Shown: positions 1 to 64,000 of the stretch, one piece after another
Layout: each line of letters opens with the position of its first letter
How positions within the stretch are numbered: the stretch's first letter is position 1
Assembly (NCBI GenBank): GCA_938743325.2
Contig: OW568863.1
Location: 1,116,001-1,180,000, forward strand
Source: Pycnococcus provasolii
Taxonomy: Eukaryota > Chlorophyta > Pseudoscourfieldiophyceae > Pseudoscourfieldiales > Pycnococcaceae
Length of the DNA: 64,000 bases
Direction of reading: 5' to 3'
The notes under the pieces: model-generated
Seen by the model: the letters and a program-made list of their open reading frames with translations, nothing else
Told to the model about the DNA's origin: nothing
Databases searched by the model: none
Position numbers and translations under genes: made by a program

Positions 1-264
1 GTTCCAGTTTTGGTGCTCGTGCGTCATTTGTCCTCCCCAGTAGAAGGCGAACGTCGCGAGTCCGAGGAACACGACGCCCCATAGCTTCTTCGGCCAGCCT
101 GCGACGTAGTAGCACCCATCGCGCGCCGCGACGCTATCCCTGTCGCGCGTGAAGAAGGATCGTTTCGGCCCCCTTTCCTCGTCTTCGAGTTCTCCGTCGA
201 CTTGCGCGGCCACGGTGTCTTCTATGACGCGGTACCGGTTGTAGTTGCGGTGGAAGAAGCGCAT
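1..264 (-). CDS. N-terminal part of an unknown membrane protein (runs off the window)
   Basis: An open frame on the minus strand starts at an ATG (264-262) and stays open to the window edge, giving the first 88 residues. It begins MRFFHRNYNRYRVIEDT. An acidic and then basic stretch follows (EDEERGPKR, about residues 27-35). A probable membrane segment, LWGVVFLGLATFAFYWGG, covers about residues 61-78 and is followed by THEHQNWN at the cut. The frame stays open upstream of this ATG, so the start could be earlier. GC-rich third positions support real coding. I do not recognise the family, and the truncation hides most of the protein. The layout suggests a membrane-anchored protein with a short cytosolic N terminus. 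Confidence 0.5.
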   Translation of the reverse strand, partial: MRFFHRNYNRYRVIEDTVAAQVDGELEDEERGPKRSFFTRDRDSVAARDGCYYVAGWPKKLWGVVFLGLATFAFYWGGQMTHEHQNWN

Positions 265-1088
265 CGTCACGCAGACTGCGCAGACCGCGAGCTGGCTAAG
301 GTGCCGTGGCTGACGTGGTAACTTCGCCGAGCCTTTGCACGCGACACAAGCCAGGCGAGGCGGTCGTCGCGCGCGGTGATGACCAACCTGTGCACGTGGG
401 GCCCGCCGGTCAAAATGGACGCATCCGCCCGGGGACCCGTCGTGGAACTAGTTCTGTGAATAGGAAAAAAGGGGATCCCGCTCTTGCCATCTAGATGGTC
501 GTGCAAAATACAACGGGTGGCCCTTCCGTCTCTCGAGTAACCTTGAGCATAACTTACTTTCCTTACTTATTTCTTGTGCACGTCGCACAGTGTTAAGCAC
601 ATATGGCGCGTCCTTTCGCGCTTCTCTACGCCTAAGTACTCTTAAAAAACGCCGGAGGAGAACTTCGGCGATAAGCTTCCTCAACATTGGCGAAACGTGG
701 AACACAGGGAGATGATTAATAACCTTGTTGAACACCATTCAGCATATTAACCTAGGAGACGAAAGGTTATATCGACTTTGCCATTTTCGACGAGGCGCAC
801 TTCACAGCGGTGAAGTGGACGAACCACACGACAACTCGCCGGGCTGCATCGCACGACTGTTTGGGTCACGATCAAGAACACGGCGTGCTGATTCGTCGCC
901 GCCTCTTCCAGACCGCAACGCCGCGACTCGCTAGCGTGGGGACGGTGGGAGAGAGGGATGACGACGACGAAAAGCTTTCATATCGTTGGAAGAGGCGCAA
1001 GCGGTGGAACTGAAATACTGGTTCATCGCGAAGTTACATACTGTACACGAGTTAACATTACATCACAATTTACACAAAACAAAAGTCA
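265..1088. other. Intergenic region
   Basis: Both flanking genes lie on the minus strand, so this stretch holds the promoter of the partial membrane-protein gene and the 3' end of the DDB1-type gene. Several short frames cross it, the longest 96 codons on the minus strand, but none has a recognisable domain and the codon use looks random. A short 5' exon of the partial gene cannot be excluded. I see no RNA gene. Confidence 0.5.
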
Positions 1089-4000
1089 TCAGGAAGCGTC
1101 GAACAAGCAAGCCTCCACGATCGCGAAGAAGGTGCAAACCTCCTCACGCGCTAAATAGGGCTCCAAAATGCGACGTTGGTCAGACTCGTCAAAGCCGATG
1201 AGAGGCTGCACAAGGTCACATAAGACCGCACCACCGATATCGGGCAGCGCGTCGTGCTCGGTGCCTCGCTTGAAGTGCGGGGGAACAGCCAGGTACGTGC
1301 CAGCGCGCGCGGCGTTCTCGCATGCTTGAATGCCGCGGCGGAGCAAATCACCGTGATGCGTGTCAAGCACACGCACGATGCGAACGATATCCCCGGATGC
1401 CGTGCCAAATACTGCAGCCGCCTCAACAAGGGGCGCGCACAACGGCGACGGCTGTGACGGCGTGGGAGGAGCGCAGACGGCGAATGGCGCGCCGCTGGTA
1501 TCCAAGGATATGCAGGCACATAGGCCGGCGGAACCAATGCGCAGACTCCACGCTGCGCGGAGCGCGGGTGCGTGCGGCGCCGTCCACGTGTCGTCGTCAT
1601 CGTCATCGTCGCCGCCGTCGCCGCCGCAGAGTACAGCATCTTCGCATGGAGCCGCCCGCGCCCATAGCAGCGATCCCGCCGCTGCTCGGCTCGCTGCGGG
1701 GCTTTCAGGTACAAGCAATGAAAGCACGCCACGACGATCCAGTGCAAGAGCGCGAGGCACGCGGCCAGAGGCATCAGGTATCGGTACAAGTGCCGCTGGT
1801 GGACGCCTCTGCGCATCACCGTAGCAGTGAACAAATGCGAGCGCTTCAGGATCCCATGCACGCATGCGCACTCCGCCCGTGAGCTCCGATGCATATATGG
1901 CAGCAGTCTGCGCGTCAACCGCCACGCGGCAAGCCTCGCCCGAAGTGTACGTCGCGGCGAGCAGCTCCGTAATTAGGGACGGCGGAACCGCTGAGGGCTG
2001 CGAAGATTGAGCCGGCTGATCGCGCGCGGGTGCGACGGCAACCATGCCGATGTGCAGGCCCGCAGCCACAACGACCCCGCGTGCTCTGCAGTCAGGAGCA
2101 AATTTGCCTCGCCACGTGCTGCGATCGCCATGAATACCTTCGGGTGCCACAACACCAGCCAGTGAAAAGCGTGCCGGATATGGTGCCGCGGATCGAAACA
2201 CGTGCTCGCATTCTTGTGTGGCAACCATCTCAACATGTCCCCCGCCAAAACATCGTGTCGTATGCGAGTGGCTCACAAGCTGCGGCGCGTTTGCTGGGCT
2301 GTGCCAACGCACCGTGCCGTCCTGCTCGTCGCGTGACAGCGACACCACGCATGCGCGAATGCTCGCGGCGTACTCCGCATCAGTCGTGCGAAGGAAAGAA
2401 GACTGCGTCGGCACATCACGGTCAAATCCTACGAAGAGAGCATCCCACTCAACGTCAGGCGGTGGCTGACCCCAAGATGCGGCGTCCCATCCGAGACTGC
2501 AGGCTGCGCCGACGACATAGCCGGGCACAAGCAGAGGCTCGCCCAGTTCGGCACCTGTAACGGCATCGTACGCGTGCAGTATCGATCGCGGCTGCAGAAG
2601 AGCAGGCGGAGTCACCATGCTATCTTCCACATCCATCTCAGGCTCTTCATATGAGTTGTCGTTTTTGTCGTCCCCCCTTTGCTGCCACTGCTCTTCGTCC
2701 TCCGCATCGGTCACGGGTAGGCGTCCAGCGGGAAAGACGTTGACGTCGGCGTCGCCGTCGGCATCGCCGATCGACATGTCGACATCATCATGGTTGGCGC
2801 CGCCGTCGCCACCACCACCGCCGCCACTTTGGTTGCCTGCACCGGATATGGACGAAAGCAGCGAGAGTGCCTCGCAATCTCCCGTAAATTCACAATCGTC
2901 ATCCGCGTCTAAGCACGACCCGGCGATGATCACGGCCCCGCCAAAGCACGACGTGAGCACCGAACGACGCCTGCCCATGGCTGTTGGCCTGGGCATCGAG
3001 CGAGACGAGCTTGCAGGCATCCTTGGAACATCTGCAATTGCAAGCGACCCGTCATCCTCGCGAACGCATGCGACGCATGATCCAAGATCCTTCGTCGCGG
3101 GAGCATGGCACAAAAGTCGCGCACCCGAAGCTAGGGCAGTGTTGCTCAGCTCAGCACCTAGGCAGCCATGAGTTGGCTTGGCAAGCAGAGGCAAGCCTCC
3201 TCCGAGCACGTACGCGGCATCGCCGTTCGTTGCCGCGGACGCGAAAGTGATTGGCGAGTCGCGATGTGCGGTGACCACGCCGGTTGATGCATCCTTCAAA
3301 TTTGCAAATCGCACGAGATGCCCATCACGCGTGCCGTAGAGTAACGTGCGTGACTTTGGCAGATAGAACAGGTCGTTGGGCACGCCATTCCAATTCAGGC
3401 GACGTACGGGCTGCGCGACGGCGCCGTCGAAATAGTCGACGCGCCAGAATTCCACCGTGGCATCGTGCGTGCCAAGCGCGACGACCTGAGGTCCTTGGGC
3501 TTCTCCTGCATCCAGCCACGTCGCACAAGACACTTCTCGCGAGGCAGCGTCGAAACGGCATAATGTGGATATGTGCTCCGTGTTCGCGTGCAGAACGGCA
3601 ACGCACGCATGGAGAGTGCCGGCGGCAGACACCATGATTCGTGCTGCCGCACTTCGCCCGGTCGTTCGTGTGGTGGCGATGCAAGCGGCGGTGATGGAAT
3701 GAGCGGAGGCGCTCCCAAACACGTCGGAAGCATTTGCACATGTCGTCAATTCGGCTGTGCCTGCACATCTCGGTCGACTTGCGCGCACGCACGTCGAAGT
3801 CACCTGGCACACACCAGCATTGGCACTCCCAATACTGCCGCCTGCGATATTCTCTTCCAAATCCGGACCGCCGTACGCGCCAAACGCCAGCGTGGCTACA
3901 TTCATGTCGAGAGCAAGCGCCACATCGCTGGCATCTCGGAAGCGATCTTCAGACTCGTCGAGACGGACCAGTGCACGACTCTGGTCCGAGGCAAAGGTGA

Positions 4001-5750
4001 CGAGAAGCACCTGCCACGCGTCACCGCTCGCGAACCACATGCGTACGGCTGTCTCGAATCCCTCGGCACGCGCCCAGACGGATGCCGAGGCACTGCCACT
4101 ATCGCAGCACGTACGCCATGGCGGCGGTGCTTCTCCGCACGACGCATCGTCGAGCGTCGAATCGCCGAGCCTATCCTTAGCATCCATCGCGGGCGTGACT
4201 GGCTCAAAGCACGTCCAGCATCGTCGAGGTTGCTCGATAAGCGCCTCGACAGGACCCGAGTTGGCAAGCCACGTCGGTCGATGCACTCGGCGATGGGTCG
4301 TGTGGCAGATCCACCCACCGCATCCGATGTCACCAGCTGCGACAACGCTCTCACGCGATGGCAGGGGCATCAACTGCGTCGCGCGACCGGGAGCAAAGCT
4401 TCTTATGGTGGCAAGTGCAAATCGCAGCGGTCCTTGACTTTTGCATCCCCCCGCGGCGATGCTGACGCATCGGAGCGTTCCATCGGACATTGAAATCAGA
4501 AGTTCAGCTTGCGCAGCATCGTAGCAGGCGCACGTCAGCAGACTTCTGCTTTCACTGTCGTCGTCGTCGTCGTTGTTGTTGTTGTTGTTGTTGTTGTCGT
4601 CGTCGTCGTCTAGCCGGATATCGTCGGTGTCTGGCGGAGCATCAACCTTCGAGGGTGTGGTGAGCCACGCGACATGCATCTCTTCTGCATTTGCGCCGAG
4701 AACCTCGAATGCCACATTCCAAACATTCCAATCAGGAAAGCAAGCGTCCACGGCACCTACGGCGAGCACGGTGGCGGCACCATATGCTCCGAGGAGGATC
4801 AGTTTAGAGGTTGGGCCTGGTGCGCTGTACGGAGGTATGCGTACGAATGTGGTTGGCCAGCGTGGCTGGCTTGCGACGAGCGGCACGGCTTGCGTGGCAA
4901 CAACCTGTCCTGTCTTCGAGTCGCAAGCAAGAACCACCACCACCCAAGTCTCATGCGATACCATGTATGCGGCAGCCACGAGCTGCTGCGCCGTGCCTTC
5001 TCCGTGCGCGACCCACGTCGCACATGCCCACCCATACTGCGAATCGCCCCACGTTGAGCGCGCTTTCTCGTTGTCCACATTGGCGATGGCGACGTCTCCT
5101 CTTGTTGGCAGCATGGCGACGAGCGTTCTATCGTCGCTCACGTGCAAGGTTCTCGGCTGCGCGTGCATCTGCGGCGGTCGTGACGAATTGCAGTATGGGT
5201 CGTGGGGTATCCACTTCGCACGCGTGAAGCGCACACTGTGTGACGACGACGTTTGCTGCATATTGTCGCAGCAATTCCACACGGCGACGCCAGCCTGTGC
5301 GACGTCCGCGCTGGCGGCGTACATGGTTGCAATTGTTGGTTTGTGGTTGTGCGCGACGATGACTGCGTCAACGGGTGCGACGGGTATCGCCTGGTGTGCG
5401 ATGACGTCGTACGTCGCGGTGTTGACTGCGGTGAATGCTGACGACGTGATGATGACGAGAACATCTGCTGCTGCTGCTGCTGCTGCTGAGGAGGAGGAGG
5501 AGGAGGAGGAGGAGGATTGCGACGACGACGAAGACGTCATCATGGCGCGCCACTCGACGCGTGATAGGAGCAGAAGGCGTCGTGGTGGTGCTGGTGCCGC
5601 TGCCGTGTATGCCATGGATGAAGAGACTGCGACGAACGTCTCTGGCGCCGGTCGCCACCTAGGGACCCGAACATCCTCCTGGAATCCACCAGCACGCGCA
5701 GAAGGACACTCCTGAGGCAGCAAAACATCATTAGTAACAGTGTCGTCCAT
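1089..5750 (-). CDS. DDB1/CPSF-A superfamily protein (DDB1, SF3b3, CPSF160 or MMS1 type)
   Basis: The open frame extends to a GTG at 5816, but the first ATG (5750-5748, MDDTVTND) is the likely start, giving 1,553 residues. The protein is beta-propeller-like throughout. Weak matches to the DDB1/RSE1 group include ASREVSCATW followed by VALGTHDATVEFWRV in the middle. The C-terminal CPSF-A region has GTASGDIVRIVRVL, then GGAVLCDLVQPLIGF and RRILEPYL, which parallels the 'GTVNG...IDGDLIE.FL' end of DDB1. Members of this family are scaffolds in CUL4 ubiquitin ligases, the U2 snRNP or the pre-mRNA cleavage complex. Which paralogue this is cannot be told by eye because it is very divergent. It is also longer than DDB1 (about 1,140) through low-complexity insertions: Ser/Ala runs near the N terminus, Asp/Asn runs near 4.6 kb, and acidic and Gly runs near 2.7-2.9 kb. 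Confidence 0.65.
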   Translation of the reverse strand: MDDTVTNDVLLPQECPSARAGGFQEDVRVPRWRPAPETFVAVSSSMAYTAAAPAPPRRLLLLSRVEWRAMMTSSSSSQSSSSSSSSSSAAAAAAADVLVIITSSAFTAVNTATYDVIAHQAIPVAPVDAVIVAHNHKPTIATMYAASADVAQAGVAVWNCCDNMQQTSSSHSVRFTRAKWIPHDPYCNSSRPPQMHAQPRTLHVSDDRTLVAMLPTRGDVAIANVDNEKARSTWGDSQYGWACATWVAHGEGTAQQLVAAAYMVSHETWVVVVLACDSKTGQVVATQAVPLVASQPRWPTTFVRIPPYSAPGPTSKLILLGAYGAATVLAVGAVDACFPDWNVWNVAFEVLGANAEEMHVAWLTTPSKVDAPPDTDDIRLDDDDDNNNNNNNNDDDDDSESRSLLTCACYDAAQAELLISMSDGTLRCVSIAAGGCKSQGPLRFALATIRSFAPGRATQLMPLPSRESVVAAGDIGCGGWICHTTHRRVHRPTWLANSGPVEALIEQPRRCWTCFEPVTPAMDAKDRLGDSTLDDASCGEAPPPWRTCCDSGSASASVWARAEGFETAVRMWFASGDAWQVLLVTFASDQSRALVRLDESEDRFRDASDVALALDMNVATLAFGAYGGPDLEENIAGGSIGSANAGVCQVTSTCVRASRPRCAGTAELTTCANASDVFGSASAHSITAACIATTRTTGRSAAARIMVSAAGTLHACVAVLHANTEHISTLCRFDAASREVSCATWLDAGEAQGPQVVALGTHDATVEFWRVDYFDGAVAQPVRRLNWNGVPNDLFYLPKSRTLLYGTRDGHLVRFANLKDASTGVVTAHRDSPITFASAATNGDAAYVLGGGLPLLAKPTHGCLGAELSNTALASGARLLCHAPATKDLGSCVACVREDDGSLAIADVPRMPASSSRSMPRPTAMGRRRSVLTSCFGGAVIIAGSCLDADDDCEFTGDCEALSLLSSISGAGNQSGGGGGGDGGANHDDVDMSIGDADGDADVNVFPAGRLPVTDAEDEEQWQQRGDDKNDNSYEEPEMDVEDSMVTPPALLQPRSILHAYDAVTGAELGEPLLVPGYVVGAACSLGWDAASWGQPPPDVEWDALFVGFDRDVPTQSSFLRTTDAEYAASIRACVVSLSRDEQDGTVRWHSPANAPQLVSHSHTTRCFGGGHVEMVATQECEHVFRSAAPYPARFSLAGVVAPEGIHGDRSTWRGKFAPDCRARGVVVAAGLHIGMVAVAPARDQPAQSSQPSAVPPSLITELLAATYTSGEACRVAVDAQTAAIYASELTGGVRMRAWDPEALAFVHCYGDAQRRPPAALVPIPDASGRVPRALALDRRGVLSLLVPESPAASRAAAGSLLWARAAPCEDAVLCGGDGGDDDDDDDTWTAPHAPALRAAWSLRIGSAGLCACISLDTSGAPFAVCAPPTPSQPSPLCAPLVEAAAVFGTASGDIVRIVRVLDTHHGDLLRRGIQACENAARAGTYLAVPPHFKRGTEHDALPDIGGAVLCDLVQPLIGFDESDQRRILEPYLAREEVCTFFAIVEACLFDAS

Positions 5751-6113
5751 TCTTCTTCTTTGAAGAGGCAAAACAAGTGACGGGAAGGGAAGATTCGGAA
5801 TGCCCAAAAAATTCACACGAATGAGAAGCAGAAGGGAGGAGGAAACGGTAAAATAACCCGAGAGGTAACCCTAACCCTAATCAATGATGTTAAAACCCTA
5901 ACACAGTACCCGTAAGTCTTCGTGATGATTTCCTTTGTGTTTTTTTCCTGGGAGGTTTACCTTTAAGGGTTTAGGGTTAGGGGGTTACCTTTAGGGGTTT
6001 AGGGTTAGGGGTTTACCTTTCGGGGTTTAGAGGTTTCCTTCCCTCCACCTCATCCCACGCGCCATCCGCACCATCCGCATCATTCGCATTCCGGAACACG
6101 TTTGAACCTCAGG
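5751..6113. promoter_or_regulatory. Divergent promoter with telomere-like repeats
   Basis: This 363-bp spacer separates the divergently transcribed DDB1-type gene and DUF4535 mini-gene. It holds tandem CCCTAA at about 5866-5882, an isolated AACCCTAA near 5893, and a G-rich block at about 5956-6030. The block consists of three imperfect copies of a unit of about 28 bp built on TTTACCTTTAGGG followed by TTTAGGGTTAGGG. Promoter function is inferred from position. Confidence 0.5.
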
Positions 6114-6585
6114 ATGATGCTGACGGCGCTCGATTTGTCTCTGAAGGTCGGAGCGGGCGTCCTCATCGGCGTGTACATCGCGCAGAACTATGGTACGTTT
6201 AAGCTTTGTATGTTCTTGTGTTTCTTTTATACTTTTACTTTTAGTTGGTTAGTTGGTTAGTAGGCTTGCGTGGGTTGGAGTGGGTTTGGAGTGGGTTTAA
6301 ACGGCTGGTTTGACTTGTGTCTTGGATGTGGTTTCCACGTATCACTTTTTGTGTTTTTATGTCTTGGAGAGTCTTTCGTGTTGGTGGGGGAAGGATGGGT
6401 ATTTGGATGTCGTGCTACTCTACTATGTTGTGATTTTATGTACTTCGCGTGAACCAACCACTCACATCCGAAATCTAATCAAACGGCATTTATGTTATGT
6501 AGTCGTGCCTGACGTACGCATGCTCGCACACCGCGCTGTGGACGTCGCCAAGTCACTGGAGCAGAGCCTGAGGAATGGACGGTGA
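6114..6585 (+). CDS. DUF4535 / STMP1-like short mitochondrial membrane protein (one intron)
   Basis: Exon 1 is 6114-6192. A 310-bp intron (6193-6502) begins GTACGT and ends with a CTAAT branch-like motif about 25 bases before TTATGTAG. Exon 2 is 6503-6585. The product is 53 residues. It has a hydrophobic Gly-rich segment (VGAGVLIGVYIAQNY) followed by VVPDVR and an amphipathic tail. The GVYIAQNY..P signature matches the DUF4535 family, which includes human STMP1 (short transmembrane mitochondrial protein 1, GMYLAQNYDIPN). Family members are 40-90 residue inner-mitochondrial-membrane microproteins linked to respiratory complexes. A second ATG at 6117 is an equally good start. The intron is clearly more AT-rich than the exons. 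Confidence 0.8.
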
Positions 6586-6649
6586 ATAAAAATAAAAATA
6601 CAAACCTACAAGTATCTTTTGCTACAAACTCATTTCTGCCTTTTGGTTT

Positions 6650-7711
6650 CTACACAACCGCTGCACCGTCGCGTCTCGCCCAGGCGAGCGCGTAGTGCTT
6701 CTGTAACAAGTTAAACTCTTCCACCTCATCCAAAGGTTCGATGGTACGAACGCGACGCCAGTCCTCTGCATCCATCGCGCGCGATATAGCCGACGCCATG
6801 TCCACGGCATCAAACGAGCGCGAAGACGACCAAGGCGGCCAGCTGTCGTCGCCGTCGCTGCTGTCGCCGGCTTCGTTAACGCACCGACGAAGCCTCTCCG
6901 CGAGTGCCGATGCGCTATTCGCGGCACCCACGGGAGGACAGCCGCGCAGTCTCAAGTTGGTCATCATCTGCTCGCCAAAAGGCCCACCGAGCGTCATTTC
7001 GTACATCAGGATGCGCACTGTGGGAAAGGCGCGTGCGACGGCGGAGACGATGGCATCACCCTGCTCCGTAGGGAGGTATGCAAGGCAGCACTCGGATAGA
7101 AGCAGTGTAGGTCGCGACGTGTCAAGCAGCGGGAGCTCTCCTCGCGTGAGCGCGACGACGAGTGCGTCCGGCGCGCCGTCGGCGGCGAGGTCGACGCACA
7201 CGACGGCGTACTTCTTCGTTCTCAACGGCACGGGCAGTTTCATGTCGACTTCGTGTGGTTCGAGTCCCACGGCGTCTCTGAGATTTTGCGTGCTCGCGAC
7301 GGCTCGCGCGAGCGTGAGGCACGTCTCAGGCAAATCGACGTTGACCCACGTGACATCATCGTTGGCGTTGCACGCCAGAAACGGCAAGGTGTCGAAGCCT
7401 GCACCTAGGCTGATGATTTGCGGCGTTGGCGACGTTGCGAGGAAGGCTTCGAGCGCTCTCCTGACGCACGCGTACCTCGCGTACGTGCCCAGTCGTATGA
7501 GCGGCGCGAAGTCGTCTCTTTGCCGTTGGTGCTTTTGTTTTTGTGACGCCGACCCCCCTTTGAGAAGCACGCTATCAGCTAGTGTGGCTAGGTACGGGTC
7601 CATGGTGGCGGTGATGTACCCTCGCCGACACGCGGACAGCTTGGTGAACAGCGCGTCAACATTGGTGGCTTCGACGGCGTCGTGGTTGCCCTGGCGAGGT
7701 GGCGTCGCCAT
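6650..7711 (-). CDS. LCMT1: Leucine carboxyl methyltransferase, LCMT1 type
   Basis: The 353-residue protein starts at an ATG at 7711 and matches the usual family length. LCMT1 transfers a methyl group from S-adenosylmethionine to the C-terminal leucine carboxylate of the PP2A catalytic subunit, which controls holoenzyme assembly. Family features are visible in order: an N-terminal FTKLSACRRGYITATMDPYL segment; KGGSASQKQKHQRQRDDFAPLIRLGTYAR, of which the RLGTYAR part is typical; the SAM loop ISLGAGFDTLPF (about residues 100-111); an acidic residue after the next strand in VNVDLPE; LLLSECCLAYLP; and the RILMYEM strand. A Ser/Asp-rich loop before the C-terminal domain is the only unusual insertion. 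The gene is transcribed away from the bestrophin-like gene. Confidence 0.9.
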   Translation of the reverse strand: MATPPRQGNHDAVEATNVDALFTKLSACRRGYITATMDPYLATLADSVLLKGGSASQKQKHQRQRDDFAPLIRLGTYARYACVRRALEAFLATSPTPQIISLGAGFDTLPFLACNANDDVTWVNVDLPETCLTLARAVASTQNLRDAVGLEPHEVDMKLPVPLRTKKYAVVCVDLAADGAPDALVVALTRGELPLLDTSRPTLLLSECCLAYLPTEQGDAIVSAVARAFPTVRILMYEMTLGGPFGEQMMTNLRLRGCPPVGAANSASALAERLRRCVNEAGDSSDGDDSWPPWSSSRSFDAVDMASAISRAMDAEDWRRVRTIEPLDEVEEFNLLQKHYALAWARRDGAAVV

Positions 7712-8623
7712 CGCCCAATCGGAGAATTGGAGGAGGGGGAGGGAGGGGTTGGTTCGGAGGGGGGGCGGGAAATTTGGCCGGGCCCTCGTGGACCGAGTTC
7801 CGACCTTCGCTTGAATAGGATACGCCTAAGAACTATGATGGCGACGCGGAGCGCGTCCGGACGTTGTCCCGGTGGAACTGGTGCTGAGATCCGCAGTATA
7901 TCATACCGTCCTCGGGCGGCTCGGTTGAGGTGGTGTGCGGTGTCCTGGCTGGACCCGAGCGTCATGCGCGCTTGTATTCCCGCGCGCGCCTCGCGAATTT
8001 GCGGCACCCCTCGTCTCGCAATCAAAAGCGAACGACGTGGCGCACGTCGCGTCCGCGAGCTCGGTCGCCACCGAGGCGACGGTGTCGGCTTGTGACATGA
8101 GGCATTGATAATATCCTCGCGCCTAGGCGTCGTATTTTGCCTTGGTATCTGCGTCGACGTCAGTGTTCGCGGCGAAGCGGCCGTACTTACCACACCTCGT
8201 GACCCGCACGCTGTGCGCGTGCTCCAGGAAGAACTCGCACCTTGAGGACACCTCGTCCCGCCTACCCCCAATTTCTCACACCAGATTGCGCACACCGGCG
8301 TGCGACACACGCGGCATTTGTGGATCGTGGGTTGACGTAGAGGCCGCCGGGCTCGTGGGCGGCGTGTGCCCTTCCTTTGCTTGTGATCACAGACGGATCC
8401 CCGTACCTTGAAGCAGCCTCTCCTTTCCTTTGAAGCATGCCTTTCCTTTCCTTTCCCGCCCGGCTCTTCTGTCGGTTCGGTTCTTCTCTTCTGCCTACCG
8501 GCGCGGGCCCATCACAAAAAGCGAAGCCATCACTCGCCGATCAATCGCCATCAGCGTCATCGCTCGCAGCTCACCCCGCGCACCGGCCGTCACTTGCATC
8601 ACCGGCCGTCACTTGCCTCCCTC
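7712..8623. other. Divergent intergenic region between LCMT1 and bestrophin-like genes
   Basis: This 912-bp spacer is longer than most here. Open frames that run in from either gene rely on TTG starts and show no domain. A 65-codon minus-strand frame (7901-8098) starting MSQADTVASVATEL has coding-like composition but no recognisable family, so it may be chance or an unrecognised small exon. I see no telomere-like block. Confidence 0.4.
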
Positions 8624-10006
8624 ATGATCGTCTACAACAAGCTCTTCGCGCCCGTCCTGCTCGCGCTCGCGCGGCCCGCGGCGACCGGCCTGCCGCGCGC
8701 CCTTACCACGTCACTGTGCGCGCTCGCCATATTTGCTCTTGTGAAAACGTACTACAAAGACATGTCACGAGACGTCATGCACACGTACCCCTTCCAGCTC
8801 ATCGCGTACGTGGTCGGATTCACCGTCGTATTTCGCGCGAACCAGGCGATTGTCAGGTACATGAACGTTGCTGTGGCGCTAAGCAAGATGCACAGCAAGT
8901 GGGCGGACGCAGCGACAGAACTTCTCTTCCTTGACGCTAGCGGATGCAGCGACTCGGACGACGTACAGGCTGTACACGCCTCCGCTAAGTTTGCCGACGA
9001 CGTCACACACGTCACCTCCGTGCTCTCTGCCGCCGTTCTGCTGAACCTACGCAAGGACAAAGGTAGCAGCCGAGGTGGCGGCGGCGGCGGCGGCGATAGA
9101 TATCGAGTCACGGAAGAAGGCGGAGGTCAGGCCCAACTCGTCGTCACGCCGAACGTCGTTTGTCAGCCACTCGACGGAGACACAGAGCACACCAGGAGAC
9201 ACATACAAGCAGAACAAGCATCACCACTTTTCTTTCCCTCACCTTCCCTATTTCACAACACCAAGTACTCGCAAGCAAGACTCGACACCTACAACGAATC
9301 ACATCCCATCGCCGTACTTGGAACCCTCACGGACGACGAAAGACAAGCACTCGTCGAAGAAGGGCTGAGCAGCGACTGCTCCACCGCAATCATACGTAAC
9401 AAATTGAGCACGCTTTGGACTCGCAGGATCGCAAGGAGGGAAGGCGGAGGGCTTTCAAACATACCGGCACCAATCGTTTCGCGTATACCACAATTCATAA
9501 GCGACGGATTCCTTTGGATGGCGGAGGCCAAGGCTATCGTGGATCAGCCATTCCCATTTCTCATGTCTACGTGTGCTGGCATACTCATTTTTATCTACAC
9601 GGCGATTGCCCCACTCGCCTGCGCCGCTCGCATCGACGAGCCAGCTCTTGGTGCATCCTTAGCGTTCCTGGCAGTGTTCACGATCGCCATTGTGCACGAA
9701 TCAGCGCGCGAGCTTGAGGACCCCACCAGGGTTGCAGAACCCAACGGACTGCCGCTTTGCCGCATGCAGCATGAACTTAATGCCAGGCTCGTTCGTGCAC
9801 GAAGGCAGGCGGCGATGCATCGCGTCGACATGCTGAGCCAATCCTCCAACGAAGTCGACCGCAGTCCCACGAAGTCGAGCGTCGAATCCGCCACTATCAA
9901 GGCTGCAACCACAATTGCAACCGCGACAGCTGCAGCACCCATACCCATTCCTGTGCAGGACGAATACGACGATCTGCGACGATGTGTCACGGTGGTTGTG
10001 CACTAA
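8624..10006 (+). CDS. Bestrophin-like (UPF0187 type) anion channel
   Basis: The frame is open from a TTG at 8408, but the first ATG is at 8624 (MIVYNKLFAP), giving 460 residues. Bestrophin-family channels conduct chloride and other anions; algal and plant members sit in thylakoid or pyrenoid-associated membranes. Visible features are an N-terminal hydrophobic pair, then FQLIAYVVGFTVVFRANQAIVRYMN, whose FR.N.A..RY motif is the family hallmark. Later come a membrane pair around FPFLMSTCAGILIFIYTAIAPLAC and ALGASLAFLAVFTIAIV, and then the conserved acidic HESARELEDP close to the family's E..LEDPF calcium/cytosolic motif. The central region (about residues 145-220) is low-complexity and unlike the family. 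Position alone does not show which membrane the channel sits in. Confidence 0.8.
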   Translation: MIVYNKLFAPVLLALARPAATGLPRALTTSLCALAIFALVKTYYKDMSRDVMHTYPFQLIAYVVGFTVVFRANQAIVRYMNVAVALSKMHSKWADAATELLFLDASGCSDSDDVQAVHASAKFADDVTHVTSVLSAAVLLNLRKDKGSSRGGGGGGGDRYRVTEEGGGQAQLVVTPNVVCQPLDGDTEHTRRHIQAEQASPLFFPSPSLFHNTKYSQARLDTYNESHPIAVLGTLTDDERQALVEEGLSSDCSTAIIRNKLSTLWTRRIARREGGGLSNIPAPIVSRIPQFISDGFLWMAEAKAIVDQPFPFLMSTCAGILIFIYTAIAPLACAARIDEPALGASLAFLAVFTIAIVHESARELEDPTRVAEPNGLPLCRMQHELNARLVRARRQAAMHRVDMLSQSSNEVDRSPTKSSVESATIKAATTIATATAAAPIPIPVQDEYDDLRRCVTVVVH

Positions 10007-10281
10007 GCTGTTAACCGAGGGAAAGTGTGTGAATACCCCACCTACTGTACATTAGCAAAATAAAACTAAAAATAAACACTGAAGTTTTTTATTTACTTTA
10101 TTTCGTAAACATTTACTGTAATACCCTCTATTCCATACCGGGTAGTAAACTCTAGATATGTATGTATGTATATATGCTTATTCCCGCATATAACCCACGA
10201 GAAAACAAAAAGAGACTGTAACGCATTCCTCTTTTGTGTTTTTTCGTTAGAAATAACCATCTCATTTTTTTTGCCGGAATC

Positions 10282-13200
10282 TCAGTGCTTCCTGCTCAAT
10301 TCCTCCGAAAACTGCTTTTCGAACACTACGTGTCCCTCGATGCCAATGCACTTCACATGAGTTGTCAGCTTGAAAGCACTGGGCTGCGAAACCAGCGTGC
10401 TTGTCAGCTCCGTGGTCATGCACCCCGGAGGTGTGCCAGCGCCACCAAGGCGTGCGTGCGAGGACTTGTACGTCGCGGTGTGCGAGTCGCTGCCATCATC
10501 CTTTCTAGTAGCCTCCTCCGTGCAGCTCCACGAACTCCAGTGACTGGAAGTGCGATCCCCCGAAAGAACGGGGTGCGTTGCGGTCGCCTCGTACACACGA
10601 GTCCCACGATCCTCGACAAGATTCCACAAAGAGCCGTCAACGCTGACGGTACGCCTCGCCTCCGCCGCAGCGGCATCGCCCACAGTCGTCGATGGCACCG
10701 CAGGTGCAATCAAGCTAGGCGGTGGCACCGCGCTCTCGCCGTAGATCGCCGCATCCGATGGAAAGTGCGACGACTCGACGCAGCCAGGCAGCGTGAGGCG
10801 ACCAGCCGAAATCGGCAGCTCATCGTTCGACGTTGACGCAACCACAAATGGCCAGTACGATCGGCTCAGTGCCACGCGCCAGTGGCACCCGCTCGTCAAC
10901 TCAAAGCTCGTGAGGGACATAGGGATTTCGACATCGCCACCACCCGCGACATCGGCAACTCCCCACGCAACACGCGTGCTCGTGCCGTCGGCGCGAACCG
11001 CGCAGAGGCGCGCCACCACGTACCCCTTGGCGGAATCGGAAACGCGCACCGACACGACGGGAACGCCCACAACCATGGTTCCGCTGGAACCCGTCTCATC
11101 GGGCGACGCGTCGAAACACGCGCACATATCGTCGTCGCTTGCCTGGTCACCCGGCGCGTCGCCGCATCGCCCGAAGCTTGCCCACGAGCCGCTCGCCACA
11201 CCAGGCGACGTTTTGCCAATCACCACGCCGGCGCCTCCGATCGAAGCGTCGGCAGCCAGGACACCGCCATCGCCAAAGGCAAGCACCCGAGGGGCTGACG
11301 ACGCGTTCGAGTGCTTCGCCACCCACGAGCCATCGCCGATGCCGCCATTGGCCAGCACCGCCCACCGGCCGGGCGTGCAAGTGCCCATGCCGCCTTCTCC
11401 GCACGCGACGTGCTGATCGGCCGTCTTTGCCGTCGCCAGGAACACGCGCGCCCTCGGGGGCTCCACAGCCGCCTTCGCGCACATCTCATCAATCTCGCTG
11501 ATTTTCGACTCATTGCTGGCGTCGGAGCACTTCGCGCCGCCGAGATGAGTGCGCCAGAAGTGAAGCAGTTCCTGCAGATATCCCGCCAGAGGCCCGACGG
11601 GTGAGATGTGCGGGAACTGGTGCGCCCACGGGCCGAGCGAAACGTTGTGAGGCACACCGCGCTTCTCGAGCGCCGCACTCAGCGACGCCAGCGAGTCGGC
11701 ATATCCACCAGCCTCCAGTCCGCCGCTCAGGAACGCCGGTACGTTGAGCGAAGCCTCCGCATCGCAGCTGCCCTGCGCCCACGCGCCGCGCGCCGCACCA
11801 GTCGTCTCGACGCCTGTTCGTGCATCCTTAAGAGCCGCAAGAAGCTTCGCCTCTGGCGGAGTCGCCGCCTCGCAGCGAGCGAGCCACGCCTTCTCAAGCT
11901 CAGCCACGCTGCCGGCGCCGGTGCCGTCTGGAAGCTCGGTTGGCGGCTGGTAGAGGATGTGCGCGAGCCACGTCTGCCACGTGTGCTGCACACCAAGCAC
12001 GCAGCCGTTGCGCACGTGCATGTCATCGCGGTCGCGGCGGTGCGTCGCGGCCATCGCAGCCACAGCCTTGAGCGCGCTCCCTCGCGACGAAGGGTGGCTC
12101 GCAGCCTGCATCGCAACGAAGCCGCTCCAAGACACGCCCATCAGGCCCACGCTGCCGCTGCACCAAGGCTGCTCCGCGCACCACGCGACGACGTCGAGCG
12201 CGTCGAGCACCTGCCTCTCGGTGTACTCGTCTTCGAGAAGTCCGGTGCTGTCGCCCGTCCCGCGAACATCCACGCGCACGCACGCGACGCCGTGGGCGGC
12301 AAGCCACGGGTACGTGGAGGCATCGAGGTCCACCGTGCCGTCGGACGTGCGGTACGGGTTTACCTCCACCACCGTGGGGAAGCTCTGGCCGCGGGCAAAC
12401 TCCTCAGCCCCTTGCAGGCACGGGAGCCAGACGCGTGAGGCGAGCTTCGCACCATCCGAAACGGGGATGTACACGCGCGGTCGCAGGCTGACCCCAAATG
12501 GCTGCTTCTGCAGCTCGACGACGGTGGGCAGGTCCATCGCAATCTCCTCCTCGGCAGCCGGGGAGGCAGCCACGCCGCCATCCTCGCGGTGCATGTCCAC
12601 AAATGCGCCAAGCTTCTGGAGCGTGTCATTCTCGATGAGGTCGCTGAGCTTGATTTGCTTCACCTTGTAAACCTGCTTCACCTTGTTCACGAGCTGCATC
12701 GCCAGTAGCGAGTGGCCGCCGAGCTTGAAGAACGAATCCTGGCGGAATACGTGGTCTGCATGGAGCATCGGCTTCCAGAAGTCCGCAAGCGTGCGCTCGG
12801 TGTCCGTCGCTGGCGGCTCTCCATCGCGAGCGTCGTCGCCATCGTCTTCGTCGTCGAGAGCCGCGCCCACGGAGTCATACACCTCGTATGGATTGGGCAG
12901 AGCCTTGCGATCCACCTTTCCATTCGACGTCATCGGGAACTCCGACATCGAAACGTACTTCGTTGGCACCATATAGTCTGGAAGTCGCTTTCTCATCGCA
13001 TCCTTGACACCGCGCTGGGCAACCTTGGGCAGCGGGCGTGGCGCATCCTCAGGCAGACCGTCGGCGTGCCCACCCGTGGCTAGCATGCGCTCGCGATCCT
13101 CGTCGCGCATCGCCGCCCGACGCGCGCGCTCCTGCTCGTACTTGTTCGTGTACTTCTTCCACTGCCCCTTGTGGCGGATGGGCGCCACCGTGCCGCGTGG

Positions 13201-16200
13201 CTGGAACAGCGCGTCTGACGCAAGCGCGGAGAACGTCGCTTCGTCGAGCGCCTGTCCGGCGGGCGTCGTTCCCGTCGAGCCTCCGCCCGAGCGGCGAGGG
13301 TCGCGGCGAAGGCTTGCCTCCGCGCAGCTGACGTATTTGAAGCGCGCCGGCGGCCAGCTGCACGGCGCCGCCATGTGAGCCACCTTTGCCCATGGCGCAG
13401 CCTCGCTCGCCTCTCCCGACGCCCTGAGCTCCGCGCGCCGCTTCTCGGCAAACTCAGCCACGGCTGGATCCTTGACCATTAGCACGTCGACGTGTCCCGC
13501 CTTGGAGGGATCGCCGCAAAGGCTCGGGCAGATTTGGCAGTCGTAGCCGCACGCAACGGCGACGTCCATGATGTCCTCAGGTTGAAGCGCGCACATCTCG
13601 GCGCCGTGCACGTCGTGCATTCGCTCGACGTCAGCCTTCAGCGCGCGCACGTCGCCTTCGAACGTCTCGGTGCCATCCTCGAGAGCCTGGAGTCGCATGA
13701 CCGTGTCGTGCTCCTGCACGAGGCGCGCGTCGGGAATCTCGGCGATGGCAACGTGATCCGGCGCGTCCGAGGCGCTGAGACGCGCGTACAGCGCCGCGAG
13801 CGAGTGCCTCTTTGCGTCGAAATCCTCGAAATTCACGGGAAGTCCCGCGACGTCCGCCGCCTTGCCCACGCCATCCTTGTCGTCGCCGCGCTTGTAGAAC
13901 GTGACGTCGTAGCGGTACAGCCCAAACTCCGTGCGATAGTATCCACGCTTGATGGTCATCTCAACGCGCGCAACGTCGTGCGCGTCGCACGCGGACGGAT
14001 CGTACGTGCGCGAGGGGAATGCGTCGATAAAAATCGCGGGATCCACGAGCAACTCCTTCTCTCGCGCGCCACGGCGGCGCGCCTGGGCAGCCAACCTGTT
14101 CACCGGGCCCACCGCCTGGCCGCGCTCCTCTTCACTTGCGGTCACGTAGAGCGCGATGCTGTGGTGGAAGTGCGGGAAGAGCAGCAGGTTACGAACATCG
14201 CCGAGGAAGAAGCGCCCGCCGGGCGTCACCGTCTTGACTCCCTGGCGGACGACGCGGAGCAGGTAACGCGCGGATGGGAAGTACATGCTCACGCCGTTGC
14301 AGATAATCACGTCGAGGTTCTCCTTGCTGGCAAACTTGAAGCTCTCGTGAGCTCCGCAGCGGCGGAACTTCGTAACCGACTCGAGTGGCTGAAACGGCGC
14401 AGTCGCCTCCGTCTTGCCGGCGATGGTCTCCGCGACGTACTTGAGCGCGACGTTCGCAAGGTCCGAGGCAATGTACAACTCGCAGGCGGGCTTCACGCTT
14501 TCGTTCGGCCGGGACATGTAGTACCCGCCAACGGCGACTCCGCTCGCAACGCGGAGGAAAATCATGCCGTTGCCAGCGCCGAGCTCCATGCAGCGGTTCG
14601 GGCGCAGGCGAATGCAGTTGACGCCGGTGTAGTCGGCCCACTCGGCGATGGGTGGTGGTTCGTGCACGACGTTAGGTGTGAACGAGTTGTCGTACCCGCT
14701 GTAGTTGAGCGTGGGATCTTCCTGCACCGCATTCTGCGTCGCGTACGCCTCGTCGTACACGTCGCCCCAGATGTTCACCTCGTCAAGATCCGCGCCACCC
14801 TCGTCGTTGTCGTCATCCTCCTCCTCCTCGTCGTCGTCGTCATCCTCCTCCTCGAGCTTGTTCAGAACGTCGTCGCTCGCACGCGACTCGGGGATGACGT
14901 ACGCGACGAGCTCATTCGCCTGCTCTTCGGACGGCTTGCACGCCGCGACGACGCCCGCGAACACGCCGTCGCACTCGGCAAGCGCCGCCTCGCACTCGCC
15001 GAGCTCGATGCGGAATCCGCGAATCTTCACCTGATGGTCGAGGCGGCCCATGCAGACGAGCTGGCCGTCGGATGTCCATCGCGCAACATCTCCCGTGCGG
15101 TACAGTCGCGCGGGCGGGAATCCCGCGGGCAGGCTGCCCTCGGACAGGTCGGGTACGCCGTTGTACGGGTCGTGGAGGAAGCGACCTTCGCTCAAGTCAG
15201 GTCTGTGCAAATATCCCGCGGACAGGCCAATTCCGCCGATGACGAGCTCGCCGGGAACGCCGACGGGGCACGGCTGTCCAAACTTGTCGAGAACGTACAC
15301 GGTGGTGTTCGCGATCGGCGTGCCGATGCACCCGGGGATTCCCGTCTCGGCAACATTCGTGGGAATCTCCGCGAACGTGCTCCAGATGGTCGTCTCCGTC
15401 GGGCCGTACACGTTCAGCAGGCGATTTACGCTGCGGCGCAGGCTGACGGCAAGCTCGAACGGCAGCGCCTCCCCACCGCACAGCGCCGCAATCTTCGCCA
15501 TGGCATTCACGGCAACGTCTCCTCCAAACTGCAGCAGGGCGCGCCACGTCGCGGGCGTTGCCTGCATGCACGTTGCATTGACGCTTTGCAGCAGCTCTCC
15601 GAGCAGCGCGGGATCTCTCGCCTCGTCGTAGGTCGCGACGTGAAGGCGACATCCATTCATGAGAGGCAGGTACATTTCGAGGCCGGAGATGTCGAAGCAG
15701 ATGGTGGTGACCGCGACGAGGCATCCTCCGTCGGGTCGCAGCTCGTCGAGGAGAGCGCGCTCGAAGCTTCGCAGCAGGTTCGTCAGGCTGAGGTGTGTGA
15801 TGGGCACGCCTTTCGGGCGTCCCGTGCTGCCGCTGGTGAAGAGGCAGTACGCCGTGTCGGCGGGCTTGCACGCGACGGGACTCTCCATGGGGAACACTTC
15901 GTTGGAGGAGTCGTCGTAGTCGTCGTCGTCCAGGAGAACAACTTTGACGTCATCTGAAGCGGGAAGTTTGTCGACGTACTTTCGCCTCGTGAGCACTGCG
16001 GGGCAACGCGCATCCTCGAGCATGCACTGGATGCGATCCGGCGGATACACGGGGTCCAGCGGCACGTACGCGCATCCCGTCGTCATCACCGCGAGCAGCG
16101 CGCATGCGACGTCGACGTCACGCGGCAGGAAGATGCCGACGAACGTCGCCGAGGCGCCAGCTGGTCTTCGCACGTCGCTTTTGATGTTCAAGGCGGCGGC

Positions 16201-17212
16201 AAGGCGCGCGGCGACTGTGCCCACGCGACTGCGCAGAGCGTCGTACGTGAGCGTGTCGCTTTCCGTGCAGCTCGCGGCAACGTTGTTGGGATACTTGGTA
16301 GCGGCGCGGCTGACGAGCGTGGATGTGCCCACCTCGTCCATCGGCGCGGCGGTGCTATTCCACGTGAACAGCTCGGTATTCAGCTCTTCCTTTGTCATGT
16401 ACCTCAGCTGGCAAGCAGGCTGCTGCGCGTCGCTCTCACCCATCGCGGCACTCGACGCCACGGATCCAAGCAGCACCTCGAGGTGTGCGAGAACGCGAGC
16501 GGCGGCACCAGGCTCGTGGCAGGTGGCATTCCAGCACAGCGTGATGGTTGGGGCGTGCAACGACGACTCTTCGGCGGCGCCAGTCGACAGTGCAAACAAC
16601 CACGCGCGCTTGGGCAGGTTGAGTGCCTCGCACGTCTGCGCCAACTCGGGTTGGCTGACGCCATTCTCGTCGACAAAAATGAGCGCATCACTCGACTCGG
16701 CTGGCACAGGCTTGGACGGCGCTGATCGTGCCAAGATGGTGGTTATTGCCATGTCGTGTAGCGACTGCGTTGGCTTCGTGCTGACTTGGCACGGCGAGAC
16801 GTCCGCGCTTCCAGCGCATAGTCTTGCGTGTGTGATGGTCGACTTCGACGTGTACCGGAAGATGAGCGCGTGGATTGCGGTTGTGAATATGTCACCGAGC
16901 TTATACTTGGCATTGGACCGCAGAAGAGCCTAGATATGAAAATAAGTTTTGTTTGTTTGGTTGGTTGGTTGGTTGTGAGTGTATACTGTTAGTGAAAGAA
17001 AGAGGCGGCGGCGGCGGCGGCGGCACGGGGGAGCGTAGCTGCCAAGTCAGCAGCACGAATCAGCTGCTGACGTTGAACCACAAGGCCAAACGAATTCGAG
17101 CACTTACCGTGATTGCGTGCCACGTCGGTGCGTGTATTTGCAGTTCTGAGGACGACCACTGCGCCTGTACTGAGGAGGAAGTGACGACGGCGAACGGGAG
17201 GTCGAGCGCCAT
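10282..17212 (-). CDS. NRPS-like A-MT-T enzyme fused to a CocE-type serine hydrolase (one coding intron)
   Basis: The uninterrupted frame begins at an ATG at 16752, but it extends upstream to a clean acceptor (TATCTAG, exon from 16929). A GGTAAGT donor joins it to exon 1 (17212-17108) with phase preserved; the intron is 17107-16930. The spliced protein is about 2,250 residues. Domains in full-length numbering: a condensation-like remnant (about 1-220); an adenylation domain with LFTSGSTGRPKG (398), NVYGPTETT (541), YRTGD (645) and GRLDHQVKIRGFRIELGE (663); a SAM methyltransferase nested between A8 and A10 (about 754-1049, MELGAGNGM); A10 NGKVDRK (about 1371); a carrier domain FFKLGGHSLL with Ser1442; and a CocE/NonD or X-Pro-peptidase-like hydrolase (about 1510-1860) with GVSWSG (Ser1635) and GPWAH (His1805), followed by a beta-rich tail. 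By family knowledge it should activate an amino acid, methylate it on the carrier arm and release it by hydrolysis or acyl transfer. There is no intact condensation domain. The product is unknown. Confidence 0.85.
16930..17107 (-). other. Coding intron of the NRPS-like gene
   Basis: This 178-bp intron has donor GTAAGT and acceptor TATCTAG. It carries a (CCG)n run and a CAACCAACCAACC tract. Removing it keeps the frame and adds 94 residues before the internal methionine at 16752. Confidence 0.7.
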
Positions 17213-17335
17213 TGTGGAACGCAATTGTGGTGTGAACAGCGGGGCCGACGAGGATCAACAACCCTTGCGTGTATGTTTTTCTTGACGAGGGGCAAAGCAG
17301 GCTTCGTAGGCTCGCGAGTCGCGAGGGCTCTTCTT

Positions 17336-17427
17336 CTGAGAAGGGGAAAGCCGACACACAGAGGGAAGGGGGAGGAGAGGAGAGGGGCAGCTGGATCCAC
17401 AGCGGCGGCAGGGAACGCGAGACTTAC
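17336..17427 (-). other. Probable 5' UTR intron of the NRPS-like gene
   Basis: A 92-bp stretch runs from GGTAAGT to a long pyrimidine tract ending TTCCCCTTCTCAG. Both are strong consensus sites on the minus strand. An in-frame stop lies between the acceptor and the proposed ATG (17212), so this intron would be non-coding. Confidence 0.5.
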
Positions 17428-18158
17428 CCTTTGTGCTTTTTGTCGACCATCCCAGCCAACAACGTTGGGGTTGATGTAGCACAAACCCTTCCCTAATGGA
17501 TGGAATATACCTTAGGATCCCCGGATTCCCGAAAGGGGAAGAGGAAAGGCCAGGTTTCACGTCTAACCCGCTCACCCCGTTTTACGAAAGGGTTAGTGCA
17601 GCGATCCAGTCACTCCTCACTTCCAACAAACTATCTTTTCGGTTGAAACTGTCCCCATGAATTTGCCAACGAAATAAAATATCACACACTACTTGATACC
17701 TCCTTGCTCGACTCATCGGTCCAGTTCTGGGTGGTCGACCACCTGATGCTGTCGTCCGTCGTCCTGATTGACCTGATTGATGCTGTGCAAGTCGGTGGCA
17801 TATAACCTGTGAGACAAGGCAGACTAACCTTAGGCTTCCACGCTCCGAACGACATGACATGTGCAGTGCAGATTCCTTCGCTTTTCTATCACCTTATCGG
17901 CGTGGATAGAAAGCGTAACCGGTTTGGAAAAAGAGAAGAAAACCTGAGGATATTACGGGTAAAAATAAAAATCCCACAACCAACCAGGACCAAGGGTGAA
18001 TAAACTTGCCTTCAGCAAGAAAGGGTTAGGGTTAGGCACAGTTAGTCTAAGGTTAAGAAATACTTGTAAAAAAATTTAAGCTTCAAATGACATATACAAT
18101 AAAATGTACAATAAACACACACAGGAAAGTTAAAAACCTTCTTAGAATACTTTTTTTT
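17428..18158. other. Intergenic region with a telomere-like block
   Basis: This stretch lies between the proposed 5' end of the NRPS-like gene and the 3' end of the Rubicon-homology gene, both on the minus strand. Short frames of up to about 90 codons cross it without a recognisable domain. A GGGTTAGGGTTAGG block lies at about 18022-18036. AT-rich sequence at 18060-18155 suits a 3' flank. Confidence 0.45.
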
Positions 18159-19286
18159 TCACATCTGCTGATGTGCCACGACGATTCTGTGCAGCGCACC
18201 CTCCAAACGGTCCAAGTATCCTGGAAGTTCCGAAAACGCGCCTTTTCCTAAGTCACACAATTCGCGCATCGCCCAGAACGATGGCGTCTCGCACAGGTAC
18301 CTCAGCCGCCCTGCACTGCGTAGCAAGCTATCAAGCTTATGCTTGGGCACACGGTCGCACAGCTGAACGATCGCCCTTCGCTTAGACGCGCACTCGTGCA
18401 GCAGGTGCACGCGATTGTACAGCTCCGGGTTCACCGCATCCACGCATAAAATCGGCTGCATCTCTATGGATGTGAGAAACTCGTGCGCAAGCTTGCACAC
18501 CTTGCGCGGTGCAAAGTCCCAGTCCCAAAGCACGCAACGGGGAAGCACTGCCGTCTCGTTTTCGTGGCACATCTCGCAGTACAGCGAACCGGTGTACTCG
18601 CACAGGCGCGCCTGGCGCCTCAGCGCGGTGCCAGGAGCGGTGCCGGAAGGAAGAAGGCTCGCGAAGGCGTCGAGCATGCCGCCGGCAGTCCCGAGGCTGC
18701 GCTTAACCGACGAGTCGAAAGACGCGAGAGCGTGCTGGCATCCGACACAACGCGATCCCTGCGCATCCATCAGAGCGGAGCGAGGAACGTTGTCCAACAC
18801 ATCCACGAGCAGACGAATTCTGCCACTGGGACTCGGAGAGCTCGCCGCCGATCCCGAGCCTGCTAAGCTCGCCGCCGTCTCAGACATGCGGCTTGTTCCA
18901 AGCAGCACGTCGTTCATGTCGTCGAACAGTGCCTCGGAGTCGTCGTAGTGGTCGTCGAGGCCGACGAGGCCAACGTCGCCGCCACCAGCAGCGCCGTCAT
19001 CGTCCGGGTTCTTCGCAGGAACGATGTTTTTCACGATGGCGTGCGACACAGCACCTCCACCCGCGGCGAGCGCGCCACCAACCGCAAGCGATGTCGCCAC
19101 GGCGGCTTCCGAGACCACTCCTCCCGCTGCAGCGAGCGCGCCACCCGCAGCCGTTGCCCCAGACGCGGCGTGCGACACTGCACCTCCACCCGCGGCGAGC
19201 GCGCCACCAACCGCACCCTCCACCGCGGCGAGCGTCCCGCGCCCGAACGCCGTCAGCCAGCCCGGCGCTTCCGTGGAGCTGCCCAT
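18159..19286 (-). CDS. Rubicon-homology (DEF8/PLEKHM1-type) zinc-cluster protein
   Basis: The frame is open from a TTG at 19487; the first ATG at 19286 (MGSSTEAPGWLTAFGRG) gives 375 residues. The C-terminal half matches the Rubicon homology (RH) zinc domain shared by Rubicon, PLEKHM1, Pacer and DEF8. It has RCVGCQ, then RLCEYTGSLYCEMCHENE, AVLPRCVLWDWDFAPRKVC, INPELY-like VNPELYNRVHLL, and an alpha-helical end. In animals this domain binds RAB7 and controls autophagosome and late-endosome traffic. The N-terminal half has repeated GGALAAGGGAVSHA-like hydrophobic Gly/Ala units (about residues 20-85) that could lie on or in membrane, followed by an acidic linker. No FYVE, PH or RUN domain is seen. 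Confidence 0.8.
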   Translation of the reverse strand: MGSSTEAPGWLTAFGRGTLAAVEGAVGGALAAGGGAVSHAASGATAAGGALAAAGGVVSEAAVATSLAVGGALAAGGGAVSHAIVKNIVPAKNPDDDGAAGGGDVGLVGLDDHYDDSEALFDDMNDVLLGTSRMSETAASLAGSGSAASSPSPSGRIRLLVDVLDNVPRSALMDAQGSRCVGCQHALASFDSSVKRSLGTAGGMLDAFASLLPSGTAPGTALRRQARLCEYTGSLYCEMCHENETAVLPRCVLWDWDFAPRKVCKLAHEFLTSIEMQPILCVDAVNPELYNRVHLLHECASKRRAIVQLCDRVPKHKLDSLLRSAGRLRYLCETPSFWAMRELCDLGKGAFSELPGYLDRLEGALHRIVVAHQQM

Positions 19287-19695
19287 GACGAACTCGTCTT
19301 GGCAAAGTCGTTCGTTCGAAACGCGGAGGATGACCACGGGCGGACGCGTTTTTTGCGACGGAACGAATTCGGGGGAGAATTCGGGCAGGGGAATTTGGCT
19401 TTCTCGGGGATCCGTCGCTGGTTTCTTCCCCTGGTCGAGAATTGGGGTGGAAAATTGGGATCCCGGTTTCGCTCCCGGTCGTGCCAAGATTCAATGGCGG
19501 CGCGCACATTCCCTACGTCTGACTCGCGTAGGGAGATTCTGGAAGGCCCTTCAACGCGTATAATTGTCCAAAGGCGGCGGCGGTCCCCTCGCGCCGCCAT
19601 CTCTGCACGTGAGTTCTGCTCGACGAGGACGGCGAACCGCCGAACGAACCCCCAAGCCCTTGTCCACACGACAGTACGCCTCTGAGGAGGGTGGC
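19287..19695. other. Divergent spacer upstream of the Rubicon-homology gene
   Basis: This region is open in several frames because of its GC content. The minus-strand frame reaches only TTG codons upstream of 19286, and no domain is visible. It probably holds the promoters of the Rubicon-homology gene and of the small plus-strand gene that follows. Confidence 0.35.
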
Positions 19696-20289
19696 ATGAG
19701 CGACTTCAAGTACGTCACTGGATGGTCTATGTTTCGCTAGTCTACTACTACTAATCGCTCGCGGTTACGCTGAATCTATTCGGGGTTTGGGGCCCGACTG
19801 CCGCTGTTCTTCGCTGCTGGTGGACGACGACGGCGAACCCCTAGGGCCCTGCCCGGCTGCCCCCGACTAGGAAAACGCAAGGGAAAGCCAGAGGGCTGCG
19901 ATAGCATCATGCAATACCGCTGGTTTGCGGTCAAGTACAAGAAGGATGGACCTCAGAAGATGTGGGACTCATCAGAGCTACGAGCGTACCGCAACAAGAA
20001 CGTGGTTGTGCTGTGCAAGTGCTCGGAACTCGAGTAATCGGAACTCGAGCGAGCGTCGGATGGATGGTCCCAAGTTTCTTGGGTCATGCCGGAAGGTCAC
20101 CCCACGCTCACCATGGCGGTCGACGCCGGCCTCTTCACCGTGGCGAAGTGCGGAGGCGTGTTCATGGACCAGGAGAAGGTGCGCGCCTGTTCGATGCAAT
20201 ACCCATCCAACTGGTTCGATCGCGATCAAACGACGACGACGATGAACGGAATGAACCTGCTCACGGCGCTGCAGCTCGACTACTACTAG
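19696..20289 (+). pseudogene. Small unknown gene with an in-frame stop (possible pseudogene or readthrough)
   Basis: A GC-third-position-rich frame at 19909-20289 encodes MQYRWFAVKYKKDGPQKMW and, past a TAA at 20035-20037, continues in the same frame through MPEGHPTLTMAVDAGLF to a stop at 20289. The TAA lies between two copies of TCGGAACTCGAG (20023-20034 and 20038-20049), so a 15-bp tandem duplication may have introduced it. A possible first exon is 19696-19709 (ATGAGCGACTTCAA, donor GTACGT). It would join an acceptor at 19903-19904 in frame, with a TACTAAT branch-like motif inside the intron. I do not recognise the protein. It could be a recent pseudogene, a readthrough gene, or two separate short proteins of 42-48 and 67 residues. 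Confidence 0.35.
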
Positions 20290-20506
20290 TGTTGTTGCTC
20301 CGACTACGGGAGTGTACACAAAGAAGAGCGGACGCCACCATGAAGTGATGTTTTGGAGATCCCCTTACATGCGAAAGCGCTTCTTCTACTTCGGCACTTG
20401 GGAGGCATACCAAAATGTTACCATCTCGCCGTGGCGGAGGCGCAACAACAACGCGTGTGGGGACTATGGTGCACGATGTTAGGGACAATTGTACACATAA
20501 AATACA

Positions 20507-23500
20507 TTACATGCAGCACAGGTGCAGAGGCCGCGAGCTTGGCGAGATGGCACCGCTCGCGTCTAGCACAATGCTCAAGCCGTCGCGCAGAACGCCAGCA
20601 ATCAGCGCAAGCTCGTGTCGCGAGCCACGAGACGATGCTAGGCGGCTGAGCCACTCGCCCTGCTTCCACTGCCGCATGCTGTCGTCCGCGGTGTCCAGCC
20701 CAAGGCGGCGTATCGCGTGCATGCCCGAATGGCTCGAGCTATTCACGTGCAATTCGAGGGGCCATCCCCAGCCTCCGCAAGCCTCCGCAATCTGCACAGT
20801 CGCGTGCGACTCCGCCTTATCCGGAGATCCCGGAGACGCGGGCGACGCTCGCCCGTGCTCAAGCACCGCACCCGCCAACTTCGTCGAAAGGGCGCTCATC
20901 AGCACGTCCGCGGCGCCGTAGCGGTGCGTCGCAGCCGCGGAGGCTGACGCCGCAGCATGCGCCACCGCAATGTCGTTGCCCACTCTTCCCACGTCGCGTG
21001 CAGCTAACAAAAAGTGAAGCAGCAACTCCATCGCCGCGTGGCTGCGCGCTCTCGTGCCATGCTCGGCCCACTTCTGCAGGCAAACTGCCGCCGTTGGAAC
21101 GACGCGCTCGTCGCTGACAACCGCAGCTAGGCCCACCGCAAGATCGCGGGATACGTTCGCGGCGTCGTAGTCTGCAGTCACATCCACCGAACCCATAACA
21201 AAGATCCGGCGAAGCGCTGATGCCAGGTCGTGGTATCCGCACACCTCCGCGCAAGCCGCTAGCGCGTCTCGCGCCGCAAGCGCGGCACGCGTTGCCTGCC
21301 CACCCCCGAGGTGCACCGCAAGCAGAGCCACGCACAGCGGAACAGCAACGTACGCGAGACGTCGTCGCGGACTCGCGCCAAGCATGCGACGCCGAGCATC
21401 GTCCTCGCTGCGCGCATTCGGGCCAAGAGCTCGCGAAGTGTTCTCGAGGATCGTGCCGAGCAGTGCGTAGCCAATGTCGTCGAGGGTAGCCTCCTCGAGA
21501 GCCATCGCGTACAGCGCGAGAAACGCGAGCGGGTCCCAACGGTACCCGTGCTCATCCGGGGGCGTGAGCAACGTCAAGCTTGCGATCGTGGGAAGCTGAC
21601 CCATCTGCGACGTGAAGCACATCAGGCTCTCCGCCGCCGTCGATGCACATCGAGTCAGAGCTTCGTGCGCCATTTCCATGCGAATGCGTACTGCATTTTT
21701 CGGGAAGTGTCGGTACACCAACAGCTCGGAGCGCAGCAGAGCGAGCGCCGACACGCTGTCATGGAAAATTGCCACCGAGCTCCACAGCACGTGGCCGTAC
21801 AGCGCAAGCGCGGCGCCGCCACTGCCCTTGAGGCGTGCAACAATGCCGGCAGCTGCCATTAACGCCTCGCATACCTCTGCCATCGCGTCCATCGCGCCGT
21901 GGATGCCATCACGCCCGCTCTCGGCGTCGGCGAGGGCAGCTTCCGCGCACCTCAGAACCTGCCCCGCGTGGTGGCTCGATGCTCGCGGTTTCAAGGCGGT
22001 GTACACGCGCAGACTTTGCTGACGACGTGAGCTGCTTGCGGAGTGGCCAGCCCATCTCAGCGTCTCGCATGCCCAGCGCTCGCGCAGCGAAGCACGTGCC
22101 GCCGCGCTGCTCTGACGCCCATCCACGGATGCCGATGCCGACGACGACGTGTCGCTGCCGGCTATCGACGACGAAAGCGACATCGAGGGCGACGCTGATG
22201 ACGCCTCCAGTGCCGCGAGCGCAAGTTCGCACACCTTACGCAGCGCGTCGCCGCCGCTTCCCCTCGAGGCCGCTGTCGCGGCCATTGCCCGGGCAGCTGC
22301 AACGCCGTCCGCGCTCTCTCGCTCGGCGCACGTGAGCAGGCTGAAGTACAGCCGCCGGCTTGCTACGCGAAGTCGGCTAGCACCGCTGCGCTCTTCGGCA
22401 AGCGGCGCATCCGCGCTGGACCAGTGCAGCGAATCCATTCGCTGCATGTCACCGTAGATGGTCGCCGCCTGCAGGAGGAGAGGGAGATGCGGCCAGACGA
22501 TGCTCACGCTCGCCTCAAGGGCCACAACGCCAAGCGTTTCAAGGCTCGCGAGCACCCAAGCGCTGCTTTCGAAGACGTGGCTGTCCCAGACAGACCAGCA
22601 GCCGCATGCAGCGCGCACCAGCGCTCCTGATTCCGCGTTGGGGAATATGCTGCGACGATGCATGCGTGCGGGTGAGCTGCTGACCGTCGCCTCCGCCGCG
22701 GCTGCCACGGATGCCGACGCGTCTCGGGCGCCATCCGTGCTCGCGTTGTAGTGAATCCAATGAGCCTCGAGCGTATCTGCCAGCTGATCGACAGATTCCT
22801 CAGGACACGCGCGAGACACCAGCAGGAGGCATCGCGTCGCGGCAGCTCCCATCGCCGCGGTCGACGACACGGATCCATCGCTATTTGCACTGCGCGCGGA
22901 GAGTGGCCGACTTTTCGTAAAGCTGCCGGTTGAATAAGCCCCATCTTCGCTGAACAGGCTCGCGGCATCGTCCATCGAAAGGGTGCGCTGACGCCGCGGT
23001 GGGCTTACCAAGTGCTCGTGCGGCGTGCGTGGCGTCGCGCGGCTGCTAAAAGCGGAGCGCTCCGACGGCGCGCGGCTGCGGTCAAGTGAGCTGCGCTCGC
23101 TCATGACATCCGACAGCGATACGTCGTCGTGGTAAATTTCCCCGACATCAGGCAATGTCCAAGTTTTGCCGTTGCCCATTAGCGGCGTATGGGAGCGCGG
23201 CGCGTCAATGTCATCTCCCACGCGATGGAGTTTCATACATCGACGTCGCCACGCGCTCTCCAGCAGCATGAAGCTTCCGGTACCATCGCTATCGCGCAGA
23301 CTCTGCTCGAGAAGGTACGAAGCGCAGCAGCGCGCATTTGGCGCCGACGTCAAGGCAAGCGTCTTCCACAGTCGAACCACATCGGCTGCCGAGGTTGGAA
23401 GTCGCTTGATGGTGGCCCGTAGCATGCTGTGGAGTAGCGAGCGTGATGCGGAGTAGTTCTGGTCCGTCGGGAGCGCGTCGGCAGAGACAACGATGTCTGC

Positions 23501-26500
23501 AAACGCTTGCGGCGAATCACGAGCCGTGCGCTGCACTCCAGCACGTCCCGTGGTGGTTGGACTGTCCCCGAGCTTTGGGCTGTCGGACGGTCGAAAGAGT
23601 CCCCGGGTGCCTTGGCCGTGCGCATCCATGCGCGTAGGTGTGGGTGCCTTCAATACGACTTGCGAAATCCACGGCAAAAGACGGCGAATGGCAACTCGAT
23701 GGCAAGCCTCCGAGATTCCCTCGCCAGTTAGGCGCTTGAAAGCTTCCACGCACAGCGCCACCGTCAGTGGCACGAGTTTTGGCGCGAGACGTTGGCTAAC
23801 TTTCACCTCCGGATCGAGACTGTCGAGCATCGGGCTTCCTCTCGCATCAAGTTGTAATACCTCCACAACGGATTCGGCGGGCGACGGCACTGCCGTCAAG
23901 TCAATCCTTCCGAGATTGCTGGCAAGCTCGACCGATTCATCACCCTCCTGCTCGTCCGCTGGCTCGGCTGCTTGATCACCGATTTGCACTCCGCCGTAGC
24001 CGAACACGCCATCGGCAAGAAGTGTAAGCGCCTCAGGATAGGTTGGGGCGAAGGGATCGTCGATGGCTCCCGTCAATTCAAAGCGTCGTCTCGACGAGTT
24101 GTGCGCGTCCGACGCACCGATCGAATCGTACAGCAGCACGAGGCACAGCATTCTTGCACGCGCGCCGCCGGTTAGCAGTAGTTTGCGGGAGCGCGGTGAG
24201 GTCGCCGGCGGTGCAACTTTCGCGCCGGGGGCGAAGCACTGGTCGAGGATGGGAGCCCACCGGCATAGCTCATCCACAACCGCATCGCAGAAGCGACGCG
24301 CGGCGATGGCGGCGCTGCCAGATTCAACGCTGGAACTGGTGCAGCCGTAGCAACAGTCGAGCAGAGGCGCGAGAAGAGTCTTGTCACGTTGACACATGTC
24401 GCGGATGGAACGTCGCGCGGCAGCCGCGGCATCCCAGAGTGCCGCACCCACCGGTGCCGTGTCATAGATGAGCGCCCTCGTTAGCGCCACGAAAATCCGG
24501 CTGCTGCTAACTCTCTCCTCTGAATCAAGATCTGCGCCGAGCAGCACGCTGACTGCCGCGGTCAACGCGGGTACCGCGATCGACGCCTGCACCTGCTTCG
24601 CGCTTCGCATCGGGTTAGCCTCGGCGCTTGGCCAGCTGTAGAACGTCACACTGGCACCCACCATGCTTGACATGAGTCCCGCCGGTGTTGGCGCCCTGTG
24701 GCGATTGTACACGCGTCGTGGATCGTAGCTCTTTGCTGAGCGCATGCGGCTGCTGGGCGCAATGCTGACGTCGTCGCGCATATCATCCAGCCTGCTCGTG
24801 TGCTCGCTGCCGCTCTCGCTAGAACCGTCATCGACGCTGCTATAAGATGCCGTCACCGGCGCAGACGCACCAGCCAGCGGGTTTGGCGCGCCCGACACAA
24901 ATGCATCGGACACCCAAGCGTCGAAGCGGCGGAATAGCCAGCCTCTGAGTGCGTACATCCACGGCGGGCCAGTGTCATCATGCGACGTGAGCCACCCACG
25001 TGCTGCCATCGCCGACGCGAGAGCGCACAAGCTGACAGCCAAGTGGCTGCAGGAGACTGCCTCAAGCGTGTCGGCGCAGAGCATGGCGAGCGGGATCGGT
25101 TTCCAGCGTCCTACCGTGCCTAGAACCGACGGATCGGAGCCAACGAAGACTTCATTCAACCCGGGCGTGGGGATGCTAAGATGCTTGAGACAGATGAACA
25201 GACATCTGAAGCAGAGGTCACGTAGCGTCTCCATCTCATCGCTGCTCTCTGGAAGTGCGACGGCGCGAGATGGATCAATCAGCCTAGCCACGCATCGAAT
25301 CGTGGCGCGTCCCGGGCCCCCGTTGTTAAGGGCAGTATTTTCAGCCGATGCGAGGGCTTCAGCCTCACGTTTCGAACGCTTGACCTCTCCATGCTGCCCC
25401 AACAAGTCCATGCGACCAGCACGTCGCAGAAGGATGCGGGCGAAGCTCATGCACGAATCGAGCTGCATAAGTGCCTTGACAAGCACGGGAATGACCCCTC
25501 CGATCCGTGTTGGATGGGTTACGCCAAACGCGTCACATGCCGCGAAGCGCACCATGTTCGCGTCGAAGGTTTCGCCCTCGATCGAGAGCATCATACGAAG
25601 CGGCATGATCACATTATCCCGAGTGTGCTCGAGGGGAAGTTGCAGCAGCGGGGCCTCGTCGCCACTCTCGTATTGGTCAGCTGGCGAGTAGGCGTGCACG
25701 GTGTACGCCATGGGGAAGGGCAAGCTCATCGCCGCGGCGGACCAGCTGCGCCACAGCTGCAGGCCAGAATTGGGTCGCAGGGAGCAGAATTGCCGTGAGC
25801 AGCGCTGCGAGGCGAGGCGGCACACGGTGGGGCGCAGCGCGGTTGTCTGAGGCAAGAGGTGGCAGGCAAACAACGTAACCCACTCCTGGGGCGATGCTGT
25901 CCTCAGCGCCCTAATCCACTGCGGGCGCTGTGAGTCACCGTCAAGCTCGTCGAAGACGTCCAGAAGCGGCATGGGCAGCTGCGGGGGCTGAGAATTCCCG
26001 TAAGCATCGCCCACATCGAGGAGCGCCACGAAGCTGGCATGCAGGCGCTTTGCCGTTCGAAGCAGTTCGTATCCCATGCAGCGTTCAAGCGGATGTGGCG
26101 AGCACAGCGTGCTGAGGGCTGCCGCCTCCAGCAGCTCGAACGTCACAACGTGTTCCTGCGTAACGACCGAACCTTCTCCACCGATTCTCGTGGCAAACTT
26201 CTGCCAGAGTCGCTCCTGCTTCAGAACGCACGCCCACTCTGCTGCCGCGGCGTGCAGGAGCACGAGACTTCGCATGCGTGGTGAGCGTGGCAGAACGCAT
26301 GCTCGCATGAGGCGGTCGAAACGCGCTTGCACGCCGAGCGCTCCAGACAAGGCTGAAAATTGAGAGCGCGTGGTTCCGGCGCCGCGATGTTGCGTGGCGG
26401 CGGCGATGTCGTACTCGTCGTCTGAGTCGCCGTCGAAGATACTTGACTTCAAGACTCGATCGAGCGGCACTTCTTTGTCTGCTAGAGACGTCACGCCCGC

Positions 26501-29302
26501 GTCGTGTTGGGTCTCATAGGCGACAACACGAAGCACAAGCTTGCTGCATACCTCGACGAGTGCGCAATTCGCGGATGGATTCTGCGCGACGACGCGATCC
26601 ATGCAAGCCACCGCCTCGGCCGCGAGCTGATCCACCGGGCATCTGTCCGCCTGCTCTAGAGAAGATGCCGAACCATCCTTGCTAACGGCATACTGTGAGC
26701 ACAGTGCCAGGCATACGACGGTGCTGAGAAGTCCGCGAACGTTGCTCATCGCGCCTGGGAGCGATTCGCTCGGAAGGAAAGGCTGGCTACGGAGAAAGTA
26801 CCTTAGGAAGCGAGCCGCGCTGTCCGCGATATGAGGCTGGGAGGTAGCGTCCATATTCATCGGGGGCGCGGCGAATTGCTGCGGCAGTAGAGCCGAATAG
26901 CTTGCGTACGCCGTGCTCACACCAGACTGCGATAGCAGGTCAGGCCGGGTCGATCCGGGATATGCTGCGGCGGGGAACCACCCGTGAGCGACAAAGTCGC
27001 CACCGACGATGCGCACGCATCGCCGCACGAGGCCTCGCGTGGAAAGACGTAAAGCTGGCATAGAAGCACTCAGCGTTAAGCACGACGAGACTTCGCTGGA
27101 CGCACCTTGCGAGTCCACACGCACATTCACAAGGAGCGCCACATCGTCCAGCGTGCGTCCATCTTCGTTGTCCAGTTGACGCTTGGAGGCGCTGGCAGCT
27201 TGCGCCGCGGCACAGGCGCCACGCAGCCAGCGCGCCTCACACGCTGCGCTGGCGTCAAACGCACCCTTCATAGCAAGCGTGTGCCCGCCGCCGTCAACGA
27301 GCTGGAGGAATGCGTCGCTGAACGACCCGGGCACGTCGCGATTCATCTCCGCGATGTCCTGCATCTTCGTGGACACGTCAGGTCCGTAAAGTGGGTCGCA
27401 GGAGTGCAGAGCGGCGTGAATCGCAGCACAAAGGCATCGAATGCCAAGGAGCTGCACCTCGCTCGGGGGTGCAAGGGTGTCTGTGTTCACGCGACACCAG
27501 CGCTGGTTCGATGCGCTATCCTCTGCGGCGTCGCCGTTCCCTTCGCCCACACGCAGCAGCTCGAGCGCCACGGTGCGAACGACAAACGCCACGCCCTCGC
27601 GCCGGTTCTGCGCATGGCACGATGCTCCCGCGCACACCGCGCAGAATGTGGTGATCAGCGCAACAGCGCTCTCGCCCAGCAGCTGCCGCTGCCGCACGCA
27701 GCGACATATGCTATCTGCCATCCTGTGCAGGAGAAACAGCTTGTCGCCGCGGTTGAACGGGATGTCATTGCTGCTCGTTAGTGGGAACGCGGGATGCCTC
27801 GCAAGCACCGCGTGTGCAATCCAGGTCATTGAGCTGATTGCCGCAAGGCGAGCCGCCAGCGCACCTCCGTCAGCCACCTTGACGGACGGCGGCGAGTTGA
27901 GGCCGCCAAGCAGCATTTTGCCCATCTCTATCAGCAGGCTGTCCTCCTTGTGCGTCTCTCCCGTCTGCGACTGCTGAGCGCGCGTGGTTTCGAGCACGGT
28001 GAGAAGCGCAAGCAGAGGGTATCCGATGATCACGTTGCGCGGCTTGATGCCAAGCCACGATCGCATGTGCCTCTTCACATCGCGGATCGTTTCGTGCCAC
28101 TCCTTGGTGGCTGAGCGTGAGCACACGCTCGACGAGTGCGCAGAGCTTCCTGATCGGTCGAAGCTCTCGAGCTTTGCCGCCTGCGCGAGCAGCACCGCGA
28201 GAACGCGGCAGAGTCCCATCTCGACAACGCGTGCGGCGGGCGAGAGGCGATTGCTCGCCACGCCGCGTGCGCTCGAGCCTGGGGCCATTGCGCGAACGAG
28301 TGCCGCGGCATTAACAAAGTGGCTGTCCATCAGCAACATCTCAGACTTCTGCGCCTGCCCTGGAACGAGCTGTAGCTCACGCAGGCCTCGGCACAGGCTG
28401 AGCGTTTCCGCGCGCGTTTTGTCCAGTTTCTGGAACCAAGATCCTTCGCCCTCCTGGCGTGTGCGCGACTCCACTTCGCGCACGGCTCGCTTGATCACCT
28501 TGTTGGCGTGCCCTGCTCTGCTGAGCACGGCGAGCGTGGATGCCGCGAGCGCCGCGAGCTTGTTGTGCTCGTTGCTTTCGAGAAGTGCCAGGCTGGTGCG
28601 GTCGAGCGCCATGGGTGGTGGGTCCGCCCCACCTCTTCCGAGTAGCCAGTCGTACGAGAGCTCCATGAGCCGCGCAACCCACGTGTTGTCAGCAAGCACG
28701 CCGTCGTCGCCCACTGACGGCGGCACCTTTTCCGCCGACACGAGCGCGGCGAGAAGGATTCCGACGCTCGCCTCCGCGAACACCTTGCCAGCACCGAGCT
28801 TGCCTCTCTCCTTCAACTTCGCGGACCCGGAGTTCTCCGCCTCCTTGTCGTGCAGCTCGAACCACTCCGCAAGGTGCTGCCTCGCGACGTGCAGCGGCAG
28901 TACTGCAAGCGTCGTGCGCACGCTGATGCGGCCCTTCGCTTGAAGTGCCTGCGACGCGTCGCTAAGGAAGCGATGCAGCAGCTCGTCGTGCACTGCGGCG
29001 AAAGCGACGGTCGTTGTGTCGTTTGTTGACGAAGTTGACGTTTGGTTGTTGCTGAGTCGTCTCTGCATCGTCGGCTGTGGTGTGGTTGCCGCCGCTGCTC
29101 TGCTGTTTGTTTGCGTTTGCGGCCTCGTGGGTGTCGTTTGCGGCGACGCCGACGGCGTCGTTTGAGGTCGCGCGGGAGACCTCGACCCGAACGCGAGACC
29201 AAACGGGGAGCCGCCGCCGAACGGAGGAGGCGGCTGTGGCTCCCCTAGTTTCTGGTCCGCTTTTGCCGTTGACGACGCCGTGGGCCGCTGCGACGACGAC
29301 AT
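20507..29302 (-). CDS. Furry / MOR2-PAG1 cell-morphogenesis scaffold
   Basis: The frame opens at a TTG (29407); the first ATG is 29302, giving 2,931 residues, close to animal Furry (about 3,000) and longer than plant MOR2 (about 2,100). After a disordered Pro/Thr/Ser-rich N terminus (about 110 residues) comes the MOR2-PAG1 N-terminal domain. It has FAAVHDELLHRFL, SYDWLLGRGGADPPPMALDRTSL, the WFQKLDKTRAETLSLCRGLREL segment, and W..IKPRNVIIGYPLLALLTVLE, matching the family's W..K..KHI.VGYPL. The rest is helical HEAT-like repeat with acidic and Ser-rich breaks. Furry proteins are scaffolds for NDR/LATS (Orb6/Cbk1) kinases and control polarised growth and cytoskeleton. No kinase or MOB partner gene lies nearby. 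The whole reading frame is one exon. Confidence 0.8.
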   Translation of the reverse strand: MSSSQRPTASSTAKADQKLGEPQPPPPFGGGSPFGLAFGSRSPARPQTTPSASPQTTPTRPQTQTNSRAAAATTPQPTMQRRLSNNQTSTSSTNDTTTVAFAAVHDELLHRFLSDASQALQAKGRISVRTTLAVLPLHVARQHLAEWFELHDKEAENSGSAKLKERGKLGAGKVFAEASVGILLAALVSAEKVPPSVGDDGVLADNTWVARLMELSYDWLLGRGGADPPPMALDRTSLALLESNEHNKLAALAASTLAVLSRAGHANKVIKRAVREVESRTRQEGEGSWFQKLDKTRAETLSLCRGLRELQLVPGQAQKSEMLLMDSHFVNAAALVRAMAPGSSARGVASNRLSPAARVVEMGLCRVLAVLLAQAAKLESFDRSGSSAHSSSVCSRSATKEWHETIRDVKRHMRSWLGIKPRNVIIGYPLLALLTVLETTRAQQSQTGETHKEDSLLIEMGKMLLGGLNSPPSVKVADGGALAARLAAISSMTWIAHAVLARHPAFPLTSSNDIPFNRGDKLFLLHRMADSICRCVRQRQLLGESAVALITTFCAVCAGASCHAQNRREGVAFVVRTVALELLRVGEGNGDAAEDSASNQRWCRVNTDTLAPPSEVQLLGIRCLCAAIHAALHSCDPLYGPDVSTKMQDIAEMNRDVPGSFSDAFLQLVDGGGHTLAMKGAFDASAACEARWLRGACAAAQAASASKRQLDNEDGRTLDDVALLVNVRVDSQGASSEVSSCLTLSASMPALRLSTRGLVRRCVRIVGGDFVAHGWFPAAAYPGSTRPDLLSQSGVSTAYASYSALLPQQFAAPPMNMDATSQPHIADSAARFLRYFLRSQPFLPSESLPGAMSNVRGLLSTVVCLALCSQYAVSKDGSASSLEQADRCPVDQLAAEAVACMDRVVAQNPSANCALVEVCSKLVLRVVAYETQHDAGVTSLADKEVPLDRVLKSSIFDGDSDDEYDIAAATQHRGAGTTRSQFSALSGALGVQARFDRLMRACVLPRSPRMRSLVLLHAAAAEWACVLKQERLWQKFATRIGGEGSVVTQEHVVTFELLEAAALSTLCSPHPLERCMGYELLRTAKRLHASFVALLDVGDAYGNSQPPQLPMPLLDVFDELDGDSQRPQWIRALRTASPQEWVTLFACHLLPQTTALRPTVCRLASQRCSRQFCSLRPNSGLQLWRSWSAAAMSLPFPMAYTVHAYSPADQYESGDEAPLLQLPLEHTRDNVIMPLRMMLSIEGETFDANMVRFAACDAFGVTHPTRIGGVIPVLVKALMQLDSCMSFARILLRRAGRMDLLGQHGEVKRSKREAEALASAENTALNNGGPGRATIRCVARLIDPSRAVALPESSDEMETLRDLCFRCLFICLKHLSIPTPGLNEVFVGSDPSVLGTVGRWKPIPLAMLCADTLEAVSCSHLAVSLCALASAMAARGWLTSHDDTGPPWMYALRGWLFRRFDAWVSDAFVSGAPNPLAGASAPVTASYSSVDDGSSESGSEHTSRLDDMRDDVSIAPSSRMRSAKSYDPRRVYNRHRAPTPAGLMSSMVGASVTFYSWPSAEANPMRSAKQVQASIAVPALTAAVSVLLGADLDSEERVSSSRIFVALTRALIYDTAPVGAALWDAAAAARRSIRDMCQRDKTLLAPLLDCCYGCTSSSVESGSAAIAARRFCDAVVDELCRWAPILDQCFAPGAKVAPPATSPRSRKLLLTGGARARMLCLVLLYDSIGASDAHNSSRRRFELTGAIDDPFAPTYPEALTLLADGVFGYGGVQIGDQAAEPADEQEGDESVELASNLGRIDLTAVPSPAESVVEVLQLDARGSPMLDSLDPEVKVSQRLAPKLVPLTVALCVEAFKRLTGEGISEACHRVAIRRLLPWISQVVLKAPTPTRMDAHGQGTRGLFRPSDSPKLGDSPTTTGRAGVQRTARDSPQAFADIVVSADALPTDQNYSASRSLLHSMLRATIKRLPTSAADVVRLWKTLALTSAPNARCCASYLLEQSLRDSDGTGSFMLLESAWRRRCMKLHRVGDDIDAPRSHTPLMGNGKTWTLPDVGEIYHDDVSLSDVMSERSSLDRSRAPSERSAFSSRATPRTPHEHLVSPPRRQRTLSMDDAASLFSEDGAYSTGSFTKSRPLSARSANSDGSVSSTAAMGAAATRCLLLVSRACPEESVDQLADTLEAHWIHYNASTDGARDASASVAAAAEATVSSSPARMHRRSIFPNAESGALVRAACGCWSVWDSHVFESSAWVLASLETLGVVALEASVSIVWPHLPLLLQAATIYGDMQRMDSLHWSSADAPLAEERSGASRLRVASRRLYFSLLTCAERESADGVAAARAMAATAASRGSGGDALRKVCELALAALEASSASPSMSLSSSIAGSDTSSSASASVDGRQSSAAARASLRERWACETLRWAGHSASSSRRQQSLRVYTALKPRASSHHAGQVLRCAEAALADAESGRDGIHGAMDAMAEVCEALMAAAGIVARLKGSGGAALALYGHVLWSSVAIFHDSVSALALLRSELLVYRHFPKNAVRIRMEMAHEALTRCASTAAESLMCFTSQMGQLPTIASLTLLTPPDEHGYRWDPLAFLALYAMALEEATLDDIGYALLGTILENTSRALGPNARSEDDARRRMLGASPRRRLAYVAVPLCVALLAVHLGGGQATRAALAARDALAACAEVCGYHDLASALRRIFVMGSVDVTADYDAANVSRDLAVGLAAVVSDERVVPTAAVCLQKWAEHGTRARSHAAMELLLHFLLAARDVGRVGNDIAVAHAAASASAAATHRYGAADVLMSALSTKLAGAVLEHGRASPASPGSPDKAESHATVQIAEACGGWGWPLELHVNSSSHSGMHAIRRLGLDTADDSMRQWKQGEWLSRLASSRGSRHELALIAGVLRDGLSIVLDASGAISPSSRPLHLCCM

Positions 29303-29976
29303 CAGAGCTTTGACTACTGATGGCCAGCGAGGTTTGAGAAGGGCAGGATTTGCGCAGGAGCCGGGTTGGGGCCCCCTCCTGGTGGGAGGGGAGGGGGAGA
29401 GCGGCAAAAGGCGCGTACCCTGGGCGTTTTGGAGGAGCTTCGTTGAGCTTCGAAAGAAAAGGCTGGATCACATCACACAGAAAGTGGAAGTGGTGAGTGG
29501 TCTGACATTCGTGCCATTCACCTATGTAAGGGGAACCGGCCCATTTCCAAATTTGCCTTGATCACGTGATATTATTAATTGTGATCGCCCTCTCCCTAAA
29601 CTTTTTTTATAAAATAAAATGCCGGCCTCTCGAGAGATTTTAAAATATTGACCAGACTCTGTCTGTGGGATGCGGAATTACCATCTTATACCACTATTAA
29701 CTATTGCCGGTCTTTTTCTTTTTCCGTGTTTCGCCCTCCCTTGGCCCTTCAGCCCTTGCAGCTGTGGTGTTCTACCACAGCTGTGGGGTACCACTAGGAA
29801 GGTAATTTTCACATGGTGTAGGTGTATGGGACCATGGGAAATGCGACTTCGACTTGGCCAGCAGGGTTGGCCACCTCACTGTCTGTCTGCCTGTGTTGTG
29901 TTGGCCAACAGGGTTGTGTGTTGTGTGATCGATTATTATTCGGGGTTCAAGAGGAGCTCGCAAAAAGCATTTTCTT
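29303..29976. other. Intergenic region upstream of Furry-like gene, with a hairpin
   Basis: This region holds the probable Furry promoter and, near 29580-29640, AT-rich sequence. A near-perfect inverted repeat (CAGCTGTGGT, 5-base loop, ACCACAGCTG) lies at 29759-29783. The last 9 bases (29968-29976, CATTTTCTT) are the left target-site duplication of the element that follows. No coding sequence is supported. Confidence 0.45.
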
Positions 29977-30273
29977 CGGTTTATTCATCGTTCCCCGGGG
30001 GAACGTCCCCCAGGGGAACGTCCCCCCGGGGAACGAGTTTGGTTTTCCCAGAACTCGTCCCCCAGGCAGCCAGGGGGACGTTCCCCCGGGGAACCGTTCC
30101 CCCAGGTTCCCCGGGGCAGGAGGGAAATGACCAGCATGCATGACCTGCACGCGTAACCGGAAACAGAATTGAACTTCCCACAAACAGCGGACGCTCTGGT
30201 CGGCTTGCAAGAGCTTGCAAGCAGGTCTTGCAAGCTCACCTTCGTCGCCACCATGTTCTTCTTCTTCGTCCGT
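29977..30273 (+). repeat. Left terminal inverted repeat
   Basis: A 297-bp arm that is the reverse complement of 31367-31663. The outer 140 bp consist of GC-rich palindromic units; the inner part ends in CTTCTTCGTCCGT. Confidence 0.85.
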
Positions 30274-30545
30274 GAGTGTTTAGGTCGGTTGGTCAGGATG
30301 GGCATCCTGACCAATGGACCTAAACTCCCGACTAGGGATTCTTGCAAAAGGTCACCTTATTTTTAAAAGGGCGAGATGCGTTGGTGCCTTGCCCTTCCCG
30401 CAAGACCGCTTCCAAATACCGAGCAAGGGGCGTTGAGTGGAGCCGTAAGGCGGGGTACCGCATCTCCTTTTTGGAGGTGTCTTTTTTCCACCAAAAAAGA
30501 CACCTCCAGGGAGATCCTCCAGGGTCTCTTTTCGAGACCCTCGAC
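30274..30545. repeat. Internal hairpins of the transposon-like element
   Basis: Three inverted repeats lie close together. The first, at about 30279-30326, is centred on GGTCAGGATGGGCATCCTGACC. The second, at 30473-30507, has perfect 15-base arms GGAGGTGTCTTTTTT / AAAAAAGACACCTCC with a 5-base loop. The third, at about 30522-30542, is AGGGTCTC / GAGACCCT. They could be remnants of nested foldback sequence or a small-RNA-like structure. Confidence 0.6.
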
Positions 30546-31366
30546 CTAAAGCTCTCGAGAGAAAGCGCAAAATTCCCTCCCGACCTACCCCCCCCCCCTT
30601 CCTCCCGGTAACCTTCTCAATCGCAGGGCGAAGCCTGCAACGTGCACTCTTGTGGACCTAAAAAGTCCAATATTCGGTCAGTCCCTCCCGACCAAGGAAA
30701 GAGGGAAGGAGAGTCTCAAGACTTTCCTTTCCCCGGCCATCTGAGCTTGCAACATTAACTTGCTCAGTGTCGTACCTCGTACTTTCTACTGTGGCGGCGC
30801 TATCTGCTGGTTCGCGCAGCAGCCGAGAGCACGCAAGGATGCGCCCGCGATGATGCACCAGAAAATACACTTGGAGCTGCCTGAGCGGGACCTCGTGCGA
30901 CAGGCGAGGGCTGCGCGTGACGCGGCGGAGCTTGCGACGGCGACCATGACAACGCTCGCGACGGCGACGGCGACACGGGGTGCGACGGCGATGGCGACAT
31001 GGGGTGCGACGCCGACACCGACGCTGACGGCTCACAAGAGCTGACCGGCTGACTCACCGGCTGGCTCAGGCCGGCAGACTGTCTATTTGGGTGTTGGTGG
31101 TCTTTATGTAACAACATCTTGTAACATGTGTGTTATTAAAAGTTCACCTCTCTCTCTCTTCTTAAGGTGCCTTAAGATTGTCCCTCTCCCTTAAGGTCGA
31201 CACGAACTACCGCGTTGGCTCGAGAAAGACACTGCGAGTGCACGCGTCAGTGTTAGCGAGTGCACGCGCCCGCGTGAGAACATGCACTACCTTCGCAAGC
31301 TCGCGGACTTTCTCAGCACCTCAGCGAACGCCTCCGCAATCGCGTAAGACGGAGGGCAAAGAGACG

Positions 31367-31663
31367 ACGGACGAAGAAGAAGAACATGGTGGCGACGAAG
31401 GTGAGCTTGCAAGACCTGCTTGCAAGCTCTTGCAAGCCGACCAGAGCGTCCGCTGTTTGTGGGAAGTTCAATTCTGTTTCCGGTTACGCGTGCAGGTCAT
31501 GCATGCTGGTCATTTCCCTCCTGCCCCGGGGAACCTGGGGGAACGGTTCCCCGGGGGAACGTCCCCCTGGCTGCCTGGGGGACGAGTTCTGGGAAAACCA
31601 AACTCGTTCCCCGGGGGGACGTTCCCCTGGGGGACGTTCCCCCGGGGAACGATGAATAAACCG
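31367..31663 (-). repeat. Right terminal inverted repeat
   Basis: A 297-bp arm that is the reverse complement of 29977-30273. It is followed directly by the second copy of CATTTTCTT (31664-31672). Confidence 0.85.
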
Positions 31664-31935
31664 CATTTTCTTTGGGGGAGTTCGGCAAGTCCATTTCTGA
31701 GGTTTTTCTTTTTCTACCTGGTTGGTTTTCTCTCCCCCTGCCCCTGTCCCCCGCGGGTCTCGAGGCCCGAGGGTGGGTTCCGGACTGTTTCTCTCTCTCT
31801 CGACAAAAGCAAACGAAACAAACTGACAGCTCACAGCTAGCTCACAGCCAATCGTAAAGTTTAATTTTCAGCCAGCCAGCCTGATTTATTTATTTTCAGC
31901 TTCAGGATATCAGTCAGCATCATAGGGGATACCTT

Positions 31936-31976
<41 letters not shown>

Positions 31977-31977
31977 C
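31936..31977. repeat. (CGT)n trinucleotide microsatellite
   Basis: About thirteen to fourteen CGT/GTC units in an uninterrupted run, roughly 50-90 bp upstream of the glycosyltransferase start codons. It lies in the 5' flank or 5' UTR and is not translated in the chosen model. Confidence 0.9.
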
Positions 31978-32027
31978 TACCTGCCTGCCTGAGGTGTGAG
32001 TCGTCTTAGTCTTGTTTGCTTGATGAT

Positions 32028-33572
32028 ATGATGCTTCCTCTTCCTCTTCATCGTCATGATAATCGCGCTCGCGTCGTCCTGGTGGTGGTGGTGGTAATTG
32101 TCACGATGATGATCACCACCACCATACCACGGTTACCTCGATGCGTTGTTGGTGCAGCAGCAGCTCATTCTTATCCTTCTCCTCTTGTTGGGGATGATGA
32201 AGATGTCGTTTTACTATTCCCGTCGGCATGGCTCAGACACAACGATGACGACAGTGATGATAACAATTATTATAAGACTCGCGAAACATCGGAATCTTTG
32301 TCTAAGTTGTGCCACTCGTGTCCCGTCGCCGACTCTCATCAACTCGTATGGCTCGAAGAAGAATCTGAGCAGCAGCAGCATGATGATGAGACAACAACAA
32401 CAAACCAACAAAAGAAATCAGTCATTAGTCCGCACGTGGGAGGAAGTCTGAGATGGCTCATGCACGCAATCATGAGGACACAACAAAGCAGCAGCGATCG
32501 TCATCAGCGATTCAACTTGAGGATGTGCGCAATGCCAACAAACCAGTGGCGCGCCGCCCCATTCGGCGCATATGCCGTGGACTTCAATCCTCATCAAGGA
32601 AAAGCGACAGCCTTCGACGAACTCAAAGTGAATTTCACCAAACCATGCAAACCAGCAAAGACCTACATCCTAACAGGTCGCGCGTCAAACGAAGCGACGC
32701 AGCTCGACGACGCTACCAAAAGTCTCGCAAAAATTCGAGGAAAAGATGCCGACACAAACTTGAATTTGCTGAACAAACACGACAACGTCAAAGTTAGGTG
32801 CATTGCTCTATTGTTCATTGGCGACGAACATTGTGACTTCTATCCTTCGGACGGAGGATTTATCGACACAGGTGGTGGCAGCAGTGCGCATCTAATAGAC
32901 GCCGTACGTGGCGCGAATCGCATACTCCGATTCTATCAAAGCAAGCGATGGCAGAGGGTGGCCAACAACAAAACGCCAAGCAAGGCTCTTGCTACACACA
33001 TTCCGCTTGGCTGGGGTTCGTCGTTTCCATCATCCTCCTCTTTCTCGGGCGAGGAGGATCGAAAACGCACCATCGTTTTCACGTTCCTAGGTGCTCCGAC
33101 AAGTGACGAACGGACTACGTTGGTGAATACTTTGCGCGAGATGAATAATACAGTCACACAACTTTTTTCAGAATGGCGCATGGCGCACGCGGGAGGAGAG
33201 TACACCGAAGGACCGTCGTATCGTCATCTTCTGGAAAACACGCAGTTTTGCCCTTGTCCGAAAGGCAAGAATTTCGAAACTCATCGTCTGTGGGAGGCCA
33301 TTGCAGCAAGATGCATTCCAGTGGTAACTTCATCTCAGGTTGACAGCGGCAGCAGCTGCGGCTCGATTGGCGGAACCTCTATGCCGCCGCCATTCGTCGT
33401 AGTTGATGATTGGAGCAAAGGTAGCCTCGAAGCTGTGCTACGTTGGGCAGAAGAGGCGCCGGAAGCTGTCATTGCTCGACGCACTGCCCTGGTTGAATAC
33501 GAAGCGCACATGATGCGCGATACACGAGATAAACTTGAGGCACATCTTCTGCCGCCAGCTTCCTATGGATAG
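32028..33572 (+). CDS. Exostosin-like (GT47 type) glycosyltransferase, type II membrane protein
   Basis: The frame starts at a TTG (32016); the first ATGs are 32028 and 32031, giving about 514 residues. The N terminus MMLPLPLHRHDNRARV is followed by VVLVVVVVIVTMMITTTI, a signal anchor typical of Golgi type II enzymes. A linker rich in Asp, Ser and Gln follows (residues about 60-150). The catalytic-like C-terminal part carries FCPCPKGKNFETHRLWEAI and CIPVVTSS, the acceptor/nucleotide-sugar motif seen in exostosin-like proteins (FVLCP.G...THR.WEAL..GCIPV), then FVVVDDWSK. In exostosin-like proteins this region uses nucleotide sugars to build glycoprotein or polysaccharide chains. The substrate cannot be predicted. 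Two conserved elements near the N side (KTYILTGRAS and FIGDEHCDFYPSDGG) are not ones I can name. Confidence 0.65.
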   Translation: MMLPLPLHRHDNRARVVLVVVVVIVTMMITTTIPRLPRCVVGAAAAHSYPSPLVGDDEDVVLLFPSAWLRHNDDDSDDNNYYKTRETSESLSKLCHSCPVADSHQLVWLEEESEQQQHDDETTTTNQQKKSVISPHVGGSLRWLMHAIMRTQQSSSDRHQRFNLRMCAMPTNQWRAAPFGAYAVDFNPHQGKATAFDELKVNFTKPCKPAKTYILTGRASNEATQLDDATKSLAKIRGKDADTNLNLLNKHDNVKVRCIALLFIGDEHCDFYPSDGGFIDTGGGSSAHLIDAVRGANRILRFYQSKRWQRVANNKTPSKALATHIPLGWGSSFPSSSSFSGEEDRKRTIVFTFLGAPTSDERTTLVNTLREMNNTVTQLFSEWRMAHAGGEYTEGPSYRHLLENTQFCPCPKGKNFETHRLWEAIAARCIPVVTSSQVDSGSSCGSIGGTSMPPPFVVVDDWSKGSLEAVLRWAEEAPEAVIARRTALVEYEAHMMRDTRDKLEAHLLPPASYG

Positions 33573-33640
33573 CCGTCGTCGTGTTTTAGAAAGAAAAATG
33601 AATGGCTTTTCATAATATACAGATACTTCACAAGTTATTA

Positions 33641-34993
33641 TTATTGCCACGCCTTTTTCCTCGGCATGATCACCAATGCTCCACAACAACCAAGCACGCT
33701 AATCAAGCCAGTCATCAAAAGCAAGCACCACACTTTCGACGGTCCGATGAGCTCCGCGCACACGGGAAAGAGCCCGCCAAAAATTGCAAGGCTCACATTA
33801 TAAGTAAATCCCATTCGCGTGTTTCGCGTCTTGACGCTAAAGAGTTGCACGACGAGCAGATAAATCGTGGCGCCGGCGAATCCCTGCAGCGAACCCAACA
33901 GGACGCTGACAGATGCAAATCGTGCACGAGCACTCGCCTCTCGGTTTGTGGCAACATGCATACCAACGGGTCCAAGCACCATGATCAGGATATTAGCCAC
34001 GAGCTGCTGGCGTTCCACTCCAAACGCGTCGGACACCATGGCAGCGATCGGATTGAGGAAAAGGGCGACGAGTTGAGCGCCAGCATTTGCCAATAACGCA
34101 TCTTCATTTAGGCTCGCACTGTACACCACGCCGTACCAAACGGACGCTATGCCAGCAGGTGCCGATATGGCGATGGCCAGGTCACGCAGCGACGGATAGC
34201 TTGCTGTTGTCATGGTCGTCGTCGCCGACGCCGCATTCCCGGTTGGCTGCAGCGCTGTGTGCTCGCCATCTAGTTCCCGTTCGTCTCCTTCAACCACGTC
34301 GTTCTGGACGATGTGGCTGCCACCACCGTCTTCCCGAAGGAACGCCTTCGTCTCTTGAATGCGGCTTCTCATAAAGGCGCTGAGCAGTCCAGGTGGAAGA
34401 GCGAGAAGGAACGGCACGCGCCAACCCCACGAGCTCATCGCGTCATCGTCGAGCGTGTGGCGAAGGAGCACGACGACCCCGCTCGCGGCAAAGAACGCGA
34501 GGTTGCCCGTCATGGAGATGAGCGCGATGGCCATGCCACGACATCCAGGCTCTGCAGACTCCGCAAGAAACACACTGATGGCACCCACCTCCCCCCCCGC
34601 GCAAGCACCTTGCACAATTCTCAGCGTGCACATCGCCGCCGCGAAAACGAAACTCCGCGTGGGCAGCAGTCCCTGCGCGACGGTTGCGAATAGCATCCCC
34701 CATATGGTCAGCAACAAAGCGCGTCTTCGTCCATACCTGTCGGACAGGATTCCAAACACCGTTCCTCCCAAGGGCCTCGCGACGAACGTGACCGCGAACC
34801 CGAGCCACGTGAGCGTTGCGTCGCCGCCGAAGAACGCGCGTTTGATTTCCGGCGTGACGTAAGCGTACGCCGAGTACTCGTACCACTCGAGCACGTTGCC
34901 TATGCAGATGGGCCAGACGTGTCGCAGCAGCGCAAGTGCGGCTGACGCGTATTGGACGCCGCCAACCTGAAGATGAGGGACCCCAGGCGACAT
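33641..34993 (-). CDS. MFS transporter of the metabolite:H+ symporter (MHS/ProP) type
   Basis: The chosen ATG at 34993 (MSPGVPHLQVGG) gives 450 residues; the frame also stays open to 35125. About 12 hydrophobic segments are visible. Signature elements are IGNVLEWYEYSAYAY in the first membrane helix (GN.LEWYDF in MHS proteins), RPLGGTVFGILSDRYGRRRAL between helices 2 and 3 (the MFS motif), and RIVQGACAGGEVGAISVFLAE in helix 4. Bacterial relatives carry proline, betaine, citrate or dicarboxylates with protons. The long acidic loop (EDGGGSHIVQNDVVEGDE) between the halves is typical of a eukaryotic version. Bacterial-type ancestry hints at old lateral transfer, but its base composition resembles its neighbours. 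Confidence 0.85.
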   Translation of the reverse strand: MSPGVPHLQVGGVQYASAALALLRHVWPICIGNVLEWYEYSAYAYVTPEIKRAFFGGDATLTWLGFAVTFVARPLGGTVFGILSDRYGRRRALLLTIWGMLFATVAQGLLPTRSFVFAAAMCTLRIVQGACAGGEVGAISVFLAESAEPGCRGMAIALISMTGNLAFFAASGVVVLLRHTLDDDAMSSWGWRVPFLLALPPGLLSAFMRSRIQETKAFLREDGGGSHIVQNDVVEGDERELDGEHTALQPTGNAASATTTMTTASYPSLRDLAIAISAPAGIASVWYGVVYSASLNEDALLANAGAQLVALFLNPIAAMVSDAFGVERQQLVANILIMVLGPVGMHVATNREASARARFASVSVLLGSLQGFAGATIYLLVVQLFSVKTRNTRMGFTYNVSLAIFGGLFPVCAELIGPSKVWCLLLMTGLISVLGCCGALVIMPRKKAWQ

Positions 34994-35137
34994 TATGGGA
35001 AACGAGACACTTACTTTAGAGATAAAGTATAACGTATCATCCACACGACGGATTTCTACCACTAATTTCTGGGATGGTAAAAAGTTTAAAGGGAGGGGAG
35101 CCACCCACAAATAAAAAGAGCCCAAGAAGAGCCCGTG

Positions 35138-35161
35138 TGTTTGGGATTAGGGTTAGGGTTA
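35138..35161 (+). promoter_or_regulatory. TTAGGG block upstream of the SPRY/U-box gene
   Basis: GGGATTAGGGTTAGGGTTACGG lies a few bases before the ATG at 35166 and about 130 bp before the ATG at 35292. It sits in the short divergent spacer shared with the MFS gene. Confidence 0.5.
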
Positions 35162-35165
35162 CGGC

Positions 35166-36846
35166 ATGAGCCCTATTTGGTATGAGCGAACGGGATCCGG
35201 GGGAGCTGCTTTGCTTTGCCCAAAACGAAACCTCCTCCCTCCCGCCTCACTGTTCGGCGAAGTTTTGGCAACTTTCCGAGGCTCGGGTACCATGCCGGAC
35301 GAAGCATCCGAAGAAGAAGGTGGTGGCGATGCGAGAAGTGGGGGTGGTGGTGGTGCTGGCAATGCGCGTGGTGTTGGCGGCATCGGTAGTGGGATCAATG
35401 TACCTATACACCTTCAAGGATCCGTGGGACTCGCCTCCTTGTTGACGCCTGGCGCGGTGGGACTATGTAGTGGTGGGAGTGGTGCTAGTAGTGGTGGCAG
35501 TGGTACCGCCACGGGTACATCCCCGGGACCCGGGCCTTCACAGTCACTCAACCCACTCATCTCAGCCGCCATAACCACTCCCTCGTCGGAATCTCTCGGT
35601 ACCTTGATTGCGATCGCCACCGGAAAACTATGGCATCATCTACACAACCAGAACGGGGAAACGCATAACTCTGACTCCGGCGTCAAAGCCGCCGCCAAAG
35701 CTGCGCAGGCTTGCGACTACGATGCCGTCGCTTCCGACATCGCCAAGCAGATTGCACGCGCGGAAGCACCGGGAGACGCGAAGCACGTCACAAATAAGCT
35801 CGACGCCTTTCTTGATCCGGCACAGAGCGGACGCATCGGACCCACACGGGAAGAGTCGGAAGTTGCGCCGACTGCGGCAGCGCCCGTCTCCGTCGGACCG
35901 AGCACGCAGGTCAGCTTCTCAAGACACGCAACTCTGCACCCGTCAGCAGCCAGCGGAACTGCTGGACACATGGGTGCAAACGCGGGAGACGTCGAGAGCG
36001 TTTCTAACTTCAGCAGCTGGAAGGCGAACGCGTGCGTTTTTGGGGGCAAGTGGCAGTACGAGGTGTGCCTGAGAACCGCGGGAATACAGCAAATTGGATG
36101 GGTCACAGACGCGTGCTCGTTCACGCACGAGGAAGGCGTCGGCGACGCGAGTGACAGCTACGCGTACGACGGCAAGCGTGTCAAGAAGTGGAACGTCGCG
36201 TCGCAGCCGTACGGCCAGCCGTGGGAGTGCGGTGACGTGATCGGGTGCGTGCTTGACGTCGATAAGGGAACAGCCTCGTTCTACCGCAATGGAGAGGCGT
36301 TGGGAACCGCCTTCTCGTCGGTGCGCCGTGCAAGGCCGATGCTTGCGTACTATCCAGCCGTCAGCCTCAGCCAGGGCGAGCGAAGCGAGGTGAACGTGGG
36401 CGAGAGACCATTCCTCTACCCTGTCGAAGGTCACACACCGCTCTGCTACCCACCGTCCGACGACAGGTGCAAGGTGTGCATGCGTCTGTTCCTGCGCATG
36501 TGCGAGATGGCGAGGTGGCGAGACGCCATGCCGGATCACGTCGCTGCGATTGCGCACCTCGTGGTGGCGCCGATGCTGCGTCTCATGACAGATCGACGCG
36601 AGGGCGCGTACCTCGTGAGCAAGATTGCCGTACCAGTGCTGATGACGATAGCTGTGGACAAGCTCGATGTGCCGGCGCATGCATACTGCGAGGAGGATCA
36701 CGCTGACGACGGCGACGGAAAGGATGATGCGACACCTGCAACAGCTACAACAACCGCGCCTCGGTCGCTCCGAAGGTTCGACGCGTGTGCCGCGGTTGAG
36801 GCGGTGGCCGCGGGAAACGACGTTGGCGGCAGTAGCAGCAGCAGCA

Positions 36847-36882
<36 letters not shown>

Positions 36883-39800
36883 GTCGCTCCTCGCGACAAT
36901 CTCTCGATTCTCGCCTGCATCCCATCCTCGACCTGCTGTACACCACGGCCCCAGATTTGGAGGTGCTGCGCGAATTCATCTACCTGCTGATGGACGAAGT
37001 CTCGCGGCTCGTACGAAGTAGTCCTTTCGTGAGTACAACCGCACCACTCGACAGTGACGCCGGACAGCTCGCACGCCCCGCTCCGTGGGCGGACGGATGG
37101 CTTGCCCGTGGCGTTGCGTGCGAAACGTCTGACAGACCTCGATCACTCGCCGAGGCGATCATGCGCCACAGCACGACGCTTTGCGCCTGGTACGAGGGAG
37201 CAGACGGCGAATCGGCACCCGAACCGGTCGCTCGCGCTTGGTCCATGCGTCGATATGCACGCAGATTCTCTCTAGCGATGGAAGGCTTGCTCGTGATGAA
37301 GCCGCCAACTGCGAAGGATCTGAAGCGCATGCTGCCTGATGCAAGCTCGGTTGCCGATGACGGCGAGAATGAAATGGGCGGTGATAATGACACGGGTGTC
37401 GCAACATCTGCAGTACCATCCCCTTCCCCCGCCTCAGCCGCCGCCGCGTCAGCCTCTGACGCCGCGAAGCCCAAGAAAAGTCACAAACCCAAAAAGGGAC
37501 AGTCGCCTCACCATGGCGTGATCTCTGCCGCAAACGCAAGATTCCGAAGAGGGTGGGACGTCATGCTCGCCGCGGTGACGTCAGCAGAACGGAGTCACGA
37601 TCGGATACTCGCGATCCTCTGCCGCCAGGCGCCAAAGTTTTTCTTCGATGTGTACCTGAAGCGTGTGCTGCTAACGAACAAGGGACATCGTCGAGAGACT
37701 CCTCCGGGCGGTCTGATGGAGCGATCAGCTCTAATGTCTACGTACTTCGTGCTCCTGCGCGCTCTCGAACGACACATTGTGGCGGCACGCGCGGTATTTG
37801 CCGACAAACTGATTCAGGAAAAGGGAGTTCCGCAGCCAAGCTCCGAGTGGAATCGCGTTGTGGGGAGGCTGGATGTTGATTCTCGCCCGCCGCTTCTCGT
37901 GTACCCCGTACTGGACGTCTGGACGAGCAGCTTCGCGGCGATGCTCGACATGAATCGCCTTGGTGGCGGGTATAATCACTTAAACAGCGAATATCCGCAG
38001 GCAGACCTCGTCAGGAGCCCTGTGATCGTCTCTCCGATGGCGGCGACTGCTATCAGTAACTGCATTGGCTCAGCCGGCGGCAGCGCCGCCGGCAACGACG
38101 AGCTGTCGAAGGGTACAGGGACGACAATCCCACCCTTTGCGAGCGTCGACGAGTGGTGTGCACGGCTAAAGGGTGCACGGCAAAAGGAGAGTCGAAGGCA
38201 CGAGGAGGACGAGGGGAGGTCTTCCGAATCCTTTGCTATCCCTGCCAACCACGCGCATACGTGCCTGGATTACGTGCTGCTTCTCTACCACGTTTGTGCT
38301 TCCACTAGCTACAAGTCGACTGGTCAGCAGCTGCAGGCTTATGCGAGCCTCGTTCGGCAGATGGACGAAACGCGTGCGAGAATATCGCGCTGCGGCGACA
38401 CGGAAGCCAGCGAGCCGGCGGCGGTTACCTCCTCCGCATCCACCTCCTCGTCCAGAACAGCCGCAGACGGCGCGGCATATGCGCTCGCGGATGAGAGTGG
38501 TGGAGGCGGTGGTGGTGGCGGCGGCGAAGGTCAATCGGCCGGAGATCGCACGGTCGGAACGTCAACTTCGGCGTCGACTTCTGCACCTCTCAGCAGTAAT
38601 CGCATGTATGCGAACACGCTGCGGCAGGCTCTGCGTGCGCAGGAAGATGAGCAGGCGGATCTTCGACGGCAGTGTGCGCTTAAAGACGTGCTTCTGTATG
38701 GCGCAGAGAAGCAGGCGGCGAGTCTGCACCTCCTCGCGTACGCGCTGCAGGTGCTGCATGCGACAAGCTCGACACGAGGTGATGTCCTGAGGTACGCACC
38801 AGACTACTGGGTAGAAGGCTCCGTGGATCTTTTTCACGCGCTGCGTCGCGGCGACCCAGTTCTCCCCGCGATGGAAGTGCTGATGGTCCCAACGGGTGCT
38901 GCCTCCTTCGTCGACCTGGGAGAGCGATTTACAAGTCTGCCACACCTCGGCACGATGAACGAGCTGACGAGCTTTTTGACGAAGCACCTGGACGACTCGC
39001 GCATCCTCAGCCCCGACACGAAGGATGTGCTTTTGCAGAGCTTGCTTGTGCTGCTGCAGTATCCGGAGTACGTGCGCGCTTTCGAGGTGTGCTCGTCGAG
39101 TCGCGAGCAGCTCGCACCTACGCTCCTCAGAACATTCAACGAGACTCTGTGGATTCCCACGATGAATGCCTGGCTCAGGCTAGTGTCTGGGTGCGGTTTC
39201 GCACAGCAGCACAAGCAAAGCGCCTCGGAGGATGCGGTGGATCCGTGGGTTGCTCGCGCACTTGGCCTTCCGAAAGCGCGTCTTCTCGACGTGGAACGAT
39301 CGTGGATCGACGTCGAAGACGGCGTGGAGGCGAAGCCGAGAGGCTCGAGCCGTTGGTTCCAAAGCCAGCTGCGGAAGCTACTGCTGGACAATCCAACGGA
39401 GTACGAGCGCGTATTGACGCGCGTGCTATCGAGCGCCAACTGGACAGCAACGGAGCTCTCGGCGGCGGCGCGCGAGGCTGAGGTGGCTGGGCGTCGCCGT
39501 GCGAGAGAGGGTGGCCTAGCGGCAAGCCGCGCGAGCTTGGCTGAGCTGCAGAGCTACCGGCGCAAGTGTCTTATCATGCTGGAGCTCACAACGTCTCTGC
39601 TTAGGCTCCTAGAATTCCTGCTCCTTTGCGAGCCTTGCATATTCCTGGGCGGTCGCGAGAGACATCCTCCGACGGAACCACGTGAAGTGAGCACCGGGCG
39701 CGCGAGATTGTCGCGCGTCTACGAGACGCTCAGCTTCACGTTGAGCCACCTGATGGGGAGCAACGGCGAACGAGCCCTGCGCGAGGCGCACAAGGGTGCG

Positions 39801-40385
39801 GGCGGCGACGAGCGCGAGCGCATGCGTGACGGCCTGTACGCTCCCGTGGTGGGCGCGCTGCTCGCGCTCAGGGAGGTGAGCGATGGTAGCCTGGATCCTA
39901 TCGCGGATTTGGCGCGTCTCGACAGCGACGCGTCGGCGGATGGTGGCGCAGACGCCGCATCGCCAGGATCCTCGAATGACTCGGACGGACCGCTTCTTGC
40001 GGGTGTGCGCGCACTGTGCGATCACGCCTTTGCAAGCTTACGGCGATCTGGCGAGCTCAGCGAGGCTGCGCTTGAAGCCGCGCGATGCGTGCTCACCGGC
40101 GTGTTCGACGTGCTCGTGGATGTGAGCAAGGAGGTTGCCGATGACGACGATGACGACATCCCGGACGATCTGCTGGATCCTCTCACCGCGACGCTGATGG
40201 CGGACCCGGTGATGCTTCCCACATCGAAGGTAGTTGTGGATCGGGCCACCATCCTTCGCCACTTAGCAACTGGTAATGGCTTTGACCCTTTCAGCCGAGA
40301 GCCCTTGACGGAGGATGACTTGTTAGATGCCGTGGAGGTGCGCGCTCAGCTTGCCGAGTGGCGTGCATCAAAATGTAGTAAATAG
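35166..40385 (+). CDS. SPRY-domain protein with a C-terminal U-box (KPC1/RKP-like layout, UBE4-type U-box)
   Basis: The frame runs 1,739 residues from the ATG at 35166; the second ATG at 35292 (MPDEASEEEGGG) is a credible start because a TTAGGG block lies only a few bases before the first. A SPRY domain covers about residues 275-415: FSSWKANACVFGGKWQYEVC, QQIGWVTDACSFTHEEGVGD, YAYDGKRVKKWN, and WECGDVIGCVLDVDKGTASFYRNGEALGTAF. A long helical middle has low-complexity Gly/Ser/Thr inserts. The last about 75 residues form a U-box: DDLLDPLTATLMADPVMLPTS, DRATILRHL, FDPFSREPL, very like UBE4/UFD2. U-boxes bind E2 enzymes and confer E3/E4 ubiquitin ligase activity. Animal RNF123 (KPC1) and plant RKP pair a similar N-terminal SPRY with a RING instead. 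The substrate is unknown. Confidence 0.85.
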
Positions 40386-40477
40386 AAAATCGTTTTATTT
40401 TTCACTTAAAAAATTATTCGAAATGTTTTCTGTTCTTTAATTTGGTAAATTTTTTGGTGTTTTTGGTGCATCCTCTG

Positions 40478-42904
40478 CTAAATGGGCATCCTCAGCTCTG
40501 GCAATGTGCACAGCTCTGGGAATGCTAATACGAGAACATACTCGCACGTGGCCGGCTCCCTCACAAACGCGCTCATCTTACGATCGGAAGCGCATGTAAG
40601 TTTCACCGTCGTCGAGCGCGCCACGTTCCCAACGGCATCGCCCTCCGGCGTGCCCGTGCACGGGTCACCGTGCGTGTACGAGTACAGCAGATATCTTCGC
40701 CGCTTCAGGTGCGACACTTCGCCGCGCGATGCGACACTGCCCTTCGGAAAATCTTCGTCCTGCAGAAGCGGCGTTTGCGCGTTGACGATTAGGCGCATGG
40801 CTCGCGACGCCTCGCGGCGCGTGGATGAAAGCATCTGTGAATCGAAGTACGTCGTCGACTTGCGCTTCGACGCTGTCACCTGTCCGTCGTACGAACCTAG
40901 GCGAATGCTTGCCGTCTCCACCATTTGTACAGACTGCCTCTGATTGGATGGGCCTGCACCCTCCTTCACCGGCATCGCCTCGGCATGGAATTGTCTCACC
41001 GTCTTTTGATGGCAGAACTCATAGCTCCACCAACCCTGCATGAGCGTCACGCACCCATTTGGCAGAGACTTGGAAAGGATGCGATCCGCGCGCGTGTATA
41101 CGCTCTCTCGGTTGCCATCCTCTTCGTCGTCTTCATCCTCTTCCTCTTCGTCATGTTCCAGCGTAGATGCGGCTTGATTTGCCTCATTAAGAGCCCTCTC
41201 AGCCGCTCTCCTTGTGGCGGCCGCCACCTCCATTGCTGCAGCCTTTGCATCCTCCTCGTCGATGCTCTCGAACAGCTCATGCTGCTTGTCGCGAAATTTA
41301 TTCATAATGTTATGCAGCGTGGTCTCGACGTCCTTGCTAACCGCTTCTAACTCCTCTATAGCATCGTTTCCACTCGACACCGACGACGTTCCTGCTGACG
41401 AAGAACTGAAGAACCAGTTCCACATGCCATTTTCCTCTGCATAGCAAGCTTGCGTGCGAGCGCATGCTGCAATCGCAGAAATTTTTAGCACCTGTCGCCG
41501 TTTCATCCGTGCATTTGCGCCCTCGTCTTGATTCGTAAACTGAAGTTTGGTCACCGCGGCATACAGCACACTCAGCGCGTGGTCAAGATCCGGTCGCTCG
41601 TCGACGTATGCGGGAAATCCGTCCTGCGCCTTCTTCGCCTGCTGAGCTTCCTCCGTCCTCAGCGCCGCAGCCATCATGTCGACGTCGTCGTCCATCAGTA
41701 TTGTCTGCACGCGATCTCGTGTGCCATCGTTCACTAAATTGCTGTGGTGCCACGAGTCACCGGGCCCACCACTCACGTGCGTTCGCACAACCACGCCCTC
41801 GTCGTACGTGTCCTTCGCGCTCTCCGGCGATGGGCCCCTCAGCACCGCCACGAGGCGCTCACATGCCTCTGTCACAACGCGGAGAGCCTTTGGGTCACCA
41901 TCCGCCGCAGCTTGGTTCTGCGCATCCTGCTGCGCGTCGGACGTCTGCGTCGTGGCACGTACGCGCAGCCGCTGGCGATACGAGGGCACCTTGTCAGTAG
42001 AGCCGGTTTGTGCAGCCGCGGCTGCACGCGCACCCTCCGGATACGGCTCTTGCGTGACTCGGTGCGTGCTGTGTACCGGCGGTGGCATTCCCGTGCACGC
42101 GCGCACGATCTCTTGAAGGAACCCCGAGCGCGCAGCGGCGTGAGCGGCGATGCGCTCCATGCGCTTAACCGCCATGTCTGCTTGCGACGACTCGTCGATG
42201 TTCGCCTTGGAGCGCTCAAGTGCCTCGCGCATCTTTGGCAGCCTCGGCAGCAACTGGGCTGCGCCCGCCTCCACAGCCGCCTGGCAGACGTCGCATGCGA
42301 GCTCGCGCGCCTCCGCGCTTGCCGACGGTGGTGCTTTTTTCGGAGGCGGTGACTGCGCCTTGAAGCCCGGCCCAGCAGGCGCCTTAGTGACCTGCACCTT
42401 GTGCACCGTCGGCAGCTCGACGCGCGGGTGCGGGCACGTCCACGCGCGTCCGACGACGCTTGGCTGTCCGCCCTGTGCGCCTCCCTCGAGGCTCGTGCAT
42501 ACACCGTGGACGGCGTTGAGCCTTCCCGTCGCGGCACCTGTTGGCGACTCTCGCCCGCTACCGTCCGGCATGAAGAACCGACCCTCACCTCTGCTTTCTG
42601 GAACGAGTCCGAGGCTCGGCGTGGGTATCTTAAGGTGTATTCCGCTCGAGTGCCATCGCACCTCCGCCTGCGATGCTGCGGCGACCGCCTGCGACTCCGC
42701 CGCCTTGTTTGCGTGCATGCTGACCGTCGCTCCTGGTCCCGCCGCCTCCTTGGCAGCCTCCGTGAGCGCCTGCAGTAGCTCGACGAACGACGCCTGCGTT
42801 CTCTGGTTGGTCGTCAGAGACACGGCATCGATGCAGGCACAGGACGACAACAGCAACACGACGAGACGAAGCAGGCGCAGTATTCTTCTTCTGCAGGACG
42901 CCAT
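40478..42904 (-). CDS. OS-9/Yos9-like ER lectin with an MRH domain
   Basis: The frame starts at a TTG (42976); the first ATG at 42904 gives 808 residues beginning MASCRRRILRLLRLVVLLLSS, a clear signal peptide ending near ACIDAV. The C-terminal quarter matches the mannose-6-phosphate-receptor homology fold: GWWSYEFCHQKTVRQFH, then SIRLGSYDGQ, GDPCTGTPEGDAVGNVARSTTVKLTC, and EPATCEYVLVLAFPELC. OS-9 and Yos9 bind trimmed mannose glycans on misfolded ER proteins and deliver them to the HRD1 ligase for ERAD. About residues 195-265 contain ELACDVCQAAVEAGAAQLLPRLPKM and a later Cys, resembling a saposin-B-type or CXXC helical segment that I do not expect in OS-9. The middle is acidic, Ser-rich and probably disordered. 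Confidence 0.8.
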   Translation of the reverse strand: MASCRRRILRLLRLVVLLLSSCACIDAVSLTTNQRTQASFVELLQALTEAAKEAAGPGATVSMHANKAAESQAVAAASQAEVRWHSSGIHLKIPTPSLGLVPESRGEGRFFMPDGSGRESPTGAATGRLNAVHGVCTSLEGGAQGGQPSVVGRAWTCPHPRVELPTVHKVQVTKAPAGPGFKAQSPPPKKAPPSASAEARELACDVCQAAVEAGAAQLLPRLPKMREALERSKANIDESSQADMAVKRMERIAAHAAARSGFLQEIVRACTGMPPPVHSTHRVTQEPYPEGARAAAAAQTGSTDKVPSYRQRLRVRATTQTSDAQQDAQNQAAADGDPKALRVVTEACERLVAVLRGPSPESAKDTYDEGVVVRTHVSGGPGDSWHHSNLVNDGTRDRVQTILMDDDVDMMAAALRTEEAQQAKKAQDGFPAYVDERPDLDHALSVLYAAVTKLQFTNQDEGANARMKRRQVLKISAIAACARTQACYAEENGMWNWFFSSSSAGTSSVSSGNDAIEELEAVSKDVETTLHNIMNKFRDKQHELFESIDEEDAKAAAMEVAAATRRAAERALNEANQAASTLEHDEEEEDEDDEEDGNRESVYTRADRILSKSLPNGCVTLMQGWWSYEFCHQKTVRQFHAEAMPVKEGAGPSNQRQSVQMVETASIRLGSYDGQVTASKRKSTTYFDSQMLSSTRREASRAMRLIVNAQTPLLQDEDFPKGSVASRGEVSHLKRRRYLLYSYTHGDPCTGTPEGDAVGNVARSTTVKLTCASDRKMSAFVREPATCEYVLVLAFPELCTLPELRMPI

Positions 42905-43140
42905 TTCTGATTTCTCCCCAGGTGAAATGACCCCGGGGGGGGGCGAGAACCCAAGAGGCTCCGAACAAAACGCCAAAACATCAAAACGGAACAGGGAACA
43001 ACGCGCCTCACCTGAACCAGGGTCAGGGGAGCCCTACCCTAACCCCTCCTTAACCCTAACCCTAACCCTAACCCTAATCGGAATATGCCACACGCAAGGG
43101 CATAACCTTACGGTAGTAATCCAGATGTGGATCATAGTTC
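42905..43140. promoter_or_regulatory. Divergent promoter with a CCCTAA array
   Basis: This spacer lies between the OS-9-like gene and the carboxypeptidase gene. About 43034-43078 carries CCCTAACCCC followed by four tandem CCCTAA units. A run of nine Gs lies near 42935. Confidence 0.5.
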
Positions 43141-44502
43141 ATGCCTGCACCTTTGGCATTGTTGCGCGCTTCCACTTCCACTCCCGCTCCGCCTCTGCGA
43201 TCGCGACCCTTAGCTCGAAGGACGGCCATGGCCATGGTCACGAACGTCACCAGCGATGACGCTCTTGCAGTACACGTGACAGTCTCCTCAAACTTCGACG
43301 GAGGTGCTATTGCGGGCGTGGAGTCACGCGCAAACGTCCGCGGAGCGGGCGTCACGGCCGTGCACATCAAAAGAGATGAAGGGGGCGCAGCTATGCACTT
43401 CGCATTCAGGGCTGGCAACCTTCGAAGAGGAACCAAGTATCAATTTGCGCTGCTCGGAGCAGACCGCGCAACCTACGCCGAAGGATGGGCGTCGTCGTCT
43501 TACAAGGTTTGGGCGTCGGAAGACTTGGAAAACTGGTTCCAGGTGGAAGATACGACCCATCCTGGTGAAGCGAAAACAGGCGATGAGGACGAACATCCGG
43601 ACGCGTTGCGGTGGTCGATCGTTGCAAACACGACGGCAGTCACATTCGCCTACTACCCACTCTACACCGCAGAGCAAACGGCGCGACTGTGCGCGAGAGC
43701 ACAAAGTCAAGCGCCAGACATGTGCCGTTGGTGTCCTAGCGTCTTACCCACCGCGATGTCGAACGTAGGTGCGGACGTGCTCTTTTTCGGATCGCCGCCG
43801 CCACACTGGCCTGGGTACAACCAGAACAGCGACGCGAACCGGCCCATGATTTGGATCATCTGCCGTCAGCACCCGGGCGAGTCGCAGGCGTCGTGGGTCG
43901 CTGAAGGATTCGTGAAGAAGCTCCTCGACGAACCTGGCCTCGCAGCTGTGGCTGATATCGCGGTGGTGCCCTGCATCAATCAGGGTGGCGCGAGCGCAGG
44001 AGCACATCGGCACAACTTAGCGGGTGCTGACTTAAATCGTGCGTGGGGCGCGCCAAATGCCGCGACGTCGCCTGAGGTGTTGGCTTGTCGAGCAGCTGTC
44101 ACCGCGCGCGGCGCGAACGTGCTTCTGGACATACATGCTGACGAGAGCCTTCCGGCTGTGTTTCGAAGTCACTCCGCGCATGGCGTCCCCGGCATCAGCA
44201 AAGATGCGATGGCGCTGCGCAATCGCTTCGATACAGAACTTCTCAAGCGCTGTCCAGACTTCCAAACGGAGATTGGCTACACCGCGCCACCGCCTGGAAA
44301 AGCGAATACGAATATCTGTGCGAACTGGGCAACCGAGACGTTCCCATGGGCGCTCGCGGCGTGCCTCGAGGTTCCGTACGGATCTGTTGCCCATCGTCCG
44401 GAGCGCGGCGCATTTTCGCCCGCGCGGTGCCGCGAGCTCGGCGTTGCGCTCGTCGAAACATTGGAGTTGATTCTCCCTCACATGAATATTAATAATTATT
44501 AG
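43141..44502 (+). CDS. Zinc carboxypeptidase, M14 cytosolic (CCP/Nna1-like) type
   Basis: The frame has 453 residues from the ATG at 43141; a second ATG at 43228 (MAMVTNVTSDDALAV) begins the conserved part, and the leader before it is Ala/Pro/Arg-rich like an organelle transit peptide. The N-terminal beta domain precedes the peptidase. Zinc ligands are visible in HPGESQASWVAEG (His and Glu of HxxE) and LLDIHADE (His). Substrate-binding NR is in GADLNRAW, and a catalytic-type Glu lies in CLEVPYG. Family members remove C-terminal glutamate or tyrosine from tubulin and other proteins; bacterial relatives also exist. It is shorter than animal CCPs and lacks their extra regions. Which substrate it takes, and whether it acts in a plastid or mitochondrion, is not shown. 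Confidence 0.85.
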   Translation: MPAPLALLRASTSTPAPPLRSRPLARRTAMAMVTNVTSDDALAVHVTVSSNFDGGAIAGVESRANVRGAGVTAVHIKRDEGGAAMHFAFRAGNLRRGTKYQFALLGADRATYAEGWASSSYKVWASEDLENWFQVEDTTHPGEAKTGDEDEHPDALRWSIVANTTAVTFAYYPLYTAEQTARLCARAQSQAPDMCRWCPSVLPTAMSNVGADVLFFGSPPPHWPGYNQNSDANRPMIWIICRQHPGESQASWVAEGFVKKLLDEPGLAAVADIAVVPCINQGGASAGAHRHNLAGADLNRAWGAPNAATSPEVLACRAAVTARGANVLLDIHADESLPAVFRSHSAHGVPGISKDAMALRNRFDTELLKRCPDFQTEIGYTAPPPGKANTNICANWATETFPWALAACLEVPYGSVAHRPERGAFSPARCRELGVALVETLELILPHMNINNY

Positions 44503-44582
44503 AATGTTCAAAAGTACAATTCTTAGACTAAGGATAAATACAAAACCTTGTGTAAGCTTAGAGTAACAGTCAGTGGTACGAT

Positions 44583-45317
44583 CTACCGGCGTCGTTGCCG
44601 TGTGCGTTTCTTGATGGCGACGGCTTCGTACTCCACCAGCGCGCGCTCCCACTCGCTGTGATCTCCCAGAGACACGCCCTCGTCAACCAAACCGCGAGGG
44701 CAGTACACGCTGCACACGCCGAGCGCGCTCACCTCGGAGATGTTCCAACGCTCGTTGTCCAAAAAGAGCATGTCCTCGTAAGCGATGCCGCTGGCTTTGT
44801 GGAGATTGCGGAAGTGCTGCTGCTTGCTCCCACTCCGTATCTCGACATAACGCGCAACATCCGCCATCGTCACCGAAGAGGCTTCTGTGTAGTCGTCGTG
44901 CAGATCTTCCACGGAGTCACGAGCGCTTAACTCGAACCATTCGAACGCTCTGAGCGCATCCTTCTTCTGATGCGTGCGACTTGCATAAGCGATTTGCGTC
45001 TCCCGAAATCGAGACGAAAAGTGAAGTTCAGCGAGGGCGCGCTTCGCGCCGTCGTACAGACGAAGTGTGTCGCCAAATCTGTCCATCACATTCCCGTCTT
45101 CGCGCCTTCTCAGCGGCATGTCCATCATGTACAGCTCTGGTTCCCAGATCAAACCGTCCAGGTCGAACACCACAAGCTTTGGCGTTTTGCTCTTACTACT
45201 ATTCATACCACTAGGACTTGAGGTAGGACTTGAACTGGAGGACGCCGCCCGCGCAGGGGCGAGACGACGACGAGGAGCACACAACTGTGTCTTGTTGACG
45301 AGCATCATCATGGGCAT
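44583..45317 (-). CDS. MDP1: Magnesium-dependent phosphatase-1-like HAD protein
   Basis: The frame reaches a TTG at 45449, but the first ATG is 45317 (MPMMMLVNKTQL), giving 244 residues. The leader, about 40 residues of Arg, Ala and Ser, resembles a plastid or mitochondrial transit peptide. The HAD core follows with motif I VFDLDGLIW, which keeps both aspartates of DxDxT; GAKRALAELH; ASRTHQKKDALRAFEWFEL, close to the MDP1 motif II AASRT......A...L; KQQHFRNLHKASGI; and motif IV LFLDNERWNI. MDP-1 proteins dephosphorylate protein-tyrosine-type substrates and fructosamine-type sugar phosphates. The gene is divergent from the unknown basic-protein gene at 45482, with only about 165 bp between the starts. 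Confidence 0.85.
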   Translation of the reverse strand: MPMMMLVNKTQLCAPRRRLAPARAASSSSSPTSSPSGMNSSKSKTPKLVVFDLDGLIWEPELYMMDMPLRRREDGNVMDRFGDTLRLYDGAKRALAELHFSSRFRETQIAYASRTHQKKDALRAFEWFELSARDSVEDLHDDYTEASSVTMADVARYVEIRSGSKQQHFRNLHKASGIAYEDMLFLDNERWNISEVSALGVCSVYCPRGLVDEGVSLGDHSEWERALVEYEAVAIKKRTRQRRR

Positions 45318-45481
45318 GAGACGGAAAGGGGGAGCTGATGGCGTGGAATAATCGCTGAGGATATCTGCAGCAAAGTTCCGCAGCAAATAAATCCCAGCCG
45401 CAGGTGGAGTTCTTTCGATTCGGGGATCGAAAAACTCACCCTCGCACAAACTTGTGGTCCATAACTGACCAGGTGAGTGAC

Positions 45482-45943
45482 ATGCCTTTAATCGTGCGCG
45501 TTCTTACACCAGCATGCGATACCACTACCCGTAGGGCGATAACGGTACAGGTCCCTGCACGCCGGCCGGTACCTTTAAGAGCAGTGGCCGTTGGTGGTGG
45601 TGCTCGACCTGCTTTGACAAGTTTGAGAAACGTCAAAGGGGCAAGGAATCTTGGGGGAAGGTGGGCATGTGCCGCACACCAGCAAGACGATGCGGAATCG
45701 AATCCTGTGGTAATTGACGAAGAAGTTCCCGCCGAGCTACGTCGACGTAGGAGAACGCGCAACCGTGTAGACGCGCACGACATCGACGACGCGAGTGAGC
45801 TCGAGGGTATGGTTGTTGACAAGAGAGCGAGAAAGCGCAAGAATCCGAGCAAGGCGAGGAGACGCAACCGGAGGTACGAGAACCGGATTGCACGCAGCTT
45901 GAAAGGTGGCACTCTCGACGACTTGACGACGGACGACGAGTAA
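45482..45943 (+). CDS. Unknown basic protein with an organelle-type leader
   Basis: The first ATG (45482, MPLIVRVLTPACDTTTRR) gives 153 residues; the open frame upstream begins at GTG and overlaps the MDP1 promoter. The first about 60 residues are rich in Arg, Ala, Thr and Val with few acids, as in plastid or mitochondrial transit peptides. An acidic patch (VVIDEEVPAELRRRRR) follows. The tail is very basic (KRARKRKNPSKARRRNRRYENRIA) and ends KGGTLDDLTTDDE. The tail could bind RNA or an organellar ribosome. I do not recognise the family. Confidence 0.5.
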   Translation: MPLIVRVLTPACDTTTRRAITVQVPARRPVPLRAVAVGGGARPALTSLRNVKGARNLGGRWACAAHQQDDAESNPVVIDEEVPAELRRRRRTRNRVDAHDIDDASELEGMVVDKRARKRKNPSKARRRNRRYENRIARSLKGGTLDDLTTDDE

Positions 45944-46134
45944 AGCAAATGGCGTTGTTACATGTACACGTTACACTTTCTAAGAGAATACAAAGTCGCG
46001 CCAGCTTGCGCGCCTTGCCTCCGCCTAGGGGTTACAAGTCGGTTTCGTTTTCCACCCCTCATTCGCAGTCTGTCATTCTTCACGAAACTCCGACGAACAT
46101 CACTGTCATATTGTAATCTGGTGCGCATACCTTA

Positions 46135-47514
46135 ATGTTGTCCTTCTTGCTCTGTTTCGTTCATGTCGCCTTAACAGTCTTAACGGTAGCTTGTGGTGCC
46201 GCCTCCGCCTCCGCCTCCACCTCTCCGCCATCTCTCTTCGACCTTTACACGTTGTCGGATGGGCCGAGAAGGGCTGTCGACCTCGACGTCGTGCGCGACT
46301 TTGGCGCGGTGGGTGACGGCGTCGCCGACGATACGGCGCCCATACAGGCGGCGCTCGACGAGGCTGCACAGACGCAGGGAGGGGCGCGCGTCATCCTGCC
46401 GGGAAGAGGGACGAAGTTCCTCGTCACTCCGCTCAAGTTGGGAAGTCACACGACCATGTACGTTGAGGACGGCGCGGCGCTCCTCGCTTCGCCGGACACA
46501 AAACGCTACAAGCTCGTCCCACCGCTTCCGTCGTACGGACAAGGGCGTGACCACCCAGGTCCGAGGTACGAAAGCGTGCTCAGCGCAGACGCCGCCACAG
46601 ATATTGTCGTCACCGGAGAAGGAACAGGTGCTTTGATTGACGGCGCTGGGGAGGTGTGGTGGGAGGCGCACCGCAGCGGCACGGAAAAGTACACGCGTGG
46701 ACATCTGCTCGAGTTTATCAACTGCACAGACGTGTTGGTGAGCCGGCTCACGCTGAGCAACTCGCCGTTCTGGACCGTTCACCCGTACCGCTGCAGGAAC
46801 GTCGTGGCGAGGGAGCTGCGCATACGCAACCCGCTCGACAGCCCGAACACTGACGGCGTGGACCCTGACTCGAGTGAGAACGTGCTGATAGAGAACTGCG
46901 ACATTCGAACGGGCGACGACGGCATCGCGATCAAGAGCGGTTGGGACTGTTATGGCCTGGCGTACGGCGTGCCGACGGTGAACGTCACCGTGCGCAACAT
47001 CACGGTTGAGAGTCCGACGTCTGCGGCAGTGTGCATTGGCAGCGAGATGAGCGGCGGCGTATCCGACGTGCTCGTTGAAGGCGTTCATGCAATCAACTGC
47101 GCGTCCGTGCTTCGCATCAAGGCTGCGGCGCCACGCGGCGCGTACGTGTCGCGCGTCACCTACCGCGACGTCGTCGTATCGAATTCCAGCGTGGTGCTTC
47201 TCTTCGACGACTTCTACGGATCGAAGAATCCCGCGTGCGGTCCTTCGTACCATCCGCCTCAACCTCCCGAGGTGTCTTCGGTGGATGTGAGCGACGTGAG
47301 CGGCACTTACACTGAGTTAGCCGGCAAGTTGAACGGCCTTCCCAACGGCGGCGCGATCACGGATGTGAATGTAAGACGCGTCCGCCTGCAGGGTGTTGGT
47401 GCTCGTCGTGTGGATACTTCTTGGCAGTGCAACGAGTACGTGAAGGGCTTGTACGAAGACGTCGTGCCGACGCCGTGTCAGTCGTTGCGTCCGAAGACGA
47501 ACGACGACGTGTAA
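46135..47514 (+). CDS. Polygalacturonase-like glycoside hydrolase, family GH28
   Basis: The 459-residue protein starts at an ATG at 46135 with a signal peptide (MLSFLLCFVHVALTVLTVACGAASA). The parallel beta-helix begins with VRDFGAVGDGVADDTAPIQAALDEA. GH28 catalytic motifs are present: SPNTDGVDPDSS (first Asp), RTGDDGIAIKSG (Asp pair) and RIKAAAPRG (Arg-Ile-Lys). The usual GHG histidine motif appears as CIGSEMSGGV, the variant typical of plant-type probable polygalacturonases of the At3g48950 group. Several NCS/NIT/NSS sites are potential N-glycosylation sites. The predicted role is hydrolysis of galacturonan or a related acidic polysaccharide in the wall or outside the cell. The same group includes enzymes of other specificities. 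Confidence 0.9.
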   Translation: MLSFLLCFVHVALTVLTVACGAASASASTSPPSLFDLYTLSDGPRRAVDLDVVRDFGAVGDGVADDTAPIQAALDEAAQTQGGARVILPGRGTKFLVTPLKLGSHTTMYVEDGAALLASPDTKRYKLVPPLPSYGQGRDHPGPRYESVLSADAATDIVVTGEGTGALIDGAGEVWWEAHRSGTEKYTRGHLLEFINCTDVLVSRLTLSNSPFWTVHPYRCRNVVARELRIRNPLDSPNTDGVDPDSSENVLIENCDIRTGDDGIAIKSGWDCYGLAYGVPTVNVTVRNITVESPTSAAVCIGSEMSGGVSDVLVEGVHAINCASVLRIKAAAPRGAYVSRVTYRDVVVSNSSVVLLFDDFYGSKNPACGPSYHPPQPPEVSSVDVSDVSGTYTELAGKLNGLPNGGAITDVNVRRVRLQGVGARRVDTSWQCNEYVKGLYEDVVPTPCQSLRPKTNDDV

Positions 47515-47647
47515 CAACTGTGTACCACTTTCTTAGCTTACCAACAAAAGACCGTTTGTTTGGCCTACTGTACGGGTACCTAACCTTAAGGTTGAGCATG
47601 GTAGTATGTTGTAGCTAAGACTGATAATCTTAAAATTTATGTGACAC

Positions 47648-47673
47648 ACGTAACCGTAACCCTAACCCTAACT
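47648..47673 (+). promoter_or_regulatory. CCCTAA block upstream of the G-patch gene
   Basis: CGTAACCGTAACCCTAACCCTAAC lies about 80 bp before the ATG at 47753. Its role is inferred from its repeated position upstream of genes in this window. Confidence 0.5.
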
Positions 47674-47752
47674 CTTCCAGGACCAGGACCAGGGGGCTCT
47701 CTTCTCCCAACTACCAACCTACAACTACGGTGGTGGTCTTCAATAGACTAAG

Positions 47753-48640
47753 ATGTCGGGCGATGATGATGGCGGCGCTTCCCAGATGAAGCCCTTCTCG
47801 CTCGGCGCTGCGAAGAAAGGCGCGAACGCGAGCGCGAAGCCTCTGGGAGTGGGAGTGGCGTTCTCTCTGGGAGCCGCCAGCAAGGGAGCAGCTTCCTCGA
47901 AACTGCCTCTGAGAGGCGCCACAGGCAAGACTCCTGCAGCCGCGCCGGTCGGCGGGTTCTTCGAAGCGGCCGCGAATACCGAACCGGAACGTATACAGAT
48001 AAGCACGATCGAAGAGGCGACTCAAGGTTTGTTGAAAGATAAGCCGCTTGAACCGCGCGTCATCGCGCCGCTGCAAAACACCTTCCAGGTTGGCGCCAAG
48101 AGACGCGCGCCGGGATTCGTGCCGAACGCAACCGAGCAGGGGGCAGATGACGGACCGGCGTTCGAACGTGCGGAGGCAGGAACGGATAACGCACAGACGA
48201 CCACGACGACGTACGGGCTTCACAAGCGTGGAGGCGCCGACGACGATGAAAGCAAAGCAAAGGACGAGCCAGCCGCCGCTGGCGCATCGACGGACGTGGC
48301 GGCGCGAGCCGAGGCGGCGGCGGCGAAGCGAGCGAGACGGCAGGCTGGCGGAGTCGACGAGGCCCGGCGAGCATACCGCGAAGAGGAGGCGGCGTGCGCG
48401 GATGACACAGGCGTGGAGGAGTACGAGACTATGCCCGTCAGCGACTTTGGCAAGGCGCTTCTGCGTGGCATGGGTTGGCAGGAGGGAAAGGGCATCGGGC
48501 GTAGCGGGTCGCACGCCGACGACGTCGTTGTCAAGGATGTCCACCGTCGTCCTCACAGACTTGGGCTTGGCGCGGACGCAACGCCAGGTGCTGGCGCAAG
48601 CCGTGGCGGAGAGAAAGGAGGCAGTGCGCCACGTACATAG
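47753..48640 (+). CDS. Spp2/GPKOW/MOS2-type G-patch protein
   Basis: The 295-residue protein starts at an ATG (MSGDDDGGASQMKPFSLG). The key segment is EEYETMPVSDFGKALLRGMGWQEGKGIGR followed by RRPHRLGLGA, which is the Spp2/MOS2 G-patch: YE.MPVE.FG.ALLRGMGW..GEGIGR plus RP.RLGLGA. In yeast Spp2 this G-patch activates the DEAH helicase Prp2 in the spliceosome. MOS2 and GPKOW add KOW domains after the G-patch; here the protein ends 50 residues later, so it resembles Spp2 in layout. The N-terminal two thirds are Ala/Gly-rich and probably disordered. It is convergent with the TsaE-like gene, and their stops are about 20 bp apart. Confidence 0.85.
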   Translation: MSGDDDGGASQMKPFSLGAAKKGANASAKPLGVGVAFSLGAASKGAASSKLPLRGATGKTPAAAPVGGFFEAAANTEPERIQISTIEEATQGLLKDKPLEPRVIAPLQNTFQVGAKRRAPGFVPNATEQGADDGPAFERAEAGTDNAQTTTTTYGLHKRGGADDDESKAKDEPAAAGASTDVAARAEAAAAKRARRQAGGVDEARRAYREEEAACADDTGVEEYETMPVSDFGKALLRGMGWQEGKGIGRSGSHADDVVVKDVHRRPHRLGLGADATPGAGASRGGEKGGSAPRT

Positions 48641-48659
48641 TGTATTAAGAATACTTTTG

Positions 48660-49436
48660 TTACAATACAACGAGCGCGCCTTCGTGCGCACTCTCCGACT
48701 CCGCCATGGATGCCACCGCTTCACGCAGCCGCTTGGCGTGTCCGTCACCGACCGCTGTTAACGTGAGCTTTCTCACGTCATGTTCTTCGCCGTCGTCGCT
48801 GGCGTCGTCGTTCGCGTCTTGTTCAGGCTCGTCGTCGCCGCCGTCGATGGTCACCTCGAACCGTTCGGCGGGAAAGGCGGTGGCGCAGTCGAGGCGGTCA
48901 GGCCACTCGATAAGCGTGATTGCGTCGCGGAAAGAAGTCGCGAGGTCGAGCATGGAAGTGCGCGCGGCGCCAATTCCATCTTCTCCGTCGCCACCGCTCG
49001 TCGGCAGGCGGTACAGGTCGTAGTGGTGGATAGGGGTGGCGGCGTCGTACACCTGCTGAAGGAGATACGTCGGGCTCGGCACAGGAGCGCTCTCGTCGCC
49101 GAGGCGTCTTCGTACGAACGCGCGCGCAAGCGTCGTTTTCCCCGCGCCCACGTCACCTCGCAGAAGCACGACGTCGCCTTGCGTCAAGACGTCCGCGAGA
49201 GCGCGTGCAATGTCGCGCGTTGCGAGCGCGTCGGCCGACACGACAGTGAATGGCGAGGAGGAGGCATGATCTCGTTGAGCAGCGCTCGCGTGGCGGCGAT
49301 GCTGCCCTAAGCCTTCCCACGTTGGAAATGGAGGCGACGACGCTGGCGACGGCAGGCTTGCCCGGCATGGGCGCCGCCGGTGCTGCGCCCGTGACGCGAC
49401 TCTCAGCACGAGACGCAGGTGCGTCGTCGCGGACAT
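48660..49436 (-). CDS. TsaE-like P-loop protein for organellar tRNA t6A modification
   Basis: The chosen ATG at 49436 (MSATTHLRLVLRVASRAQHRR) gives 258 residues; the frame stays open to 49595. The first about 60 residues are Arg/Ala/Ser-rich, a likely mitochondrial or plastid transit peptide. The TsaE core follows: GDVVLLRGDVGAGKTTLAR (Walker A, about residues 88-106), VPSPTYLLQQVYD, IHHYDLYRL and ITLIEWPDRL. Bacterial TsaE is an ATPase needed with TsaB, TsaC and TsaD to make N6-threonylcarbamoyladenosine at tRNA position 37. In eukaryotes a bacterial-type copy serves an organelle. An acidic insert (DGGDDEPEQDANDDASDDGEE) near the end is unusual. Confidence 0.9.
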   Translation of the reverse strand: MSATTHLRLVLRVASRAQHRRRPCRASLPSPASSPPFPTWEGLGQHRRHASAAQRDHASSSPFTVVSADALATRDIARALADVLTQGDVVLLRGDVGAGKTTLARAFVRRRLGDESAPVPSPTYLLQQVYDAATPIHHYDLYRLPTSGGDGEDGIGAARTSMLDLATSFRDAITLIEWPDRLDCATAFPAERFEVTIDGGDDEPEQDANDDASDDGEEHDVRKLTLTAVGDGHAKRLREAVASMAESESAHEGALVVL

Positions 49437-49643
49437 GGGTTCCACGAACGTGTTTCTGGCGGCGAAGGAATGACGACGGGAAAAGTGGGGGATTGAAGAC
49501 CTGAAAATTGACAGTTTGACAACTGAAGGGCTGGGAAGAATAGGTATGGCGGATTGACGATGACAAGCTTGCAATGTTACAGCTTTGATTTTCACATAAA
49601 TTCCATTGCGTAGAAGAAGACTCTCCGCTGCATATCTCTCACC

Positions 49644-50519
49644 TCACTCAGCGGAGGGTGGTGGTGGTGATTGCGCGACATGATGATGATGGGTGTTGTT
49701 GGGTATGCCGGCGGCGGCGGGGGAGCTGTTGTTGTAGTTTATGTGAAACGTCGCCGACGCGCCGCTGTGGATGTTGTAGTTGTGGTTGTTGATGGTGGTG
49801 GTTAGAGAGGAAGCAGCCGCAGGAGGAACCTCATTCTCGTACTCAGCGGCTTGAAGAGGAGCACCACCATCCTCGTTCTCTGCCGATGGCGCTTCAATGG
49901 CAAGAGATTCTAGACCCTGTACAGCATCCTGAGACGACGGCTGCGCGGTTTGTTCCAGCGACGGCGGCGGCAGCGGCACACCAGCGGCGTGCGTTGCGAC
50001 CATCTTGCTAGCGTATGCGATTGAGGCGAGGTACTCGTTAGGAATGGGTACTGTGTCGTCGAAATTCAATTGAGACGGATCCTTGCCCAAGTCGCGCCAA
50101 GCGCGATCGCGCATGAACGCTGCCTCTTTGGCATCAGTGGATTGCCCGACGTAAATATCCTTCTTGTTGTGCCAAATACGTGCTTGAAACACACGATTCT
50201 TTTGGCTCAAAGAGACACCGCGGTATCCGGGTGATGATGCTGCAGTCGGCGCTGCAATCGCAGGAGACGACGGCTGTGCGGATTGTTCCAGCGGCGGCGG
50301 CGGCGGCGGCGGCACACTAGCGGCACGCGATGCGACCCTCTTGCTCGCTTTAGCCACCGAGGCGAGGTACACGACGTCGTCCTTCATCATCTTGTTGGTC
50401 ATGTCGTCCAATGTGCCAGCAGTGCGCTTGAGTGATGGAACATTGGGAAATGGAGGGAGGACCGCCTCATCATTAGCATGATTAGCATGATTAGCAGTAG
50501 GGCGAGCGTCGTGCGACAT
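49644..50519 (-). CDS. Single AP2/ERF-type DNA-binding domain protein
   Basis: The ATG at 50519 (MSHDARPTANHANHAND) gives 291 residues; the open frame further upstream overlaps the end of UBA3 and is unlikely to be coding. One AP2-like domain covers about residues 95-150: GYRGVSLSQKNRVFQARIWH, KDIYVGQSTDAKEAAFMRDRA and LNFD. It is flanked by two related segments, each with YLAS.A.AS(K).VA......VP.PPP followed by LEQ.AQPSS, suggesting an internal duplication of the linker. The C terminus is Asn/His-rich. AP2/ERF proteins are transcription factors in plants, and single-domain forms are common in green algae. Its targets are unknown. Confidence 0.75.
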   Translation of the reverse strand: MSHDARPTANHANHANDEAVLPPFPNVPSLKRTAGTLDDMTNKMMKDDVVYLASVAKASKRVASRAASVPPPPPPPLEQSAQPSSPAIAAPTAASSPGYRGVSLSQKNRVFQARIWHNKKDIYVGQSTDAKEAAFMRDRAWRDLGKDPSQLNFDDTVPIPNEYLASIAYASKMVATHAAGVPLPPPSLEQTAQPSSQDAVQGLESLAIEAPSAENEDGGAPLQAAEYENEVPPAAASSLTTTINNHNYNIHSGASATFHINYNNSSPAAAGIPNNTHHHHVAQSPPPPSAE

Positions 50520-50821
50520 GATGATGGGCGACACAAGACGAAAGTAGGCAGAGGCGCGGACTGAGGCGCGTTCGAAGCAATTATGAATCGCAGGGTGCGC
50601 CCGGCGACGACAGGCGCCGGCTTCAGTTTTGAAAACGGGGTCACACACTAGCCCTACCCCTAACCCAGGGGCCCAGGGGGAATGAATGCTTATTATTGGT
50701 ACAGCAACAACGTCGTCTTCAACACTTGTCTTCGACGCCAAAGCAAAAGCAACTTGTTTACAAGAATCAATATTGTACTTACACTGTAACGTAAGCACTA
50801 CCACTATAGGTATGTTGTAGT
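50520..50821. other. Spacer between UBA3 and the AP2-domain gene
   Basis: Both neighbours are on the minus strand. A CCCTACCCCTAACCC motif at about 50649-50663 lies roughly 130-145 bp upstream of the AP2-gene ATG. The rest shows no coding signal. Confidence 0.45.
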
Positions 50822-52189
50822 CTACTCGACAGTGACGCGCAGTCTCACAGGTGCGGCGAGAGCCTTGTCGTTCAGCATCAGCGTGACGGTGCGGCGTTCG
50901 CACTCCATATCCGCCTCGGCAAATAGCAGCTCGCGCAGGCTTTTGGACAGATTCGCGCGCGTGAGCGGCTCCAGAGGTCCGTGCGCCATATACAGGTTCG
51001 ACGATCCGTGGCTTATGCTTGGGCTCGTCACCTTGCCTCGAAGGTCCGTCGGCAGCGCACCGTCTCCGCCGGAATCGCTCGTGAGAGCGTCACGGAATGA
51101 CGCGAGCGTACTGTCCGCGCGCGTCTTGATCGCAATGCCAGCGCCGCACACGATGCACTGCGGGTCGCGCTCGTAGCTGGCAACGTGCGTGTAGACGCCG
51201 TACCCTCCCATGTACATCGTGTAGTTGTCCATGCCGCGCAGGCACATGGTGACGATCTTGAGCACCTCGGTGGCGCACATCGACGCGACGATCGCGTTCG
51301 TCGATGCGATCGCCGGGATGATGTTCTTCACCACGCCACTCGTGAGCTGTGGCGTGACGCCCGGTATGCCAAACGTTGCCGCTCGACTTGACGCCTGCTC
51401 GAACATCCACAGCATGTGTTCCGGGTTGTCCGCATCAAACTCGTCGTCCGGCCGGTCGCGCGGCCACGCGATGAGGTGAGCGTACTCGATGCAGTGCGCG
51501 GCTGTTCGCGGGGTTTCCGCAAGCGTGCAGAGCGGGTACTTGGTCTGCGGCGGGAAGAGCCAGAGCGTGCACTGGAAGCACGGCGTCATGCCTGGGTATA
51601 TGACGCGCGCGTGTCCCTTGAATCCTTCCGTGCCTCCGTCCACCATCGGCTTGATGCTCGACGGATCGACGTTCCCGTCCTCGTCGTACTCGAGCAGGCT
51701 GCACGCGACGGAATTCACGTAGCTTCTCGCTTCGACACTGTCTAGTCCGAGCACCCAGACGTGGAATTGGCGGTAGAAGTCGAGCGAGAGTTCCTCGACG
51801 CGCGCGTGCTTTGGCGTGACGCGGCACCCTTGGACGCGCGAGTTGACTTTCTCAGCCGCCACCACCGCCTTCGGCTTTCCGACATCCGCGGGTCGGAACA
51901 GGAACTGCCTGTTCAGGTTGGACACGTCGATGGTGTCCATGTCGACGACCGTCATGTTTTGGAATCCGAGCAGGGCGAGGTCTTTCAGGAGTTCGCACCC
52001 AAGACCTCCCGCGCCGATAACCAGCAGAGATATGCTGTCTTGCATCATTTCCATGACGTCGTCACCTGAGTCGGCGTCGAAGCCGTCGCCTGCGAGCGCG
52101 CCTGGTCGTTTCAGGACGTGCAGGACGTCCTCGAAGCGCGAGGGAGGTTGCGCCATGGCGACTTCGTTGTTGTTGTTCCCGGAGGACAT
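50822..52189 (-). CDS. UBA3: NEDD8-activating enzyme E1 catalytic subunit, UBA3
   Basis: The 455-residue protein starts at an ATG at 52189. UBA3 with its partner NAE1 (AXR1) activates NEDD8, which is then passed to UBC12 to modify cullins. Visible features in order: the nucleotide loop LVIGAGGLGCELLKDLAL; DMDTIDVSNLNRQFLFR; the GFKGHARVI segment; the first zinc Cys pair CFQCTL; the catalytic cysteine region YPLCTLAETPRTAAHCIEYA; CVXCG-type CIVCG (second zinc pair); and a C-terminal ubiquitin-fold domain that binds the E2 (about residues 375-455). Length and motif order match plant ECR1 and animal UBA3. The partner subunit is not in the window. Confidence 0.95.
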   Translation of the reverse strand: MSSGNNNNEVAMAQPPSRFEDVLHVLKRPGALAGDGFDADSGDDVMEMMQDSISLLVIGAGGLGCELLKDLALLGFQNMTVVDMDTIDVSNLNRQFLFRPADVGKPKAVVAAEKVNSRVQGCRVTPKHARVEELSLDFYRQFHVWVLGLDSVEARSYVNSVACSLLEYDEDGNVDPSSIKPMVDGGTEGFKGHARVIYPGMTPCFQCTLWLFPPQTKYPLCTLAETPRTAAHCIEYAHLIAWPRDRPDDEFDADNPEHMLWMFEQASSRAATFGIPGVTPQLTSGVVKNIIPAIASTNAIVASMCATEVLKIVTMCLRGMDNYTMYMGGYGVYTHVASYERDPQCIVCGAGIAIKTRADSTLASFRDALTSDSGGDGALPTDLRGKVTSPSISHGSSNLYMAHGPLEPLTRANLSKSLRELLFAEADMECERRTVTLMLNDKALAAPVRLRVTVE

Positions 52190-52240
52190 GGCCGGCCAAG
52201 AGGGAGGAGAGAAATGAAAGAAAGGACAGCGAAGGAGGGA

Positions 52241-52290
52241 TTAGGGTATATCTCAGGAGGGATTAGGGTTAGGGTTAGCACTAGGGTTAC
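52241..52290 (+). promoter_or_regulatory. TTAGGG block in the UBA3/YCII-gene divergent promoter
   Basis: Within about 190 bp between the two divergent starts there are GGGATTAGGGTATATC, then GGATTAGGGTTAGGGTTAG, and CTAGGGTTACG. Confidence 0.5.
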
Positions 52291-52380
52291 GCCTGGGGAG
52301 TTCTTCCGCCGGCGCCGTCGGGACCCTTGACTTGACGACCTCACCGCTTATCAACTATTCAACTTGCTTGTCACTCTCGC

Positions 52381-52797
52381 ATGCTCGCAGTCCGTCGCCT
52401 GTCCCTGGCTGGTATTGGTGCTCGCCGCTTCGCACTTGACGCATCACGCACCTCGTCCACAACTAGGGTAGGAACGCGTACCATGGCGGCTGCAGCACCT
52501 CCTCCCGTACCGAAGCACTTCGCGCTGCTCTACTCGTACGTGCCGGATATCCTCGAAAAAAGAGGGCCGTACCGAGCGGAACACCTCCGACTCGCGCAGG
52601 AAAGCATTGACAAGAGCGACATGATTATCGGAGGCGTGCTCGCGGACCCCGTCGACGGAGCGCTCTTCCTCTTCCGCGGCGAAGATGGAGGGGAAAAGGC
52701 GAAGGCGTTTGCGGAGGGTGACCCTTACGTCGTCAACGGACTCGTCACGGAGTGGAAGGTGCGTCCGTACCTCGTTCCGCTCGAGAATGTGCCGTAG
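52381..52797 (+). CDS. YCII-related domain protein, probably mitochondrial
   Basis: The 138-residue protein starts at an ATG at 52381. The first about 35 residues (MLAVRRLSLAGIGARRFALD) are Arg/Leu/Ala-rich like a mitochondrial presequence. The rest is the small alpha+beta YCII fold: KHFALLYSYVPDILEKRGPYR, H-containing AEHLRLAQESI, DMIIGGVLADPVDGALFLF and DPYVVNGLVTEWKVRPY. YCII-type proteins have a conserved His-Asp pair and are thought to be small enzymes, but their eukaryotic role is unclear. An internal ATG (52483) would give the domain without the leader. Confidence 0.85.
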   Translation: MLAVRRLSLAGIGARRFALDASRTSSTTRVGTRTMAAAAPPPVPKHFALLYSYVPDILEKRGPYRAEHLRLAQESIDKSDMIIGGVLADPVDGALFLFRGEDGGEKAKAFAEGDPYVVNGLVTEWKVRPYLVPLENVP

Positions 52798-52922
52798 ATG
52801 TTTTTTATTTTCTAAATAAACAACACTAGCAAGTAATCAGGCGACGGTGCTTTTTTCCTACGTCTGACAAATAAGAAGTAAGTGAGTTGAACAAAAACTG
52901 CTGTGACACATAACACATGTTT

Positions 52923-53972
52923 TCACATCGCCTCCACAGGCTTGCCCACAGCGGTATGGCTCTGCGCAAATGAAAGCAACGTGAGTGCTTTCTTCGTCTC
53001 CGGATGGTCCTCTCCGTAGCACTTTATGCTCTGCCGTGCGGCGTGCGTGTAGTTGAGCACCGCAAGCCGCTTATTGCGCATCGTCCACGCGATGTCCCCG
53101 AGCGTGCAGTACACCGCAAGTAGCATGGGATTTGTCGGCCCATGTCCGTCGTCGTCACCAGCCTCCTCCGGATTCTCGTCCGCCTCCTCCGCTGACAGCT
53201 CGCGAGCGAGCTGCAGCGCCCTCAAGCCGAGCTCGGTCGCGCTGCGGAAGTGTGTTTTGGCCTCGTCCGGCAAATCGTCCTTCGGAAGCGTTTGCTGCCT
53301 CTCCACGTCGCCAGTCGTTTGGACAGCCTCGGCAGGCGTCGACCCGCCCGCCTTGATTGCAAGCGACTGCACGCACTGCGCCTTGCCGTTGAGCGCCATG
53401 ACGAGTTCCGCCCTGACATCGACAGCGTTGGCGGTTGCGGGCGTCGCCTCCGCCGCCTCGATTGCTGCGTCGTAGCACGCAATCGCCTCGTCGTAAGCCT
53501 GATTTTCGTGGTGCATGCTTCCTAGGTGTGCGTTCGCCTGTAGACGTAACCTTCTCGCGTCCATGGGTCCTACGTACGGAACTTCGACGGGTCCTTCTTC
53601 CCGTACTTCGTGCAGCCACTCGCACCCCGGCTCCTGTTTGTCGCACATGCGTATCATTCTCGCGGCGATGGCGACCACCTGCGGCGCGTGTTCCCTCCGT
53701 TGTTTTGCCGTCTCCTCCTCGAAGATGTTGAGCAGTCCCATCATCGCCGCGAGCGTGTACGTGGACGCCTTTCCCGTGACTTGCGCGCCTTTCGTCATGA
53801 GCACTTCGTAGATGCCTCTCGCGTTCGTGAGGTCGCCGAGCATAGACCGCGCGCGCGCGGCGTACGCCATTCCCTCTGCGAACGCCTTTTCGAAGTCGCC
53901 TTGAGCCTCAGCCTCAGGCGGCTCTTGCGGGTGCGATGAGCCTGCATCTGCACGTGAGTCAGACGCGGACAT
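52923..53972 (-). CDS. TPR-like helical repeat protein, function unknown
   Basis: The 349-residue protein starts at an ATG at 53972. Repeated helical pairs look like tetratricopeptide repeats: AFAEGMAYAARARSMLGDLTNARGIYE (about residues 30-56), RRLRLQANAHLGSMHHENQAYDEAIACYDAAIEAA (about 140-174), AKTHFRSATELGLRALQLA, and MLLAVYCTLGDIAWTMRNKRLAVLNYTHAARQS near the end, followed by GEDHPETKKAL as in kinesin-light-chain-type repeats. Acidic linkers separate them. There is no signal peptide or membrane segment. A protein-interaction role is likely; the partner is unknown. Confidence 0.65.
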   Translation of the reverse strand: MSASDSRADAGSSHPQEPPEAEAQGDFEKAFAEGMAYAARARSMLGDLTNARGIYEVLMTKGAQVTGKASTYTLAAMMGLLNIFEEETAKQRREHAPQVVAIAARMIRMCDKQEPGCEWLHEVREEGPVEVPYVGPMDARRLRLQANAHLGSMHHENQAYDEAIACYDAAIEAAEATPATANAVDVRAELVMALNGKAQCVQSLAIKAGGSTPAEAVQTTGDVERQQTLPKDDLPDEAKTHFRSATELGLRALQLARELSAEEADENPEEAGDDDGHGPTNPMLLAVYCTLGDIAWTMRNKRLAVLNYTHAARQSIKCYGEDHPETKKALTLLSFAQSHTAVGKPVEAM

Positions 53973-54416
53973 CTTTCTCCTTATATGAGAAAGATATGTA
54001 ACTTACTTTGGAAATGGGGGGTACTTATCCACAGGGGGAAGGGGAGGCTCTGCCAGACCTCTGAGGGGGAAGAATCCACGACGGACCATAACCCCTAACT
54101 ACCAAAAAGGAGAATGGACAAACAAACCCCGATTGGATCCATCCAAACGCTCTCGTGGGAGACCCCTACCGTATTGTTTTGGACTTTGGGGATACCGGAT
54201 CGGGATCCCTTCTCCTTATCCCACGGCTTTCACCTGTGTTGTGTTGCGTGTGTTCTGGTCGGGCTCTCCCTCACCACGCACCCTCGCCACGCCGCAGGAG
54301 ACCGACGACATCTTCAGCCACCGCATTATCTCCGCCTGAGAGAAACGTTTATCTGTCATCGGATAGCACACTTCTTCACCCTCTATTCTTGAGATTCTTG
54401 GTTCTTCTTGGGTTTT
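53973..54416. other. Divergent spacer between the TPR gene and TAB2
   Basis: This stretch is open in several plus-strand frames but without domains. It holds the promoters of both genes. I see no TTAGGG tandem here, only an isolated CCCCTAAC near 54090. Confidence 0.4.
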
Positions 54417-55658
54417 ATGTCACTCACAACAACTCCTCTACGGATGAAGAGTAGTTTGAGAATACGGAGCCATGCATCCGCGGGTGCAGGGCCTCGGTCA
54501 GGCCCGTCAGCGTGGGGGCCGCCACCTGTTGTTGTACCATCACCCTCTGATGTGTGCTTGCGGTGTCGGCGAAACACAGCAGCACACGCATACGCCGCCA
54601 TGTCATACAGGGGTGGGAATACGACGCAACCTGCGGCACTCAGCAGACTCAACAGAGCGGCGGCTGCACCAGCACCCTCACCCTCAGCATCCGCACCATC
54701 GCCCAGCTCGCTCAGACAACGAGCGAGAACATACGCAGCAACCACCGCGGAGAGCCAGTCCACCGCACAGCGCAACCAGTCCATCGACTGGGAGCTCGAC
54801 TTCTGCAGCCGCCCGATTTTCGACGAACGCGGAAAGAAGGTGTGGGAACTGCTCGTCACCGACTCGACGCGAAGCTTCGTGCACGCCGAGTACTTTCCCA
54901 ACAACAAAATCAACAGCCGGACGCTGCGTGAGGCTCTGCAGAGAGTCATGGAGGAGCACGGACGGCCGGATCGTGTGCGATTCTTTAGGCAGCAAATGCA
55001 AACCATCATCAGCCGTGCGCTGGGCGAGCTCAAGGTGCAGGCACTGCCGAGCTGGAGGTGCATCAGCTTGATGGGTCTGCTCGACGAGCGCCTCGACGAA
55101 GTCTACAGCCAGCACCCGGGGTACAAGGCGGGAACCGCGCCAGTCGTCAGCCTTCTCGACAAGCCACCACCCGCGGAGCTGCCAGACGCACTACGCGGCG
55201 AGCAGTGGGCATTCGTGCAACTTCCGCTGAGCGACTTGAAGGCGGAGAGCAAGCTCGTCACAAACGGTTCGGTGTTCGGTCAGATGTTTGACCTCGAGCC
55301 TGGTGGCGTGGTGGGAGATGCGGTGACCGGCGATCTTCCCGGCCCCGATGCGCTGGTTCCTGGCGTTGCCGTCTTCAGCCGACGCGCGATGCCGCTCGCG
55401 GCGTGGACGAATGGCCTGGAGATGGGCATGATCGAGGTGGATCGCGATCGCTCGTGCCTCATCCTCGAGACGGGTGTCGGCAAGCGCTGGCGCTACGCGT
55501 CGTACCGCGCATCCGAGCAGGCGGATGCCGAGGGTGCAGCCTGGGAGGCGGCGAAGCAGCAGAGCGGCGGATTGCACTTCCTTGCCGTCCAAGGTTCGCC
55601 AGACGACGAGCCCACGGGCCTGTGGCTTCTGTGGGATCGCGAGCCTCCGGCGGTGTAG
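54417..55658 (+). CDS. TAB2: TAB2/ATAB2 chloroplast RNA-binding translation factor
   Basis: The frame opens at a TTG (54408); the first ATG is 54417, giving 413 residues, with other ATGs at 54444 and 54600. The N-terminal about 110 residues are Ala/Ser/Pro/Arg-rich, a plastid transit peptide. The conserved domain follows: WELDFCSRPIFDERGKKVWE, SFVHAEYFPNNKINS, RVRFFRQQMQTIISRA, LPSWRCISLMGLLDER, QWAFVQLPLSDL, SRRAMPLAAWTNGLEMG and AKQQSGGLHFLAVQGSPDDE. This matches ATAB2 of Arabidopsis and Tab2 of Chlamydomonas almost motif for motif. Tab2 binds the psaB 5' UTR and is needed for photosystem I subunit translation. Cyanobacteria also carry the gene. It is the strongest evidence for a photosynthetic host. 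Confidence 0.95.
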   Translation: MSLTTTPLRMKSSLRIRSHASAGAGPRSGPSAWGPPPVVVPSPSDVCLRCRRNTAAHAYAAMSYRGGNTTQPAALSRLNRAAAAPAPSPSASAPSPSSLRQRARTYAATTAESQSTAQRNQSIDWELDFCSRPIFDERGKKVWELLVTDSTRSFVHAEYFPNNKINSRTLREALQRVMEEHGRPDRVRFFRQQMQTIISRALGELKVQALPSWRCISLMGLLDERLDEVYSQHPGYKAGTAPVVSLLDKPPPAELPDALRGEQWAFVQLPLSDLKAESKLVTNGSVFGQMFDLEPGGVVGDAVTGDLPGPDALVPGVAVFSRRAMPLAAWTNGLEMGMIEVDRDRSCLILETGVGKRWRYASYRASEQADAEGAAWEAAKQQSGGLHFLAVQGSPDDEPTGLWLLWDREPPAV

Positions 55659-55861
55659 ATTTGTCTTGTCTCTCTTGTTTTGACGGCATTATCGTCGTCC
55701 GAGCAGGCTTCTTTCCTTTTTTTTCTCTTTTTCATTTCTCTGTGGGAACGTGGGCGAAGTAAATTTGTAAACTTTCACAAGAACAAATTTCCTTTTACGT
55801 TTTATGCTTATTTTTTGGGGAAAAATAATCAGAAAGACTTTTTCATCTTCTCTTTCAACTT

Positions 55862-56941
55862 TCACGACGAGGAATCTTCGTTCTGCTCCTCGCCCTCCGA
55901 CGTCGGTGCCGAACGCTTCTTCATGAATTCCATCTCTTTCATATCCTCATCCGAGTAGAACTTAATGCTCGGGCGAGGAGGGCTCTCGACCGGAGCCTCG
56001 TCACCCTCGCCTTGCTCTCCCCCCTCCGCCACGCCCGCGTCGGCGCCATCAGACTTGCGTCCTCGCAGCTTTCGTCGATTTTCAGGCGTCTGCTCCTCCT
56101 CGCCCGCCACGTCTGCTGCATCCTCCGATGCCTCCATGCTCGGCGCCGGCGTAGCCTCCGCCGCCTCGCTGCTGCTCGGCGTCGATTCCTCACCACCACC
56201 ACCACCACCACCACTCTCCTCCTCTTCCTGCTTCTTCTTCTTGCTGGAGCCCCTTTCTCCCTTCGCCTTCTTCTTCGAAGCGCGCCTCTCCGACAGGCTG
56301 AGTTCCTCGATCATGTCCACCGCCTCCGAAGCACGCGCTCCAGCATTCACCTTGATGAGCCTCCTTAGCTGGTCGACGGTGCTTCGCGCTCGTGCGAGCT
56401 CCGCGTTGAGCGACGTCGTGTGCTCTCGTTCCTTGACGAGCGACTCGTACAGCTCCTTCTCGCCGCTCGCCTTCGTCGCGAGCTTTTTCTCCGCCTGCAC
56501 GTTTTTGCGCTCGCTCTCCACCGTCGCCTTCTCAGCCTTGCGTCTTCCGTCCGCCTCGTCCTTCACCGTCTGGCCCATGCGTTCTACAAGGTGCGTGACG
56601 TTCCCGACGCGCTCCATCGCCTTGTCTCGCAGGTCCCTCGCCTCTTCGAGTTTCTTCTCGAGGTCGTCGACACGCCCCTCGAGCTTTGTGATGGTAGCCT
56701 TTGTCTCTGTCTTGTATTCGTCGTGTTCTCTGTTGAGCTTATCGTGTTCGTCTCTTTGGATGTGGCACGCCGCGAACTCGTTGGACATTTGAATTTCGTG
56801 TATGACGAGCGCGCCAACGAGCACGAGCACGACGATCGCGACGAGGAGGTTGCACGCGGACGACAGGAGGCAGGAGCAGAGGCCGGCGCCAGAGGACGCA
56901 GGCCGGCGCTTGCTTGCTCGCGTGTCGATGAAGTCCATCAT
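55862..56941 (-). CDS. Single-pass membrane protein with long coiled coil, function unknown
   Basis: The 359-residue protein starts at an ATG at 56941. After a short basic N terminus (MMDFIDTRASKRRPASS) a hydrophobic helix, NLLVAIVVLVLVGALVIH, covers about residues 31-48. Then comes a long heptad-rich region (about 55-220) with charged repeats such as KLEGRVDDLEKKLEEARDL, a coiled coil. A Lys-rich and then acidic, Gly/Ser-rich tail follows, ending SIKFYSDEDMKEMEFMKKR. It is probably a type II or tail-out protein of an internal membrane. I do not recognise the family. A tethering or scaffold role is a guess only. Confidence 0.6.
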   Translation of the reverse strand: MMDFIDTRASKRRPASSGAGLCSCLLSSACNLLVAIVVLVLVGALVIHEIQMSNEFAACHIQRDEHDKLNREHDEYKTETKATITKLEGRVDDLEKKLEEARDLRDKAMERVGNVTHLVERMGQTVKDEADGRRKAEKATVESERKNVQAEKKLATKASGEKELYESLVKEREHTTSLNAELARARSTVDQLRRLIKVNAGARASEAVDMIEELSLSERRASKKKAKGERGSSKKKKQEEEESGGGGGGGEESTPSSSEAAEATPAPSMEASEDAADVAGEEEQTPENRRKLRGRKSDGADAGVAEGGEQGEGDEAPVESPPRPSIKFYSDEDMKEMEFMKKRSAPTSEGEEQNEDSSS

Positions 56942-57347
56942 AGACGCGTGCTATGTTAAGACACCTTAAGGGCACGTTAAGGGCAAGTGCTCGAGCCTGG
57001 CGAGATCCAATCGCGTCGCGGGGGATGGGGAACGGACTGATCAGCGCGGGGGATCAGAACCAACCTGTCGTAGGCGGTGGGTAAAGGTAGGCGGTGCGAA
57101 AATAGCTGTTGCTAATTTTTCCGTATTTGGGTGGATCCCCAAGCAGTGTGGAAAATCGGTCGTGGACTGATAACGTATTAACGTTTTTCTGTCTGTTTTT
57201 TAGTGGTATTGTCACGACCCTCCCCCCTCCCTCCACGCGCATCATTCTTTCATCCTACCTGAGACTGTTGCGCTTCTTGTTCGCTTGTCACTTGTCTTCG
57301 AAGATACGCAAGGTGTGTCTTGTGTGCTCCTGTTGTGCTCTTCATAC
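56942..57347. other. Divergent spacer with no recognisable feature
   Basis: This lies between the coiled-coil gene and the next membrane-protein gene. A plus-strand frame covers most of it without domains. Pyrimidine-rich stretches near 57190-57240 could be part of a 5' UTR. I see no telomere-like block. Confidence 0.35.
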
Positions 57348-58133
57348 ATGCTCCCGCTCTCTTCGTCAGCATCAGGTCATGGGGGGCGTGGGCGACGACA
57401 TCATGGAGGAGGAGGACTTCCAGCCGCATCCATGGCTTCGCAACGTGGTGGATCAAACACAGCAGTGTTTGGTTGCTTTCGATCAACCACGCACCTCCTC
57501 CTCATGCTCTTCGCCGTCGCACTCATACTCCAGGCTATCGCACACATGCACTTCGCACCCGCCGACTCGAGACACGCGTCGTCCAGCCTACAACACAGGT
57601 TTGAACCAGCGGAAAGATCAACGTCGGGGCACTCGTCACCTCAAGATAAACACGAACTCGCGGATGCCATGGCCTCCAAGTGCTTGGCGTCGCTCAACGA
57701 GTACCACATAGCGCTCACCAACTGGTTCACCGGACAAACCAAGGAGGGTGAAGTGTTTGAGAAATTGGAGGCGCCGCTCAAATTGCACGAGACGTTCCAG
57801 CTGCGCGTGCCGCAGGGGCAGGTGTTTGACAAGAGGGATACAATGCGAGCGCTACGAAGCCTGTACAACACCGAAAACCAAGGGTCGGTGCACACTCCCA
57901 CGCAAGTACGTGTCGTGCACAAATCGCCCGAGTCTGTCACCGTCGCTTTCACAGAAGAACAGCGACGAGGAGGAAGCGACCCGTTGACAGTTAAGGTGGA
58001 CACAACCGCATTGTGCGTCCCGCACGTCGAGGTGATGACGGGCCAGGAAACGGACGACGTGCGGTGGCTGTGGTGCTTTGAAGCGTTTGGCGAGCCTGCG
58101 GCGAGTGCGGGAAATCGACACAAACACATCTAA
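57348..58133 (+). CDS. Membrane-anchored protein with a possible NTF2/SnoaL-like domain
   Basis: The first in-frame ATG is 57348 (261 residues). The ATG at 57432 (MASQRGGSNTAVFGCF) gives 233 residues and puts the membrane helix HLLLMLFAVALILQAIAHMHF near the N terminus, so it may be the true start. The soluble part (about residues 125-255 of the longer form) has CLASLNEYHIALTNWFTGQ, FEKLEAPLKLHETFQLRVPQGQ, and RALRSLYNTENQ. It is similar in spacing to DUF4440/SnoaL-type small alpha+beta proteins (E.H...L..WL.G...F..L...L...F....P.G). This assignment is tentative. A type II, lumen-facing or cytosolic domain is possible. No function can be given. Confidence 0.5.
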   Translation: MLPLSSSASGHGGRGRRHHGGGGLPAASMASQRGGSNTAVFGCFRSTTHLLLMLFAVALILQAIAHMHFAPADSRHASSSLQHRFEPAERSTSGHSSPQDKHELADAMASKCLASLNEYHIALTNWFTGQTKEGEVFEKLEAPLKLHETFQLRVPQGQVFDKRDTMRALRSLYNTENQGSVHTPTQVRVVHKSPESVTVAFTEEQRRGGSDPLTVKVDTTALCVPHVEVMTGQETDDVRWLWCFEAFGEPAASAGNRHKHI

Positions 58134-58279
58134 TGAAATGGCGTTTGATTCCGACGTCGCAATTACAGTACGTAGAATGTTTCTTTTTTTCCTCAAATGT
58201 TTTTTTTTTCAACCAAGCAAACCTGTGTATTTTCCACCCCGAGCAACAACAGATTTGTCTTTTATTTTTTCTTGCTTAG

Positions 58280-59198
58280 TTAGAAGCACTTGCGGTGCAC
58301 AATAGGCGGTCCATTCTCTTCGTAATCAGCCTTCGCGATCCACATCTGCTGAAACGTCGTCAGCGACGCGAGGATCGAGCCGCCAATCCAAACGCTGTAC
58401 TTGCGCTCAGGTGGAGCAATCACCTTGACGCGCATCGTACTTGGCACCTCCCTCGTCAGCTCCTGCTGCAACCTCTCGGCAATACCCGGGAACATGGTCG
58501 TACCACCAGACAGCACGATGTTCCCGAAGAGGTCGCGACGCACGTCGATGTCGCACGCGCGCACGGACTGCAGCACCGCGTTGTCAACACCCGAGCACTC
58601 CATGCCAATCAAGTGCGGCTGGAAGAGAACCTCGGGAACGCGGAATCGCTCGTTGCCGATGACAAGCGACGTGCCGTCGGGCAGCTCGTACGTCTTCTCG
58701 AGCTCGGCGAGTGTGGCTGGAATCATGGCACTTCCCGAGGAGCTGGTGCTGAGCGTTCCCTCCGTTCCCTCCTCGCTCGCCGCGAGATCCTCCTCGAAGT
58801 TCATGCTCACGTAGCAGAGGCGCTCCTTGATGTCGCGCACAATCTCGCGCTCGGCGGAGGTGGAGAAGTTGTGCCCGCGCTCCATGAGAATCTTGCAAAG
58901 GTAGGACGTCAGATCGCGTCCGGCGAGGTCAATGCGCATGATGGCATGTGGGAGGCTGTACCCCTCGTAGATAGGCACGGTGTGACTGACGCCATCGCCG
59001 CAGTCAAGCACGCAGCCCGTCGTGCGTCCGGAGGCGTACAGGCTCATCACCGCCTGGATGGCGACATACATGTTCGGCACGTTAAATGTCTCGAACATGA
59101 GCTGAGTCATCATCTCGCGATTTTTCTTCGGATTATGCGGCGCCTCGGTCAGAAGCACGGGATGCTCCTCGGGCGAAACGCGAAGCTCGTTGTAGAAG

Positions 59199-59234
<36 letters not shown>

Positions 59235-59533
59235 GTGACGATGCCGTGCTCGATCGGGTACTTGAGGGTGAGTATGCCACGCTTCGCCTGCGCCTCGTCG
59301 CCGACGTAGCACTCCTTTTCCACACCCACCATGGCGCGAACGCTGGTGATCATCGGCCGACCAACGATGGACGGGAAGACAGAGCGCGGCGCGTCGTCGC
59401 CCGCGAATCCTGCTTTGCACATGCCTGATCCGTTGTCGATGACGAGCGCCACTCCCTCTTCCTCGGCGGCTGGACCTTGTTCCGTAGGCTTCATCGCCGC
59501 GGGTGATGGGTTCGCTGGTGCAGTAGTTGCCAT
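58280..59533 (-). CDS. Actin, divergent (NAP-like or conventional)
   Basis: The frame extends to a GTG at 59830, but the only upstream ATG is 59533, giving 417 residues against 375 for usual actin. The first about 27 residues before [27 protein letters not shown] are an added N-terminal extension. Actin motifs continue: [96 protein letters not shown], and [19 protein letters not shown], ending VHRKCF. Two regions are unusual: [20 protein letters not shown] in the DNase-binding loop, and an insert of about 15 residues ([19 protein letters not shown]) near position 260 where actin normally has a short Ser loop. The ATP-binding residues look intact, so it should be a functional actin. Confidence 0.9.
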
Positions 59534-60072
59534 GCTGTTGACGATATCAGTGTAGTGAAACGACGGAATGGCTTGTTCTTGTTGTTGTGTACGCAAAGCT
59601 GCTCGATGCTGCGTCCTGCGAAACGGCACTTCTTCTTGCTGTTGTTGTTGCGGAGGTGACGATGAACGTGCCGTCGTCGGGCTTAGCGACGTGGATGAGG
59701 GTGGTGTAATGGCAGACAACCAGTCGTCCGCGTCGAAGTGGTGCTCGGAGTTCTTGTCGTCGCCGTCCGCTGATGCCAAGTCGTCGCGGTCGTCCGCCGT
59801 GTGCTGCTGTAGCTGATGAGGATGTTCCACAGGAGTGTGGTACGGAGATGTCGTCGTGCGCCGAGGAGGAGTCGTCGTGAAGAAGAACAGGTTATGCTAA
59901 CGAACGGATGCGAATAACGCAAACCCAGCAGCAGCAGGGTCACACAGGCACTTGGCAGAGGGTTTTTGTAGAAGCAGCGGTCCGGAGAGCCTCAAAAACG
60001 CGCCAACTCGGGATGAAAACCTAATTTCAGTTGTTCACTCGAATTCACTAGGCACAGATTCGTTTTTTTTTG

Positions 60073-60104
<32 letters not shown>

Positions 60105-60189
60105 ATCCTTGATTGATTGGGAAATTTGTCATGTGTCACTGCGGGATCCCGGTCGATCATCTTTTGCAGGTTGTTGTGCATGGCGGCGG
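59534..60189. other. Spacer with a 29-base G run
   Basis: This includes the 5' flank of the actin gene. A homopolymer of 29 Gs at 60076-60104 follows a T run. The continuous plus-strand frame through the Gs starts at a TTG, encodes polyglycine, and is not a credible gene start. The exact G count in an assembly at such a site is uncertain. Confidence 0.5.
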
Positions 60190-61071
60190 ATGAAGTTGGT
60201 GCCGCCGTGCGCCCGTGTCCACTACAAGAGGATTTCCTCTTCTATCCGCCCGCCATATATGACGATGACGACCCTCGAGTACTTGCGCTTTGAAATTCCC
60301 GCTCGCCTTCCGTCGGAAACGTTAAAAAAGGTGGTACAAAACACCTTGCGGCATGCCGATTTGGACGTGGAAAAGATCTGCCAAGCAGTTCGAAAAGGCG
60401 ACCGCTCTCGACAAGGCGAGTCCATAAGTCTCAAGCATGGCGCATTGGAAAGATGCCGAATTAAGGTGAAGTATTCATCTGGAAAACTGCACTTCTATTT
60501 GGATGGGAGCCTGGACACCGCCGATAATCTCACCCCGGTGGCATACTTCTCGAAAAAGCTTAGCACCAGTCAAAAGAAGTACAGTCCTACCATGAAGGAA
60601 CTTCTCGCAATTCGACTTGCGTTCGAACACTGGCGCGTGTATCTTCATGGTGCTTGTCGCATTGACCTGCGCAAGTACGTCATCACTGACATGCGCGTCG
60701 TGCCGTCGCGAGGCGGACACCACATGGAGATCCTATGCTACTGCTCTCACTCGGCGATCGCCACCTGGATACGTCCAGACAGCCTGCCTCTACGCGCGCG
60801 CCTCGCCGCTGGGTGCACACGCTGGGACGCCATCCACGAGTACTACCAGAAGCACCAGCTCCTCACTAAGCCGCGCATCGCGCCCGACGGCGTTGGGCAG
60901 ATGACGCGCATCCGATCGCCGCACTCGCAGCGTCTCATCACCGTCCTGTTGCTCCAGTCGACGCCAGACGAGACCACTGCTGGGGAACGCCTACGCAAGG
61001 TCATGACGGACGCAGGCACCGTCATCGACATCTCCGCGGACTCCATCCGTGTTCGCGTCCGCAAATCTTAA
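60190..61071 (+). mobile_element. Fossil fragment of a Ty3/Gypsy-type LTR retroelement (RNase H region) inside an open frame
   Basis: The open frame contains, at about 60510-60655, a stretch that matches the RNase H-like region after reverse transcriptase in Ty3/Gypsy elements: LTPVAYFSKKLSTSQKKYS and KELLAIRLAFEHWRVYLHG. No reverse-transcriptase core, integrase, capsid or long terminal repeats were recognised nearby, so it is a broken fragment. The remaining parts of the frame (TLEYLRFEIPARLPSETLKK before, and KVMTDAGTVIDISADSIRV after) do not match the element and may be host sequence or unrecognised element sequence. The age looks moderate to old. Whether the frame is expressed as a host protein is unknown. 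Confidence 0.55.
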
Positions 61072-61690
61072 ACTTTATTGCGCATGACACGTTCCGACAG
61101 CCAGTCGCGTGTCACGCACCTTTTGGGGGGGGGGAGGAGTGTGGGGAAATCTACCCATTTCCCCGAGGCTAACGGCTAGTTTTGGCTTTCCCGCCAAACT
61201 CGCCTATTTGAGCCTCCTTTTTGGCGTATTACGTATTCATTCTTTATTCGTAACTTACTTTTTCTATTTACTCGCCTACGTCTCCCACACATACGTCTAC
61301 TTTCTCAACTTGGGCGGTACTGTACTTACAAGTACATAGGGAGTAGGTGGGCGGTAGGATTTACGTATGGACCTGCCCAACATCGATACATATCGTCGTC
61401 GGTGCTCGTGCTTTTCTGGCTTTTGAATGGTGGTGAAGCGCCGCCGCCTGCTAAAGTTGGAGAAGATGCTGGATGCAGCAAGGGAAAGAAAAGAACGCCT
61501 CTCTAAAGTCTAACCCAGACCCCGACCCCGCATCCATCCTAACCCTAACCCTAATCCCCCGGGCGGGGTCCTCCAGCCTCCCTCATGTGGATTGTCTGGT
61601 TGTGGATAAACCTGAGCCTCCCCTTTGCTGTCGCATTTGTCATTTCCACTCTTCGCCGCCGATCTCGCCCTCAGCTTTTCTTTTCATAAC
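61072..61690. other. Spacer with a telomere-like block
   Basis: This includes a G/C-rich run near 61124-61140, AT-rich sequence to 61330, and CCTAACCCTAACCCTAATCC at about 61537-61556, roughly 135 bp upstream of the next ATG. Frames across it lack recognisable domains. Confidence 0.45.
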
Positions 61691-62395
61691 ATGGCGGTGG
61701 TGGTGCGCACCCTCCAGGGCCTGCCTTCGCCTACTTCAGGATCCTCGTCTCGACCCGACCTCGATCGCAGAAGAAAAACAACAAACATTCGTCGTACGAA
61801 AGTTTGTGTGGTTGGTGGGGGCGTGGTGGGGGGGGAGTGTAAGGATGCCTCGGCTGTGGTTTCAGTGGGGCCTCAATGTGGGCTCGTCCACAAAGCGTTT
61901 TGGTCGTCCACAAAGCCGCGAATGGCGTCATCCACGTCAAACGTTGCCTCTGTGTCAGCCGGGGTCGCAATCAGCCTGTGCGTGAACGCCGCGGCACTCG
62001 TCAACGCACCGACGGCGTGGGCAGCACCACCGACGAAAAATAATAACACAGCACAGGAGGCGGTGCAGCAGCAAATCCCGCGATTCGACCCGTACACAGG
62101 AGAGGAAAAGCCGTGGCAATTTGATCCGTACACAGGCAAGCCGCTCGAAAAGAAACAAACCACCATAGAAAGCCTGCAGCAAAAAGCTGTGCCGCTTGAG
62201 GTGCAGCCAACCAACAAGGCGGCGGTGGGGATCGTGTTCGCTGGTTCCGCCATCTCTCTCCTCTCCTCCGTCATTTGGGTCGAAAAGCAGGGATTCGACT
62301 GGTTCGATTCCTTGTTTCCGTCCATCTCCATGGCAAACAAACAGCAACTCGAATACGAGAGGCAAGAGGAAAGCGAGGCTGAGGAAACCAGCTGA
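61691..62395 (+). CDS. Probable thylakoid protein, unknown family
   Basis: The frame opens at a TTG (61625); the ATG at 61691 (MAVVVRTLQGLPSPTSG) gives 234 residues. The N terminus is Ser/Arg-rich and poor in acids, like a chloroplast transit peptide. A second hydrophobic stretch follows, VSAGVAISLCVNAAALVNAPTAWA, ending in an Ala-x-Ala-like site (AWA|APPT). Together this is a bipartite leader typical of lumen or thylakoid proteins. The mature part has a duplicated FDPYTG motif (RFDPYTGEEKPWQFDPYTGKP). A C-terminal membrane helix (AAVGIVFAGSAISLLSSVIW) and an acidic tail follow. I do not recognise the family. A thylakoid membrane role is inferred from the leader. Confidence 0.55.
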   Translation: MAVVVRTLQGLPSPTSGSSSRPDLDRRRKTTNIRRTKVCVVGGGVVGGECKDASAVVSVGPQCGLVHKAFWSSTKPRMASSTSNVASVSAGVAISLCVNAAALVNAPTAWAAPPTKNNNTAQEAVQQQIPRFDPYTGEEKPWQFDPYTGKPLEKKQTTIESLQQKAVPLEVQPTNKAAVGIVFAGSAISLLSSVIWVEKQGFDWFDSLFPSISMANKQQLEYERQEESEAEETS

Positions 62396-62788
62396 CCCGA
62401 CCGCAACAAAGGTACTGTAACTACAGCAAAAATGAAAGTCAACGAATGTTTATATTTACTTTCAAGAAAAAAACGGTCCACCCCATCCAAGCACACAATT
62501 CATAACTGTTCTTTTTTTTTCTTCACCATCATCCGCATCACTTCCCAGCTTCGAACATCTTCGCGCGCTCAGCAGCAAACTTGGCACAACCAACCTCGCG
62601 CACCAGCCGATTGCTTCCCCGACAGCCCGAACCACTCCTGGGTTAGGGTTAGGGTTAGGATTCCGGGTTCCTACGGGCTACGAGGACCTCTCGTTTCCTC
62701 GGGCGTTTTTCCAATCCCTCGTCGCTCGTCGTCGTCTGCCAAATCATCCTGCTAGCTAGACTATCATTTCCTCGCAACATAAGGGAAG
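62396..62788. promoter_or_regulatory. Spacer with a TTAGGG block before the transporter gene
   Basis: GGGTTAGGGTTAGGGTTAGG at about 62640-62659 lies some 130 bp upstream of the ATG at 62789. The first part is the AT-rich 3' flank of the thylakoid-protein gene. Confidence 0.5.
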
Positions 62789-64000
62789 ATGGCGGCTTCT
62801 TCATCTTCAAGCCACAATACCCACACGCGGATGCGCACACGAGCGTCGCTCGGTAGCGCATCCGTCAACCTCTCCATGGCCGTACTCGGTGTGGGACAAC
62901 TCACTCTGCCGTACGCAGCGTCGCTTACGGGACTCGCCGAGTGCCTGCTGCTCCTGCTCGTACTCACCGCAGCAGCGCTCGTCAGCCTCGACAGCATAAG
63001 GGAAGGCGCAATCAGGCCGTCGAGACGTAGAGCGGAAACGCGAGCGGCCTCGTCGGACGGCGACGGCGAGGCTGCCCTCGCCACGCCTCTGCTCGTCGAC
63101 GACGATAGCATCGGGCAGATGGGCGAGCTTGCAGCGTCCGTCGAGTGCAAGTCGACGTACGCAGCTATTTTGGAGGAACACATGCCGTCCCACTACTATA
63201 AAAAACTCAGCGACGTTGCACTGCTGCTGTACGCGTGGGGAGGAAGCGTGAGCTTCCTGGTTGTGGTCAAACAGCAAGTGCACTACATCACGCAGTCCAT
63301 CAAGCTTTCCATGCACCTACCATCCTTCGCACCCATGCTCCTGCTGACGGCGGCTGTCACGCTGCCGCTCTCCATGCTCAGAAGCGTCAAGGCGCTCAGG
63401 TACAGCAGCGTCTTCGGTTCGCTCGCCGCGCTCTTCATCACCGCGGTGGTTGTGGTGCACAACCCAACGCTGAAGATGTGCGCGCTCGCGGCTGGCAGCG
63501 AGCCGCCCGCGCAGTGGGAGATCAACCCCACACCTATCGTCGCTGCGCTGCCTCTTCTGGCGTTCGCGCTGAATACGTCGTGGAGCTACGTTCCCGTCTT
63601 TTTCAGCATGTCCGACGACGCGCAGAAGGGAACGCGACGAGAGGCTGTTCGACTGCGTCGTAGCGGGACGTGGCTCGCCATGATCGTGCACAGCTTCGTG
63701 TATGTCAACTACAGCGTGATCACCGTCTATGGCATCGTGAGCTTCTGCGGCGATGTGAAGCAGAATGTTCTCGACGGGTACTCGATTCACAGTGGAAAGC
63801 ACGACGACTGGCGTGGGCACATGGTTCTCTTTGCGCGCTGCGCGCTCGCCGTGCAGCTGATTTTCGCGCTCCCGCTTCGCTTCCACGTCGCTCGCGACGT
63901 GCTCGTGGATGCGTACAACGACGACAGGATGAAGGTGCGGCTGGTGACGTTCGCTTTGGTCGCCTCCGCCGCCGCGGCCGCCGCCCCTCCCGTCCCTCTC
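62789..64000 (+). CDS. Amino-acid transporter, AAAP (SLC38/ANTL type) family, cut by the window end
   Basis: The frame starts at an ATG at 62789 (MAASSSSSHNTHTRMRT) and is open through the last base, so at least 404 residues are encoded. The first membrane helix has the family signature ASLGSASVNLSMAVLGVGQLTLPYAASLTG, with the GxG-type helix break expected in AAAP proteins. A hydrophilic stretch with EGAIRPSRRR follows. Further hydrophobic segments include SDVALLLYAWGGSVSFLVVVKQQ, FAPMLLLTAAVTLPLSML, SSVFGSLAALFITAVVVV, ALPLLAFALNTSWSYVPVFFSM and HSFVYVNYSVITVYGIVSF. Family members are proton- or sodium-coupled amino-acid carriers of the plasma or vacuolar membrane. The substrate is not predictable. 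Confidence 0.85.
   Translation, partial: MAASSSSSHNTHTRMRTRASLGSASVNLSMAVLGVGQLTLPYAASLTGLAECLLLLLVLTAAALVSLDSIREGAIRPSRRRAETRAASSDGDGEAALATPLLVDDDSIGQMGELAASVECKSTYAAILEEHMPSHYYKKLSDVALLLYAWGGSVSFLVVVKQQVHYITQSIKLSMHLPSFAPMLLLTAAVTLPLSMLRSVKALRYSSVFGSLAALFITAVVVVHNPTLKMCALAAGSEPPAQWEINPTPIVAALPLLAFALNTSWSYVPVFFSMSDDAQKGTRREAVRLRRSGTWLAMIVHSFVYVNYSVITVYGIVSFCGDVKQNVLDGYSIHSGKHDDWRGHMVLFARCALAVQLIFALPLRFHVARDVLVDAYNDDRMKVRLVTFALVASAAAAAAPPVPL

Follow-up and report, generated by a model that had tools for sequence, protein, structure and literature searches.

MysE of mycosporine synthesis, which we take to be a single adenylation–carrier–thioesterase module that has no condensation domain and links a small molecule to its amino acid, would presumably differ from the protein described here in using serine (not the glycine predicted below), in its standard thioesterase and in having no methyltransferase. 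In algae, an 'Other(A)' class has been defined whose members have an adenylation (A) domain and a carrier (T) plus another domain, for example a thioesterase, but not both condensation (C) and A domains, and A–carrier–thioesterase proteins are widely distributed there (PMC7073580). In the text of that survey, the domains named for the class are thioesterases and reducing domains; a Chrysochromulina NRPS–PKS hybrid is credited with a methyl transferase, but none is named for the class, and the word 'hydrolase' is absent (PMC7073580). In fungi, the single-module A–T–C enzymes AneB and ThmA form esters between an amino acid and a terpene alcohol (PMC10720950). ATRR proteins, of the glycine betaine reductase type (PMC11050029), combine A and T with a pair of reducing domains, whereas the protein considered here has no reductase domain among its Pfam matches. 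It falls within Other(A) as defined, having a single A domain and a carrier followed by a releasing domain, with no intact condensation domain, and thus extends a known class, as A–carrier–thioesterase proteins have already been reported in algae (PMC7073580); what seems new is the version in which the further domain is of the CocE type and a methyltransferase is nested in the A domain, with a C-domain remnant in addition.

The window (the whole 64,000-nucleotide stretch of Pycnococcus provasolii DNA that was analysed) holds the gene for it, a single one, at 10282–17212 on the minus strand, to which all coordinates below refer, and the sequence predicts a protein of 2250 residues. Exon 1 (17108..17212), as we infer it, has 35 codons (MALDLPFAVV...) from an ATG at 17212 to a GTAAGT donor and begins the condensation-domain remnant; a putative GT–AG intron of 178 bases (16930..17107; GTAAGTGC...ATATCTAG) separates it from exon 2 (10282..16929), which runs for 2215 codons and a stop with no internal stop. 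The product of exon 2 is here called P0001 (full-protein numbers are P0001 numbers plus 35). Reading frame, domain families and alignments together bear out the order seen in the first-pass annotation, which in one eukaryotic gene is A, nested N-methyltransferase, T with its Ser, and CocE-type hydrolase; the hydrolase is a full-length CocE/S15 domain, and a C-lobe remnant precedes A. In a domain search of P0001, the adenylation, PP-binding and S15/CocE_NonD models scored above their cut-offs, and no Pfam methyltransferase did. That the hydrolase might belong to a separate gene had been raised as an objection; it lies in the same single, uninterrupted exon as the A and T domains, and so this is ruled out at the DNA level.

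The core of the adenylation domain (14950..16308) matches both the AMP-binding family (PF00501; P0001 208–574, E 2.8e-72) and the amino-acid adenylation model TIGR01733 (P0001 228–660, 365 bits against a curated cut-off of 317.4). The stretches LFTSGSTGRPKGV, NVYGPTETT, YRTGD, GRLDHQVKIRGFRIE and NGKVDR are present, and we take these to be motifs A3, A5, A7, A8 and A10 (the last with its Lys), as expected of an NRPS adenylation domain. The C-terminal piece with NGKVDR (12898..13017) matches AMP-binding_C (PF13193) weakly, below its cut-off, and aligns with LgrA in phmmer. The specificity residues, mapped through PheA numbering, read D-I-L-Q-L-G-V-I-W, one of nine residues away from what we take to be a glycine code, although a literature search for that code found no paper. 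Read out in the same way, 13 A domains from five bacterial loci gave, for example, DLFNNALTY and DILQLGMIW, presumably codes for alanine and glycine, respectively. The substrate is thus probably glycine, and the code would predict N-methylglycine (sarcosine) on the carrier. The carrier domain itself (12598..12744, FFKLGGHSLL) is a PP-binding match (PF00550; P0001 1396–1444, E 1.7e-7, 31.8 bits against a cut-off of 20.8), with the phosphopantetheine attachment Ser of its LGGHS motif at 12709–12711.

The nested domain (13453..14781) lies between A motifs 8 (15004–15048) and 10 (12898–12930). No Pfam methyltransferase model reaches its cut-off there (CheR scored 13.4 bits, cut-off 27), but when a 443-residue piece was compared by phmmer with solved structures, 5wmm was the sole match at E up to 1 (3.8e-14); with a 240-residue piece it scored 3.2e-10, and five other entries, three of them a chemotaxis methyltransferase, were at chance level, from E 0.24. 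The molecule in 5wmm is named in the entry as an NRPS, and we take it to be TioS, a backbone N-methylating domain of a bacterial multimodular NRPS. As in the window protein, the methyltransferase of TioS is nested in the A domain, and a single phmmer stretch (264–1072) spans A into methyltransferase, but the 926-residue TioS chain has no CocE match. The window domain also aligns along its length with NRPS N-methyltransferases inserted at the same A-domain site in two bacteria, Planktothrix and Eleftheria, the stretches ELGAGNG, MYFPSARYLLRV, GDVRN and LLVDPAIF coinciding with motifs of both. Planktothrix records gave the lowest E-values among 30 plasmid matches listed, and a Planktothrix agardhii plasmid NRPS (L092) shares the A–methyltransferase–carrier order and has the code DILQIGIVW; unlike the window protein, it is a 2995-residue NRPS in which the module is followed by a condensation domain, with no CocE among its Pfam matches. 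The SAM motif, the N-methyltransferase motifs and the position after A8 are those of an NRPS N-methyltransferase, and the domain probably acts on the tethered amino acid. Specificity codes are predictive only and our mapping depends on the PheA numbering, which leaves some room for a substrate other than glycine or for a methyl group placed elsewhere than on nitrogen; we consider this unlikely, given the closeness of the code to the presumed glycine code, the familiar codes returned by the controls, and the one strong structural match of the methyltransferase, to a domain that we take to methylate backbone nitrogen.

The first-pass annotation saw no intact condensation domain, and rightly so: Pfam finds 0 families at E up to 10 in the N-terminal 251 residues, and a profile of nine bacterial C-domain rows (one a duplicate) detects the second half alone (15.3 bits), without the HHxxxDG half. 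This degenerate C-lobe with the C–A linker occupies 16336..17164, a span that includes the intron. The match lies far beyond chance, the best of 200 shuffles scoring 3.4 bits and the best of 169 control tiles from the window 2.1 bits. A search of the 948 bases upstream of the ATG, in three frames of the gene's strand, found no exon with the missing first half. A low-confidence structure model of the N-terminus of P0001 (pLDDT 39) was uninformative: nothing matched it with an E of 0.001 or less, and the 50 matches listed did not include a condensation domain. Such a remnant, together with the acidic low-complexity inserts present in the encoded protein, might be expected if the gene were a non-functional fusion, decaying or wrongly assembled, but this seems very improbable for a frame of 2215 codons without a stop in which the A motifs, the carrier Ser and the methyltransferase motifs are all present, and in which codon usage is alike across the C plus A, methyltransferase and CocE parts (correlations of 0.89–0.95) and similar to that of the window's MOR2-like gene (0.93–0.94). 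Actin, tried as a marker of taxon, had a chain named Actin-1 as its best match and was not informative.

The last domain (10285..12522) is a full-length CocE/S15 hydrolase, with an alpha/beta-hydrolase part and a C-terminal beta part. It scores above cut-off with Peptidase_S15 (PF02129; P0001 1492–1770, E 1.7e-40) and with TIGR00976 CocE_NonD (P0001 1492–1800, 97 bits against 66.3). The fold is also that of CocE: a structure model (pTM 0.81) has cocaine esterase as its best PDB match (E 1.1e-26); its carrier part is of low confidence. PepX_C falls below its cut-off (15.4 bits against 22.5), but the C-terminal beta-rich part is present in the model, and the sequence aligns throughout with free-standing CocE. 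Against 93 aligned bacterial homologues (chosen by an E cut-off that left out three weaker viral-contig loci), the nucleophile Ser (GVSWSG, 12130..12132) and the catalytic His (GPWAH, 11620..11622) occupy columns that are Ser and His in 93/93. The catalytic acid, in contrast, is altered (11707..11715): Gly replaces the Asp found in 93/93 homologues, and a Glu is inserted two residues ahead of it.

Because of this replacement, hydrolytic release is not assured, and the domain may even be inactive. The first-pass annotation had proposed activation of an amino acid, its methylation on the carrier and its release by an unusual hydrolase; the code now predicts glycine as the amino acid, but the hydrolytic step does not necessarily follow. 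It is possible, if rather doubtful, that the CocE domain plainly hydrolyses the thioester and sets free an N-methyl amino acid, in this case sarcosine: Ser and His are in place, the inserted Glu could act as the acid, the P, Y and R of the NPYR stretch (presumably holding the oxyanion-hole Tyr) are conserved, and at five annotated plasmid loci free-standing CocE relatives have ABC-transporter genes next to them or close by, as catabolic hydrolases do. Apart from the loss of the canonical Asp, such a reaction would spend ATP and a carrier cycle on a compound obtainable without such a machine, by a simple methyltransferase. It is also unlikely, in our estimation, that the domain has little or no activity, or serves to edit wrongly loaded carriers, with the methylated glycyl group passed in trans to another enzyme. 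The sub-threshold PepX_C match and the Asp-to-Gly change would suit this, the latter being one of three changes among 46 columns invariant in the homologues; but the other 43, including Ser and His, are kept, unlike in a decaying domain. In addition, the 25 other open frames of the window that were scanned had no Pfam match to an NRPS, PKS or phosphopantetheinyl-transferase family, so that an NRPS or PKS partner was not seen there. With such a site, the CocE domain may transfer the group to another molecule or may not hydrolyse at all. Alpha-amino acid ester hydrolases are relatives known for acyl transfer, but their carboxylate cluster was not apparent by eye beside the altered Asp.

No fusion to A or T was seen in any bacterial CocE match examined. 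Free-standing bacterial CocE/NonD hydrolases (L001–L005 and a set of 80 loci) are 28–33% identical to the window domain over about 665 residues and share its Ser and His, but they retain the Asp (93/93), and their frames gave no match to an A, methyltransferase or carrier piece. Three long bacterial frames that seemed to carry more than CocE (L029, L040, L060) gave hydrolase and esterase families alone with Pfam; at three others (L020 and L036, and L050 at its edge), the tblastn match reaches the carrier part of the query, but there is neither an LGG[H/D]S motif nor a carrier match. Viral contigs gave no match with the whole protein and three weaker loci with a T–CocE alignment as query. In the literature searched, we found no description of the A–methyltransferase–T–CocE order, and a lead to mycosporine synthesis (PMC7826186) yielded no CocE among the papers listed. 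The novelty claimed at first pass is therefore partly supported: the combination was not found in these bacterial sequences and literature, where nothing showed it to be common and already assigned a product (in algae it may yet prove so), while the general A–carrier–thioesterase layout is known from many algae (PMC7073580).

With some reserve, and at rather less than even confidence, we favour a single-module NRPS-like enzyme in which N-methylated glycine is passed by the CocE domain to a small nucleophile rather than mainly to water. The intact motifs and the code suggest that the A domain would activate glycine with ATP and load it onto the carrier Ser; the nested domain, judged by its family and position, would methylate the tethered glycine with SAM to give N-methylglycyl-carrier; and the CocE Ser might then accept the acyl group and hand it to an alcohol, to form a sarcosyl ester, or to an amine, to form the amide. 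We prefer transfer to hydrolysis because an enzyme of this kind is not needed to make free sarcosine, and because some other single modules join an amino acid through their last domain. AneB and ThmA are counted here as a precedent, in that the last domain couples one activated amino acid to a partner that is not an amino acid, as proposed for the window protein, although their last domain is of the condensation type and, in the text of the source, 'methyl' is not found at the start of a word (PMC10720950). A more specific and decidedly speculative version would be a dedicated sarcosyl transferase, formed by fusion of a bacterial-type glycine N-methylating module with a bacterial-type CocE esterase, in which the esterase, with a Ser–His–Glu or acid-less site, has turned into an acyl transferase placing N-methylglycine, or glycine betaine if methylation is repeated, onto an algal acceptor.

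The product of an NRPS-like enzyme is set by its releasing domain. A CocE-type releasing domain with a changed triad would extend the known set of release and transfer domains (thioesterase, reductase and condensation-like), and here it would do so in one protein whose predicted substrate is concrete and which lends itself to a simple test.

On the minus strand (17212–10282), the gene reads as a putative exon 1 (17212–17108), placed by splice signals and by the homology which it completes, an intron of 178 bases (17107–16930, GTAAGTGC...ATATCTAG) and exon 2 (16929–10282), of 2215 codons with zero internal stops; the spliced protein has 2250 residues. In the exon-2 protein (P0001; add 35 for full-protein numbering), curated cut-offs of Pfam and NCBIfam models were exceeded for AMP-binding (208–574), amino-acid adenylation (228–660), carrier (1396–1444), Peptidase_S15 (1492–1770) and CocE/NonD (1492–1800), while the AMP-binding_C and PepX_C matches were both under theirs. 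The adenylation (A), nested methyltransferase, carrier and CocE hydrolase domains lie within the same stop-free frame of exon 2, confirming the claim of the first-pass annotation that a single gene holds them all. The gene is considered eukaryotic, and its source probably algal, because eukaryotic families are represented among the remaining open frames of the window: the neighbouring frame upstream encodes a Rubicon-homology protein (above cut-off), the downstream neighbour is bestrophin-like and another frame matches MOR2/PAG1 (both below cut-off), and there are SPRY/U-box, actin and Tab2/Atab2 frames (the last for a chloroplast translation factor). Codon usage of the condensation-plus-adenylation, methyltransferase and CocE parts is mutually correlated (0.89–0.95), and correlates with that of the MOR2-like gene (0.93–0.94) and of the U-box, GH28, MFS and Rubicon frames (0.72–0.93); this likeness across the parts gives no sign of a recent or artificial join.

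Several other features of the window may be recorded here. An 824-codon antisense open frame (13483–15957, plus strand) faces the A and methyltransferase parts, and probably owes its openness to third positions rich in G+C. The protein encoded at 35157–40385 (plus strand) has SPRY, an RNF123-like repeat and a C-terminal U-box at the position where RNF123/KPC1 has a RING, and may be a U-box counterpart of the latter. A GH28 polygalacturonase-like protein is encoded at 46117–47514 (plus strand). The actin frame (58280–59896, minus strand) has about 145 stop-to-stop residues ahead of its actin part, the aligned part being about 20 residues longer than PDB actins; some of this frame may be intronic or otherwise non-coding. 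RNase H fragments of reverse-transcriptase type (60052–61071, plus strand) are probably a retroelement remnant.

That the protein has no intact condensation domain was borne out. A Pfam scan of the first 251 residues detected no family at E up to 10, but a profile built from the condensation domains of four plasmid NRPS loci (L092–L095; nine rows, eight distinct, one L093 domain occurring twice) matched full-protein residues 17–68 (model positions 227–277) and 134–233 (374–463), in order, the latter match consisting partly of the linker joining condensation and A domains. The total score was 15.3 bits, against 3.4 for the best of 200 shuffles and 2.1 for the best of 169 control tiles from other open frames of the window. 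Only the second half of the domain is thus detected, and no first half with HHxxxDG was seen in the 948 bases upstream. A low-confidence single-sequence structure model of the N-terminus (pLDDT 39) had no condensation domain among the 50 matches listed.

The specificity residues of the A domain, read at nine positions (PheA numbering) after alignment with 13 A domains from five bacterial loci (L090, L092–L095), are D-I-L-Q-L-G-V-I-W. Among the codes that the bacterial domains yield are DLFNNALTY and DILQLGMIW, which we take to be alanine and glycine codes, and a further presumed glycine code, DILQLGLIW, is one position away from that of the window protein. A literature search for DILQLGLIW brought up no paper, and glycine is accordingly a predicted substrate.

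The methyltransferase is indeed nested in the A domain, inserted between A motifs 8 and 10, an interval of 693 residues compared with 494 and 535 in two aligned bacterial modules with nested N-methyltransferases; common to all three are the region of the SAM motif and the stretches YFP, GD.R and DP.F. Among solved structures, a 443-residue piece matched only 5wmm (3.8e-14) at E up to 1; a shorter piece matched 5wmm (3.2e-10), and its five further matches, which start at E 0.24, include three entries for chemotaxis methyltransferase. We take 5wmm to be TioS, a backbone N-methylating interrupted A domain. A Planktothrix plasmid NRPS (L092, 4822–13809) adjoining a type I polyketide synthase also has a nested N-methyltransferase in its first module, with the code DILQIGIVW.

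Free-standing bacterial proteins, each about 665 residues long, align with the CocE part over its full length (28–33% identity). In all five annotated plasmid loci (three from Hyphomicrobiales, one from Rhodobacterales and one recorded as Dysgonomonadaceae; a sixth has no annotation), an ABC-transporter gene adjoins or is near the hydrolase gene, which suggests that an ester or amide is taken up and cleaved. A structure model of carrier plus hydrolase (55 sequences; pTM 0.81, mean pLDDT 75, carrier part <60) had cocaine esterase as its top match (E 1.1e-26), followed by PaL, alpha-amino acid ester hydrolases and X-prolyl dipeptidyl aminopeptidases. The 86 loci fetched supplied 93 homologous open frames at E up to 1e-30, a limit that removes three viral loci. 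Throughout these frames the nucleophile Ser and the triad His are invariant, and both are kept in the window protein, but the triad Asp, likewise present in 93/93, is replaced by Gly, with a Glu inserted two residues before it. The triad is thus not the canonical one, and here above all the first reading needs correcting. Asp is one of three changes among the 46 columns identical in all homologues; the 43 kept (0.935) fall slightly under the lowest leave-one-out value for a bacterial homologue (46/49, 0.939). Decay of the whole domain is not seen, although what it has lost includes the acid; a dead or editing hydrolase, which that loss would suit, is our third choice.

The collections searched for the fusion were of bacterial genomes and plasmids, exclusive of eukaryotes. 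Among 310 plasmid records matching the carrier-plus-CocE query, not one of the 30 matches listed begins before query residue 62, and all therefore start where the carrier (21–69) is ending or has ended; none of 1881 records matching the whole protein had a place covering 80% of it. In open frames of at least 150 residues from 89 loci (those from bacterial genomes being the best 80 of at least 577), neither the methyltransferase nor the carrier piece had a match at E up to 1e-4, and the A piece had two weak ones on the opposite strand (L063, L065). Three loci in which a tblastn match touched the carrier part were ruled out as fusions, their frames having no carrier motif. In drawn genome sets, which overlap through recurring centre genomes, 30 matches to the CocE query were spread over 26/296 genomes at E up to 1e-30, and the looser limit of 1e-25 yielded 6 in 5/235, 53 in 48/398, 3 in 3/249 and 6 in 5/5; in the large sets, with Cyanobacteriota left out, at most two to four first-look candidates per genome were scored. 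Judged by frame length only, no frame there is fusion-sized, the longest (988 residues) being too short. The literature searched held no description of CocE in connection with this domain order: four papers came up for CocE together with NRPS, of which PMC4463846 and PMC2636758 mention CocE in other connections, the remaining two being PMC8696081 and PMC8116688, and the text of a survey of algal gene clusters (PMC10794256) has neither CocE nor Peptidase_S15. The supposed novelty of the domain order is thus partly supported, by the bacterial matches examined and by that literature, but is tempered by A-carrier-thioesterase proteins already reported in algae, their product unstated in the part seen (PMC7073580).

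The intact-looking A, methyltransferase and carrier domains, well understood as families, imply that glycine would be loaded on the carrier and then N-methylated while tethered, and to this extent the first interpretation, of an amino acid activated, methylated and hydrolytically released, is supported. Its last step fares less well. Plain hydrolysis of carrier-bound N-methylglycine would accord with the retained Ser and His, but the canonical Asp is lost, and we prefer a reading in which the CocE-type domain would pass N-methylglycine to an acceptor, because AneB and ThmA, as described in PMC10720950, are single modules that join an amino acid to an alcohol through their last domain, and because of the algal A-carrier-thioesterase proteins. 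With such transfer as the preferred reading of the last step, the interpretation is partly supported and the observation itself confirmed: the Pycnococcus enzyme is a variant of a type already known, in which an A domain and a carrier are followed by a further domain.
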